A DNA stretch of 64,000 bases. Source: Craspedostauros australis (lineage: Eukaryota > Bacillariophyta > Bacillariophyceae > Mastogloiales > Achnanthaceae). Below are positions 1-64,000 of this stretch, in pieces. The position numbers and the translations under genes were made by a program. The notes under the pieces were generated by a model. The model was not told the DNA's origin, did no database searches, and saw nothing but the letters and a program-made list of their open reading frames with translations. The DNA is taken from the NCBI GenBank assembly GCA_026770025.1, contig JAMXDE010000054.1:1-64000 (forward strand), written 5' to 3'. Each line of letters begins with the position of its first letter. Position 1 is the first letter of the stretch.

Positions 1-216
1 GGACGATCTGGCGGACGGAGTATCCTTCGAACAGTGGAAGCAGCTGTTCAGCAACGCGGACGACAACAAACTAACCACAGAATCCAACCTGCTGATGTTG
101 CAAATCATGGTGCGACTGTTGGCAACATCCAACATCTTCTCCTCTTCGATGTGGAAATTGGACAGATCCTATCCACACATGTGACAGCTGCATGAATTGC
201 AGCAAGGACGGTATTC

Positions 217-2484
217 ATGGAGGTCAAGGGCATCCATCTCAACAAAATGAAGATGAAGAAGCTCCACAGGCCAACTCTCCAAACCCCACATCCAAAAAGA
301 AGTTGTGCAAGCCAGAAAAACAAAGTAATGGTGTAGCCAAGGAAGAACCCACAAGCTTGAGAACTGGTGAGCATCAATGATGTCCTCAGCAACATCCACA
401 AGAGCTTCTTTGATGTGTGTCTGCCAATGTCAAGGGAGGGCAGTGATACTCTGTTGGTGCAAGTCATCGCAGGATTGAACGTGTTACGTGCATTCATTTT
501 CCGCACTGACTCCAAGGCGAAAATCCTGGCATGGCGGAGAAGCAAAAAGCTATGACCCTGGATGGCCGCGGACGTTGCATGGACCAGCTGTGAGATGCTG
601 AAGCAATTCGTAGAGAGTCTCTATGCAAGAACAGGATTCATAACCTACACATTCATTTGGGTTGGCCACAAACAGGACCTTGACACTTTTGAGGATGATG
701 GAACACTAGTAACAGCTGCAATGGCTTTCAGGAAGTCTGACATTCAGGAACACAACATTGTGGCAGCAGGCTGGCTGTTTGGCAGCCACAGCACCATGAA
801 TATGGAGGATTTGGCAGAAGGAATAAATGAGCATGAGGTTGTGAAGAACCAATGCGTAGTTCAACTTCACATCCATAAGATTCAACTGGTGAAGAAGAGA
901 GGACAACGATCCAAATTGGATGGCTACCACAACTGGCCAAGGGCCACCCACATCATGTGCAACAAGTCAAAGCCCAGATCCTGCCATGTCATGATGAAAG
1001 ACATGTTCAACAACTGCGCAGACATGGTACTCCTTCTCGGAAAACAGATGAGATTCATGCTGGACGCTCTTGACCAACAGTTCTATCACCCACCCTTGGA
1101 ACTCGCGAACTTGAGTTCGATGGTAGCGCATCAGGTCGCATTCGAACAGAAAATGATGACAGAGGGCATGTACTCTATCATGAAGTTGGATGTGGAAGTG
1201 CTGATATGAAGACTCACTCTGCGCGAGGTCATCATGAATCTTTGGCCTTTCGAAGACCCAGACTACACATTGTTCATGTCAGTGGATACAGACAAGTCCG
1301 ACCGCAATCGCACCTTTTTCATCTTCCATCCCAAATGACAGGTGGAAGCGTGGGGACTGATTTCCAAACTACCATTTTTTTTTTGCAGCAAAAAGCTGGA
1401 CTATGCTCTTTTCTAAGAATACAGCAAACACAACATACACAGACGCGTGGAGGAATTGTTGGCAACAGCAAAGGCCCAAGGATGGACCATGACACGAGAG
1501 CAGCGCCTCCAGTTCGACAAGCTCCTGGAACAAACGAACCAGATCAGGCAGTTTGCAGATAAAGGGTGCAGCAAGTTGAAAATGGGGGAAGTCGCATGGT
1601 CGCCAGAGATACAACGCTCTCAGGATGTGATTCAACTCTGGTCACTTGAGGTGAAGCATCTCCTGGGTGGGAAAGTGAACTCCTCTCTTCAACGGCGAGC
1701 CAGAAAGTGGGTAGGCCTCAAGGAAGGCATGAACCTCCAACAAGCACAGCAAATGTGCTCTGAAGCATACAAAGCCTACTAGAAGCAAAATATAGAGCAC
1801 ATGCAAGCAAGGCAAGATCACCTGGTGCGAATGGCAAGACAACAACATGACTCAAACAAACAGGATTACGAAGCTGCTCTACAAATGCTCCTGAACAGGG
1901 AGAAGCAGCGAGAGCAAGCCGGCTGCCTCAGAGCGGCGTTCGGGTAAGGCAAATTGATGACCACCAAAGTTTTGTTAATGGACAACAAAGGACAGCTGCA
2001 TGAATGTAATGAGCAGTACAAGATAGTCACAGCATGCATCCGGGAAAACAAGAAGAGGTTCTCCCAGGCCAACAGCGCCCCCTGTATGATTGGCCAGGGC
2101 AAGCAACTCATGGACCGTATATGGATACCAGAACTTGGACGAAAGCTCGTTGAGACGGAGGCACCCATACCAGAGACAATTGACCCCATGATCAGGGCTC
2201 TGTTGGAGTCCCTTGAGTCTATTGTGCAGGACAAGTCGGAACTCACTGTAATGGAGCATTCGAAGGCCTGGAAAAAGCAGACGGAGCTCACCAATTCAGA
2301 GCTGAGCTGTCCCCATTTTGATCATTGCAAGGCTGCTGCAATGGTTCAGGCACTGGCCCACGTGGATACAATGCTGAAGGAGGCACCATACCAGACTGGG
2401 CATTCTCCAAAACCGTGGCAACACGTTACCAATGTGGAAATTCTCAAGAAGGCGCAAGTGTTCAACATTGAAAAATGCGTATGA
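217..2484 (+). pseudogene. N-terminal region of RT element, one frame with stops
   Basis: A single reading frame can be followed from about 217 to 2484, broken by stops including 553 (TGA), 1207 (TGA), 1336 (TGA), about 1414 (TAA), 1780 (TAG) and 1945 (TAA). Between stops the protein is continuous and of even composition, with blocks at 562-1206, 1447-1779 and 1954-2481. Gln- and Lys-rich helical stretches (1783-1944) look like coiled coil. No domain is recognised. Each listed stop could come from CGA, CAA or CAG by one C-to-T change. The segment before 217 continues in another frame (2-183). Confidence 0.6.
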
Positions 2485-3680
2485 TACAGCTCGTGGACGC
2501 GCAGTTCAACCTAAATAACAAGCGGCTCGGCAAGCAGATGATGCAGACGGCGGAGAAGGCCAGCAGGCTATCAGGCTTTCAGTTAGGGAGCCGAAAGCGC
2601 AGATCGGCGATGATTGTTGGACTTAGCAAGCAGCTCACCATTGTCCTTGGATTCCAACAGAAGGAAGCAGTGGTGTTCTGTTCCAATGATGCGAAGTCGT
2701 GTTACAACAGGATCATACCCAACTTTGTGGCTGTGGCGATGATGGCCGCGGGTGCGAATGGATCGACTACAAGGAGCATGTTCAAAACCATACGCGACAC
2801 CAGACACCACATCAGCACTGCATGCGGAGTGTCCAGCAGGTGCTACAAAAAAGGCACTGACTGTGACATGCATGGCATTGGACAAGACAATGGGGCAGGC
2901 CCTGCAATCTGGGCTGGTATCAGCTCTGCCATGTTTAAGGCCATGACAAGACTGGGCCACACGTTGGCCTTGTCCAGTCTGCCGGGAGAGTTCATACCAG
3001 TGCTAGGCCCGGCGTTTGTTGATGATACCGACCTGATCCGACTCGAGCAACGAGAGCACGACGGTGCCGATACCGAAGCCTTGAAACAGACAGTCCAGGA
3101 TTAGAGCCAACTACTGCAAGTCACAGGAGGAGCGCTGGTACCAGAGAAGTCAGCATGGTGGGCCATCCAACCCGAGTTCAACACCGATAAATGGGGATTG
3201 CGCGATGCCGAGGCCACCACCAGTATTCGCATCGACGAAGGACAAGGTACAAGAGTGGAGATCCCCAACAAGACGATGGATCAGCCTCTGTTCACCCTGG
3301 GCGTGCTCATCAAGTTCGACGGAGACAACAGGGAGCATGTGAGGCGGTTGTGAAAGAAAGCCGAAGACGTCGGAGGAAGGATGCGTACTGCGCAGATCTC
3401 CCCAGAGGATGCAAGATCGGTGCTTCCACTGAGATTCATGAAGGCAATTGAGTACGCCTTACCGCTAGTCCAGCTCACCCAGACGCAGTGGCAATACATC
3501 ATGGCGCCGGCGCCACTAGTGTCCCTGCCAAAGATGGGCTGCTTGCGAACCCAGCCAAGACATCTGGTGTACGGCACGAAATCCCTTGGAGGATTGGGCA
3601 TTGTAAGTCCTGCCAATTCCCAGCTGATGGCTCAGATTCAGCTGGCTTTCAATGAGGTTCATCAGAGGCCCAGACCAGAA
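2475..3680 (+). pseudogene. reverse transcriptase core of decayed element
   Basis: The RT palm motifs are readable: a motif-A-like DAKSCYNRI, a motif-B-like GIGQDNGAGPAIW, and motif C as FVDDTDLI with the two catalytic aspartates present. After motif C the text continues through ATGGALVPEKSAWW, a block seen in diatom RT proteins. The frame is entered by a shift from the preceding frame near 2480 and carries stops at 3102 (TAG) and 3351 (TGA). It then runs through the Pro/Leu-rich thumb region to about 3680, where the frame shifts again. Confidence 0.8.
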
Positions 3681-3682
3681 AG

Positions 3683-4635
3683 ATGGTCAAGTGCTTGGTG
3701 CAAGCGCTCAAGGAGGAGCTAGGGGTAGGGAGTTCCCTATTCCAATATGCGCATGCTTGGCTCGGACATTGCACAACCAAATTCTGGATTGTTGGTCTGT
3801 GGGGTCAACTACAGGGTACCAGCATTGAGGTGTGCGAAACAACGACGTCCAGCAAAATGCAGCGTGAAGGCGGCTCCTTTCTGATGGATATATGGATCCG
3901 GCAGGGGGTGACGGGGGCGCAGCTCTACCACCTGAACATGTGAATAAAAAACTAGGGGTGTTGTGATTGTCAGACATCATGCCAGTTGAAGGTACCAGGA
4001 TCTTGTCAGAGGCGCACGAAGGAATACGGGCGTCCATCATACCAAGATGATGGGCGAAGCAACCACAGAGATTACCAAGTGGTTGGTGGAAGGAGTGGCA
4101 ACAGTGGTGCAGATCAATGTGGTACCAAGGTATAACACTACACCGACCATTGGGCAAGTGGCACTGCAATGACAGGTTGTGGCGATGGTGGCAGGAGCCA
4201 TATCAAGATGACATCTGGGACCTGGCTGCCTCTCCAATTCTATGGTATCGACTGTATCGACGAAGCCGGACCCAAAGGAAGCAGTACACCCAAATCGCGA
4301 CAGTGGCTGAAGCTCCAGCGAACGCCAAGAGAGTCTCTGTGGTTTCCACAGAACGCGGAATTGAATGGGACGGGCATGTTGGGCTCACAAAGCCTCCTGA
4401 CGAGCCCACTGCTGCATATGATCTGATTGAAAACCTAGTGGGGGACATGGTGCTCCACAAGGCAATGAGGGCAGCAAACCGCAACAGACTTTTGATGGTG
4501 AGCGACGGGTCACCCAAAGACGGGCAAGGGACATCAGTATCGATTGCGTTTGACGTCGAATCCCAGCAGCACATGTACTGCCAAACGTTCGTTCTGGGGC
4601 CCCAGAAGTTCACAGTGCCTATGGAAGTGAGTTAG
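3683..4635 (+). pseudogene. linker and N-terminal half of RNase H of decayed element
   Basis: One frame covers 3683-3943 and ends just after a block reading FLMDIWIRQGVTGAQLY. Stops and shifts separate it from 4117-4635, which begins with a PLGKWH box and a Trp-rich stretch typical of the linker in this RT family. It then starts an RNase H domain with the first catalytic Asp in VSDGSPKDG. The catalytic Glu (ELAGIW, from 4629) is reached only after a frameshift at about 4615-4630. Confidence 0.65.
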
Positions 4636-5863
4636 CTGGGATATGGGCGTCCCTTGCAATCGTCTCGGAGATTCCAGGCATTCACAAGGACAGTGTGATC
4701 ACCATTGCCCTGGACGGCAAGCAGGCGCTCTTGCAAGCACAGGAGGACGACTTGCTACCAAGCCAAAAGGACTGGGATGTTCTCACGGAAATCAGGAGGA
4801 TCCAATGGCAGATCCTGGCTTCGCTGAAGTGGGAATGGGTGAAGGGGCACCAAGAAGCCACTGGCAAACAGCTGACAGTGATGGAGCAGCTCAACATGGA
4901 GGCCGACGAGAAAGTCAAGCAATTCTGGGAAGAAACCTGTCAGAGACCCTACGTGCGAACCTGGTCCACTGACACCAACAGGCAACGACTCCAGCTTTGC
5001 AAAGACAACCACTCACACGTGGACCCAGGTGCGATGAATGAGCTCCTTCAGTCTGCCTTGGCGATGAAGTATTGATCCTCAAAGTTCCAGTGGGACAGCA
5101 ACCAGCTGGACCAGGTCGATTGGCGCACGGACAAGGCAGCGCGCCAGTCCAAGCAAAACTGCAGCTTGACCATGCTCAGTTTGAAGTGGGCCTCTGGATT
5201 CATTGGGGTCAACAAGAAGTTGCTCCAGACCGGACAGATGTCATTGGCAAAGTGCAAGATCTGCAGGTGTGATGAAACCAACCAGCATGTGTACCAATGC
5301 CCAGAACATCATGAGGCATGGACAATCGCCACCTCGAACCTAGTGGATCGCATGGCGGAGAGTGGAACATCCCCACGATTGGTAAGGAACATGAGAGTGG
5401 GTTTGGTTTGGTGAAATGGAGGAGGAAAGTAGGCTCGAATGACACACAAAGTGTCATTGGATGGTACCAACTACTGGTAGGGCTTCTGCACAAGGACTGG
5501 GTAAGCCAGCAGGAGCCATGGATGATGACACACGAGTGCCGATATCCAGACGCAAACGCATGGGCTCGGGAAATGGTGTGGTGGATACGGAAAGTGCCCT
5601 GGGAGGTGTGGCTGGTCAGGAATGCCAAAGTGCATGACGAAGAACAACACCCGGCCGCAAGGGACTTGCGTAGGCAGGTACGAAGACTGATACAGGGTGC
5701 GATCAAGGACATGAACAAATCGGAGCTACATCTACTCCAAGAAGCCCGCAGTATCAAGTACAGTACAGAGAAGCAGATGAAACAGTGGGTGAACTCTATG
5801 ATAGCCATCCAAGTGGCAGTGAAAGCGCGGCGACGATTGCAAACGATACAAGCCGAGAGGTGA
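4629..5863 (+). pseudogene. RNase H C-terminal half, zinc-finger-like segment and tail
   Basis: This part begins at the RNase H Glu (ELAGIW), passes an Asp in IALDGKQ, and reaches the WVKGHQE motif that closes the domain. A TGA at 5073 interrupts the frame, which otherwise continues to a C-x2-C...H-x4-C-like segment (CKICRCDETNQHVYQCP) similar to the zf-RVT finger at the end of many LINE proteins. A frameshift at about 5340-5410 leads to a final basic helical segment containing VWLVRNAKVHDEE that ends at 5863. Confidence 0.7.
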
Positions 5864-6240
5864 GCATGGCGTCGTGGCTGGGGACGGCTTGAGAAGGGAC
5901 ACTTGACAGATCGCTCAACACATGGCCCCACGGGGCCGGGGAGCCGAGGGTAAAGCCTTATGGCACATCTACGATGTAATCACTGAGTTATTTATGTATA
6001 TATTTGCTTTGCATACCAAAGAAAATTTAGTGTGCTCCATGACATTATATAATATTATTATTTCTGTGTTGTGTGGTATTCGCAAGTGTTGCTGTTGCAG
6101 CTGACGCGCAGGGGTGCCACCACCAACGCTGTGCTGCTTTGCGCAACACGCGCGAAGGAGGAAACACACAACCGAGCCAAATCATCGACAACGTGAGGAA
6201 TCAACGCGACACCGAAACTGTCACAACATCACCATCCACA
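5864..6240. other. gap between RT element and copia element A
   Basis: About 380 bases hold a GC-rich stretch, then an A/T-rich part around 5990-6070. They probably include the 3' untranslated end of the decayed RT element. No poly-A tail, gene or repeat is recognised. Confidence 0.4.
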
Positions 6241-6245
6241 CCATT

Positions 6246-6787
6246 AGTTAGTATTCCGTGTCTTCTGCACGTTGTCAGGAGGATGGTCTGTCCTTCAACC
6301 GGTTTTGACGCCGTTTGATGTTGAGGACAAAGCTGTATCAGACGATGATGTAACTGTAGTAAACTCGGAAGTAAGCTGTGAAAATGTTTCTGATTGCTTG
6401 TTTTATGTGTTAAGCTTACTATTGATAGGACGATAGAGTAAAAAGGTGGGGTTCGTGCTGTCGTACTTCAGCCGTTCTTTGTTGCGCAGCAGCATGCCGT
6501 GGTGATCCTGCACACATACAGCTTTCCAGTATCATCACCCGTAGAGCAGTAGCTGATCCATTTACATGGATATGCTTCAAGACAGATGCATGTTCGGCAG
6601 GGTGACGAGGTGGACAGGTGGCAGGGATGCATGAGCTGGAGGGCGAGCAACGCAAGGATTGCAGTTCAACTACACATCGTGTGTGTGGTAGCCTTTCATC
6701 ACAGTATCGGTCTTGGGTACCGAATACCGTGTACGCGGAATGGACAGTCAAGTCCCGAGTAAGTCCCGGAGCTAGTCTGTCCCAACT
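6246..6787 (-). repeat. 3' LTR of element A
   Basis: Direct repeat of 14420-14961, with no difference noticed over 542 bp. In element sense it starts AGTTGGGA and ends ACTAACT, so the ends are AGTT..AACT and not TG..CA. The preceding CCATT is the target duplication. The reading frames inside it are not supported as genes. Confidence 0.93.
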
Positions 6788-6796
6788 CTCCCTCTC
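6788..6796 (-). other. polypurine tract of element A
   Basis: On the minus strand this reads GAGAGGGAG and abuts the 3' LTR directly. It is the expected primer for second-strand synthesis. The same nine bases sit at the same place in element B. Confidence 0.85.
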
Positions 6797-6869
6797 GGCG
6801 TAGTGCGAAGCATGTCCCCGGTGTAAAAACCTCCATTGTTCGATCAACAGTTCACAATTTGTGGTGCCA

Positions 6870-9800
6870 TCACCATCCCATGAGCATCCGTCGCAGGTGT
6901 TCGAAAGCATCCCGCGCAAGGCCCTTGGTGAAGATGTCAGCGACCTGATGTGGTGTTGGTACGTGTAGGATTCGAATGAAGCCTTCCTTGACCCAGTGCC
7001 AGAAGAAATGCCATTTGGTGAGAAAGTGTTTGGTTCGCGCCGTGACCTTGTGGTTTGTCGCCAGTGAGATGCACGCCTCGTTGTCTTCAAAAACGGTGCA
7101 TTGGATGTTGGTTTGCAGCGGTTGATTGAGACTCGTTGATGCGTTGACTTCGTTGATGAGTTGTTGCATGGGGATGAGGGCACGCATGGCAAGAGACAGC
7201 GCGGCGTATTCCGACTCCATTGTCGATAAGGCAATCTCTGTCTGCAGTTTCGATTTCCACACGAGCGGGCAGCCACCGAGGATGATGACGTAGCCGGTAC
7301 GTGAGCGTACTGCGTTGGGAGAATCGTCGGACTCGCGCTTGTACAGACCAGCGAAATCGGCATCGACGTAACACTCCAAGTTGAGTTGGCCCGTTGGTCG
7401 TACGATAGTGCCCATGGTGTTTGTGTGGCGGAGGTATCGCACGATCATCTTGATGGCCTTTGCATGCGGTTGGCGGGGGTCGTTGCTGAATCGGGCCACT
7501 TGAGATACGGCGAAGGCCAGGTCGGGGCGTGTGTTCGTAGTCAAGTAGAGCAGCATGCCCACGATGGAGCGGTAGTTCCATGCTTCCTTCATTGGCGGTT
7601 GGTCGGTTGAGGCGCCGAGGGCAAGTTGTGTTGTTGGTGTTACGTTTGGTTTGCAATGCTGCATGCTGGTGGCCTCGATGATCTTGTTGATTAATCCGGT
7701 CTGCTTGAGGTGGATGGTGTTGTTTTTGGGGTCTCGGTGTAGCGATATTCCCAGGAACTCCGTGAACGTGCCCTCTCGTGTGAGATCAAATCCGCGCTTG
7801 CGCATGGACTCGATGAATGCGTCTGCCTCTTCTTCCGTACGCGAAGCGATGCCAGCGTCGTCCACGTAGAGAACGATCATCATGCCGTCTCGCATGAACA
7901 GGCACTTCTCTTGGTCACACGCACGAAACCCTTCCGCAAGGAGGGCGCGCACGAGGTGCTGATACCATAGCTTGGGAGCTATAGTTAGGCCGTAAAGGCT
8001 TTTAATCAGCTTGAGGCACGTGTCAGGTCCATTCGTCGATCGGAAGCCGCGAGGAAGGTGTAAGTAGACAGGCCGGTGGATGTCGGCTTGGACGAACGCG
8101 TTCGAAAAATCGATCGACGTCGTGACCCAGCGGAGCAAAATGGAAAGGATGAGAAAGACGCGGACGGATGACCATGCGACAACCGGAGCGTAGGTTGCCT
8201 CCGTTTCGGTCATCATATCGCCTCTGCAGCACCATCGGCCTTTATACTTCTTGACCGTCCCGTCGGGCATTCGCTTGCGTCGAAATACCCATGTCCCCGG
8301 GAAGATGCGATCGGTGGTGGAGGATTTCGGCACTTCAATCCACGTCCCTTTGTTGGTGAGATCGTGGATTTCCTTGTGTGCGGCGGCCATCCATTCATTC
8401 TTGTTGTCGTCATTCATGGCCTCGCTGAAAGATAGAGTGTCGGGGTCGGCTTTCGACGCCTTGTAGCTGAAATGCCGGTCCGTGATGTCGAGATCGCCGC
8501 CGCTGGTGAAGAAGCTGAGCAGGTCGTATGTGATGAAGGCACTGTGGTTGTCGTTGTCGTCGTGCTCGACCGCTGCTGCCATTGCGTAGTGTTCGTCGGT
8601 TTCATCGTCATGCTGTGGTGGATGGTGGGCGTGGTGAGTTGGTGCCGAAACGTGCTGTTCGGCCTGTTCGAATTCGCTCGGTGGAGCCATGATCGTTGGT
8701 GGTACCTCGGGTGCGACTCCAAGCTGGATGTGTAGGTGGAGTATTCCGATTTCAAATCGCTCGTCGTGCGTGATGAGGTGCCACGCGAAGCCTGCTCGTC
8801 GCATGAAGTCCTGTACCCGTTCATCTTCGTCCGGCGGTCGCAGACCGTTCTCCATGGCCGCAATGGCTCGCTCCAGAGTATATCGCTGGCCTTGTGTTCT
8901 TGGTATAAACCCAAAGTACGAGACGGGGAGGTGGTACTCACCTGTCTCGAGCATTTCGTCGACGGCGTCAACAAACCTGCGGATGGCGTAGTAGATGCAC
9001 TGGCTTCTTGCAGCCTCCGTTGGGAATCGGAACTGCACCACATGGTCAAAGTAGTGGCGGATGTGTCGAGTGATGTTAACGTGGTGTGGCCACAGGTGAC
9101 CGATGTCGATGGGGTCCATGGTGTAGCCGGGGGATGAGTCGTCGTCCTCTGAGGACGAGTCGGATTGGTTGCTCATCATGAGGATGTGGTGTTCATGCCG
9201 GGATGTTGCTTCATCGGCCGCTGCCTCCTCTTGTTCCCTGCGCATCTCGGCCCGGATCTCGAGCTGTCTTGCACGTAGCATCCGTTCCATTTCGAGGTCG
9301 CCCTGCGCCCAACGCCGTTCGTCCTTTTGTAGCTCTTCGGTATCGATGGTTTTCAAATTTCGGAGCATGGATTCCGCGTTACGGACCAGGACCTTGGCTT
9401 TTTGTGTCACCTGGTCGTCAGGGTGCTCTGTGAACTCCATCAGTGACTGGCAGCACTCCTGTAAAACCTTCTTCATGCTCTGCACTGCTTGAGTCCTGCT
9501 GGAGTTGCCTGTGTGTTGAGTTGTCACGTTGGCGCTAGCTTCGATGGGTAGCGTGTCTTCATCTGCCCACACGACTTTGCCCCCTAACTTGTCGTAGGTG
9601 AGCCGCTCGACGGTTTTGCGTTCTCTTGGCTCTCGTTTGTTGATACGCTCCGAGCGGCGGAGCGGAGGCGGCCTGGTTGGTTTGGCCTTGTCTCTTTTCG
9701 TTGACGCGTGGATGGGTTCACGAAGTGGCGAAGCTGGAGGGGAATCACTTGCGATCGGCATGACACCACTTTCGTCGTCGTTTGTCGCTCCCTCTGTTGG

Positions 9801-12800
9801 TGGCAACAGGTTTGGCGAGGTCGTGGTGATGCGTTCCGGTAGCTCCTCAGCTCCCTCTGTTTGTGGCACTGGTGACTTGGGTGTGTCGTCGTGAACGGTA
9901 TCTGATGACTGGAGGGTTGGTTGAGGTGGTTGCACTTGATCGACCGGTGTTGCGTCGTTGTTCATTTCCGGTTCCGACGGCTGCTCCAAAATGTGAGCTG
10001 GTGAGTCTGTGTTGGTCGGAGTTCGCGTGGGTGCCGGTTGTGCGCCCAATGATGTTGGTGGTATCGGCGCATCGTTGATGGAGTGAAACCGTCGGTGATC
10101 GTTTGCGTCTTCACGTTCGATATCTCTTTCTTCCATGGCGATGATGTCTTCGTCGTCGAAAGGAATCTGGTAGGTTGTATCGCCGAACATGTGGGTCCAT
10201 TCGCTGGTGTTGTAGTCGGGAAGGTCGCTTGGGTTGGTTGCGATGGTTGCGAACCAATCGTCAAAAACGACGTGAAATTGTGGGGTGATCGATCCTGTCC
10301 GTGGTGACAACACAAGGGGGACTGTTGATGCGTGACGGGTGGAGAGGCCCATGTTGACGTACCGTTCTCCGCGTGGTTCCCATCGTGGAATCTTGCGGCC
10401 ATCGCCAAGAGCTTTGTTTAACACGTACACTGGGCTGCCCCACACATGAAGGTTGTGGAGTTGCTTCAGTGGGATGCGAGTTCGCGACAGGATGTCCATT
10501 GGTGTTAATCCGGTGGCTGCGTTGGGGACCCGATTGTGAATGTACGCTGCATGCACGACCGCCATGGGCCAATGCTGTGCGTCAAACATCGTCGGCCAAT
10601 GAATGCTCTGATGCATCATCATTGTGCGTGCCATGGAGATGATGGTACGGATGCTCCGCTCGGCCACTCCGTTGTGATGATGGGCACCGACTCCGGCGAA
10701 GCGATGCACTTGATGGAAGCGCTCAAGGTGTTTGGTGTAGTCTGGAGATGTGAAAGTGGTGGCATTGTCCGATAGGTAGGAGCGCACCGGTACCCCCACA
10801 TCACGACACATGGACTCGAATCGCGTCTTGGCTTCAAGTGTTGCGTGGGTTGTGAGAGACGCAACAGGTTCCACGTGAATGTACCCTGATGCATGATCCA
10901 CAAACATCGCTCCGCCTTTATACATCTCCGAGGCGTCAGATTTGCCCCTTCCAGTGAATAGGCGGCCCAGCGTGCGTCCCACGAAGTGGTCCACGGAGAC
11001 CTGTTGGCCGGGGAAGAGGTGATCGGTTTTGATCACACCCTGTCTGTCCCGTATTGCGTGCTGTGTCGTGCCTGGTGTTGGTCTGCGGTGTTGTTTGCCA
11101 AACTGGCATGCCGCACATAGCGGGCACTCCTGCACACGGGCGGCTGCTGTTTGCATCTTCCGTGATGCTTCGGTGTTGACGAGTGCACCTGATCGAAGTA
11201 GGAATTGCACGCGTCGGAAGGAGAGGTGCCCGAGTCGGTAGTGCCATTTGAGGAGTTCCTTCTGTGGCTGGCTTAGATTTTGGTTGTGTTGTGCTACAGA
11301 AGTGATGGTTGTTGTGAGCGCGGCTGGCACGTCGGAGAGATCGCCTGTGCGGTAGGCACGTGATGTGGGAAGACGATTTGCTTTTCGGTTGTGGGCGACG
11401 ATGGATCCTCGTTCTTCGTTTCCTGGGATACCGCTCAGCTTGATGTTGGTAGCTTCCACGATGTTGTTTTCTCCTTTGTACTCATGGAGGAGACTTGTGG
11501 TGCTGATGAGTTTGACGGATGATCCTGGTACGTAGAAGGCCGGGAGACGCAAGGATCGCGGCTTGCCGTGGGTGTCGAGGATCGACCACTCCACTGTGCC
11601 CTTCGTCTTGACCTTGGTGCGACGAAGGAACCCATTGAGGAAGGTCGGTGTTGTTGGTGCAGAGGTGGGGCCCACAAAATCGTTCATATCGTTGGTAACA
11701 CAGATGGAGGCACCGGTGTCCCACACTACATCGAAGGAGCCACCGCTTGGGATGACCTCTTCTACCTTGTGAGGCGCAGCGAAGGCATGTTTACAACCGA
11801 GGATGGCCGTGAGGGTGTAATAGGCGTTGGCAAGTACGTTGGCGCTTGCGTGTTCACTTGGTCGTGCTTCGTTGCGTTTGTTGGGTGGACGAGCGGGACT
11901 GGGCGTATGCTTCGCGCGACAGGAGTTTTGGCTTGTACCTCTGCATCGGCGAACCCGTCGGGTTTTGTTTCGGTGGTTCGCACGTGGAGCGTCGAATTTT
12001 GCGATGGTGGTGCGTTTGTCGTGGAGGAAGTGCTTGAAGTCGTCGTTGCCAAACACAGAGTCGTACAGACTGTTTGCTGGCATGGCTGGATGATGGTAGA
12101 AGCGTTGGTGAGTTTTAAAACGCTTTCGTTGTTTCTTCTTCCAGACGTTGGTTGCATGGCTTGTTCGGGTCGAGGTGGGTTGGTAATGCCGTGGAACACT
12201 GGTGTGGAGGGCGAATAGCACAATGGCTGTTGTCATCCACATCATGGTGCTCATCACGTACCAGCCGCACTCGATGCCGAGCACGGCGATTTGCATTGAG
12301 CAAAGGGCGAGAAAGGATCCGGTCAAGATGTTGATGGTGTCGAAGGAGGTGAAGACCTCCCACACGGCTGTCCACCAGGCATGTTCGCTCACGTGCGCTT
12401 CCGCGGACAGGCAGGTCCAGGCAGCGTGGTCGATTTCGAGCTGTGGGTTTTTGGGCTTTCGCTGGAAGTCGTCGATGTGGCCGGCTGTGCCGTGGGAGAT
12501 GCGCCAGTGGCGGCACTTCGCACACCAATGGAAGGTCTTGTCGTTCATGAGCTTCTGTTGTGGCTCACCCTTCCTTGGGGGCGTTGTGATCCAGGGGTCC
12601 TTCTTTGGTTGTGTTCTCTTCGTGGTTGCTTTGTTCTTGGCACCCTGTCGCTTGCCTCCTTTGTGCTGTTCCAGAAGACGGGCTTCCTTCGTAGTTGAGG
12701 TGTGGTTTGCGTGCATGCGAGGGGTGTTTCGATCACGAGAGTGCTTGTTGGCGTGCCAGGAGTTTCCTTGCAGCTCGTCGAGATAGGCATCCTCAGCTAC

Positions 12801-14063
12801 GCTGCAGATGTCCATCCAGGTGAGGTCTTCACGGAGCAGGTGAGGCTCCGCTCGCTCGTAGGTCTTGAGGGACTTGTCTTCGATCAGTCGTCTGAGTCGA
12901 TCGCTGATGTCGAGGATTCGATGACGGTATCGTTCTCCTGACGTGGTTCTGCCTCCTGCCATGAAGAAGTTGTCTGTCATGGTACGGAGAAGCGAAATCT
13001 TGAACTGGTCGGCGTCTTGAAGTTCCTTGCACATGATGCGAAGAGCGTCAGCCATGGCTTGGATGTTCTCTCCCTGGAACTTCTGGGGCGTGGTCTTTCT
13101 GACCTTCTCTTGGAGCCGTGCGTACTTGTCCAGCGAGCTCGAGGTGATACTCTTGATGAGTTCGGTGAAGATCACGTTGAAGTCTTGTTGGTACTTCGGC
13201 TTGATGCGGTTCATCAGGCGGTCTTCGAGGTCGGGGTCAAGGCTGTCGCGCAGGAATCGAGCGGCAGATGCGTTGTTCTGCTTGTCGTATCGATCCCACA
13301 AGTGGCGATAGACGTCGTGGTGGTCGGTGGCTTGGCTGATGGTGGTGCTGCCTGGGGCATCGAGGACACACACCATCTCATCGGGGTGTTCGTTGCTCCT
13401 CATGTAGGTCATCGAGATGAGACCTGCGGTGGACATGTGGTCCTTGAGGAGGCGCAGCATGCGCTGGCGGTTGTCTCCAATCCGGAAGCGTGGGCGGATG
13501 CCTTTCTCTCGCTCCGGTTGGTTCTTGGAGTCGGAGCCGTTGTGAAGAACGCGCTGCTGTTGGGAGCTGTCGTAGGACAGGGCTGCGTCTTCAGCGAGAC
13601 CTGTCCATTCGACGTTCGGCTTCCCTCCCGTCCATGGTACCCAGTGACGACCAGCCTTGGTGAGACCACCCATGATGGGTTTCTCTGGCTTGTCTTCGCT
13701 TTCGTACGCCACGTACGTGGTTTCGGGTCCGATGGGGTCTTCGTCAGCTTCAAACGGGAAGTCACCTCCGGTAGATCCGGTTTGGTTGTCGGCGTTGCCT
13801 TCGCGTCTACCGGTTCCTTCGGTCTCACCAAGGTTTGGTGGGTTGTTGGCGCCCCCAGCGTTTTCTTGGGCTGGGTCGCCTTCGCCTTGCCCAGCTGCCG
13901 TTTGGCCTCTCTGCTGGGCAGGGATGGGTGCAGCTCCTCGTGAGACTCGGGATTCGTTGAGGTCTCGAAGGGCTTGGGCGGCTTGTTGGTTGAGCCGCTC
14001 CACGAAGGCCTCCAGCCTGCGTTCTTCGCTGCTGATGCTCGTGTCTTCTCCTTGTTCGCTCAT
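6870..14063 (-). CDS. Gag-Pol polyprotein of copia element A, 2397 aa
   Basis: One unbroken ORF encodes all functions for replication through an RNA intermediate. Approximate residues: Gag 110-450; a Cys/His segment (WCAKCRHWRISHGTAGH) 513-529; two hydrophobic helices 577-621; protease with active-site DTGAS near 780; GAG-pre-integrase 935-990 (HYRLGH, CAAC); integrase with D about 1025, D about 1099 (LSDNATTF) and E about 1135 (NGVAERS); an acidic Pro-rich linker; an extra conserved domain 1655-1790; RT 1905-2150 with YVDD near 2065; RNase H 2230-2370 with VDADFAG, TMESEYAAL and FEDNEAC; end motif ADIFTKGL. The catalytic residues I can identify are present. The length is well above the 1300-1500 residues usual for copia, because of the long linker, the membrane segment and the extra domain. 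The real stop is TGA. Confidence 0.95.
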   Translation of the reverse strand: MSEQGEDTSISSEERRLEAFVERLNQQAAQALRDLNESRVSRGAAPIPAQQRGQTAAGQGEGDPAQENAGGANNPPNLGETEGTGRREGNADNQTGSTGGDFPFEADEDPIGPETTYVAYESEDKPEKPIMGGLTKAGRHWVPWTGGKPNVEWTGLAEDAALSYDSSQQQRVLHNGSDSKNQPEREKGIRPRFRIGDNRQRMLRLLKDHMSTAGLISMTYMRSNEHPDEMVCVLDAPGSTTISQATDHHDVYRHLWDRYDKQNNASAARFLRDSLDPDLEDRLMNRIKPKYQQDFNVIFTELIKSITSSSLDKYARLQEKVRKTTPQKFQGENIQAMADALRIMCKELQDADQFKISLLRTMTDNFFMAGGRTTSGERYRHRILDISDRLRRLIEDKSLKTYERAEPHLLREDLTWMDICSVAEDAYLDELQGNSWHANKHSRDRNTPRMHANHTSTTKEARLLEQHKGGKRQGAKNKATTKRTQPKKDPWITTPPRKGEPQQKLMNDKTFHWCAKCRHWRISHGTAGHIDDFQRKPKNPQLEIDHAAWTCLSAEAHVSEHAWWTAVWEVFTSFDTINILTGSFLALCSMQIAVLGIECGWYVMSTMMWMTTAIVLFALHTSVPRHYQPTSTRTSHATNVWKKKQRKRFKTHQRFYHHPAMPANSLYDSVFGNDDFKHFLHDKRTTIAKFDAPRANHRNKTRRVRRCRGTSQNSCRAKHTPSPARPPNKRNEARPSEHASANVLANAYYTLTAILGCKHAFAAPHKVEEVIPSGGSFDVVWDTGASICVTNDMNDFVGPTSAPTTPTFLNGFLRRTKVKTKGTVEWSILDTHGKPRSLRLPAFYVPGSSVKLISTTSLLHEYKGENNIVEATNIKLSGIPGNEERGSIVAHNRKANRLPTSRAYRTGDLSDVPAALTTTITSVAQHNQNLSQPQKELLKWHYRLGHLSFRRVQFLLRSGALVNTEASRKMQTAAARVQECPLCAACQFGKQHRRPTPGTTQHAIRDRQGVIKTDHLFPGQQVSVDHFVGRTLGRLFTGRGKSDASEMYKGGAMFVDHASGYIHVEPVASLTTHATLEAKTRFESMCRDVGVPVRSYLSDNATTFTSPDYTKHLERFHQVHRFAGVGAHHHNGVAERSIRTIISMARTMMMHQSIHWPTMFDAQHWPMAVVHAAYIHNRVPNAATGLTPMDILSRTRIPLKQLHNLHVWGSPVYVLNKALGDGRKIPRWEPRGERYVNMGLSTRHASTVPLVLSPRTGSITPQFHVVFDDWFATIATNPSDLPDYNTSEWTHMFGDTTYQIPFDDEDIIAMEERDIEREDANDHRRFHSINDAPIPPTSLGAQPAPTRTPTNTDSPAHILEQPSEPEMNNDATPVDQVQPPQPTLQSSDTVHDDTPKSPVPQTEGAEELPERITTTSPNLLPPTEGATNDDESGVMPIASDSPPASPLREPIHASTKRDKAKPTRPPPLRRSERINKREPRERKTVERLTYDKLGGKVVWADEDTLPIEASANVTTQHTGNSSRTQAVQSMKKVLQECCQSLMEFTEHPDDQVTQKAKVLVRNAESMLRNLKTIDTEELQKDERRWAQGDLEMERMLRARQLEIRAEMRREQEEAAADEATSRHEHHILMMSNQSDSSSEDDDSSPGYTMDPIDIGHLWPHHVNITRHIRHYFDHVVQFRFPTEAARSQCIYYAIRRFVDAVDEMLETGEYHLPVSYFGFIPRTQGQRYTLERAIAAMENGLRPPDEDERVQDFMRRAGFAWHLITHDERFEIGILHLHIQLGVAPEVPPTIMAPPSEFEQAEQHVSAPTHHAHHPPQHDDETDEHYAMAAAVEHDDNDNHSAFITYDLLSFFTSGGDLDITDRHFSYKASKADPDTLSFSEAMNDDNKNEWMAAAHKEIHDLTNKGTWIEVPKSSTTDRIFPGTWVFRRKRMPDGTVKKYKGRWCCRGDMMTETEATYAPVVAWSSVRVFLILSILLRWVTTSIDFSNAFVQADIHRPVYLHLPRGFRSTNGPDTCLKLIKSLYGLTIAPKLWYQHLVRALLAEGFRACDQEKCLFMRDGMMIVLYVDDAGIASRTEEEADAFIESMRKRGFDLTREGTFTEFLGISLHRDPKNNTIHLKQTGLINKIIEATSMQHCKPNVTPTTQLALGASTDQPPMKEAWNYRSIVGMLLYLTTNTRPDLAFAVSQVARFSNDPRQPHAKAIKMIVRYLRHTNTMGTIVRPTGQLNLECYVDADFAGLYKRESDDSPNAVRSRTGYVIILGGCPLVWKSKLQTEIALSTMESEYAALSLAMRALIPMQQLINEVNASTSLNQPLQTNIQCTVFEDNEACISLATNHKVTARTKHFLTKWHFFWHWVKEGFIRILHVPTPHQVADIFTKGLARDAFEHLRRMLMGW

Positions 14064-14404
14064 GGTGAGGCGGTGGAGGTGTCGAAGTCGTTGGGCTTCG
14101 CTTGGTGTCGACTGTTGTCTCGGGCGTCGCTGCTCTTCCTCCCTTCGTTGGCGAAGGTGTGCACGGAGGTATTGGCAGGGGTGCTTTGGAGACGGACACC
14201 TGGTCTTGCAGGTGTTGTTGGGGTGCGCTTGCTTAGCAAGAGCTTGGTTTGATAAGTTGCCTTCGGGCTAACTTCATCGGCTGCTTATCAGGATCGTTTT
14301 TCCTGAGAGGTTTGGAGCCTTTGGGCTCAGTGTCGTTGGACACAGCGGTCTGCGCACTTGAGGAAGTCTCTTTGAGAGTGAGGAAGGTGGATGTATAGCG
14401 AGAA

Positions 14405-14420
14405 CCACTCGCAGCTACCA
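14405..14420 (-). other. primer binding site of element A
   Basis: On the minus strand this reads TGGTAGCTGCGAGTGG, directly after the 5' LTR. It would pair with a tRNA ending CCACTCGCAGCTACCA; the implied acceptor stem (AGCTGCG/CGCAGCT) suggests an initiator-Met-type tRNA, an inference. The first T is also the last base of the LTR as fixed by the target duplication. The identical 16 bases occur in element B. Confidence 0.75.
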
Positions 14421-14961
14421 GTTAGTATTCCGTGTCTTCTGCACGTTGTCAGGAGGATGGTCTGTCCTTCAACCGGTTTTGACGCCGTTTGATGTTGAGG
14501 ACAAAGCTGTATCAGACGATGATGTAACTGTAGTAAACTCGGAAGTAAGCTGTGAAAATGTTTCTGATTGCTTGTTTTATGTGTTAAGCTTACTATTGAT
14601 AGGACGATAGAGTAAAAAGGTGGGGTTCGTGCTGTCGTACTTCAGCCGTTCTTTGTTGCGCAGCAGCATGCCGTGGTGATCCTGCACACATACAGCTTTC
14701 CAGTATCATCACCCGTAGAGCAGTAGCTGATCCATTTACATGGATATGCTTCAAGACAGATGCATGTTCGGCAGGGTGACGAGGTGGACAGGTGGCAGGG
14801 ATGCATGAGCTGGAGGGCGAGCAACGCAAGGATTGCAGTTCAACTACACATCGTGTGTGTGGTAGCCTTTCATCACAGTATCGGTCTTGGGTACCGAATA
14901 CCGTGTACGCGGAATGGACAGTCAAGTCCCGAGTAAGTCCCGGAGCTAGTCTGTCCCAACT
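14420..14961 (-). repeat. 5' LTR of element A
   Basis: Partner of 6246-6787 at a constant offset of 8174 with no indel. It should hold the promoter and transcription start for minus-strand expression. CCATT at 14962-14966 closes the target duplication. Confidence 0.93.
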
Positions 14962-15174
14962 CCATTGAATACAATCGTGGTCTGACATCGACCGTCGTTG
15001 GCGTCAGCATTTTCGTCCACGCTGAAGACAAGTCAGCCAGGTATTTGTGTCGTAGAAGCTAGCTAATTAAATATGACCCTAATGGACAACACGCCACATC
15101 GTTTGCCAAAAAAGTAATGTTGTCCGATAAAAAATCGGCAGGATACTACCTTTTTGTCCTGAATGGGGTCGTAT

Positions 15175-15826
15175 CGGTGTGCAGAGGCATCGCCAAACTT
15201 CTCTGTTTGTTTCCTTGCTGCTCGCCACAAGAGAAACGAGCGATGGCAAGCAGTTGTCCTGACACAAGCGAGTGCCTCTTCGACGAAATCACCGACTTCG
15301 TCACCTCCAATTGCGGCAAGTGGGCGCCGAACAGCCAGGGTTGAGCGGCCAACGGAGAGGTTGGTGGGACTTCATTGCCTCAACAGGAACTGAAAGTTTC
15401 GCGTGAAGATCTCCACGTGAACTGTGCAGATCTCCACGTGAACTGTGCAGATCTCCAAGTGACCTTCCTGTGCAGATCTCCAAGTGACCTTCCTGTGCAG
15501 ATCTCCAAGTGACCTTCCTGTGCAGATCTCACAGACATGTTCACCTCACATTTTCAAGGTGTTCGCTGGTCGACACATCTTCCGCTTTGGAGAATTGTCA
15601 CTGAGTCACTACTTCTGGACATTTATGACCCGTGGCAGCGAACGATACTGCAGTCGCGCCTGGTCGTGACTCAGATTGTCAAAACATGTAAAATGTAAAA
15701 TGATATACAATAACATAATCCATACCACCGTACGATCTTGTACATATAAAAATGGTCTTCATCCGACCTTTTCTTCAAAAGTTATAGACCTTTATCTCTG
15801 ACGCACGACGCCGTGGTATTTTTTCA
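15175..15826. repeat. dispersed repeat R, copy 1
   Basis: This stretch is clearly similar to 63184-63777. Both begin near TCGGTGTGC, share a middle part with CCAACGGAGAGGTTGGTGGG, and end with the same A/T-rich 3' part running to GTGGTATTTTTTC. Indels between copies shift every reading frame, so it is probably not coding. No terminal repeat or target duplication was found. Bases 14967-15174 to its left hold nothing recognised. Confidence 0.7.
15408..15524. repeat. short tandem array inside repeat R copy 1
   Basis: Two 21-bp units starting GATCTCCACGTGAACTG (15408-15449) are followed by three 25-bp units starting GATCTCCAAGTGACCTTCC (15450-15524), all without visible mismatch. Copy 2 of repeat R has a single diverged version here, so the expansion is specific to this copy. 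Confidence 0.85.
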
Positions 15827-17370
15827 CCTCATCATTCGGAAATGGATCTTGGTTGTTCGTGATTTACGATGTTTCATGGTGTCCTTTCGGTTAACTACGG
15901 TTAAGGTTTAGCGATACATACCTCGCCAGCATCTCTTGCATCCGCGACGTCATCATCTAGATCTATTCATGATGGGCATTTTATTGCGCTATTCTCAGGC
16001 TTCTGCGCTTGGTTGTCTCCCTTCTCCTGCAGCTTCTTGTGCATGCGAATTGCCTTGTTCGCCACAGGCGACGTGATCCTCGTAGTCATTCCATTTGTCC
16101 ATGGTATCACACACACGAAACCCATTTCAGGAATGGCAAAGCCATAAAGATTCAGACTATGAGGGTTATCGGGTCGTATGGACCCGCTGTATCATTCATT
16201 GGCTACTACCGTTGGGTGACACGGGCGTTCGCGTGAAAACCCTGTATCAGATCAAAAGTCTATATTCACCTTAGTCTATGTCTAGTCTTGTTCTCCGTAG
16301 ACTGTGTCAGGTCACGCATGAGACTTTTGGTCATGAACCGTTTTCTCTTTCTCTGTTGACCTAATTTCCCGCAACTCCCAACGGCGCTCAGATACCTGTC
16401 TTGGTATCTGAAGATGGTAATGAGTTGAAGGATGGATGTCAGGCCCTGCTTGTCATCCTCCTTATGTGCACATGAACATACATGTCTACTGTCTTGGTGA
16501 GTGAATGTACCTGAGCATCTTGGCTCAGATACAAGCTCATCAATCCCATCAAATTTGGCAAGATCGCATTTCTGCAATGATCGGATTTGTTGCATGCATC
16601 ATTGTTGTTCCAAGAAGCAAGATCAGTATTGGAGGCACCATGAACCTCCTCAGTCTTGCAAACTTGACAACACCTTCATGCTCTGCACTTCATGCACTGC
16701 AATTTATGCACTGCACTTCATGCTCTGCTGTGTGTTGCAACACATGTTGCCTCAGCATCATTTTTCATCATTTCATCTCCATCTGCTCACAATTCAGACT
16801 CCAACAGTTCTGAATTGGGCCAGCTTACATACCATCTAACATCAATTAACCACTCAGAGCACAACAACACTATCACACAGTTTCACTCTACTTCATTGAC
16901 GGACTTGATCACTCCCAATTTTGAGGCAAGTACCCACTTTCATCTGTGTTCTATCACCCTGTTCTGACCGTTTCACATGTATCTCCGTTTGTGTCAACAA
17001 CCCTTCATTGGTATCATCCATGCCATCGACAATGAATAATCAGAGGTCTCAATCCAATTCAACCATCGGCCATGCTTGACAACTTGCTCATGAAGATCAA
17101 CATCCACCATTCCATTTTGACGACGGCAACCCCAGACCGCGCATGAAGGTACTACTCCTATTTCATGAAGGATAACAGCTTTACTGTCCTTCTTACGTTT
17201 TACTTGTCGTATTCATCCAAAATACTGGTCAGAGATCGTCCTCGGACGACTCACAATAAAACACAAGAGCTTCGACCAGGGCATGCAACAACAGGCCAAT
17301 ACGTCTTCAGTAGTTCCTTGTGCAGTGTGACAAAGGACATGGCAACGTCCGTGATGCATTTGATGGTCAC
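15827..17370. other. gene-poor stretch with a possible LTR relic
   Basis: No convincing gene is present. The short ORFs here have no recognisable motif. At about 16104-16260 the order of short matches (AAAGATTCAGACTATGAGGG, then GTTGGGTGACACGGGCGTTCG) parallels the element D LTR at 37917-38090, so a strongly diverged solo LTR of that family is likely. Around 16680-16760 there is a run of CTGCACTTCATGC-type short repeats. Confidence 0.4.
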
Positions 17371-18058
17371 AGTTGAGATTCAATGAGGGACAGACTATTA
17401 CCGGACACGGTATCAACCCGATGGGAGAAATTCTTGTTTTGGCGCGAAATCTTCCGACTTGATTGACCACCAAATCTTTTCTCCTCCTTCCTCTCCTCCA
17501 TTCACGAATCCATCATGACTCAAACATGACCGACCTGACTCACACCCCACCTGGGAACTATATGCTCTTCAGATCCTCTTACTACAACATACCCCGATTC
17601 CTCCATGCTGATGACCACCACACTACTACCGTGGTCTTAACATGTGTATCCAACTTGCTTCAACTCATGCAATGGAATCCGAGGGTCAGCTTCAGCCACA
17701 GCCACAGCCACTGCTTCATGACCGTCACTACTAAGTGTCATGACCTACACTGCAGTGTATCTACATGTACGGAGAGCAAAGCACTGTAATGATTGTCTAC
17801 TCTGTTGCACTGAATCAAGTACATCAGTGCAGGGTCTCGCCAAGTTGTGTGGCATCGTTTCTTCACCCTACTAACACTATAAGCTAACTCATAATAACAG
17901 ACAAGGATTAGCTACAAAGCACTCTACTACTCATCGTTACAGTTACAACTCTTCAATCAGTACACCTCTCTTGAACTGCATCACACGGCTATCCCGAAGC
18001 CAGCAGATCCAAGAGGCATCCTCCACCGATTCGCGCCGTCTACGCCCGAATCCTAACT
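17371..18058 (+). repeat. solo LTR of the element B family, opposite orientation
   Basis: These 688 bp are the diverged reverse complement of the element B LTR (18679-19365). The sequence starts AGTTGAGATTCAATGAGGG and ends GAATCCTAACT, matching the element-sense LTR ends. It is bounded by a perfect 5-bp duplication GTCAC at 17366-17370 and 18059-18063. There is no internal element sequence, so this is a solo LTR left by recombination between two LTRs. Its divergence from the element B LTR shows it is an older insertion. Confidence 0.9.
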
Positions 18059-18673
18059 GTCACAATGATGCTGGCTTCAGCGATGGTGTTGATTGTGGCG
18101 GTGTTGGCATATATAGCCGTGATGACGCCCAGGATGGCGTTGGCGTTGCCGGTGGCGATGGTCGCTGCCATGGGAACGAAAGTGGTGGTGGTTCCCACAA
18201 TGATTTCGTCGTCGAGGGCGATGGGGGTGATGGCAACAAAGATGGTGATGGCGAAAGCAACCTGAATGATTCTGTCATGAACGGCAATGGTGATGGCAAT
18301 GAAGGTGGTGTTGGCAAGAGAAAAGATGATGATGATGATGGATGGGATGGAAATGATGACAAGAGAATGGGTGAAGGCATCGGCAATGGAAGGGATGGCA
18401 ATAGTGAATGAAGCCTCAAATGCCATCGATGCCAAATTGGTGGAGGAAGAGGATTGGGAGTGCTTTGTCGTGAACTAAATTGGAGCGACAGTGAAGGAAG
18501 AACACGAGTCATCATGCCAACCAGTACCAGTGGATACAAAACAGGCAACAAAGAGGTATAAAGTCTGGAAGAGAGTGAAGCAAATGTATTCAAAACAGCC
18601 ATTTGCACCAACCTCATGGAAACTGCTGATCATGACACGACGTGGAAGGATACAACTGCTGGTATAGATCTTC
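18059..18673. other. low-complexity GAT/GGC-rich stretch
   Basis: Between the solo LTR and element B, about 18065-18410 is built of imperfect GATGGC, GGTGATGGC and GATGATGAT steps. Both strands stay open by composition: the plus strand reads as Gly/Asp/Asn-rich, the minus strand as Ile/Ala/Thr-rich. Neither is supported as a gene. The remaining 260 bases hold nothing recognised. Confidence 0.5.
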
Positions 18674-18678
18674 CTCCT

Positions 18679-19365
18679 AGTTAGGATTCGAGCGTAGTTG
18701 GCACGAATCGGTGGTGAATGCCTCGTGAATCTGCCGGCTTCGGGATAGCCGTGTGATGCAGTTCAAGAGAGGTGTACTGATTGAAGAGTTGTTACTGTAA
18801 CGATGAGTAGATGAGTGCTTTGTAGCTAATCCTTGTCTGAGTTTATTATGAGTTAGCTTGTGGTGTTAATAGGGTGAAGAAACGATGTCACACAACTTGG
18901 CGAGACCCTGCACTGATGTACTTGGTTCAGTGCTACAGGGTATACAGTCATTACAGCGCCTTGCTCTCCACATATGTAGATACACTGCAGTGTAGATCAT
19001 GGCACATGGCAGTGACGACCATGAAGTAGTGGCTGTGGTTGGAGCTGGCTCTCGGATTCCATTGCTTGAGTTGAAGCAGGTTGGATACATGCGCTAAGAC
19101 TACGGCAGTGGTGCAGTAGTCATCAGCATGGAGGGAATCGAGGTATGTTGTAGTAAAAGGATCTGAGGAGCATATAGTTCCCAAGGTGGAATGTGAGTCA
19201 GGTCGGTCATGTTTGAGTCATGATGGATTCGTGAATGGAGGAGAGAAAGGAGGAGAAAAGATTTGGTGGTCGATCAGGTCGGAAGATTTCGCGCCAAAAC
19301 AAGAATTTCTCCCATCAGGTTGATACCGTGTTCGGTAATAGTCTGTCCCTCATTGAATCTCAACT
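18679..19365 (-). repeat. 3' LTR of element B
   Basis: Direct repeat of 27123-27809 at a constant offset of 8444. In element sense it begins AGTTGAGATTC and ends ATCCTAACT, again AGTT..AACT. The short ORFs inside both LTRs (for example 18866-19090 and 27310-27534) are the same because the LTRs are the same; they are not supported as genes. Confidence 0.93.
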
Positions 19366-19374
19366 CTCCCTCTC
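19366..19374 (-). other. polypurine tract of element B
   Basis: Minus-strand GAGAGGGAG directly before the 3' LTR, identical to that of element A. Confidence 0.85.
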
Positions 19375-19449
19375 AGTGTTGGGTCGTGATTGGAGTTGTG
19401 GTATCGATGAAAACTTCATCCTTCGTTGTTGTTTGTTGTTTGCTGGTTG

Positions 19450-22400
19450 TTACCAGCCCATGATTTTGAATCGTAGGTATTCGAAGACTGCGATGGACAA
19501 TCCTTTGGTGAAGATGTCTGCAAGCTGCTCCGGCGTGGCGATGTGCTGGATGCAAATGAAACCTGCCTTGACCCAGTACCAAAAGAAATGCCACTTGGTC
19601 AGAAAATGCTTGGTGCGCGCGGTCGGCTGGTGATTGGTGGCGAGAGAAATGCAAGCTTGGTTGTCCTCGAAGACAGTGCACTGGAGGTTGGTGTGCAGCG
19701 GCATGTCGGTGCCGGCGTTGTTGATCACTTGGCGAATGAGCTGTTGGATGGGAATCAACGTTCGCATTGCCAGGGAGAGAGCGGCGTATTCGGACTCCAT
19801 TGTGGATAACGCGATCTCAGTTTGGAGTTTCGACTTCCAAATGAGAGGGCATCCACCCAATGTGATGAGATATCCCGTGCGTGATTTCACCGACACTGGA
19901 TCTTTGCTGTCCTCACGTTGGTAGAGGCCTGCGAAGTCAGCGTCCACGTAGCACTTGAGATCGAGTTGCCCTGTAGGGCGAACGATGGTGCCCATGGTTT
20001 CAGTGTGTTTGAGATAGCGCATGATGCGCTTGATCGCTTTGGCATGTGATCGGCGGGGATCGTGTCCGAAGCGAGCGATTTGGGAGACTGCGAAGGCGAG
20101 ATCGGGACGAGTGTTCGTCGTAAGGTAGAGCAACATTCCGACAACAGAGCGGTAGTTCCATTTCTCGTTCATGGCTGGTTCATCCTTGCACTGTCCGAGT
20201 GCGAGTTGGGTAGTAGGTACCGGACATGGATTGCAGTTCGACATCTTCGTTGTCTCCAGGATCTTTTTGATCAATCCTGGCTGTCGGAGATGGACGACAT
20301 CCGCTTTCGGATCGCGGCAGAGTTCGATCCCCAGGAACTCGGTGAAGCTGCCTTCCTGAGTGAGCTCGAACCCAAGTTCACGCATTGATGCAATGAAGTC
20401 GTCGGCATCCTTCTTGGTCTTGGAGGCGATTCCTGCATCGTCAACGTAGAGGACGATCATGATGTTGTGCTTGATGAACAGGCATTGCTCTTGGTCGCAG
20501 GCCGTGAAGCCGACTGTGATTAGAGCTCGGATGAGATGCTCATACCACAGGCGCGGGGCGATCGTCAATCCGTAGAGACTTTTGCGAAGTCGGAGACAAG
20601 TGTTGGGTCCTTTGCTTGACTTGAAGCCGCGAGGAAGGTGGAGATGCACAGGCTTGTGGATGGAGGCCTGTACGAAGGCGTTGGTGAAGTCGATTGACGT
20701 GGTTGTCCAACCCATCACGATGGATGTGCTCAGGAAGATGCGAACCGATGACCAGGCCACAACTGGTGCGTAGGTGGATGCATCCTCATTCATGAGGTCT
20801 CCGCGGCAACACCAGCGACCCTTGTACTTCTTGATAGTACCATCTGGCAAGCGCTTGCGACGGAAGACCCAGGTCCCTGGGAAGATTCGATCGTTGACGA
20901 CGTCGGCCCTTTGAATCTCTTCCCATGTTCCCTTTTCGGTAAGTGCCTTGATTTCCTTTTCGGCTGCTTGCATCCACTCATCCTTGTTGTCGTCGCGAAT
21001 TGCTTCGTCGAAGGAAAGGGTGTCAGGGTCATTGCTGGATGCCTTGTACGTGGATGAGCGTTCGGCGATATCCAAATCGCCACCTGTTGCGAAGTAGCTC
21101 ATCATGTGTCCATCAACGTAAGTTGGGAAGTTTGTCGAGTCTCGTTGTGGTTCGATGATCGAGACAGCGTAGGCATGCTGTTCGATGTTAGCCCACGCGT
21201 GTTCTGGAATGCATGTTGCTGTGTCCAGGATGGACGATGGGTCAACTTCAAGTGTCGATCCGATTTCGTCGGAGACGCGCGTTGCTGGAGCCACCTTGAG
21301 AGGTGCTGTGTTGGTCTCGATCATCCCTTGGACAAACTTCTCGACTTCGAATGCACTTGGCTGTGGCCATGGCCCTGGACGAATTGTCGTGACTTGGCGA
21401 CGGAGTAGTTCGAATGCGAGACGATAGCGATGATTCTCAGAGATGGCGTTCCACACGGAGCGAGCCCTTTTGAAGAATGTGTTTCCACTGATTCTGGATT
21501 CGGGAGGAAGAAAACCCTTCATCATCAAGTATTCCGGATCCTGATACGACCATGGCTCTGGTTTGGCCGATGACATGTAGTCAAAGGCATCAAAGCTGGG
21601 GTTCATGATCCCGGTTCGTATGAAAGCGCTCAGTCTGTTGACGAATTGGCCGACGGCGTAGTCAGTTGCTTGTCTCCTGAGGTCGTCACAACGAATCTCG
21701 CAGTGAAGGTCGACTTCGAAGTGTCTCTCCATGTCCGAGTAGAAGTCCTCGTAGACGTCTTGGAATGGCGTTGGTCCCTCTTCGACCATATCGTCTGGAT
21801 CCGGCTGCCACCAATCGACCATGTTGATGCTTGCTTCTTCTGCTTTAGCCGGCTTTGGAGCGAACGTTGGAAGGACGATGTTGGTTGGTTGTGGATTCAA
21901 CGTATTGAATCGACCTCGAAGTCTGCGCAACAAGTAGTGAGCGTCCACCTTAAATTGGTGTAGGTCGATGGAGAGAGAGTCGCTGCCTTCGCGTTGGAGA
22001 GGTTCGATTGTATGTAGGCAATCGACGACAGCTTGTGAGAATGTTATGATCGACGACGAGTCGGGGTGCAATTCCCTGGGTGTTGTGGCCTGTTCAATCT
22101 CTTCCAAGGTGGCTACTGCGGGGCAGAAGTAGTAATCGTCGGTGTCCTCGTCGTCCAACCAGGCTGCTTTGCCTCCCATGCGCGCATACGTGAATCGCTT
22201 TGGTTGTTTGCGATTTCTCGTGCTTCGAGGTCTTACTGGCGTTGGTTCAAGCTTAGGCATAATTGGTGTCGTGGAACCGGTTTCAGTTGGATCTGAAGGT
22301 GGTAATGGAGTTGCCGGTCCCGAGATTGGTGACTCTCGGAGAGGTGAGTCCAATTGCGGTTGAAGTGTTCGCTGGTCCGGTGACTCTATAGTAGGGTCAG

Positions 22401-25400
22401 GTACCGGGGACTCATCGGGAGCTCCCTCTGTCGAAGACATTTGCTTGTTGGCTCCCTCTGAAGCTGGCATCGGAGGGGCGAGAGTTTCACTCATGAGATC
22501 TGGGGTCTGTTGTGTCGTTGGTTGCGACTCTTTCGCCAATACCTGTGGCGCTCTTTCACGGATGGTTCGTTGGTTTCGCGCCTCAGTTATCGGTGGTGGA
22601 GTATTATCGTCGTTGCGTTGTAACCGGTTGTGGTCTCGCGTGTCTGATGCGAAGATGTCGTCCTGCTCCATTGATTCCACATCGTCGTCATCGAATGGAT
22701 ATTGAAAGGTGGTGTCACCAAACATGCGAGTCCATTCTTCCGATTGATAGCTTGGAAGTTGCTTCAAGTCGGTAGCAATTGTTGCGAACCAGTCGTCGAA
22801 CACAACATGGAACTGAGGTGTGATCGAACCTGTCCGTGGTGATAGGACCAGGGGTACGGTTGAAGCATGCTTCGTGGAGAGACCCATGTTCACGTATCTC
22901 TCTCCTCTTGGTTCCCATCGGGGTATCTTGCGCCCGTCGGCCAGTGCTTTGTTAAGGACATAGACTGGGCTGCCCCATACGTGCAGGTTATGAAGTTGCT
23001 TGAGGGGGGGACGAATGCGTGACAGAACATCGTAAGGTGTGAGGCCTGTGGCGGGGTTAGGCACGCGATTGTAGATATACGCGGCATGCACTACGGCCAT
23101 TGGCCACAGTTGAGCGTCGAACATTGTTGGCCAATGAATGCTTTGATGCATCATCATGGTTCGGGCCATTGATACAATTGTTCGAATGCTTCGTTCGGCG
23201 ATTCCATTGTGATGATGAGCGCCGACGCCTGCGAATCGATGGACTTGATGGAATATCTCAAGGTGCTTGGAGTATTCGGGTGAGGTGAAGGTAGTTGCGT
23301 TATCCGATAGGTAGGATCGTACGGGGACTCCCACATCTCGACACATTAGTTCGAACCGTTCCTTGGCCTCGAGGGTAGCGTGCGTGGTCAGCGCTGCTAC
23401 TGGTTCCACATGAATGTATCCGGAGGCGTGATCGACGAAGATGGCTCCGCCTTTGTACATTTCGTTTGGATCACCTTTGCCTCGTCCTGAGAAGAGGCGT
23501 CCTGGTGTTCGACCGACGAAGTGGTCCACTGATACTTGTTGTCCTGGGAACAAGTGGTCGGTGCGCAAAACTCCTTGTTTGTCACGAATGACATGTTGGG
23601 TTATTCCTGGTGAAGGGCGACGGTGCAGCTTTCCGAATTGACATGCGGCGCAAAGCGGAAGGCTCGTGACCTTTGCTGCAGCTGTGTGCATCTTTCTAGA
23701 CGATTCTGACCCAATGAGTGCACCCGAACGCAGCAGGAACTTCACTCGACTGAAGGATAAGTGTCCGAGACGATAGTGCCACCGAAGAAGTTCCTTTTGC
23801 GGTTGGGTGAGGTTCACGTTGTGGTCCGACACGGTAGAGACTATGGACGTTAGTGCAGCTGGTACATCATGGATGTTGTCGGCGCTGTAGCCGACGGATG
23901 TTGGCAACCTTGTGGATTTCTTGTAGTTCGCTATTATTGCATTGCGATCGTCGCTTCCCAGGATTCCGCTGAGTTTGCAGGAGGACTTGTCGAATACGAT
24001 CGTTTCTCCCTGATACTCGTCGAGAAGACTGGAAGTGCTGATTAGCTTGACCTTTGATTCGGGTACATGGAAAGCAGGCAGTCGCAATTTGCGAGGGCTT
24101 CCAGTCACATCAAGAACATACCATTCGACAGTTCCCAACGCATTCACTTGGATTTTCTTGAGGAACCCGTTAAGAAAGGTCGGTCTTGGTGGAGGACTTG
24201 GAGTAGAACAGAAATCGTTGAGGTCATATGTCACAGAGATTGACGCTCCGCTGTCCCATACAAGTTCGAATGGAGCATCAGGCGAGAGATAACTCTCAGC
24301 CTTAGCTGGGGATGCGAAAGCGTTGCGATTGGAGAAGTAGGAGGCTAGACCTTGCAGAGTGAGTAGTGCTGGCATGTCATTGTCACATTGTTGTTTTTGA
24401 TTTCGATCATACATCAAGTCAATTCCGCGAGTTGGGTACAAGCTCCAGAGGTTTCGTGAGATGGATGAGGTGCGACCTTCCTGGCGGGGCAATTTTGCAG
24501 TCGTGAATGGTTGGTTTTTACCATAAGTGGAAGTTTTCGACTGGTTCCAGTAACGACGTTTTGATCTGTGATTGCGAGTTTTGGTCCGAGTTTGGGGACG
24601 CCACTCACGTTTTGTTCGTGAGGAGTTCACTTTCGACACGTTCACTGGTTTGGGTCCATCTGGGTCAAGGCTTTCCATCACGAGGTCGTAGAGACTGCGT
24701 TTCACAGCTCCATTGAAGTGTGTGGGACGTTTGTGCATTTGCTTGAACCGTTCCTTGACTCGTGCCTTGTTATAGGCTAAATCAGTAGAGTTGATTAAGT
24801 CGGGTCTTCGTGGAACGTTCGTGTGGAGGAGGAGTAGAGTTACGGCGATTAGCATCCAGGCATTAGCTGCCGCGATGTACCACCCATACTCTACTCCGAT
24901 GGTGATGACTTGGAGTGAAGCGAAGAGGAGAACCATTCCAACAATGCTACCGAAGTAGTTGAAGGAGGTGAAGAGGTTCCAGATGAGGGACCACCAGGTG
25001 TCTTCGTCTTGGCTGGAGGCGGCTGTGAAGCATGTCCAGGCAGCCATGTCGATGGAGAGGTTGTCCTGTTTGGGAACGTTCTTGCCCTTTGCCTTCGCCT
25101 TGAACTTGAAGTTGTCCTGGTGGCTCTCGGTGTTGTGCGAGAGACGCCAGCGGCGGCACTTGGCGCACCACATGAACGTCTTGTCGTTGACAAGCTTGCG
25201 CTGTGGTTCACCGGGCTTGGGAGCTTTGGACGACCAGCCCTGGCCGGCGTTGCGTTTGGCGTCGCGTTCCTTGGGCTTCTTGAAGTTGTTTCTCTTTCCA
25301 TCGTTCTTGGAGAAACCCTTGTGTTGCTCGAGAACGTTGGCGCTTGGATTCTGGACGACGTTGTTGGCATACGAGTACTTGGGCACGTTGCTATCTCTGG

Positions 25401-26688
25401 TACGCCTGATGGCATGCCAGCGATTTCCGCGCACTTCGTTTTCGTACGACGATTCAGCCTTGTTGCAGATTGCCATCCATGTGAGATCTTTTGCGGCAAG
25501 CTGGGGGCGAGCGTACTCGTATGTGAAGACGGGGAGACGCATGAGGATTTCCTCAAGGTCATCCTTCATCACATAGAGGGGACGTCGGTACTGTTCACCA
25601 GACCGGATCTGTCCTCCAGCCTGTAGGAAGGCATCGAGGATCGTTCGGAGGAGACGGAGGTCGAAGCGACCGGCGTCGTCGAGGCGCTTGCAAAGAGCAC
25701 GAAGGTGGACTGCCATGAGACCAACGTTCTCGTTTGGAAAACGTCTGCAGTTGACTTCGCGGATCTTGGCTGCGAGGGCGTCTTGTTCATCCAAGGAGTT
25801 GGCCGAGTTGCTGTTCATGAACTCAACGAAGAGGGTGATGAAGTTATCGTGGAACTTCGGCTCAATTCGGTTCATGAGCTGGTCTTCGAGGACTGGATCA
25901 AGACTGTCACGGAAGAATGCTGAGGCTGTCTCGTTGTTCTGGACGTCGTAGTGATCCCACTTCAGATGGAACTCGTTGAAGTGCTTGGTGGCATCTTCAA
26001 GAGTGAAGGCGGCTGGCGAGTCCAGGACGCAAGTCATTCCTGACTCTGCGTTGGCGTCAGCGATGTACGCCATGGTGAGGAGTCCGGTTCTTGCCATGTG
26101 GTTTCGCACCAGGCGGATGAACTGCTGGATGTTCCCTCCCTTCTTGAACTTGTCGGTGAGTCCTTGCTCTCGCTTGGACTGGTTGGTGGAGTCAGCACCG
26201 TTATGGAGGATTCTCTGTTGTTGAGAGTTGGTCCACCTGGTGTGTGACTCGTCTTGGAGGCCGGTCCAATGTCCGTTTGGTGCGCCTGCGGTCCAGGGCA
26301 CCCAGTTGCGTCCTTGCTTGAGGATACCTCCCATGATGGGAACGGTTGGTTTTCCAGAGAGGTCGTGGTCGTCGTCTTCGCTATCCTCTTCTGACTTTCT
26401 GCTCTTCTTGGGCATGGGAGTTCCCATGTCGAAGATGCTGTCGTTGAGGAAGGACTGGTCCGTTCGGGTTCTTGTGTCGCCAGCGGAACGGCTGCGCTCG
26501 AGACCGGGACGGCTTGGGGTCGTGGTGACTGTCGCCGCTGCTTGGGCAGTGGCTATAGCCGCATTTGCTGCTTCTGCAGCGGCTTCGGCCGCCAACGTCG
26601 CCTGTGTGAGGCGAGCGTTCTCGACCGTGATCGCTTCGAGCTGCGCTTGCAGCTCTTCCAGCGTGGTAGGGTTTGTCTCTTCCGCCAT
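19450..26688 (-). CDS. Gag-Pol polyprotein of copia element B, 2412 aa
   Basis: The layout parallels element A. Approximate residues: an Ala-rich predicted coiled coil 10-55; Gag 115-470; a Cys/His segment (WCAKCRRWRLSHNTESH) 507-523; two hydrophobic helices 578-622; protease with DSGAS near 812; GAG-pre-integrase 965-1025; integrase with D about 1055, D about 1129 and E about 1165; a Pro-rich acidic linker; the extra conserved domain 1645-1775; RT 1920-2180 with YVDD near 2080; RNase H 2245-2390 ending ADIFTKGL. Integrase and RT are very close to element A, while Gag and linkers differ much more. The identifiable catalytic residues are present and the stop is TAA. Confidence 0.95.
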   Translation of the reverse strand: MAEETNPTTLEELQAQLEAITVENARLTQATLAAEAAAEAANAAIATAQAAATVTTTPSRPGLERSRSAGDTRTRTDQSFLNDSIFDMGTPMPKKSRKSEEDSEDDDHDLSGKPTVPIMGGILKQGRNWVPWTAGAPNGHWTGLQDESHTRWTNSQQQRILHNGADSTNQSKREQGLTDKFKKGGNIQQFIRLVRNHMARTGLLTMAYIADANAESGMTCVLDSPAAFTLEDATKHFNEFHLKWDHYDVQNNETASAFFRDSLDPVLEDQLMNRIEPKFHDNFITLFVEFMNSNSANSLDEQDALAAKIREVNCRRFPNENVGLMAVHLRALCKRLDDAGRFDLRLLRTILDAFLQAGGQIRSGEQYRRPLYVMKDDLEEILMRLPVFTYEYARPQLAAKDLTWMAICNKAESSYENEVRGNRWHAIRRTRDSNVPKYSYANNVVQNPSANVLEQHKGFSKNDGKRNNFKKPKERDAKRNAGQGWSSKAPKPGEPQRKLVNDKTFMWCAKCRRWRLSHNTESHQDNFKFKAKAKGKNVPKQDNLSIDMAAWTCFTAASSQDEDTWWSLIWNLFTSFNYFGSIVGMVLLFASLQVITIGVEYGWYIAAANAWMLIAVTLLLLHTNVPRRPDLINSTDLAYNKARVKERFKQMHKRPTHFNGAVKRSLYDLVMESLDPDGPKPVNVSKVNSSRTKREWRPQTRTKTRNHRSKRRYWNQSKTSTYGKNQPFTTAKLPRQEGRTSSISRNLWSLYPTRGIDLMYDRNQKQQCDNDMPALLTLQGLASYFSNRNAFASPAKAESYLSPDAPFELVWDSGASISVTYDLNDFCSTPSPPPRPTFLNGFLKKIQVNALGTVEWYVLDVTGSPRKLRLPAFHVPESKVKLISTSSLLDEYQGETIVFDKSSCKLSGILGSDDRNAIIANYKKSTRLPTSVGYSADNIHDVPAALTSIVSTVSDHNVNLTQPQKELLRWHYRLGHLSFSRVKFLLRSGALIGSESSRKMHTAAAKVTSLPLCAACQFGKLHRRPSPGITQHVIRDKQGVLRTDHLFPGQQVSVDHFVGRTPGRLFSGRGKGDPNEMYKGGAIFVDHASGYIHVEPVAALTTHATLEAKERFELMCRDVGVPVRSYLSDNATTFTSPEYSKHLEIFHQVHRFAGVGAHHHNGIAERSIRTIVSMARTMMMHQSIHWPTMFDAQLWPMAVVHAAYIYNRVPNPATGLTPYDVLSRIRPPLKQLHNLHVWGSPVYVLNKALADGRKIPRWEPRGERYVNMGLSTKHASTVPLVLSPRTGSITPQFHVVFDDWFATIATDLKQLPSYQSEEWTRMFGDTTFQYPFDDDDVESMEQDDIFASDTRDHNRLQRNDDNTPPPITEARNQRTIRERAPQVLAKESQPTTQQTPDLMSETLAPPMPASEGANKQMSSTEGAPDESPVPDPTIESPDQRTLQPQLDSPLRESPISGPATPLPPSDPTETGSTTPIMPKLEPTPVRPRSTRNRKQPKRFTYARMGGKAAWLDDEDTDDYYFCPAVATLEEIEQATTPRELHPDSSSIITFSQAVVDCLHTIEPLQREGSDSLSIDLHQFKVDAHYLLRRLRGRFNTLNPQPTNIVLPTFAPKPAKAEEASINMVDWWQPDPDDMVEEGPTPFQDVYEDFYSDMERHFEVDLHCEIRCDDLRRQATDYAVGQFVNRLSAFIRTGIMNPSFDAFDYMSSAKPEPWSYQDPEYLMMKGFLPPESRISGNTFFKRARSVWNAISENHRYRLAFELLRRQVTTIRPGPWPQPSAFEVEKFVQGMIETNTAPLKVAPATRVSDEIGSTLEVDPSSILDTATCIPEHAWANIEQHAYAVSIIEPQRDSTNFPTYVDGHMMSYFATGGDLDIAERSSTYKASSNDPDTLSFDEAIRDDNKDEWMQAAEKEIKALTEKGTWEEIQRADVVNDRIFPGTWVFRRKRLPDGTIKKYKGRWCCRGDLMNEDASTYAPVVAWSSVRIFLSTSIVMGWTTTSIDFTNAFVQASIHKPVHLHLPRGFKSSKGPNTCLRLRKSLYGLTIAPRLWYEHLIRALITVGFTACDQEQCLFIKHNIMIVLYVDDAGIASKTKKDADDFIASMRELGFELTQEGSFTEFLGIELCRDPKADVVHLRQPGLIKKILETTKMSNCNPCPVPTTQLALGQCKDEPAMNEKWNYRSVVGMLLYLTTNTRPDLAFAVSQIARFGHDPRRSHAKAIKRIMRYLKHTETMGTIVRPTGQLDLKCYVDADFAGLYQREDSKDPVSVKSRTGYLITLGGCPLIWKSKLQTEIALSTMESEYAALSLAMRTLIPIQQLIRQVINNAGTDMPLHTNLQCTVFEDNQACISLATNHQPTARTKHFLTKWHFFWYWVKAGFICIQHIATPEQLADIFTKGLSIAVFEYLRFKIMGW

Positions 26689-27107
26689 GATGGATAGCGG
26701 GGACTTCTCGAGTAGTCTTCGGACGTCGAGGGGATCGATCTGTTTGCCTTCTCTTGCTCTTGCTCGGCTTCACTTCGTTGAGAAGGTGTGCACTGAAGTT
26801 CGATGCAGGCTTGGAGAGGCTCGTACTCGGTTGGCGAGTGCGATTGCAGCTTGCTTTAGCAGAGGCTACTGAAGTTCAACCTTGGGTCGCTTACCTTCAG
26901 CTGGGACTTTTGTCCTCTTGAGTGGCTCGGTTTTCGAGCGTTGGGAGTCTGATTTCAAATCAGATGCATGCGATGAGGACTTCGTCCTTTGTTGGAGGCT
27001 CGGTCTGCGAGCTGTGCCTTTTGGCTTCGTCTCAGAGAGACTCTTTGCGATCGGTTGGCAGAGGAAGATGCTCGGTGGAGTTGATTTGACTTGAGAGTAT
27101 TTGGCAA

Positions 27108-27123
27108 CCACTCGCAGCTACCA
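27108..27123 (-). other. primer binding site of element B
   Basis: Minus-strand TGGTAGCTGCGAGTGG, the same 16 bases as in element A, with its first T again being the last base of the 5' LTR. An initiator-Met-type tRNA primer is inferred from the TGG start and the implied acceptor stem. Confidence 0.75.
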
Positions 27124-27809
27124 GTTAGGATTCGAGCGTAGTTGGCACGAATCGGTGGTGAATGCCTCGTGAATCTGCCGGCTTCGGGATAGCCGTGTGA
27201 TGCAGTTCAAGAGAGGTGTACTGATTGAAGAGTTGTTACTGTAACGATGAGTAGATGAGTGCTTTGTAGCTAATCCTTGTCTGAGTTTATTATGAGTTAG
27301 CTTGTGGTGTTAATAGGGTGAAGAAACGATGTCACACAACTTGGCGAGACCCTGCACTGATGTACTTGGTTCAGTGCTACAGGGTATACAGTCATTACAG
27401 CGCCTTGCTCTCCACATATGTAGATACACTGCAGTGTAGATCATGGCACATGGCAGTGACGACCATGAAGTAGTGGCTGTGGTTGGAGCTGGCTCTCGGA
27501 TTCCATTGCTTGAGTTGAAGCAGGTTGGATACATGCGCTAAGACTACGGCAGTGGTGCAGTAGTCATCAGCATGGAGGGAATCGAGGTATGTTGTAGTAA
27601 AAGGATCTGAGGAGCATATAGTTCCCAAGGTGGAATGTGAGTCAGGTCGGTCATGTTTGAGTCATGATGGATTCGTGAATGGAGGAGAGAAAGGAGGAGA
27701 AAAGATTTGGTGGTCGATCAGGTCGGAAGATTTCGCGCCAAAACAAGAATTTCTCCCATCAGGTTGATACCGTGTTCGGTAATAGTCTGTCCCTCATTGA
27801 ATCTCAACT
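27123..27809 (-). repeat. 5' LTR of element B
   Basis: Partner of 18679-19365. Followed on the plus strand by CTCCT, the right copy of the target duplication. Confidence 0.93.
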
Positions 27810-27813
27810 CTCC

Positions 27814-28844
27814 TGTTGTAACACCGGGTTGGGCTGCAAAGAAGACCTGATTGTTCAAGCCTATCCCTGACTATTTGTTGGCAGAGCTGAACAAAATCTG
27901 TGTAGGTTTGCAAATTCCACGCACTGTGATTCCCTACTGGTAGACGATGGTGTAAATGCTGTTTCTGTTTGCTATTTCATCACGTGGGTGGTTGAGTATC
28001 TCTGCGGATAGCTCTCGCTCGACTATGAGTTCACACAAGATGCTCTCTTGCGTTTCCGTCTCTACAAGTGTTGGAACTCCGGGGTTATCGTAGTACTCTA
28101 TTCTGCTATTAGCTTGTACCGTTTTAGAACTGTGAGATCAATCTTCTTGACCCTCTTCAATTCAAATTTGATCGCAAGCTTAATCCATAGCAGTTCACCA
28201 TAGTCATACACTTGTCCATGGTTGCTCTCATCTGCATCATCATCTTGCTCTCGTGCTCTCTCTTTCAGATTCATCGTGCATTTCAGTAGTGCCATGCCTC
28301 TTCTATATTCAAGCAGTATTTCTTGTAGCCGCACGGGTACCTCAGCTTGGGTCTTAGACCGATCGATCCCACATCATCTTTGATTCCTCAGTATTCTTCC
28401 TACGCCACCCCCACGGTCTCAGCAATCATGTTCGTCCAATGTCGCATCGTCATTCGTGCTTTTGCGTGACTCAGGGATCACCTCCGTTTCTCCTTCTCAC
28501 CGTTTCTCCCATTGGGGTGACTCTGGACTGTCTCTTGTCTGTTGAGGCATGCCGACTTGCTTGGAATTTATTGACTGTATTGCACATAGTCTTGGCCCAT
28601 GCGCGAATACATCCCTAGTGGTCAAATTGCAGGTTCGCCCTCATTTCCATGACAGTTCATAGATAGACTCTATCGCGAACATGACTGTGTTTGGTGCCAG
28701 TCACAATAGGTGGAGTGAGGAGGGACAAGCTACAAGGTAGTCCAAGTGTGATCAACAACATTGAATCAATTGAGTCATAATATATTATTGGGAGGTACAG
28801 CAATCATGGGTATCTTGACAAAGTTGTACCCTTGATTCCTGACA
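27814..28844 (+). repeat. probable diverged LTR, related to the LTR nested in element D
   Basis: The stretch starts TGTTGTAACACC and ends GATTCCTGACA, giving TG..CA ends. Its last 110 bases closely follow the element-sense end of the nested LTR at 39737-40440 (shared ATCATGGGTATCTTGACAAAG). A middle part around 28125-28215 also aligns (AGAACTGTGAG, TAATCCA, CATAGTCATAC). No target duplication was found. The first T is shared with the CTCCT duplication of element B, so element B landed at its very start. No gene is seen inside. Confidence 0.5.
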
Positions 28845-29521
28845 TCGGGAGTGCAAGGATCTTGTGGATGTGCAACGCCGTCAATCGGCACGTGCATGGG
28901 TCTCCCGTGGTGGGAGTGAAGTTGTGATGGAGGCCATTGAGGTCTTCCTTGGTGAGGAAGGTGAGGTCGCCAATGTTTCCACCGCTGCGTCGATGATAAC
29001 GTGGCAGTGATTGGAGTTGTTGGAGATACCCACGGCCTTGAGGACGTGGTTCAGTACGGTGATGGAGTTGGTGGGTTCTGTTGTTTTGGTCGGTTCGTCA
29101 CGGAGAAGCGGATACGCTGTACTCAGTGTGTTCATGTGCACTGCCTTGGTTGGCTCTTCTTGTTGTTTGGTTTCTGCTTCACATCGTCACATGATGCACT
29201 CGGGTCGTTGCTGATGGGATCAGCTTGGTGTGTTGGAGTTGATTTCACTCAGTCAGGTCAGGACGTAGCGCTCGCGACTGTTAATCTATTGTCCTGTTGT
29301 TGTAAAGAGCGAAATCTCACGAGTCGTTCAAGAGAGATCAAGTCTTTCAGGATGACGGCGATGAGCTGTAGAAAAGAAGACACTGATTGGGTAGAGTGAC
29401 TTCTGAATCTATGGTTATCTTACTTAGGTGTATCTCATGCTGTTGTGTTCAAGGACATCTCTTGCTTGTGCCAAGTTGAGGTGCTATCCTTCTCTAAGAT
29501 TCTTTACGTTTGATCCACCAG
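28845..29521. other. unassigned stretch left of element C
   Basis: ORFs of up to about 130 codons occur on both strands at 28881-29399 but none shows a motif or a clear composition advantage. Its right edge ATCCACC (29513-29519) resembles the bases just right of element C. Confidence 0.4.
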
Positions 29522-30312
29522 TGTCGAGATGTATATGTGAGTATATGTCAAGATGTACGTGTATATGTGCATCGTTCACCTGTTATTCTCTCATACGCAC
29601 TTGGACGGTATAACTACACTCGTGTCGATAGTATGCTGTGATTCGTCAGAATTACAGCAGAAATGGAACACACGAAAAAGAGCAAGATTTCTGGAGGAAA
29701 TTTGCAATCGACGATTTCTGAGAGAATTGAAAGATCGTCCGTCCATCCATCAATGGTACCAAGAGAATCTCGAGGTACTTCCCAACTAAACCTCAGATGA
29801 CGATATCATCTGACAGACTACTGCATCACCAATGGAACATGACATCTGGAGAGCAGAAGGACACCTACTGACGTTGACAGGATGTCATCATGTCACCATG
29901 TCGACATCTGTCTCCAAGTCAGAGCAGGAGGCGAAGATCCGATGACCGAAGGGCATCAGCATCATGGATACAGAAGGTGAACTTCAAATGGCGAGTACTC
30001 ATGGAGTAGGAGCCAGTACTGAATGAACGAAGTGTCGAATGCGGAGTACGCATCGAACACGGAGTATCGTGTAGCATGAGCACACGATGTTGAGAGAGAG
30101 AATACAGAGAGGAGCGAGAGAGCATCTCGCGTACCGACTCATAGTCGGAGCCCGAATCTACGAAACAGATTGAAGCGCCAAGAGCATCGGGCAAGAGAAC
30201 TGGTGTACACCGAGAGGATCGGAGTAGCCAACTAATGAAATAGCAAACAACCGACTATCAACCAACACCATCTTCCACAATCGTAGGTTACCATGAGCGG
30301 AACTTGCCAACA
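29522..30312 (+). repeat. 5' LTR of element C
   Basis: Direct repeat of 36590-37384. The first 80 bases show T/C changes between copies. The base run just after it (30313 onward) does not begin with TGG. Confidence 0.9.
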
Positions 30313-30394
30313 CGTTTATAAACGATAGATCAGGGCGAGCCCGCGGATCGGATCGTGCGAGGAAGACGAACATCATTCAGGAGCAGCAGATTGA

Positions 30395-31264
30395 ATGAGC
30401 GAGGAAGAGGAATTGAAAGATATCCCTCTGTCCCAACTAGCTATCAAGCAAGAAGAAGGTGCGAGTGAGACTCTACTTCAAGAACAGAAGGAAGTAGCAG
30501 CGGCTACTGTCCTATCAGGCAAAGACGCAAGCGCAATCGGCGAGACCGAAGAGGAACGGTCTGCAAGACTACACCGTAAGGAGAAGAGGATTCTCAAGGC
30601 GGTCAAGCAAGAGGAGACTGGTGTGACGAAGAGCATTCGCACAGCCAAACAGGGTGGGAAAAGTGAGACACCACCAGGAGGAGAATTTGTGAGCAAATCA
30701 ATCCTCGCGAAACAACAAGCGAAAATCGAAAAAGTGACAACACAGAAACAGACAGAAATCAAAGGCGCGAGCGCACCAACAACGAAACAACGAATCAACA
30801 TGGCGACATCAGCCAACATGAACAAGCAACGCATCAAGGCGCTGATGTTCAGCGGTGAACAAGAGGATTATAGCGCATGGGAGTCCCAAGCAAAGGCATA
30901 CGCTCATACACAGAAGACGAGAGACGTGATGTTGGGCAAGACGAAGATCCCAACAGTGAGTGAGATCGTGGCAGCCGCCGGCGATGCCAAGGAAGCGATG
31001 GAGGAAATCTACGAGCTGGGATGCGACTGCTTCAGCGATCTGATCCTCATGATGGATGCAGAGAAAGGAAAGGGCAAGCAGGCCATCCAATACATCAATC
31101 AGTGCATCTCCGACGATTACCCTGAGGGGAATCCACACACGGCATGGAACGTTCTCGCGGAGAAGTTCTGGCCATCCGACGCGGCGACGAAGATCAAACT
31201 CAAGCGTCAATTCAACAACGAAAGGATGAAGAAAGACTCGGACCCCGACATCTACATCACATGA
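30395..31264 (+). pseudogene. Gag N-terminal part of element C
   Basis: The ORF encodes 289 residues: a charged Glu/Lys-rich N-terminus, then a UBN2-type copia Gag fold (from about residue 145, LMFSGEQEDYSAWESQAKAY onward). It stops at a TGA (31262-31264) inside the Gag domain, directly before LEGLRSRL. The same frame continues without a break after the stop, so this TGA is a nonsense change in Gag and not a natural end. Confidence 0.8.
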
Positions 31265-34200
31265 CTCGAGGGTCTACGATCGCGTCTCCACGATGTCAAG
31301 TACACGATCACAGACGAGGAGATGATCATGCAAATCCTCAGCACGGTGAGCAGCGAATACAGAACTCACATCGTGAACTTCCAACACCAACTCACGTTCA
31401 ATCCGGAACTGGTTACCATCAACGCGATCAGAGGAGTGCTCCGTACTGCATACGCCACCCACAGAGGAGGCAAGGCATACGTCGACGACTTCCAAGACAG
31501 TAACACGAAGAGCAACGACACCGGCTTCACGAGTACCGGTAACTTCAAGGGTACTTGTCACAACTGTGGCGTGTATGGTCACAGATCCGCCGATTGCCCA
31601 GAACGTAAGAAATCGAACAACAAGAAAAACAACAACAACAACAACAAGATGAACGGAAAGCACAACAACAACCGCAACAAAGGAAGCGGCTTCAACAGGA
31701 AGTGCAACTACTGTGGCATCTTCGGACACCGCGAGGCGGAGTGCCAAAAGAAGAAGTTCAACGAGAACAAGAAGGCCAACGAACAAGCCAACACGGCAAC
31801 GGAAGGACACAACAAGAGCGGGCACGAGATGGTACTCTCAGCAAAGGACATGCCGCTCTGCATGTTGGTGTCCGACAACTACATTGAAGACTCCTTCTTC
31901 GATAACTTCGAATGCGTCGGGAGTGACGACGAAGTACAGGACGATGAGATCGTCCCGGAGTGGCTCAGCGAAGAGCCAATCATCCACGAGGTGGATCCAA
32001 GACGCGAAGTAAGCTACGAATGCTGCTTCAACGCGAACGACCTGATTGGTCCATATGGCGACGGAGCCGAGATGGGCAACGAGGCCAACGATAGCAACAT
32101 CGAAGAGGCCATGAGTGAAGAGGCCGACGATGAGATCAACGAGAATGATAGAGGCCAAGATGAAACGAACGGCGGTGCGGCGCCTCCTCCTCCAGCGGCA
32201 GGGAACAACAGATCGGGCATCTTCGACGAAGATGATAGCGATGAAACCGAAAATCATCCGGACGACAGCTTCAATCCAAACGAGCGTGTCGTCTACCCAG
32301 CGAACATCGAGTTCCCGCCGATCGGGAATCCCAACGACTTGAACTACCTCCACCGTCATGACACCATTCCGTATGGAACGGAAACAGCATTGGTAATCCA
32401 GAAGCAGCTCATCTTCGATGCCGTAATGGAAGCAGGAGTGAAACTATTCCCAGGCGTCGCACAAGGAGTGCTCAGACCGATATGGGTGAACATGATGGGA
32501 TCCATTCTGTCCAAGAACTTCAGATCAATCGAAGAGATTCTCGTCAATTCGGTCGTCATCAATCGCATACTGGAAGCGGCTGACACAGAGACGATTCCAG
32601 AAACGGATCTGCATTACATCCTTGGAGGATGCATGTGTGTGCTCTTGCGCGAACGACCACGCGTCAACCCATATGATCCAGCCACAGGATTGCATCGAAA
32701 CAGTACGATTCCATCCGACTACGCGCAACTACCCGACAACATGGATGACGAGGACCACCATCATCCATACAACGAAGACGGAGTCCACGAAGACGATGAT
32801 GATGGCAGCTTCGACGACGAGATAGCTGCGGCAGCTGTGGAGCAGCTCCACGAACTGAGCACCAGATACAAGGGCAAGGTCAACAAGGACACCTGGCTCA
32901 CCAACAGTGGAGCTTCGTGTCACATCGTCAACTCGGACGCCGCTCTCTTCAACGTGCGGCACATCAAGTCTTTCGTCCAAGTGGGAGACAGCACGAAGCT
33001 GGACTCTCCCAAGATGGGATCCATTCGCTTGAAGGTCAAGCAGCGAGACAACACTGGCCACATCATCCGGCTTGATGATGTGAAGTACACACCAACAATG
33101 GCGGTGAACCTTTTCTCAACAAACAAGACTCTGTACAATGGTTACCAGCTTGGTAACAACGGCATTTTGATGGACATCATCAACGGATCCGGAACGAAGA
33201 TTGTGTTTGATCGAGTCTTCCCCACATCCAACGGATTCATCACAGGAGTGCAGATGCATCCCATCATGCCATCAAACGACGACAAGGCTTCCACAGCCAT
33301 CATCAAGAATCCATCCAAGGAGATCAGCGCGGTGAACTTGCACCGAATGCTCGGCCACGCGCCACTCGAGACCATGAAGCGGACGGCCGCTCAGTACGGA
33401 TGGAAGATCATCGGCGAGATGCCGGTATGTCGCGACTGCGCGGTCGCGAACGCAAGAGTGAAGAACATCCCGAAGGCAACGATTCCAAGAGCAACTCGCC
33501 GCGGCGAACGACTCTTCATTGACATTAGTTACACTAAACACATAAGCTTCAGAGATAAACGCTACTGGACCCTGATTGTGGACGACTGCACAGATCACTG
33601 CTGGAGTTTCTTTCTCAAGAACAAGAGTGACCAACCAGGGTACATCAAACGATTCGTTCAGACGATCAAGTCACAGACTGGTGATCAACAAATCATCTTC
33701 CGAGGAGACAACAGCGGAGAGAACAAATCTACGCAGGATACTCTCATCGATGCAGGACTCAATGTGAAATTCGAATTCACGGCATCAAACACGCCGCAAC
33801 AGAACGGTAGAGTAGAACACAAGTTTGCGTACCTCTACACCAAGATCCGCTCCATGCTCAACGGAGCACAACTCGACGAAGAGTATAGGCATGGCCTATG
33901 GGCAGCAGCTGCTAGCACTGCCACCGCCATTGCCAACATCACCGTAGCGAAGAACCAGAAGGAGTCACCACATCGACAATTCTTCGGCAACGATCCACCA
34001 TATGCGGATGCACTCCGTACATTTGGAGAGGTGGGTGTTGTGAAGACTACCTACGGCGGGATCACCGCCAAACTCAAGAATAGAGGAGAAGAGATGGTGT
34101 TCATCGGATATGCACACCAACACGCATCAGGGGTCGACAACATGTACAGACCATCGACCAAGTCACTCATCTGTTCACGGGACATCAAGTGGCTCAACCA

Positions 34201-34771
34201 ATCATACGGACAGTTCCGTGGCTGGGCACCAGCACCAAACATATCCAGCGAAATGGGAACGACAGACGCAGACGGCTTCACAACCATCGGATAGAAGGGA
34301 GCAATGCCAAGGATGGCAATGCGTCAAACATCAGAAGCGAAGAGAGTATCTTTCGCCGACACGAACAAGTATCACATCATATCAGATAGCGACGATGAGG
34401 ATGACGAAGACAATGGAGCAGTGACTCAAGTAATCCATAACAACAACGAAGATGGGAGCGAATCCAATCAGGAGGATGACGAAATCCAACCATCCGGTGA
34501 TGAAGCCGACGATGACACAGGCGTCACTCCTCCAAACACACCAGCAAGGTCTACACATGACACACCATCCAGACCTCCACCAACCAAACCAAGCAAGCGT
34601 GACATAGCTAGAAAGGAGAGAATCCGACGTCATGAAGCACGAGGCAGGAAGGGAGAAACCAATCCCAAACCGACTGCAGGGAAGAGCATTCCTAGAGCTC
34701 TGCGTGAGCTCGCAGACTTCAACGAACGAGGTCGAAAGGAGGAAGGCTATGAGCAAGTCATCATCCAATGA
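31265..34771 (+). pseudogene. Gag C-terminus, protease and integrase of element C
   Basis: In frame with the previous segment. Two CCHC zinc knuckles follow each other (CHNCGVYGHRSADC and CNYCGIFGHREAEC), separated by an Asn-rich linker. An acidic region follows, then the protease, where the active-site triad reads TNSGAS: codon 32903-32905 is AAC, so the catalytic Asp is replaced by Asn. GAG-pre-integrase is near LHRMLGHAP. Integrase D, D and E are present (FIDISY, RGDNSGEN, NGRVEHK). A TAG at 34292-34294 interrupts the frame, which continues to 34771. Confidence 0.85.
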
Positions 34772-36569
34772 CGACAGTGACGAACTCAGCGATGAGATAA
34801 CCGACGAATCCAACAATGAGACTACAGATGACGAAGAAATTGTAGACGGAGAAGAAGAGATCGAAATCACTCATCATAGCACAACAGGACTCTACGGGAT
34901 GAATGCAATCATCACCGAAGCACCAGCAATCGACATTGGACTGTTGATGCAGGACGAGAACAAGGAACCAGAGAAGCACATTGAACCAACGACATTCGAT
35001 GGAGCCTTCAACCACCCAGATCCCATCCATCGAAAGGGATATCGAGCAGCCATCAAGAAGGAGTTCGACTCCATGGATACACGAAAAGTGTACAGCAAGA
35101 TCAAACGAGACGCCATCCCACGCGGCCGCAGATGCTGCAAATGCAAATGGGTCTTCAAGTTGAAGCGTGACGGCACACATCGAGCACGGCTCGTTGCATG
35201 TGGCTATTCACAAGTCGCAGGAGTAGACTTCCAAGAGCATTACTCACCCGTCATTCATGACGTGACCTATCGGGTCATGATGGTGATCATGCTGATCAAG
35301 AAGATGGACTGCGCACTCGTCGATGTCGTAACGGCATTCCTACATGGAGACCTCGACAAGGAGATCTACATGAACTGTCCCAACGGGATGGATCATCAAG
35401 CAGACGAAGCCCTGACCCTACACAAGCCAATCTACGGACTTGTGCAGAGCGCCAGGCAATGGTTCAAGATGTTGGTATCGACCCTCAAGAATATCAACTT
35501 CGAACAGAGCGCAGCAGACCCGTGCCTGTTCTACAGGAAGACGAACGAAGGAAGCATGATCGTGGCCATCTACGTGGACGATTGCTTCTGCTGCGGAGAC
35601 TCCAAAGCACTGGAGACATTCCTGAAGGACATCCAAGGCAGCAAGTTCAAGGTGACAATCGAGCGCGGACTCGGAGACTACCTCAGCTGCAACATCGAAC
35701 TGAACCATGACAAGACTAGAGCGACATTGCGTCAACCACATCTCATCTGACACCTCATCGAAGAGTTCGGAACCAAGGTTGAGAAGATGCAACGCTACGC
35801 GACACTGGGAACCCCGGGTCAAATCATCGTACGACCATCCGAAGATAACGGACTACAGAAGGTCGGACCAGAAGAACATGCCGAATGCCGCCGAGGCGTC
35901 GGTATGCTACTCTTCCTCATCAAGCACTCGCGACCAGATATCGCGAACCCTGTGAGGGAACTCTCCAAGGTATTGATCGGGCCCACCAAGGCTGCAATGA
36001 AGGAGATGTATCGGATCATCAAGTATGTGATTGATACAAAGGACTATGGATTGAAGATCCATCCAGCACGTCCAGACGACGACGGCTGGGATATGGAGCT
36101 CTTCTGCGATAGCGAACATGCAGGGGACAAGAACACGAGAATCAGCGTAGGAGGGTTCATCCTATATCTGTGCAAGGTACCAATCCTTTGGCGATCCAAG
36201 ACACAGAAGGCCGTCACACTCAGCTCATCCGAAGCAGAATACGTTGCCCTTTCCAAAGCGGCAAAGGAGATCTTCTTCGTCGTGCAGCTACTCGAGAGTG
36301 TGGGCGTCCCAGTGAAGACACCGATCAAGGTCCGTGTGGACAACATCAGAGCGATCTTCATCGCCAAGAACCCATCAACATCCCAACGATCGCGGCACAT
36401 CGACGTGCGCCATCACTACGTGAGGAACATGGTAATCAACAGAACCATTGAAATCATTTTCGTCAAATCCGAGCAGAACACAAGCAACGGATTCACCAAG
36501 AACATCAAGGCCGACTTGCAACGTGAACATGAGAAGTCGTACCTTGATAAATCGAGAACATTCGAGTGA
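34772..36569 (+). pseudogene. reverse transcriptase and RNase H of element C
   Basis: The coding frame shifts somewhere in 34632-34771 (overlap of the two open frames). RT follows, with WVFKLKRDG, VDVVTAFLHGD, IYGLVQSARQW and YVDD (in AIYVDDCFCCG). A TGA at 35748-35750 sits in HLI-stop-HLIEEFG, then the same frame continues through RNase H (CDSEHAGD, SSSEAEYVAL, VDNIRAIF) to the end near 36569. Apart from the stop and shift the RT and RNase H catalytic residues remain. Confidence 0.85.
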
Positions 36570-36581
36570 CCGAATGCACAC

Positions 36582-36589
36582 AGGAAGGG
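36582..36589 (+). other. polypurine tract of element C
   Basis: AGGAAGGG lies immediately before the 3' LTR start TGTCGAG. Confidence 0.75.
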
Positions 36590-37384
36590 TGTCGAGATGT
36601 ACATGTGAGTATATGTCAAGATGTACGCGTATATGTGCATCGTTCACCCGCTATTCTCTCATACGCACTTGGACGGTATAACTACACTCGTGTCGATAGT
36701 ATGCTGTGATTCGTCAGAATTACAGCAGAAATGGAACACACGAAAAAGAGCAAGATTTCTGGAGGAAATTTGCAATCGACGATTTCTGAGAGAATTGAAA
36801 GATCGTCCGTCCATCCATCAATGGTACCAAGAGAATCTCGAGGTACTTCCCAACTAAACCTCAGATGACGATATCATCTGACAAACTCCTGCATCACCAA
36901 TGGAACGTGACATCTGGAGAGCAGAAGGACACTTACTGACGTCGACAGGATGTCATCATGTCACCACGTCGACATCTGTCTCCAAGTCAGAGCAGGAGGC
37001 GAAGATCCGATGACCGAAGAGAATCAGCATCATGGATACAGAAGGTGAACTTCAAATGGCGAGTACTCATGGAGTAGGAGCCAGTACTGAATGAACGAAG
37101 TGTCGAATGCGGAGTACGCATCGAACACGAGGTATCGTGTAGCGCAAGTACACGATGTTGAGAGAGAGAGAGTAAAGAGAGAAGAGCGAGAGAGCATCTC
37201 GCGTACCGACTCCTAGTCGGAGCCCGAATCTACGAAACAGATTGAAGCACCAAGAGCATCGGGCAAGAGAACGGGCGTACACCGAGAGGATCGGAGTAGC
37301 CAAGTAATGAAATAGCAAACAGACGACTATCAACCAACACCATCTTCCACGATCGTAGGTTACCGTGAGCGGAACTTGCCAACA
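36590..37384 (+). repeat. 3' LTR of element C
   Basis: Partner of 29522-30312, ending GCCAACA. Differences from the 5' LTR are mostly T/C or A/G, with a short AG-repeat length change near 37160. Confidence 0.9.
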
Positions 37385-37589
37385 ATCCACCGCTGTGATG
37401 AGCAGGGCGTGGCTTGCGCAGATTCTGACCGGACGAAGATCGCCGCCCAATCCCCAGCGCCTTCAACAACATTATCAGGATTGCGAAGAATGCAACGATG
37501 ACCACCAGCCGACGCACGAGCTTGCGCCGCGCTGCCTTTCCATTGTTGCCCTTCATGATTGGCCCAGCGCGATTGGATGCACTGCTCAC
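37385..37589 (-). pseudogene. possible N-terminus of a membrane-anchored protein cut by element C
   Basis: An open frame starts with ATG at 37589 and encodes a short polar head, a basic run (KAARRKLVRRL) and one strong hydrophobic helix (VVIVAFFAILIMLLKAL), then a basic stalk. This is the look of a type II membrane anchor. Coding continues into the element C LTR at 37384, so the true gene, if real, was severed by that insertion; on the other side (29521 downward) the frame reaches a stop within about ten codons. No enzyme domain is visible, so function is unknown. Confidence 0.35.
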
Positions 37590-37916
37590 TGCGGTGATGT
37601 GTTCGTTGCTGCGAATTGCAATCAGCCGTCGATCGTCTCTCGTCGCAAAACTCCTTGATCCAGTTTTGCGATGACACGGAGATCCTCATTTCAGCAATGT
37701 CCTCTCTGAGCTGCGTCGTGGCACCGATGTCGTTGCCTGTATGCAAATAACGGACGATGCATCCAAATGGCGACCAGCTCTATCTCTCTCTATCTCTGGA
37801 GTGTTCGACATTGAGCTTCGCGACTGGCATCGCGGAGATCGCCATCGTCGCCGCTCTGTTGGCAGCGGATCTCCAGAACCGTGGTGTTGTGTTTGCCTTT
37901 TTGGTTCGTGTTCTCG
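37590..37916. other. unassigned gap before element D
   Basis: Holds a short TCTCTATC-type run (37778-37797) and no supported gene. A minus-strand frame (37360-37746) overlaps the possible membrane-anchor gene in another frame. Confidence 0.4.
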
Positions 37917-38090
37917 CAAGTTAACACACACATGCATTGTCATTGAGGGTTGCAAACCCAAAGGATTCAGATTATAAGGGTTTTAGGGTCGTGTAGGATC
38001 GTCAGAGAGTGCACTGTTCTCCCGTGGTTGGGCGATGCCCGTGTTCGCATGTTAACCCCGTTTTAACCGTTTCACACGTATCCCTGTTTG
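37917..38090 (-). repeat. 3' LTR of element D
   Basis: Plus-strand CAAGTTAACACACAC to TCCCTGTTTG, repeated at 44666-44839 at a constant offset of 6749. A purine run (GAGGGGAC on the minus strand) directly to its right is a likely polypurine tract. Confidence 0.85.
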
Positions 38091-38261
38091 GTCCCCTCGA
38101 GTCGCTGTGGCTTTGCTGACTGTCGGATCGTCACATTTTCGCTTCACATGGCATGTACCTGGTGCATGCCCCATGCGTGGGCACCACAGGGCGCTCATCC
38201 CATCCACCACGGATTGGATCCGTGGCGGACCATCCATGGGTACTGCCGCGCAGTCTGTATG

Positions 38262-39736
38262 TTAGAATAAAACACATTGTGCCTGAAGGGTTCGTCTTGG
38301 TCCCGATTGTGGCTTTGTGAGCATGTCGGCGAGATTGGTTTCTGATGGCTTGTATGAGACAGTCATCACACCCGCCGCGATGCTTTCTCGGACGAAATGA
38401 TATGCATTGGCGTTGGCTTTCTTTCGTAGCTGTGATGCGGGGAGTGAGGCGTTGTATACGACGCTTTGGTTGTCGACGCGCATGTCGGTGGGGCCGTCTA
38501 TAGGGACGCCCATCATACGCAGTTTGTATCGCATGCCGATGACGATCTCCGTCGCTACCTTGAGCGCAGTGAACTCGCTGCCGAACGTGGATGTCTCGAT
38601 GCTGTTTTGTTTCTTGCTGTGCCATAGGATGGGCGATGAGTTCAGGTACAGTAGGACTCCAGTGCGCGATCGTCACGTCACCTGGTCGCCAGCATGGTCA
38701 GCATCAACGAAGCAAGTCATCTGGACCTCCTTTCCACGTGGTGGCATGTCCTTCGGTATCTGTTCGTGGGTGTTGGCATAGAAGTCGCCCCACTCCGGTT
38801 GTATCACAGCAGGTTTGTCAACGTATGCATCATCAAAGACAAGACGAGAACGATCGTGTGAGTTCAAATAGGCAAACATGTGGAAGAGCGTTCGCATGTG
38901 GCCCGTGCGTGGCGCAGCACAATATGAGGACATCATGGATGTTTCACAGCAGATGTCGATTCAACCCAGTTCAACAGTCCAGCGCAGGATCCCAATCAGC
39001 TGCTGGTAGAATGTCATCTCCTCTGCATTGCACAACGGTGTTGCATCCAATTCGGGTCGGTATCCGTTCGGTATCACGCTGGGTGCCCTTGTCTTTTGGC
39101 GCCCTTGCCAGTCGGTGAGCCATTTCATTACGATCTTGATGGCGGCTCGTATGTATGCTCATGATCCTATGCTCCATATGGGACGTGTTGCATCAGAGTC
39201 AATGTGGTATGGAGCAATAGTGGAGCCAAGGTAAGTAGTAGGAGGGCCGATGGAACTCGGTTTGAGGAAGAAGTGTGAGCCGATTGCATCTCGGATGCGC
39301 TGGGGTTGTTTCGACACCGCAAGGATGTCGTCTGTATACACAAGCACGTATTCATACTACTCTGACCCATCGCTTGCCACAGCTGGCTTCATCCAGATGT
39401 CGCTATCAGCGCGGCAGGATGTATATCCCATCGAATCGTGTAGTGTCTCAGCCAGATGCGCTCGCCAAGCGGCTCCGCTGGACTTCAGGCCATATAAGGC
39501 CCGACAGATGACGGCGATCTTGGCTTGATCGGACCCGAACTTGGGCCCGCATCGTGTGTATATTCGTTCTCTGCATGGTGCATTCAGGTATGCATTCTGA
39601 ACGTCGGCTGGTGCCCGATTGGGTTGGGGGTGTCAGTCTCTTTGATGTCGAAGGCAGGGCGCACTGCTTTCATCTTTTTTTCGATTGCCTTGCACCACAT
39701 GTCAGTGCCTGTTTCTGCGTCGATGGCCAACGCATG
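38262..39736 (-). pseudogene. RT and RNase H of element D
   Basis: Minus-strand reading starts at the RT N-terminus (LAIDAETGTDMWCKAIEKKM, from 39736). It loses an estimated 50 residues of the RT fingers by deletion near 39600-39620, where text jumps from a PIG block to ADVQNAYLNAPC, and resumes in another frame. RT motif C is VYTDDIL. RNase H follows (FVDADHAGD; VDNQSVV) and ends LADMLTKP. Three TGA codons interrupt the frame at 39159-39161, 38961-38963 (VELG-stop-IDI) and 38673-38675 (VT-stop-RSRTG). In this family the last two sites are normally Arg, which fits CGA to TGA. Confidence 0.85.
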
Positions 39737-40440
39737 TGTTAGGAATCGAGGGTACGACTTTGTCAAGATACCCATGATTGCCGCACCTCCCAAAATTATC
39801 AATCACGACTGAAGTCAACTCTTGTTGATCACACCTTTGAGTCCTATTCATCACACCCGTGACTCAAGACGAACGTGACTGATCTCAGTCTTGACAAGAA
39901 AACAAGCCTGTCCTCCTCTAACAAGAAAAACCATGACGACGCAAAAACAGGATGTCCCAACATCAAACATGACATCGCGACGATCCAAACAACGACGTCA
40001 CAGGAGAAACATCGATGACCAGCAGGTCTGTGATCACCCCATCTGGAGAACCGAAACACGTGCCACACGCGGACTAGAACAATTCAGAAAGGGCATCAGC
40101 CATGACACCAATCATGACACCAATCGTAAAGTTTGGTGTCAGGAGACCAAGAGAGAAACGCATGACTGTGGAATCGTACCGCATGAATGTAGATGATGAT
40201 ATGCATGATGAGATGCATGATGGAGATGCCTGATGAAAGGATCGATGAATACAAGCGAGAATGCATGATGAAGACAGCATGAAGGCAACAGTATGACATG
40301 ATGTTACTGTGGATTATACATGCTATGGCAAATGGAATTGGAAGAGCTGAAGATGTTATGCTCACAGTTCTGAGAATACAACAACAGGAATAGGTAACCA
40401 GATATAACTAATAAGGCTGGGTTACCCCGGATTTCCAACA
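39737..40440 (-). repeat. solo LTR nested in element D
   Basis: These 704 bp start TGTTAGGAATC and end GGATTTCCAACA on the plus strand, so the ends are TG..CA with inverted TGTTRG. A 6-bp direct repeat CGCATG flanks them (39731-39736 and 40441-40446). Removing the segment and one CGCATG restores a continuous RT reading VRHALAIDAE on the minus strand. No coding remains inside. The first part of the open frame ending at 39802 is LTR sequence read as protein and should not be taken as RT. Confidence 0.88.
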
Positions 40441-42714
40441 CGCATGACGCACCGAGATCGGTAGCGCAACGCCGAACATCTCTTGTTTGCGCACTTGTCT
40501 CCGTTTGGTTGCCATGATGATGCGCTGTTGCTTGCAGAGGGTGTGTGGCACCCACCACTTGAATGACGGTTCGTTGACAAAGAGATTGGCCTCCGCATAT
40601 TCAGCCACACGGACAGGGTCAGCCTCCTTCGCGTCGCGCAAGTGTATCCATGAGGTTGATCCGTCTTTCCATCGTATGCATATTTTCCATCCTTTTGTGG
40701 ATTTGGTTTTGTGAGAAGCAAAAGAGACAGAGGGTAAGTGTTTGTGGTCAATGATTTCGTCCATGAGGACGGTCTCATAGCCATCGTCATCGACACGAGC
40801 GTAGATGTTCTCTGCGATTTGGTTGGCACTGAATTCTTCCTGATGCCCGTCGAGGAATTCGACCTCGTAGCGTGATGTGTCGAGCATCGGATTGTCATGC
40901 GAATGGCCAATGAGGTTGCCGTCTGCATCTCGTTTCCTTCATTTTGCAGTGCCGTATCGCATCTCGTCCCCTGTCGGCAGGACGACTTTGGCTGTGATGT
41001 AGCGATCATACACCTCGCTGGAGACGTCTTCGGGTTCGACGATGGATTCCAATGGTTTGGTGTTCTGCAGGTATGCGATGTCGGCAGCGGTGTCATTGAC
41101 TTCGTCGCCATCGTTGTCTGGCTCCATGCCTTCCATGCGTTTGTTCCATTTGGTGCTCAGTTTGGTCATGAAGTCGGTTTGCTTCTGTTGTAGTACATCG
41201 TCGTTCGTGTCATCGTGTGAGAGAGGTAAAACAGAGGATTTGGAGACAACAACGCCGTTGGCGGTGAGTATGTACGAGCACATGGCCTCGCCAACAGAAC
41301 GGCTTGGCCCCAAGTATCATCCAAGTTGTTTCACGTTCATGGAGGTATCCTGTATGTTGATATACCAGACAAAGTCAAACCATGCAAATTCAGCAATGTG
41401 TGAGATGTCGGCTGTGTCGCCTGACAGGATGGTGGCAGGTGTTTCTCCATGTAGATCGTATACCGACAGCGCTGTATGGCTCCGGATCTCCGCACAATAT
41501 TCAAAGTAGTAATCCCATAGATATTCAGGCGTGTTAGTGGAGGTCATCAAGCGACGAAAGTGACGACGTAGTTCACGAATGGTCGCCTCCGCACGGTTCT
41601 GATTGTGTATGTACGCCTCGATCGGACGGATAGACACTTGCGCCTTGTGCAGTTTGCGACGGAACTCTCCGGCCACGAGTTCTTTCGAATCGTCAGGTAT
41701 GATTGTGTGGGGAATGCCGTGATCTCGAAACATTTCGTCAAGGGTGAGGTGTGCGTTCTTGCGTTCCGTCATCAGATATACACGAACCCAGTGGAATGGT
41801 GTGCAATATATCATCGCACATTTGTTGCCACGGATCGACTTCGTTTTCGCATGCATCGTGTCGGCGTACACTTGTGTGTTCAGGCGCCGATAGCGCAGTT
41901 GCATGGCATACGGGTTGAGTTGCCATGTGCCTGTTGTATTGCGGAAATCACACATTGCCATGTGCGTCGTGGCCTGCAACGTTCGTGTAGCCGCATCAAC
42001 GCCAATGCGCCAGCGTTGTGCCAGTGCTTCAGGCGTGATTGTCCCCCTTCGATTGGAGGACTGCGTTCCGCTGACTGCCTTGATGTCGCGTAGGATTGTT
42101 GGCGACATGGACGTTGGTGTTGTTGGGACTGTCGTTCTGATGGCGTCCTCGTCATTCCCTGCCGACCAGTGTGCTGGGTCCCAGGTGGACTCCTGTGTCA
42201 TCATGACATGAATACAAAAATGGTTGGACTGGACTTCTTGTCGTGTCAGTTTTCTTGTGTGGAAGTACGATATGGTACCGCGTAGTCGGAGCGGGATGTG
42301 GAGGTTGTTAAGGGAGGAGATCACTGAGTGATCCTCCGCTTTCCGTTCATCCTCATGTATCATGAGTAATGGAACATCATTAATAACAACACCAGCGGCT
42401 CGCATCTGATTCGGGCACAATAACGGATGCTCAAGACGAGGAAAGTAGATCGATTGTGGGAAGAAAAGAACAACTGTTTGGTACGTTACGGGATCATCAT
42501 ATGCTATCGCTGCCGTGACGATTGGCACGTTGTCGGTGTTCCCGAGTGAGTCAAGAAAGGGGGTTGCAGTCACAGTCTGGTTTGTGGTGTGCACAATATA
42601 CGCTGTGTCGCCGAAGCAACATGTGTCGGCGTGTGAGTCGAGCTCCGCTCGCGGCGTGTCAGATGACAGAGAGAGATGGACAGATGTAACCTGTCGTTTC
42701 CCTCCATGCTGCGA
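40441..42714 (-). pseudogene. protease and integrase of element D
   Basis: In frame with Gag. Protease signature ELDSHADTCCFGD lies near 42640. Integrase shows YADTMHAKTKS, IIPDDSKELV and NRAEATIRELR as the D, D, E positions. Past the core is a characteristic C-terminal extension with PMLDTSRYEVEFLDG and WKICIRWKDGSTSW, which looks like a small chromo-like or SH3-like strand-rich module. Stops are TGA at 41317-41319 (QLG-stop-YLGPS, where Arg is usual) and at 40939-40941 (AK-stop-RKRDADG). The frame ends at the nested LTR. Confidence 0.85.
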
Positions 42715-44196
42715 TCAGGAACGGTTGTTTTGGTTGCAGCGAGACATCATGGAACCGATACCGGCGGTTTGATTGGTACCAGTGCTGTTGGTCTGGTTCG
42801 GTGGAGTTGGAGGCCCATAGTGGCCGTCCGTGTCCTCACGTGGACGCTTGGGAGGGTTGCCCCGGCCAACAGACATCACACCACGGCGTTTGTCACGTGC
42901 GCCGCGCAACTCCAATGCGCGTGCCTTTTGAGCGGACGACATGACTGCCCACTCTTCAGGGAGATAGTGACGGTCAGTGATGACCATGTTGGGGTTGTAC
43001 TGTTTGGTTCGTCCTTGGCCTCCACGTCCTGGTTTGTTGGCTCGGTAATGACCGCCTCGACCGCCGCCGTTGTTGTTACGTCCCATGGACGAGATTTGAC
43101 GCGTGGGAGTCGATGCCTGTTTGCGGCTGATCACTTCACTGAGTGCATTCACGGTGGCGGGGAAGCTGGTACGGATGCTTTTGTTGAGCATGATAGCGTC
43201 ACACGCGGTGGTCAGGTGTGGCACACGAATGCCATGCATCAGGTGCCGGACTTTGGCGTCCTTGACAAGCGGTTCACCACATGCAGCCATGTCTTCGAAG
43301 GCAGAGTTCAAGCGTTGGGTGTATGTTTCGAATGTGAAGTTGCGTGACTTGCCATCGTAGAAGGTGTTGTTGATGATGCCGGTCGCGGTTGCCTTGGTTC
43401 GGACTTGATAGGAGTCACTGCGGTAGTGTTCTTGGAGTGTCAGGTATGCAGTGCGTCCATCTCTGGATCGCTCATTGCCTTGCACCCAATTCCATGCTGG
43501 TCCACCATGAGTCACGTGGCGAATGACCTGCCATATGGCCGCATTGTCAGCCTTGTGCTTGAGGCCTACGTGGGCAGCTCGGTCGATTAGCTCCTCTTTG
43601 AGGGACAGGGTGCCGAATGGAGTGTTGACGGCTGGCATTCTGTCTTCAGGTTTGAGAGGATTTTCACGGATGATGTACGATAAGGGAGTGTCACTTGCAC
43701 CGAGCGTGTTTTCGAGGTAGTTCGCGATGTCCTCGAGTGTTTCGCGGACGTTGTCCAAACGAGTGAGGGGATCGGGCAAATCCATCGAAGGTGAGTCTTT
43801 CGCGCGGACTTCTTCCTCAAAGAGGGACCAGAGAGCGTTGAGACGCTCAATGGGTGCTTCGGCAGCAGAGAAAGGGCGTTGGATGCGATCGAAATGGAAG
43901 CGCACATAGCAGAGCTTCCGGAGCTTCAGTTCATGCACCCATCCAATAGTGACTCCGGGATCCTTGATTTGCGCCGGAGTGGTAGAGCGATTGCCCGATG
44001 TCTGTCCTGGGTTGGCGACGAGGCTGCTTCCCTTACGGATACGATCGCAGAGCTTCTCTAAGTCATTGTCGGAGAACATCAGAAGGTCGTCAAAGGTGTT
44101 GAGTCCTTGTGCACTGAGTGCCTCACCGATGTTGGCCTTGGTAAAACTCATGACGTTGGTAAGGTAGTTACGGATCTCATTGCTGTTGGTCAACAT
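42715..44196 (-). CDS. Gag of element D, 493 aa
   Basis: An open frame of 493 codons starts at 44196. It is mostly helical and has an Arg/Gly-rich basic tail (GGGRGGHYRANKPGRGG, about residues 370-400) instead of a CCHC knuckle. It ends at a TGA (42715-42717). The same frame continues directly into the protease, so this stop is either another nonsense change (a CGA codon would give RSRS) or a Gag/Pol readthrough site. About 470 nt of leader separate the start from the 5' LTR. Confidence 0.75.
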   Translation of the reverse strand: MLTNSNEIRNYLTNVMSFTKANIGEALSAQGLNTFDDLLMFSDNDLEKLCDRIRKGSSLVANPGQTSGNRSTTPAQIKDPGVTIGWVHELKLRKLCYVRFHFDRIQRPFSAAEAPIERLNALWSLFEEEVRAKDSPSMDLPDPLTRLDNVRETLEDIANYLENTLGASDTPLSYIIRENPLKPEDRMPAVNTPFGTLSLKEELIDRAAHVGLKHKADNAAIWQVIRHVTHGGPAWNWVQGNERSRDGRTAYLTLQEHYRSDSYQVRTKATATGIINNTFYDGKSRNFTFETYTQRLNSAFEDMAACGEPLVKDAKVRHLMHGIRVPHLTTACDAIMLNKSIRTSFPATVNALSEVISRKQASTPTRQISSMGRNNNGGGRGGHYRANKPGRGGQGRTKQYNPNMVITDRHYLPEEWAVMSSAQKARALELRGARDKRRGVMSVGRGNPPKRPREDTDGHYGPPTPPNQTNSTGTNQTAGIGSMMSRCNQNNRS

Positions 44197-44665
44197 GTTG
44201 GCTGTCGTACGGTTGTTGAGTGCAAAAGGGGAAAGGAGAGAAACAAGATGTCAAGTTGTGACAGAAAGCTCCGCTGGGACAAGGCGTGTTTTGTCATGTG
44301 AGTTTCGCAGTGTGTGTGTCGATGTTTCGACCCACGGTGAGAAGCACGGATGTGGCGACAAGGCACACGATCTTTCACTCAGTAGGAGCGCGTGTCTCAG
44401 TAGGGGTTCCGCGTGGCCTGCGGTTGGTGCGTCCACCTTGTCTTGCCATCCACACCATGCCAAAGCGAACGGTGGGAGTACATCCCTCTGGCACCGGCCA
44501 AAATGCACCAGAACATCATTGCCAAAGGGGATGCAACACGATTCCAAGCTGTGCCGGCTCACGGCGGTCCACCCTCAGAGCGGGGTCCCAGTATTGTCAT
44601 CGCCTCTTCAGGCGGTCCCCGCGTGCTTGCACATGGCCCTCGTGAGCGGATGCGTAATGATAAAC

Positions 44666-44839
44666 CAAGTTAACACACACATGCATTGTCATTGAGGGTT
44701 GGAAACCCAAAGGATTCAGATTATAAGGGTTTTAGGGTCGTGTAGGACCGTCAGAGAGTACACTGTTCTCCCGTCGTTGGGCGATACCCGTGTTCGCACG
44801 TTAACCTCGTTTTAACCGTTTCACACGTATTCCTGTTTG
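44666..44839 (-). repeat. 5' LTR of element D
   Basis: Partner of 37917-38090. On the minus strand the bases after it read TTGGTTTATCATTACGC; a TGG-starting primer site is possible but no tRNA is recognised. Confidence 0.83.
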
Positions 44840-45554
44840 ACAAAATGTGATGAATAATGATTTCTCTGACGCTCGATAGACAGTTCCGAAGTGCGGACAG
44901 ACGCAAATAGTTTGAGGCAGACATGCGCCGCGGCATCTTGGATTGGAGTGTTGTTTCGCTCGCCCGATGTTTGCTCCCGACACTTGGTCTTCGTTGCCGT
45001 GATTGAAGTCCTTGGTGTTGTGACCAGGAAGCGGATGTGGCCTTCAACTCCTTTCAGGTGTCTTTCCCTCTTTGTGTGGATGGAAACGATTGGCAGAGTG
45101 ACCCTCTCTCTCGAGGCCAAGGTGAATGGGATCATGTTACCGCTTGGACGAACCAAGAATTGGAATTCCTGTGTCGCAACAAGGCTGCACATTCCAGTTA
45201 CGGACATTGATCCCAGAAGAGTGAAGTCGCCAAAGTCCAATCGTCGTCTGTGGAAGAGCTTTCCACCTCCCTTCACGCACAACGAAGACCGCAGCGCCAC
45301 CACGCCCAAACCGACACCAAGAATGGTACCAAGACTACCAACACCAATGCAAAGGCCATACACGTACCTGACTCGTATGTGTGGTCGTTCGACTGCTAAT
45401 ACACCACCGACGAGACCAACCACCAACCTCACCGAAAGCGAAAGCACCAAGCGCAAGTCCTGACCACAATCTCAGACGCGACCACAGCCACAATCACAAT
45501 TTCACCCACAATTCCACCCACGAACACAAACGCAGACACCTTGAGACTCTCACC
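44840..45554. other. upstream region of the ATPase gene
   Basis: Both strands hold frames of about 190-210 codons (44891-45463 plus, 44821-45456 minus); neither has a motif and the minus one runs into the LTR. This stretch probably contains the promoter and 5' leader of the gene starting at 45555. No TATA box or other element is claimed. Confidence 0.4.
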
Positions 45555-48500
45555 ATGGCGGCGCAGATGATCGAACTGAAGTCGAAGCACACGATGACGT
45601 CCAACCGCGACATCGCCCCTCTGTTACCGACCACAGGCAAGGAGTCACCCGCTCCAACTCCGGGCGAGGAGATCATGAAGGAGATCATCACGTCGAAGGC
45701 CAAGCTAACGAGCAACGTATCTGTGACGGACGACGACTCCTCCTTCGACCTCGCGTCCAAGCAGTCTCTCAACTTCGATCGCGCGGGCCTCGTGGGACGC
45801 GACAAGGAGAAGCGGATCATGTCCAACGCCATCCGCCAGCTGCTGAAGCAGCAACCTGCCGACGGCGAGGTTCCCAAGACCCTGTGCCTCATATCAGGTC
45901 CGTCGGGTTCCGGCAAGAGCAAGCTCGCCACGCACTACCGGCAGCACTGCCTGGAAAGCTTCGCGTTCTTCGTCTGCGGCAAGTTCGATCTACAGCAAAT
46001 GGAGGAGCCCTACGCCGGTATCCGCAATGCGATGGGGGAGCTCATGGAGCAGATCAAATTGCTGCCGCCGAACGACGTCGTCGGCGCAACCATGGACGAT
46101 CCGAGGCGGGTCTCACGCGTGCATCAGGCGCTGGTCCGGAATCTGTCGGCCAGAGAACTGAGGACGCTGCACAAGCTCGTCCCTGGTCTCCACAAGTGGA
46201 TGACGGGCGAAGATGCCATCACGGTCGGCACGCGGCACAGCGAAGGTGCGGACCTGACCAGCTGGCATGAAACCAGTGACGATGTCAACAACGGCAATGT
46301 CGACAACAGCAATAATGATGACAATAGCGACGCCGCAGCCATCATCACGAATACGGAGCTGGTTGGCAGTAACTCCATGATCCAGCAGAAATCGCTTGCA
46401 ACCCTATCGATAGGATCCGACGGTGAGAGGAATCCTGCCGCGATGGAGGGATACAAGGAGAAGTCCGACAGGATCAAGCACACGCTCAAGCGGTTCCTGC
46501 AGATCATTTGCCAACACAGCCCGCTGGTGCTCATGATGGATGACATCCAATGGGCCGACAAGGCGTCGCTAGATCTGATCGAAACGTGGACGCTGGATGC
46601 TGAAATCCCGTCCTTGATGATCGTGGGATGCTTCAGATCCAACGAGCTGGAGCAGAATGAATCGCTGCAAGGCATGATCGACACTCTCGAGAACTTGAAG
46701 CGAGAGCGGGCCATCCGCATCATCAACATCCACATGAGCGACCTACCGCAGCAAAGCGTCCGGCAGATCCTCGTCGAGATCCTGCTGCCGGACAAGGATG
46801 ACGATGTCAACGGCCTCGCGGATATCGTCCATCGCAAGACGGGCGGCAACATCTTCTTCGTCAAGCAGTTTCTGGAATCGTTGGTCGATGATGATCTGCT
46901 GTGGTTTGATGAGGTTGGTGGGATGAAGTGGCTCTGGGAGGAACGCAAAATCATCGCCGAGTCGTCTGCCACTGACAACATTGTGGATCTGATGAAGCAC
47001 AAGTTGCATCGCGTTGATGATGCTCATCATGTACTCCCGATTGCAGCGTGCCTCGGATGCACATTTTCGCGCAAGAGGTTGATGCTTGTGATTCGGGCAT
47101 TTTCGATCCATTCCGATCACAGGGTGTTCTTTCGAGACCTGCTGATTGAGGACAACGCAGCGCACCCCAAACCGGGTGGTGCCGAGCCAAGACGAAAGCA
47201 GCGGCCGCCGCAACGTGTCGACCTCACATCGCATAAGAGCATACAAAAGATCCTCGATACCTGCGAACGCGAAGGTCTCATCGAGCAACATTCCCAACAT
47301 CAAACCAAGCGCGCCAAGTCGAAAACCAAGACCGAGAAGGCGCGAGCGGCATCAAACCAAGCGCGAAACGATGATGATCGATGCACCTTCATCCACGACA
47401 AGATCCAGGAGGCAGCATTGGCGTTGGTACCCCAAGACAAGCTGTCTGAGCTGCAGCATAGGGTTGGTGACATCCTGCTCTCCTCCTTCTCCAATGGCGA
47501 GATGGAGGATCATGACGTCTACATGGTCGCGGGCCTCATCAACACGAGGCTTGACCTGATTCCAGCCACGGCGGAGCAATCCAACCGCCGCGCGAGGATC
47601 GCCATGCTCAACTACAAGACGGCCCAGCTCGCCGTGGAGTGCGCCGCATTTCAAGCTGCGTTGCGGTACTTCGCAACGGCCATGCGGATGCTGCCTACCA
47701 ATCATTGGAAGAGCCATTTCGCCGAGAGCTTGGATATCTACGCCTCGGCAGCTGAGTGCGCATACCTCATAAATGACTCCAACAAGGCCAAGGAGTACTG
47801 TTCGGCCGTCCTGTCTCTTGAGTGCCCTCTGCTTCACAAGGTCCGAACCTATCATATCTTTCTAGAAGTCCTATTCACGGAATCTCAAGCACACAAGGCG
47901 GTCGAGACGCTACCAACGTGCATCAACCTGCTCAGCATGCTTGGTTGCGAACTGCCCAAGAGCAGTTTCAGCAGAAAGATGCGACTCATCTTTGGCCTGT
48001 CGAAGATGAAGCGAGTGGCATCAAAATGGACCGTGGAATCCTTTCGAAGCATGCCAGCGTCACAGGATCCGACGCAAATGGCAATCGTCAAGACCCTCAA
48101 CAAGTCAATCGTCATCGCCTTCATCCTCAAGCCGGACCTATTTCCTTTGATCATCCTCGAGTGCGTACGCAGGACCTTGAAGTACGGAATCATGCCATAC
48201 TCGGCACCTGCTTTTAGTTGCTTGGCCGTACTCGTAGGGTACTTCATGGGAGACTTCGTAACAGCAGTCAAGATTTGCAAGGTTGCTCTCGCCATAACAG
48301 ATCGCGAATCAAACCAAATTTGCAAATGCCAGGTGATGTACACTGCTTGCCTGGGCACCATGCACTGGGTCAGACCTCTGGGGGAGATACCAGCGCCTTT
48401 TTGGGAGGCTTACGAGCTGGGCATGGCCTGCGGTGATGTCGATTCGGCCATCCGGGCTCTCATGTACTATTGGCAAACGAGATTCTACATCGGAGTCCCG

Positions 48501-49352
48501 CTGCCTCAGCTCGATGAGGAAATGCTGAAGTACTCGAAGGTCATGGAAGACTTTCGGAGGGCGGACACAAGAAGCATCATCAACGTGACTTGGCAATCAA
48601 TACGGAACTTGCGCGGTCTCTCGGACAATGACATCAAGCTGAAGGGAGACATATTCGACGAAGATGCCTTCTTCCGAAACGCCGCGGAGGAAAACGACAA
48701 TTTCGTGTCGCTTGTGGTGATGTCATGTCGGCAAACGCAGGGCGTTTTCCTCGGCGAGTACGAGTACGGAGCTTCGGCATCGGTGAAAATCTTCGATGAG
48801 GAGCTGAAGGTATTTGCTGGATCGTCCTTCCTGCCGCTTGCCGCGTGCTATTCCGGGGTCTGCTGCTACGCTGCCTCCCACAGCATATCCAACAAGGCCC
48901 ACGCGAAGCGATATCGCAAATTTGCTGACAAATGCCGAAAGCAGCTGCAAGTATGGGCAGACAAGGGCAATTCAAACTGCGACCACAGACTCGCCCTCCT
49001 GGAGGCGGAGCACAAGATGTTGCGATCAAAGTACGACTTTGCCCTCTTCAAGTTCAGGAGTGTCATCGAGATGACCGACAAGCTCGGATGCATCAATGAA
49101 CAAGCCTTGGCGAATGAGCGGCTGTCGGAGTGCTTGGTGAGGATGGGCAAGAGAGACGTCGCTCTTCTGGCCATGGCGGAAGCCATCAGGCTGTACGAGG
49201 AGTGGGGTGCAATGAAAAAGGTTGAGAAGCTGAGGTTGGCATCCGAGAAGATGCGGCAGGGGGCACGGGCTGATGGTGTCGCTGCTTCGGTTGGTGGGGA
49301 TACTGATACGGTGCCGTTCGCGGCAGGTTCGACAGGCACGGCAAGTGCGTGA
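45555..49352 (+). CDS. AAA_16/STAND-type predicted ATPase, 1265 aa
   Basis: A single-exon gene. The start at 45555 is preferred because ACCATGG is a good initiation context and the His/Asn/Thr-rich run before it looks untranslated; the frame is open back to 45381. Residues 75-95 carry the entry motif (GLVGRDKEKRIM). Walker A is GPSGSGKSKL near 115-124. Walker B is LVLMMDDIQWAD near 324-335. A KTGGNIFFVKQFLESL box near 430 matches the GNPFFV motif of the COG3899 class of predicted ATPases. Residues 220-290 form a polar, disordered insert. The C-terminal 600 residues are helical and TPR-like. In many organisms this module links a protein kinase to GAF or histidine kinase domains; neither is present. 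A signalling scaffold or switch is inferred; the partner is unknown. The stop is TGA. Confidence 0.88.
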   Translation: MAAQMIELKSKHTMTSNRDIAPLLPTTGKESPAPTPGEEIMKEIITSKAKLTSNVSVTDDDSSFDLASKQSLNFDRAGLVGRDKEKRIMSNAIRQLLKQQPADGEVPKTLCLISGPSGSGKSKLATHYRQHCLESFAFFVCGKFDLQQMEEPYAGIRNAMGELMEQIKLLPPNDVVGATMDDPRRVSRVHQALVRNLSARELRTLHKLVPGLHKWMTGEDAITVGTRHSEGADLTSWHETSDDVNNGNVDNSNNDDNSDAAAIITNTELVGSNSMIQQKSLATLSIGSDGERNPAAMEGYKEKSDRIKHTLKRFLQIICQHSPLVLMMDDIQWADKASLDLIETWTLDAEIPSLMIVGCFRSNELEQNESLQGMIDTLENLKRERAIRIINIHMSDLPQQSVRQILVEILLPDKDDDVNGLADIVHRKTGGNIFFVKQFLESLVDDDLLWFDEVGGMKWLWEERKIIAESSATDNIVDLMKHKLHRVDDAHHVLPIAACLGCTFSRKRLMLVIRAFSIHSDHRVFFRDLLIEDNAAHPKPGGAEPRRKQRPPQRVDLTSHKSIQKILDTCEREGLIEQHSQHQTKRAKSKTKTEKARAASNQARNDDDRCTFIHDKIQEAALALVPQDKLSELQHRVGDILLSSFSNGEMEDHDVYMVAGLINTRLDLIPATAEQSNRRARIAMLNYKTAQLAVECAAFQAALRYFATAMRMLPTNHWKSHFAESLDIYASAAECAYLINDSNKAKEYCSAVLSLECPLLHKVRTYHIFLEVLFTESQAHKAVETLPTCINLLSMLGCELPKSSFSRKMRLIFGLSKMKRVASKWTVESFRSMPASQDPTQMAIVKTLNKSIVIAFILKPDLFPLIILECVRRTLKYGIMPYSAPAFSCLAVLVGYFMGDFVTAVKICKVALAITDRESNQICKCQVMYTACLGTMHWVRPLGEIPAPFWEAYELGMACGDVDSAIRALMYYWQTRFYIGVPLPQLDEEMLKYSKVMEDFRRADTRSIINVTWQSIRNLRGLSDNDIKLKGDIFDEDAFFRNAAEENDNFVSLVVMSCRQTQGVFLGEYEYGASASVKIFDEELKVFAGSSFLPLAACYSGVCCYAASHSISNKAHAKRYRKFADKCRKQLQVWADKGNSNCDHRLALLEAEHKMLRSKYDFALFKFRSVIEMTDKLGCINEQALANERLSECLVRMGKRDVALLAMAEAIRLYEEWGAMKKVEKLRLASEKMRQGARADGVAASVGGDTDTVPFAAGSTGTASA

Positions 49353-50961
49353 AGCGGCAAGAAGTAAATGCGTAATATAATAGAGTAGACAGCTTGTGAT
49401 AGAGTGTGATTATGTCGGTGGGTAGATGCGAGGAAGCATGAGTAGGCATGGTGCACCGAACCATGGAATAGATGGTTTGACTGTGCCGTGCTATGCTGCT
49501 CACTGCTCTTGAGGAGATTGTTGTGGTGCTATGCTGACGCAGTTCGTGGTTTCCAGTTCTTTTTTAAAATTGTGAGGAAGATCCGTATCCACGTTTGGAT
49601 CAAGGCTGCGACACAACCACGACATTCGAAGACACCAACACATAGCGAGATTGAGTCACGCGACGTCACAACCCAGACACGTACGACCTCCACACCAACA
49701 AATGAGAACAAGAATCCAGAAGAAGATCGTGGAAGGTGGCGACATCGCCAACAACAACCAAGAGACGCGCTCACCACAACACAGCACACTAAGCGCACAC
49801 CATGGTCTCTGATCACCACTATACTCGCACGAGCACACTGCCCTCTACTCGTACGACTATTGGTACAAACACCTCCGAGATGATGGGCGCGGTCTTCGCT
49901 GCTTCAATTCCGCCGCCTGAACAAGTCAGACACCAACGTTGCGCGGAAAAGGGCAGGTGATGGACGAGAGAGCTGAAGTCGGACCACGCGTCATGTGGAC
50001 GATGCGCGCGATCTCTTGGCGTCGACTTCGGTTGCGCGTATCTTCCGACAGATGATGCCAATCCCCAAGTTGTCAAGCTGGAGCACTGAGCAAGACTCTC
50101 ACTCTGCGGCGAATTCGTCCGGACGTGCGGAAAGCAACGGCTTGGCAGCGAAGCATCGCATGGCATCGGTGCGCTGCGCATGAGATGCATCGCTTTGGAC
50201 GCCGGAGCAGTCGTCAACCCAGCCAAGTGGTTGGACCACATCAAGCCTCGCGCACTCCGCCGGCGGCGAGCGATCGCATGAAGCATAACCAAAGAGCAAT
50301 TGGCGAGGCACGTGGTTCTTGCTTCGTTGCTTGGCTCATCTGCTGCCCCAATGGCTGGCCCGAACAACAGAGCAACGGCTCACGTATAACAAGACATCAA
50401 GGGTAGTGACGACGAATATGAGCGTGAATCCAGCGGAGGCTCTACGGCGCTGGCTCCACGGCGCTCATATTCCATGGTCCTCGCCCACCTACATTAACAC
50501 TCACATTCACAACCATCTTGTCTCCCCATCACAACAAAACGCGGCGCAACTGAACTTAACAATGATCGAGTGATTGTTTGATGTTGTGGTAGTTCCGCTT
50601 GCGGCACTCTCTTCATCACGTGCAAACCAACTTTCATCTTTTCACTCAACACGAGCGTTGGTGCTGAATTGGTGCATGACTCGACAGGTGCGATGCGGCA
50701 TCGGATTGATCACTAGTCATCTCCTTGCACCGTGACTGCGCGGCGACTACTCGTGCAGGTCTCACGACATACGAGTCTGAAGGATCTCTTTATAAAGTTG
50801 ATTGATATCTAATTGCTCAGACTTTGTCATCTGCACTCCTCCACTGCATGAAGCGTTCGCTCCTCAAGCGCTGTTCTGGAGTGAACTACTTCACACCTCT
50901 TCCTCGGTAGTGACGTCCACCACAATCACGTTGGATCAATTGGTTCTCACAGAATTGGTTC
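49353..50961. other. intergenic stretch after the ATPase gene
   Basis: ORFs of 130-180 codons occur on both strands (49488-49883 plus, 49819-50367 minus) without motif or composition signal. The first 150 bases are the likely 3' untranslated region of the ATPase gene. Confidence 0.4.
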
Positions 50962-52640
50962 TCATAGAGCGGACGAAGCCCACCAATGTCGCCCGATCCA
51001 TGTATGACTCCATTTGTTCTCATATACAACCGTGTACAACTCCATCATGGACATACAGCTGTACTCGTCATCAATACCATCACTCTCCGCTCCCCCACTG
51101 CAAAGGAAATGAATGTCTCCCATCAGTTGATGATGTGGAATCAGCTTGCTGAAATCTGGATGAGTGAACATATCTTTCTCACTTTCAGCTGCCATTCTCG
51201 TTGCTGCATCCTTCAACACCACACAGTTGTATTGATTGGCAAATATCAGCGTGTCTATCATGTTTCCTCTGTGACATATTTGCAGGCCAAGTCCGCTTCA
51301 AAAACAAACTTGAGTCGCCAGAAGCCGACCTCGTTGGCAACAAGGATCAGTTGTTGCAGATCGTCCTGTCCAGTGAGGATGGGAGTTGGCTGATTAGAGG
51401 CATCTGCATTGGCGTTGCCATTATGAGTGTTGTTGTTGAAGGATATCTCACCTGTGTAGATACATTGGAGGACGTATCGGACGTGTTTTGGTTGAAGGTT
51501 GGGAAGAGGGATGGTGGTTTGGATGGGTTCAGTTCCTCCGTGAGCGACATCATGGGCACCATCGTGAGCGCATTGATGTTGGATTCCAGAGTTGATCAAT
51601 GCCTGAATGGATGGGACAGTGACCATGAGGACCGCGGAGTTTGCCTTGATTGCTTGTTGATCGTACCCTTGTCCGCAAAGGAAGGTAATGTCTGTGATGG
51701 CCTCGGTACGAATAGCGGCGCGACGATCTTGGTCGATGCTGATCTTGAGGTGTTGTTTCAACTGCCGTTTCAGTTGCTTGTTCTCCTGGTCCTTCTGTTT
51801 CTTCTCTTCCTCCTCCCGTTCCAACTGCTGTTTCAGTTGTTCGTTCTCCCTTTGAGATTTCAAGAGCATATGCTGCATTTCTTCCTTCTGCTGTTCCCAC
51901 TGCCGTTTCAGTTGTTCGTTCTCCTGGTCCTTCTGTTTCTTCTCTTCCTCCCCTCGTTCCAACTGCTGTTTCAGTTGTTCGATCTCTTGCTCGTTCTGTT
52001 GTAAGCGTTGTTGCAGTTGTGAGTTGCGGTGACTCAGATGATCGAGACGGTGAAAAATGATTCGAAGTGTTGCATCGATGAAATCGAGGGGTGTATTGTT
52101 GCTGTTGTTTTGGATGTTGATGTCGGCATTGGCTGATTCGATAAGATAATGCATACACTCCACGTGGTCGTCCATGCATGCGTGATGAAGGGGAGTGTTA
52201 CCATTGTCGTCTTTGCCATTGATGTTTGCCCCACATGATTCGATGAGGTACTTCACACACTCCAGGTGGCCTTCGTGACATGCCCAATGAAGGGGAGTCC
52301 AACCATCGTTGTTTTTGCGGTTGATGCTGGCCCCACATGATTCGATGAGGTACTTCACACACTCCAGGTGACCGTTGGAGCTTGCCCGATGAAGGGGAGT
52401 GGAACCGCTGTAGTCATTGCAGTCGACTTTGGCCCTGTATGATTCGACGAGGTACTTCACACACTCCAGCCGGCCGTACCTGCATGCCTCATGAAGGGGA
52501 GTGCAACCCATGAAGGCTGTAGCCTTGTTGAAATCAACTTCTTCATTCTGCGTCTCGGTCCGCTTCTTCCATTCCTTCAACACCGACAATTGACCTGCCA
52601 TGGCAGCAACATTGAGTTGATAGTTCGCAGCATTCGGCAT
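50962..52640 (-). pseudogene. ankyrin / coiled-coil / BTB protein, copy 1, frameshifted
   Basis: The gene starts at 52640 (MPNAANYQL). Residues 43-170 hold four ankyrin repeats of 33-34 residues (TPLHxAxxxGHLECVKYLIES). Residues 185-300 are a long Gln/Glu/Lys coiled coil. A BTB/POZ-type domain follows (DITFLCGQ, LPNLQPKHVRYVLQCIYTGE). At 51258-51261 the frame ends at TGA within ATGA, while the next frame carries on with IDTLIFANQYNCVVLKDAA, exactly where the paralogue reads TTIDVLIFAHQHNCVVLKDGA. One base has been lost, or the base call is wrong. The rest reads on to 50962. Such proteins often act as adaptors, for instance for cullin-3 ubiquitin ligases; that role is inferred from BTB family knowledge only. 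Confidence 0.82.
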
Positions 52641-53050
52641 CTTGAGAGGATGGTGGATGATTGCTGGACGATTGGCGTTGAATTGGCTGTCGAGGAAGTG
52701 TGCAGTTTGAGCTATTATGCCTATGGCAGAGATATCGATAGTGTGTCTTCAATAGCTTGTATTGTTATGAGTACCATGAGCTGTGTGATGAATAGTAGTA
52801 TGAGTGGCAATTCGATGTCTGTTGTTGATGTGCTCGATTATGGGGTTGATTGGTGTGTGTTGTTGTTTGTGTTTGCCTCCTTCTCTTGACCACACCCTCT
52901 GGTTTGTGCGGTTTGGATCCTTCTGTTCTCATCCATCACGGAAATGGACACAGACAACAACAAGAAGGAAGGAAACATGTTCCCACCACAACAGAGTTCT
53001 CTTTTGCGGATCTTCGAAAACCCGAATCTTCGACTGATTCGACTACGACC
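51116..53050. repeat. segmental duplication, copy 1
   Basis: Covers ankyrin/BTB copy 1 and about 400 bases beyond its start codon. It matches 58990-60655 in the same orientation. Homology includes the upstream flank (for example GTGATGAAT...TGTTGTTGATGTGCTCGA), so the promoter was duplicated together with the gene. Confidence 0.75.
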
Positions 53051-54665
53051 AACACAACATCAATTCGAAGCAAACAACGTGGAAGTCTCTGGAGGCAGAG
53101 ATACAGAGAGACAGAGAGAGCTGTCATCACGACCACCATGCACACCATGGCCCACGCTTGCTTGTGTCATCGTGGCATCTGCAAGACCTCTGACCCTTGT
53201 CCGCCTGCCATCGCAAGCACCAACTTGAGGTTCGAACCAATGCCTCGAACAACGATGAAGCCACCGATGTGACTGCCTTTTTGGTTGCCTTCGTTGGTTG
53301 CGACCCACCTCATTTGGATTTGACTAGTTGCCATCCCACCACATTGCAACCATCACCATCCGCGTGGGCAACAAGAGTCCTCAACATCAAACCAACATCA
53401 CATTGCGTATTGGGATGGGGTGACATGTTCAGCAATCAACAGGCGGAGCGATACCGTGCCGCCTCCACTATTCCTGCTGCATGGACCACCAACATACAAT
53501 ACCATGCGCGTTCTATCCACAGGCAGAAGCACCGCCGTCTTGGCTCGTGACTTCCAGAGCATCGATGCTCAATCAAGGCAATCGACAGGAACATCCACCT
53601 CACGAACAAGTTGGGAGCACCACGAAGGAGGACATGTGGGCATACGGTGCGCATGGGCCATGGATCGCTGACCGCGTGCTTCTTCTACCATACGAAAACT
53701 CTGTGTCAACCATGATCCGCAATACAGCACTCGCACTCTGCATGGGATTGCTCGTTGGTTCGTTGGTTTCTTCTGTTGCTCGCCAAGCTGGCTGGATGCT
53801 TGGACTGCGCTGGCTCGTCGGTTCTTGTCTTCCGCCACGCTGGTACTGTTCGCTTCGAAGATTGGAATGGATGGTGACCCCTGCATTTGTTGCTTCAACA
53901 ACGAGTGATCGCTCCTTCTGGGACTTGGTGAGAGTCCCCACTTCAGTTTTGGCGCAATGGTGGGAGTGCAACTCATGGAGAGACGAGGATGATAGCACGA
54001 TATGGGACGGTCAATGGAACCGCACAGCAACCATGCTCCTCGCGGCTTCTCATCATGTCCCTCTACCTTATTCGCCGCGTGCTCTTTGTAGATCGTCTCT
54101 TCCACAAACTTGGATTGGCTGGCATCGGTACTGTCGCTTCCAATCTGCTTGGCAGTGTGACTTGGAGTAGAGTGCTCTGTGTGCGAATCCGGCGGCACGG
54201 CGACGACCGCATGGCTTGTGAACATGCTGCTGCCATGCGTCCTTTGTCTGCGCAATGAACCAACAACGATGCTGATGGCGGAGTGTGGATGGAACCACGG
54301 GCGTCCTATCTGCTGGTGCATGACATCAGGAACATCCTTGTGTGCGTATGTATCGTAGAGAGTGGACCAGACTAGTCATAGACAAGGCAAAGGCAGCATT
54401 GGAGCAGTATCCAGCCCTTCAATCTCTTGAAACATCCGGTGCCTTCATCACAGCATTCTATTGCACGAGCAGATATAGTGCATGCGGTACTGTTCCAATC
54501 CTACATATAACAGAGCATTACAGTCTATTCGTAGGTGTATTACATACAGGGATGTGGATCTACCATACCTCTATGAGTATGATACGAGTACGGAGCGGCC
54601 CACACATCTCATTCCATCCCATCATGTCGTGATGCATCACGGGGTGGGAGTTTTGGTACCGTTCA
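53051..54665. other. unassigned stretch between duplicate copies
   Basis: Overlapping frames of 229 codons (53481-54170 plus) and 250 codons (53569-54321 minus) are both open over the same bases. Neither has a recognisable domain and their compositions do not decide between strands. Confidence 0.35.
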
Positions 54666-57088
54666 TCAAGGGATCGTGGTACTGAGACGCGCTCTTGCTC
54701 CTGACCGCGTTCTTTGGTGTGAATCGCAGTGGCTTTGTGTAAGACAGCTTCTCATGCTAGACAGTATCGCGAGTTGACGATCTGCTTCGTCCACGGCGAT
54801 TTGATTGAAGGGCTCCGCGTGATGACGAACGTTTGTTGCCATGTTGTTGTTTGCCATGTCGTCCATTGTCATCTCGCTCATTGCTGTGCCGTTCGACGCT
54901 GTCAATTCGATATCCTCTTGATCTGCTTCGTTGTCGCGCCGATGGTGATCATTCATCGGAGGACTTCCTTCGCTGATCTTCGCCGATCTTCGCCACGTGG
55001 TGTCGATTGGCTACGGCCACGTTGATTTGGTGTTCGCGAACTTCTTCGGACATGCATTCGGGAAGGTGAGCCGTTGCACTGTTGCAAACCAGTACCAGTG
55101 GAGTGCGCATTTGAGTTGGTTTCGCGTGAACTCGAGGCTGCGTTCATATCATCCGAACTGCCAGATGTTCGTTGTCGCCGCGATGATGGCGATGAGCCCA
55201 TCGGTGCTTGCGCAGTACTTCTGCGGCCGCGATCGGACGGACTTGGACGACTCCGTGCCGATGGCGGCTTCTTCCAGAGGAGGAAGTGTGAATTTCTCCA
55301 TCACGATGATGGCGCAATGATGGCGAACACTCCGCACTCATTGATCTTGACGATGTCGAGTGCAGCTTGCCACTGATGCGCTGTGTGCTTTTCCGCCGAT
55401 GTCGTGGCGACAGTGATATCCATGGTGATATCGATGGTGATGACACGTCTCTTGTTTTGCTGGAGTGGTGACGTCGGGGCCCATTGCCAAGCACCTTGGA
55501 GATCCTTTCCTTGATCGCATCGCGCATAGCATCCGTGGTTCGTTCGCGTGAATGTCGTTGCTTTGAGTCTTCACTTGGGCGCAACGAACTGCATGCGGAT
55601 CTGTTGCGAGAAGGAACCACCCGTTCCTTCTTGCTCGATTGCAATTCGATTCCCAAACTCAAGGCTCCAGGACTGGATGGGGCTTGGGGTTGTGGCCGAG
55701 ACACCTCCGTGGTTGCGTTCGGACTGTTGCAGATTGAGTTTGGATTTGGACTGTGTTAATGATGGCGACGATGATGGTGCCTTTGCGGATGCTTTGGTCA
55801 AGGCAAGATCGGCCAATTGCGATGGTCGGGATTCGAGAGATGGTCGTTGCTTCGATTTGGGAGGATTGGTCAACGACGCTTCACGTAATGATGATCGTTT
55901 GGCCTTGAGGATGCTTGCCAACGTCGACCTGCGCTTGTTCAACGACGAAGACTGTTGTCTCTCTTCATGTGTGCGGCTGAAGGGGGCTGGTGTAGATGCC
56001 GCGCTCCAACCTCCAGGCGTGACAGGGGCCTCGGGGCTTCTCCCAACGTTCGTTGTAGCAGCACTTGTCGCAACGCCGATGCTGTCGTCATCGTTGTCGT
56101 AGAGACTTGGCAGATTGGAGAGTGACTCCAGGCTCTTGCTGCGTGACGTCTCCGTTGTCGCAACTCAAGATACAGCCAGGTGCTGGCTGTACTCTTCGCG
56201 CCTGATGTGTCTGATATGCCGAATGTGCCTGGCATGTTGTGTCCGTCCTTCGAGAATTCCAAACTCTTGTTCCTCGATTTGTCGCTGCTGGTTGTTCCGT
56301 TGGAATTCGTTCTTGGCCTTGGCCTGCGTCTCCGACTCTGGGCAAACCTCGTCTTGTCTTGGCTGCTCCGTTCACGGGTTGCGCCGAGTGCTGGGGCTGT
56401 GGCGAACCTGAGTCCACCTGGGGTGTTTGGCGCTGGTATCGATTCGTTGTTGTGGAACTTGCTGGGATCAAGGGAGCTGAATGACATCTCGTGAGCTTGC
56501 ATGTTGAGCATCTCCAGACTCTTCACATGTGATCGTTTCACAGCCGAAGCTTTCGCATCTTTGGCTGCACTTCTATTGGCGCTGCTTGGTGTATCTGTGC
56601 TGACACTCGCACGACGACCTGATTTTGCAGCTGTTTTGGCCTCTTTGGCCTCTTTGGCCTCTTGGGCGACGCTGGTGGGCTTGCTCACCTTCGATTTCGT
56701 GTCGGCCTCCTGTTGCGGTTGCTTGATCTCCGCTTGCTTCTCTGCTATCAGTCTGACATCGTCCTCTTCCAGCAACTTCGATGGTCATGATCAAATGACT
56801 GCACGGGCTGGACGAAGGTTCGAACAGAGTATCAGGCTGGACGCTTTGCTGTGGCAACTCCCAGAGTAGATCGTCCTCATGGAAGGTTCCATACTCATAG
56901 TCGTACGACGGGTGGGTCAAGGTGCGGAACAACTGGTGAGTCTTCCCACAGTTCCTCTTGGATGTCGATGACTCATCATCTTGTCTGATTGTTTGTCTGA
57001 TGGCTTGTCTGATTGTTTGTGTTGGTGGTGGTGGTACCAATGTGAAGGGATGCAGTGTCATTGGAGCGGTTGCCATCGCCATCGCCAT
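54666..57088 (-). pseudogene. Ser-rich low-complexity coding region, broken into several frames
   Basis: On the minus strand a protein-like text moves from frame to frame: 57088-56800 (FHEDDLLWELPQQS), 56775-56180 (an Ala/Lys/Glu-rich part, then HNNESIPAPNTPGGLRFA), about 56160-55571 (SKSLESLSNLPSLYDNDDD, then Ser/Lys-rich), 55704-55340, 55201-54953 and 54956-54666. Each piece is disordered-looking, rich in Ser, Lys and Arg, and unlike random frames. Junctions show no clear introns, so I read it as one gene with several small indels, or two neighbouring genes with consensus errors. No domain is recognised. Confidence 0.4.
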
Positions 57089-58867
57089 CGTCGAACAGAG
57101 TTGCGTTGCATGAAGACAACAGCGAGGTGATGTTCGTCGTGAGTGTTTGTGTGTGTCACTGGTTGAATGAACAACGGATGGCAGACAGACGAGTGCTCAA
57201 CAAACGCGCCAACAATTCTTGACACCACCCAAACCAACGAATCTTCGATTTTGCGCCACGATCCATCAAACAACACCAACACAACAAGAGAGAGAGAAAG
57301 AAAGATGAAATGGCATGACTATGTTTGCATTGATGGAGATATCAGCCAACACTGAGACATTGTCTGTCAAGCAACAAAGCAATGAAGCAATGAAGAAATC
57401 AATCAAGCAAGTGGCGGCTGCGCAAAATATGGTACGCCAACCAGAATCAACGAAGGCGACCATTGCAAGAGATGATGATGACGCTGATACAGATGATGAA
57501 TGGCAAGCGGCGACGAACAGCGATCTCCAACGTGCCGCATCGCTCAGAAACATCCGAAGGGAAGATATCACACCAACTGCTCCGGAGTAAAGATGGGCTT
57601 GGGACATGGGAAATCGCAGCGCCAACAACAGAACCAACAGCAATGGCAAGACATGTCATGGCCCATGGTGCGGTCTGGATTCAAGTCATCAGCAGCCGCG
57701 CGCACGCACAGAAACGTACGATGCGTTGTCGGAAACAGAGATTCAACACATGTTGGACGGATGTATCTGTGAGATCGGGCGCAGCGACTTCTTCCGAGAC
57801 CTGCAGAGCCATCAGTTTGGAAATGTTCCTCAGTTTCCACTACACGTGCCACAACCAGCCACGCCTGTTCATACCGATGCTCGAAGCGATGCATCTCTGC
57901 CACAAACCGCAAACGATGAGGCAGAGGCATTGTCTCACCGGATCCACCATTACTGAAATCCTGTGCAATGACGTTGGCAACTTCTCCCATTGCTCGTCAT
58001 CTTGGTCCGCCATATCGAAAACCATGCAGCTGTTGTCATGCGCTTGTGCCCTGCGCAACATCATGCACCACCACCACCACCAACAACAACAAGGTAAATG
58101 TCACAATACGCTCCACCTCGTCAAGTTGGATTCGAGTCCAACAAGCCATGCATGATGCCCGCGGGGCCCACCATCGTTTCCCACACGACTCCTTCCACAC
58201 CAACGAACGAACGAACGAACGAACGAACGAACGAACGAACGCGGAAACCATACTATATGATCGACAATGACGACCACAACGATGACAGCAGTGGCTGAAC
58301 CATCTTCTTCATGTCACATTGGCCACTGATGCTGCACAGCAACGTGCCGTACGCCAACCAGGATCATCTGCAATTCATGCACAGAGGATCATGCGTAGCT
58401 TGCGGTGCAGCCGGACCGTGCTGCGAACGACACGGGAGTGCATGGAGCAGCATGCTGTGCGCATCACCAAAGGCGACGGTGAAGGCATGGCGGACACACT
58501 ATTGAATGAATGGATCACTGCTTGCTCCACCTCCTTTCACACAGTTACTATCATAATGACTATTCTGACGACTATTTTTATCCATCAACTCAAGTCCGCC
58601 ACGCGTTCGCTTCTCGAAAACTTCTGTTACGGTTGATGTGGCATGGTTTGTGTTGGTGCAGTTGACTCTGATCGGAATAATGCCGCCGGGACAGACACCG
58701 GACGGAGCAAGGACGTGCCAGTCATCCACAGATTTGATTCAACGGCTGGCAGTCATTACCACCACCAAGCTGCACAGCACAAGGCAAACAACAGCAAAGA
58801 GGCGAACAACAACAACAACAAACAAGCAAACAGAGCAAAAGCTCATAATCTCTTGTAAGTTATCTGA
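57089..58867. other. unassigned stretch with short repeats
   Basis: Several ORFs of 90-230 codons overlap on both strands at 57463-58155 without a motif. A CAC/CAA-rich run lies at 58063-58092 and a tetranucleotide array at 58202-58241. No gene is supported. Confidence 0.35.
58202..58241. repeat. microsatellite (AACG)10
   Basis: Ten perfect AACG units. Reading through it gives Asn-Glu-Arg-Thr repeats on the plus strand. Confidence 0.95.
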
Positions 58868-60268
58868 TTACACCACCCACAACAATCTCACAGCACTGCC
58901 TCTGGTCCATCCCTTCGGTTCATGGCCGAGTAGGGACTGCTGCAGAAGTTGTTGATTCAACAGTTTGGTCTGGCGGAGGACATGAACGCCTCCCATCAGT
59001 TGATGGTGTGGAATCAGCTTGCTGAAATCTGGATGAGTGAAAATGTCTTTCTCATTTTCAGCTACCATCCTCATTGCTCCATCCTTCAACACCACACAGT
59101 TGTGCTGATGAGCGAATATCAACACATCTATCGTGGTGTCCTCTGTGAGATGCTTGTGGGCCAACTCTGCTTCAACAACAAGCTTGAGTCGCCAGAAACC
59201 GAACTCATTGGCCACAAGGATCAGCTGTTGCAGATCGTCCTGTCCAGTGAGGGTGGGAGTTGGCTGGTTTGTGTCATCAGCATTGTCTGTGTTGTCATGA
59301 GTGTTGTTGTTGAAGGATATCTCTCCTGTGTAGATGCATTGGAGGACGTATCGGACGTGTTTTGGTTGAAGGTTGGGAAGAGGGATGGTGGTTTGGATGG
59401 GGGCTGCGTCGTCTTCGGTGCCATCATTCGCGCATTGATTTTGGATTCCTTTGTCGATCAGTGTCTCAATCGATGGGACGGTGATGATGAGGATTTCGGC
59501 GTTTGCTTTGATTGGTTGTTTTTGGTCATCCTGTCCACACAAGAAGATGGTGTCTGCCCTGTTCTCGGTTTGGAAGGATCTGAGCCGATCTTCTCCAATG
59601 CTGATTTTGGTCCTCTTGTGGCTGCTGTGTTTGTGTTCATTCTCTTGTTCCTTCTGTGTCAACTGCTGTCTCAACTGTTCTCGCGGTTATTCATTCTCTT
59701 GGTCATTTTGTTGTAAGCGTTGCTGCAGTTGTTGCAGTTGTGGGTGAACTGAAGGCGAGAGTCCTCTGATGAGGGACTCTATACACTCCAATTTGACACT
59801 GCGGCATGCCCCATGAAAGGCAGTGTGACCATGGTTGTTTTGGCAGTTGATGTTCGCCCCACCTGATTCGATGAGGTACTCGGTACACTCCAGCTCGCCT
59901 TGGCTGCATGCCCAATGAAGGGGAGTCCAACCATCATTGTTTTGGCAGTTTACGTTTGCCTGGCATGATTCGCTGAGGTGCTTCACACACTTCAGGTGGC
60001 CGTTGCAGCATGCCACATGAAGGGGAGTGTCACGATCGTCATCTTCGCAGTTGATGTTCGCCTCACATGATTCGATGAGGTACTCGATACACTCCAGCTG
60101 GCCGTTGCCGCATGCGGCATGAAGGGGAGTCCAACCATCCATGTCTGTAACCTTGTTGACATCAACTTCTTCATTCTGCGTCTTGTTCTGCTTCTTCTAT
60201 TCCTTCAATGCCAACAAGTCGCCTTCCCAGGCAGCCCGAAGGAGTTGTTCATTCGTAACATTCGGCAT
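58868..60268 (-). pseudogene. ankyrin / coiled-coil / BTB protein, copy 2, with two nonsense codons
   Basis: The gene starts at 60268 (MPNVTNEQL), matching the start of copy 1. Codon 24 is TAG where copy 1 has Trp (LKE-stop-KK versus LKEWKK). After it the same frame carries about four ankyrin repeats (from 60142) and a shorter coiled coil, broken by TAA at 59687-59689. It then runs through an intact BTB part (TIFLCGQDD, LPNLQPKHVRYVLQCIYTGE) including the segment frameshifted in copy 1, and ends at 58868. The coiled coil is much shorter than in copy 1. Both stops fit one C-to-T change. Confidence 0.82.
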
Positions 60269-60655
60269 TGTGAGAGGATGGTTGATGGTTGGTGGTCTTT
60301 TGGCGTTGGACGATTGGTGTTGGATTGGCTGTCAAGGAAGTGTGCAGTTGGAGCTACCTATGACAGAGATATCGATGGTGTGTCTGTGCTAGCTTGTATT
60401 AGTATGAGTGCCATGCCCTGTGTGATGAATGTGAGTGGCAACTCGATGTCTGTTGTTGATGTGCTCGAGTGTGGGGTTGAGCGGTGTGTGCGGTTGCCTC
60501 GCCTCTCTGTTTGTCCACTTCTTGATCGCACCCCTCTGGTTCGTGTGGGCGGATCCTTCTGTTCTCATCCATCACGAAAATGTACGAAAGAAGCACCACA
60601 ACAGAGTTCTCTTCTGTGACATCGCCAAAGACGAGGATCTTCGACTAGTAGGACC
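58990..60655. repeat. segmental duplication, copy 2
   Basis: Partner of 51116-53050, beginning at CCTCCCATCAGTTGATG-type sequence and ending after CTTCGACTAGTA. Differences include indels in the coiled-coil part. Confidence 0.75.
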
Positions 60656-61290
60656 ATTTAGGAAGATCAGTGACTGGAGGATCCTGACAACATCGACCAC
60701 AACCAATAACTCGGACTCCAGCCACAACACCGGCCACAACCAACACCATCTTGGTGTCCACCGCAAGGCATCCATCTAAACAAACTGTCCCTGTGGGAAA
60801 AGGCAAGAAATTGAAGGGGGGACTAAGATTATGGGCACAGGGCACGAGGCCTTACATCGATCGTGATCTCTACTTTGCTGCTCAAGATGGAGCTGCTAGT
60901 GCCCCAGCACGTTCGTTGCGGCAGGTGCGCACATGCGGTGCTCGGGCTCGTCCCAGGCACATTCGTGGGCCCGCGACGGGAAGAAAACAAATTGTGAGGT
61001 GTGACCGTCGTACTCCGACTAGTAGTATGTTTGCTCGACTCAGTCATCATGCGGCAACTGGGGGCTTTCCATCCGATCAGAGCAAATCCTTGAGACCAAG
61101 AACCGTTCTATGGTCACAGGAGCGACAACACCCTCGACACGAATAGTCGTACAGTAATGCGCAGAGAGACCATTCTCTCTCTTTCTCTACCACAAACGAA
61201 CATCGGAATTGATGAGAAATACAAATGTTATCACTTCCTGTGGCAAAAGAGTAATTGCTCAACGATCTACTCTGTGTGATGACTTCTCAT
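60656..61290. other. intergenic stretch
   Basis: One frame of 131 codons (60751-61146 plus) shows no motif. The right part is the 3' flank of the minus-strand gene ending at 61291. Confidence 0.35.
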
Positions 61291-62967
61291 CTACGCGGAA
61301 CAGGAAGAATTGCCGATGCAGCCTCCGTCAGCCACCGGATCAACGTTGGAATAGCATGCCATGATACCGAGGCAAGCTCCATCGCCAACATCGCCTTCGT
61401 TGCGGGAGCACGCTTCGTACATTTTGCACGAATCCATCCCGATCTCGCCGTAGTTGCGGGAGCAAGCTCGTTGTCCTTGGCATGACCCCGCTTCGATGTT
61501 ACCGTAGTTGGAGCGGCAAGCTCGTTGTCCTTGGCATGACCCCGCACCAACGCCACCTTCGTTGAATGCGCAAGCGTCCATGCCTTGACAGGAGCCTTGG
61601 CCAATGTAATTTGAATTCGAAACACAAGCGTAGGTACCGTTGCACGCGTACGATGCGACTTGCCCAGAGTTCTCTTGGCAGGCTGCTCTTCCAATGCAAG
61701 AGTAGTTGCCGATCTCGTCGTAGTTTTCCTCGCAAGCATACTCGGCATGACAGGAGCCTTGGCCAATGTCATAACGATTCAAAAAACAAGAGTTTTTACC
61801 AATGCATGCGTTCGATGCGACGGTTCCGTAGGTGTAGAGGCATGCGTAAAAGCCCAAGCACGATCCTTCGTCCACATCGCCGGACTTTAGCCCACAGGCT
61901 TCCTGGCCAATACAGGAGCCGTCATTGACATTTCCGGAGTTGCTGCCACACGCCCCCATATCGATACATGAGCCACTACCAACGTCGCCATTGTTAGAAG
62001 AGCAAGCCCTGTCTCCGAAGCAAGAACCCTTGCCGATGGCTCCCTTGTTGGACATGCATGCTTCAATACCATTGCAAGCGTCATCGGCGACAGTGCCAGA
62101 GTTCTCCTTGCAAGCGGCCTCGCCGTTGCAAGCACGGGAGGGCACGGACACGGCGGTGTACTGGCAGGCTCTGTCGCTGTTGCAAGAGTAGGAGGCAATC
62201 TGGATGGTCGTCGTGATGTTGGGATTGAAGAAGCAAGCTTGCTCGCCGTTGCAGGAGTCAGGGCAGACGGTGACAGAGCTCTCACTGCTCCAAGAGCATG
62301 CGGGGTATGTGGCGTTGACCGACGCTTCGCAACAGCTGGCATCCTTGGCCGCGCACTTGGCTGTGACAGCTTCGGCTGTTCCAGTGAAGCACGGCTCGAG
62401 TACCTCGGGGGGCTTGGTCGATTTCGAGGACTTCGCCGATTTCGAGGACTTGGAGGACTTCGCCAATTTGGCGGATTTCGAGGACTTGAGCTGACGACTG
62501 TTGGCGTCGTGAGTCTCGTCTGTCTCCATTCCAACAGACAGAGAGCTGTGCTCGTGCGATGCATGCTCATCCTCATCGCTGGACGCATCTTGGGCTTGAA
62601 GGCGACCGAGATCGGCGTACTTGTCCTTGATGTTGGTGGAGATGGAATGACGGGGACGGCGGATGCTGTCTGCGATCTTGTCTGTTGTGGTCTCGACCTT
62701 TCCATCGTGAGAGTGCAGGTGAGAGAGCAAGTGCGATTGCAGGTGAGAATGCGATTGCGAGTTTGGCATGCTGGCATCTTCCCTCTTGTCGTTGGCTGTC
62801 AACTCCATGAGCTTCGCCTTGGCGGCGTTGGCATTGGCGTCGACATTGACGTCGATTTTGCCATCTGCGGCTGACTTCTTGTTGGTGTTCAGCACCGCGT
62901 CGACGCCATTGCAGATGATGCTCTGAGCCACGACGAGAGCGAGGATGTCTTTCTTGATGATTGGCAT
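61291..62967 (-). CDS. secreted Cys-repeat protein with RXL site and Lys-x-x-Lys cluster, 558 aa
   Basis: Residues 1-25 form a signal-peptide-like start (IIKKDILALVVAQSIICNGV). Residues 68-88 are His/Ser-rich (SHSHLQSHLLSHLHSH). At about 158 an RQL tripeptide precedes a run of KSSK, KSAK and KLAK tetrads to about 185; silaffin precursors carry RXL processing sites and Lys clusters spaced K-x-x-K. From about 262 to 549 lie 16 tandem 18-residue units of form C-x-G-x-x-A-C-x5-G-x-[IV]-x3-[SA], then a partial unit CIGNSSCSA. Two Cys six residues apart recur in every unit, so a disulphide-bearing beta-helix is plausible. Location in the cell wall or outside the cell is inferred. The stop is TAG. 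Confidence 0.85.
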   Translation of the reverse strand: MPIIKKDILALVVAQSIICNGVDAVLNTNKKSAADGKIDVNVDANANAAKAKLMELTANDKREDASMPNSQSHSHLQSHLLSHLHSHDGKVETTTDKIADSIRRPRHSISTNIKDKYADLGRLQAQDASSDEDEHASHEHSSLSVGMETDETHDANSRQLKSSKSAKLAKSSKSSKSAKSSKSTKPPEVLEPCFTGTAEAVTAKCAAKDASCCEASVNATYPACSWSSESSVTVCPDSCNGEQACFFNPNITTTIQIASYSCNSDRACQYTAVSVPSRACNGEAACKENSGTVADDACNGIEACMSNKGAIGKGSCFGDRACSSNNGDVGSGSCIDMGACGSNSGNVNDGSCIGQEACGLKSGDVDEGSCLGFYACLYTYGTVASNACIGKNSCFLNRYDIGQGSCHAEYACEENYDEIGNYSCIGRAACQENSGQVASYACNGTYACVSNSNYIGQGSCQGMDACAFNEGGVGAGSCQGQRACRSNYGNIEAGSCQGQRACSRNYGEIGMDSCKMYEACSRNEGDVGDGACLGIMACYSNVDPVADGGCIGNSSCSA

Positions 62968-63183
62968 GGTTGTTGGTGCGTGTTGGTGTGGTGCGAATAC
63001 GTGTCTGTGTCTGTGTTGCTTTGTTGTGCCGAATTATGAGAACAGGAGCATTCAGGGGATGCAGGGTGCAAGGAAGAGATGGATCCAGTTGTCGTTATCC
63101 GTGTGTATCAAAGCTCGTGCATACGACTACTCTGCTCCACAGCGGCTGCTTTGTGTGTTTGTTGCCCTTGTTTGCCCTGTGTG
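62968..63183. other. upstream region of the Cys-repeat gene
   Basis: About 215 bases between the start codon and repeat R copy 2, with GT-rich runs just upstream of the ATG. Likely 5' leader and promoter of the minus-strand gene; nothing more specific is seen. Confidence 0.4.
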
Positions 63184-63777
63184 TCGGTGTGCGGAGGCAT
63201 CGCCAAACTTCTCTGTTTGTTTCTTGCTGCTCGCCACAAGAGCAACGAACGTCGGCGAGCAGTTGTTCCGACGAAAGTGCCTCTTCGACAAAAATCACCA
63301 ACTTTGCCGCCTCCAATTGCGGCCAGCAGGCGTCGAACAGCAAAGGTCGAGCGGCCAACGGAGAGGTTGGTGGGACTTCGCTGGCTCAACAGAAATTGAA
63401 GGTTTCGTGAAGATCCCAATGAGATCTACAAGTGAACTCTCTGTGCAGACCTCGCAGGCATGTTCGCTTCACATTTTCCGCGGTGTTCGTTAGTCGACAC
63501 ATTTTCCGCGGTGTTCGTTAGTCGACACATCTTCCTCTTTGGAGAATTGTCACTGAGTCACTATTTCTGGACATTTAAGGCCAATGTCAGCGAACGATGC
63601 CGCAGTCGCGCCTAGTCGTGACTCAGATTGTCGTAAAATGTAAAATGTAAAATGATATACAATAACATAATCCATACCACCGTACGATCTTGTACATATA
63701 AAAATGGTCTTCATCCGACCTTTTCTTCAAAAGTTATAGACCTTTATCTCTGACGCACGACGCTGTGGTATTTTTTC
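63184..63777. repeat. dispersed repeat R, copy 2
   Basis: Partner of 15175-15826. The last 150 bases (from about CTCAGATTGTC) are nearly the same in both copies, including GATATACAATAACATAATCC. Copy 2 lies just upstream of the Cys-repeat gene in the opposite sense. Confidence 0.7.
63471..63526. repeat. 28-bp tandem duplication in repeat R copy 2
   Basis: Two perfect 28-bp units, each beginning ACATTTTCCGCGGTG and ending GTTAGTCGAC. Copy 1 carries only one diverged version. Confidence 0.9.
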
Positions 63778-63786
63778 GAGGAAATT

Positions 63787-63837
63787 CACTAACCAGGTCG
63801 TTTTGGAGGCCAAAGTCCACTAACCAGGTCGTTTTGG
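63787..63837. repeat. 20-bp direct repeat
   Basis: CACTAACCAGGTCGTTTTGG at 63787-63806 and again at 63818-63837, a 31-bp period just right of repeat R. Bases to the window end show nothing else. Confidence 0.85.
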
Positions 63838-64000
63838 TATTGGCCAATCACAATGGCCGGAAATGTGGCCGGCGCGTCCCTGTGACAACTGCGAAAATAA
63901 TAATTTAGCCACGAAGCCAACACAAACATTTCACTGCAGAACAGTGGAAAGTAGTCTAGTTTATGATGTTGTCGATGAATCCTGTTGAGCAGAGGGTCAA

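Follow-up and report, generated by a model that had tools for sequence, protein, structure and literature searches.

A DUF7640 gene family with a silaffin-like header, a predicted beta-solenoid and five unit positions at which pN/pS exceeds 1

Introduction

Diatom walls have been studied mainly for the shaping of silica and less for protein recognition. Solenoid recognition proteins such as LRR proteins and lamprey VLRs combine a held core with better-kept ends and with exposed positions that vary. As the cited excerpts have it, a T. pseudonana screen by signal peptide and KXXK recovered proteins with RXL sites, pentalysine clusters and PT repeats among them (PMC5501833), a pentalysine cluster being five non-consecutive lysines within 12-14 residues (PMC5501833, PMC9650480). 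In the quoted part of PMC4557024, RXL is put forward as a site at which diatom wall proteins, frustulins included, would be cleaved. Because frustulins carry it too, RXL by itself points to processing of diatom wall type and not to silica.

Here we analyse one gene in a stretch of DNA of 64,000 nucleotides (the window) together with its paralogues in the same genome. Beyond the preliminary description of this gene, the analysis revealed a gene family, its DUF7640 identity and diversifying positions within its repeat units.

Results

The gene at 61291-62967 on the minus strand is an intact open frame of 558 amino acids whose translation contains no internal stop (Table 1). The order given in the preliminary description, namely signal peptide, His-rich part, RQL, K-x-x-K cluster and Cys units, held when coordinates were checked. 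Eighteen C-x5-C pairs start at residues 239, 262, 280 and so on to 550; the last 17 follow one another at intervals of exactly 18 residues, 16 steps in all, bearing out the proposed 16 units of 18 residues with two Cys, and the earliest sits 23 residues upstream. The six cap Cys outside the pair pattern (residues 193, 205, 212, 213, 224 and 235) are invariant among the 21 sequences of alignment A1. A 28-base tandem repeat (63470-63535; 2.4 copies, 97% matches) lies upstream of the gene. Elsewhere, the window holds an ankyrin-repeat protein with a BTB domain (51261-52640, minus strand), a second 102-base tandem array (59768-60139) with a unit similar to that of 51261-52640, and two retrotransposon-like stretches, at 6873-14063 (minus strand; RVT_2 and gag_pre-integrs) and 31322-34291 (plus strand; Pol_BBD and zinc knuckle).

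Table 1. Features of the DUF7640 gene in window coordinates.
Feature	Residues	Position	Strand	Basis or remark
Signal-peptide-like start	1-24	62896..62967	-	Hydropathy and conservation in paralogues; heuristic
His-rich stretch	73-87, inside predicted propeptide	62707..62751	-	Sequence
GRL motif	121-123	62599..62607	-	Invariant in 29/29 paralogues; possible second processing site
RQL	158-160	62488..62496	-	Predicted RXL-type processing site; R158 and L160 in 28/29, K161 in 29/29
Lysine cluster	161-185	62413..62487	-	Nine K at 3-residue spacing; five overlapping pentalysine clusters
N-terminal cap	193-256	62200..62391	-	Six Cys outside the pair pattern and the first C-x5-C pair
Solenoid, DUF7640	257-558	61294..62199	-	17 C-x5-C pairs, 18-residue steps
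Stop codon		61291..61293	-	Sequence

The repeats match Pfam DUF7640 (PF24646) in four stretches (E 2e-48; 164.1 bits against a curated cut-off of 28.1). NCBIfam yielded no more than a weak sugar-acetyltransferase match (E 0.23). Across the genome (74.8 Mb, 90 contigs) there are at least 163 DUF7640 matches and at least 91 matches to the whole window protein, many of which are pieces of one gene. Full-length frames with the layout of the window protein number 29, the window gene included, and about 30 paralogues are present in the genome. Family statistics refer to the window gene and 28 frames from loci L009-L047, chosen for being open; they do not include L012 (a stop in its header match), L036, L039 and L040 (truncated), L037 and L038 (remote) or L041-L047. 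Alignments A1 and A2 hold 21 and 22 of the 29 sequences, respectively. A midpoint-rooted tree of header and cap separates two groups of close paralogues, A (8 genes, the window gene among them) and B (7 genes), with support of at least 100/99, from the other 14, more diverged genes, here called group C. Under a looser count, group C genes have 11 to 14 units, versus 15 to 36 in A and B; strict counting gives 7 to 35 over the 29 genes.

More distant relatives vary around this layout. Among 14 distant proteins with a usable N-terminus (L050-L056, L057.1, L058.0, L058.1 and L059-L062; the first Met of L053 and L054 lies upstream of the hydrophobic stretch), R-x-L-K occurs in 8 and a pentalysine cluster in 4, and GRL is also found in the headers of L057.1, L058.0 and L060. 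Eight of nine distant proteins scanned match DUF7640 in Pfam (L051 falls just under the cut-off) and L055 does not; PT repeats are found in L050, L051 and L055 and adjoin DUF7640 in the first two. In L041 (57-4274), L043 (75-4223) and L046 (62-4054), which lack K-x-x-K, long repeats of P-S-Q-T-P-T-E-S type end in DUF7640-like Cys units, and L041 matches DUF7640. The Cys repeats of L063 (1010-1567, minus strand) and L064 (1520-2611, plus strand) are followed by a strongly hydrophobic stretch (peaks 2.45 and 3.34), and these two are perhaps membrane-anchored relatives. L036, L039 and L040, all on one contig (C2), carry repeat units without a complete header and are possible pseudogenes or unit donors. 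The DUF7640 profile had no match in 14 control genomes, and tblastn found no relatives among 38 pattern stretches in viral contigs and 237 in genome contigs of a collection without a eukaryote genome set. A search of one literature collection returned no paper naming DUF7640, none combining silaffin, RXL and cysteine-rich, and none recognised as dealing with the DUF7640 rod family.

The signal peptide of the preliminary description is sustained, by heuristic means, as a signal-like start. Hydropathy peaks at 2.62 at residue 8, whereas no stretch from residue 31 onwards exceeds 1.45, and the hydrophobic N-terminus ends in a cleavage-like site, VDA|V; together with conservation in paralogues, this fits an ER signal peptide. 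The remainder of the header is poorly conserved across the 29 paralogues (median column identity 0.31), and in 14 gene-level comparisons (NG86) ratios were 0.28-0.77 for the header and 0.18-0.71 for the cap. AlphaFold2 pLDDT is below 50 at residues 15-47 and 59-190, which fits disorder in much of the header. Residues 73-87 include 6 His; the maximum per 15 residues is 4-8 in the 8 clade A genes, 5 in L035 and 1-3 in the other 20, so that a His-rich stretch is a clade A trait, L035 excepted, and not general to the family. Against this background, the best-kept columns are G121, R122 and L123 (29/29), R158 and L160 (28/29), K161 (29/29) and D119 (28/29). The two R-L sites are thus the best-kept part of a fast-evolving header, as expected for processing sites.

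RQL directly precedes the lysine cluster and R-x-L-K is present in 27 of the 29 paralogues, in agreement with the RXL and K-x-x-K features of silaffin type noted earlier. From K161 to K185, nine lysines each follow the previous one by exactly three residues. No K-x-x-K run of that length arose in 20,000 shuffles of residues 25-192, in which a pentalysine cluster of any kind arose 1,561 times; the pentalysine criterion alone is therefore weak, and the strict spacing is the unusual part. The window protein has the repeated KXXK, RXL site and pentalysine cluster of silaffin-like (KXXK) proteins, with S or G as X at sites 161, 170, 173 and 179. At least two such KXXK are found in only 13 of the 29 paralogues, a pentalysine cluster is found in 21, and the clade of L025, L026 and L033 has lost most of the lysine cluster. 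A genome search with the RQL-lysine stretch hit 10 places, all in the DUF7640 rod family, but because it missed clade B's own clusters this search is insensitive and says little about how common such stretches are elsewhere. Since RQLK and GRL are the best-conserved elements of a fast-evolving header, we regard the silaffin-like layout as real and silica binding as a prediction.

These header traits bring in the main rival to the reading that we prefer: a biosilica scaffold of silaffin or cingulin kind, in which the lysine comb would promote silica deposition, the rod would serve as spacer or template and variability would be incidental. The header matches the T. pseudonana silaffin-like set as described in the excerpt of PMC5501833, and the lysine spacing, the PT repeats of distant members and the genome itself point the same way. 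With 28 near-full-length silicon-transporter frames without a stop among 88 matches, in addition to broken copies and fragments, the genome is that of a silicifier; together with diatom-like protein features, the transporters suggest a diatom, SIT genes being present in other silicifiers too. Typical copy numbers of silicon transporters are given as 3-5 per species in the cited part of PMC10700740, and a range reaching more than 30 in diatoms and Parmales in that of PMC13403384. The lack of a pentalysine cluster in 8 of the 29 paralogues counts against such a scaffold, which accounts for the header and not for the diversifying positions described below, and we consider it rather doubtful.

Structure prediction of the repeats yielded a confident beta-solenoid in two AlphaFold2 models, with pLDDT block means of 83-91 over residues 271-520 and 67-81 over the last four blocks. 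The left-handed beta-helix put forward in the preliminary description is not supported, with evidence on handedness pointing both ways. Structural matches of both models are led by right-handed beta-helices. Left-handed helices are absent from the matches listed, which does not by itself exclude that fold. In a set of 500 units, V, I or L occupies position 1 in about 98%; at position 7, N accounts for 30% and I for 20%, and position 13 varies among Y, F, A and other residues. The left-handed hallmark of [LIV]-G-x4 in successive hexads is thus reduced to an aliphatic residue in one of three hexads, and the third hexad begins with a hypervariable residue. Four weak sequence-profile matches in the PDB, among them 6sc4 (E 2.9e-4) and 5jxx (E 0.008), are all left-handed helices and point in that direction. 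For the first model, the best Foldseek match in the PDB had an E of 0.74. No sequence relation to Ag43, TibA, PfbA, tailspikes or epimerases was found, and neither an LRR family (Pfam scan up to E 1) nor a Leu position in the unit profile was detected.

A further alternative is a soluble or mucilage-borne adhesive rod that would leave the wall and cross-link extracellular polymer, its variation tuning substrate binding. A common fold proves no function; rmsd is 3.9-5.4 for the matches concerned, the structural lists also hold enzymes, tailspikes and LRR proteins, and Foldseek with the first model gave nothing under E 0.7. We judge an adhesive of this kind improbable.

The Cys are kept as pairs. 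Unit positions 6 and 12 are fully conserved by construction, because those Cys define the units, but in the 29 proteins no solenoid unit has kept one Cys of its pair and lost the other. A step of 18 separates successive pairs in 462 of 496 intervals, one L023 unit has a residue inserted between its two Cys, and L022, L026 and L032 have a lone extra Cys. Of the 29 proteins, 27 have an even number of Cys beyond residue 24; the two with an odd number, L022 and L026, have one extra Cys each. As the simplest reading, this pairing suggests one disulphide per turn. It favours the disulphides of the ladder proposed earlier, but a staple inside each turn seems more likely than bonds from one turn to the next.

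One C-x5-C per turn is also the arrangement of beetle antifreeze proteins (TCTxSxNCxxAx, C2-C8, in the excerpt of PMC8038014), which would make the family an ice-binding solenoid. Its turns have 18 residues, not 12, the conserved T-x-T is absent from the unit profile and the variable positions are irregular, all of which renders ice binding exceedingly improbable.

We compared units between genes by matching 517 units from the 29 genes, each used no more than once, to the nearest unit of another gene and using the 163 pairs with DNA identity from 0.80 to below 1, leaving out identical pairs and pairs below 0.80. At DIVERSIFYING positions 9, 10, 13, 14 and 16, pN/pS was 0.187/0.112 = 1.67 (bootstrap 1.35-2.09; 163 pairs), against 0.16 at the core positions 1, 5, 6, 8, 11, 12, 15 and 17 and 0.54 at positions 2, 3, 4, 7 and 18. 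By group, the ratio at the five positions was 1.77 (1.22-3.10) in A, 2.04 (1.60-2.91) in B and 1.10 (0.74-1.91) in C. Restricting pairs to at least 0.90 identity gave 2.34 (1.33-7.17), 2.34 (1.27-7.63) and 0.70, and to at least 0.93 identity 1.68 (0.77-7.41), 4.06 (1.58-9.46) and 0.52, respectively; the diversifying signal is thus absent in group C, 14 of the 29 genes. Because the five positions had first been picked on pooled data, we cross-checked between clades: positions above 1 in clade A alone gave 1.80 on B and 0.98 on C, and those above 1 in clade B alone gave 1.77 on A and 1.10 on C. The ratio stayed at 1.67-2.46 when each of the 15 clade A and B genes was dropped in turn, and was 1.97 for middle units alone and 1.61 for end units.

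Synonymous single changes comprised 134 transitions versus 23 transversions. Under neutral mutation of the same codons the NG86 ratio averaged between 0.94 (kappa 1) and 0.65 (kappa 6), with a maximum of 1.15, and since neutral values fall below 1 the method is biased low; random unit pairs gave 0.99. What is newly found is a pN/pS above 1 at five unit positions, present in both clade A and clade B. Judged by where they lie relative to the held residues, the five positions would form one exposed side, and these exposed positions appear, by pN/pS within one genome, to be under pressure to change, in the manner of recognition proteins. An inert spacer, as the biosilica scaffold has it, would not be expected to show ratios above 1 at matching positions in both clades.

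At the level of whole genes, the solenoid ratio exceeded 1 in only 2 of 11 comparisons (L011/L013, 1.16; L021/L031, 1.48), a mixed picture that arises because units have turned over. In three comparisons of the window gene, aligned solenoid dS was 0.77-0.86 versus a header dS of 0.09-0.17, and such a high solenoid dS is a sign of unit gain and loss. Compared with five clade A genes, the window gene's units 1-3 mostly correspond to units 1-3 (0.81-0.98 identity, unit 3 lowest) and its units 16-17 to the array ends in four or five of these genes; its middle units find their counterparts at displaced places, partly as runs, with 0.54-0.89 identity. Turnover of this kind is what a relaxed minisatellite family would display, in which variation would come from unequal crossing over and owe nothing to selection for diversity, and the 14 of 29 genes lacking the diversifying signal agree with it. 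But the core of the same units is strongly held (0.16), and the observed 1.67 exceeds both the neutral maximum of 1.15 and the 0.99 of random unit pairs; frames are open in the 29 genes used, though they were chosen for being open. A relaxed minisatellite is, in our estimate, decidedly improbable.

Discussion

With a probability of roughly 0.45, and from sequence together with predicted structure, we tentatively read the window protein as a wall-associated rod that is processed at an RXL site, stapled by disulphides and equipped with a diversifying face for recognition or adhesion. We favour a wall-moored role because held core and variable exposed positions join a secretion signal, a processing site and a lysine comb of silica-targeting type. 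The precursor, which would be secreted, has a signal-like start, a variable header with GRL and RQLK, the lysine comb, a cap with six Cys and an array of units that varies in number. An endopeptidase may cut after RQL, in which case the mature chain would start with the lysine comb, and the comb could fasten it to silica or organic matrix. The units would form a stiff rod, a beta-solenoid in which every turn has a C-x5-C disulphide of its own as a staple. Positions 9, 10, 13, 14 and 16 would make up an exposed side along the rod on which selection would drive variation while core and cap are held, and array length would shift by unit gain and loss. Presented at the cell surface, the variable side would most likely act in adhesion, own-kind or mate recognition, or interaction with microbes.

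The same observations could be taken further, to a germline repertoire of disulphide-stapled wall receptors in which a lysine anchor and a constant cap carry exchangeable units, as in LRR proteins or VLRs, for self or mate recognition or defence; we regard this version as unlikely. If the wall-moored rod is true, it provides concrete genes with which to study recognition of mates, neighbours, surfaces or parasites by such algae. A unit of 18 residues in which eight positions are held and five vary freely is, moreover, a possible modular scaffold, and DUF7640, of unknown function, gains a testable hypothesis.

Pfam lists DUF7640 as a domain of unknown function. With the beetle antifreeze protein TmAFP, a right-handed beta-helix, the family shares one C-x5-C per coil according to the excerpt of PMC8038014; unlike the window unit with its 18 residues, TmAFP has a 12-residue coil and a T-x-T face. 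Left-handed hexapeptide beta-helices (LpxA-like) share the 18 residues per turn and the weak profile matches, but not the restriction of the aliphatic first residue to one of three hexads. Right-handed adhesins (Ag43, TibA, PfbA), tailspikes and epimerases differ in that the window protein has 18-residue turns with a Cys pair in each, at an rmsd of 3.5-5.4. Better-kept end units and diversifying exposed positions on a constant core are shared with lamprey VLRs and plant LRR resistance proteins; unlike these, the window family shows no LRR motif and differs in header and host. Silaffins and cingulins lack the large Cys solenoid that follows the lysine cluster here. What the window protein has in common with them and with silaffin-like KXXK proteins is a layout, read from sequence alone, of predicted secretion signal, RXL, KxxK and pentalysine cluster, to which two distant DUF7640 proteins add the PT repeats of silaffin-like proteins.
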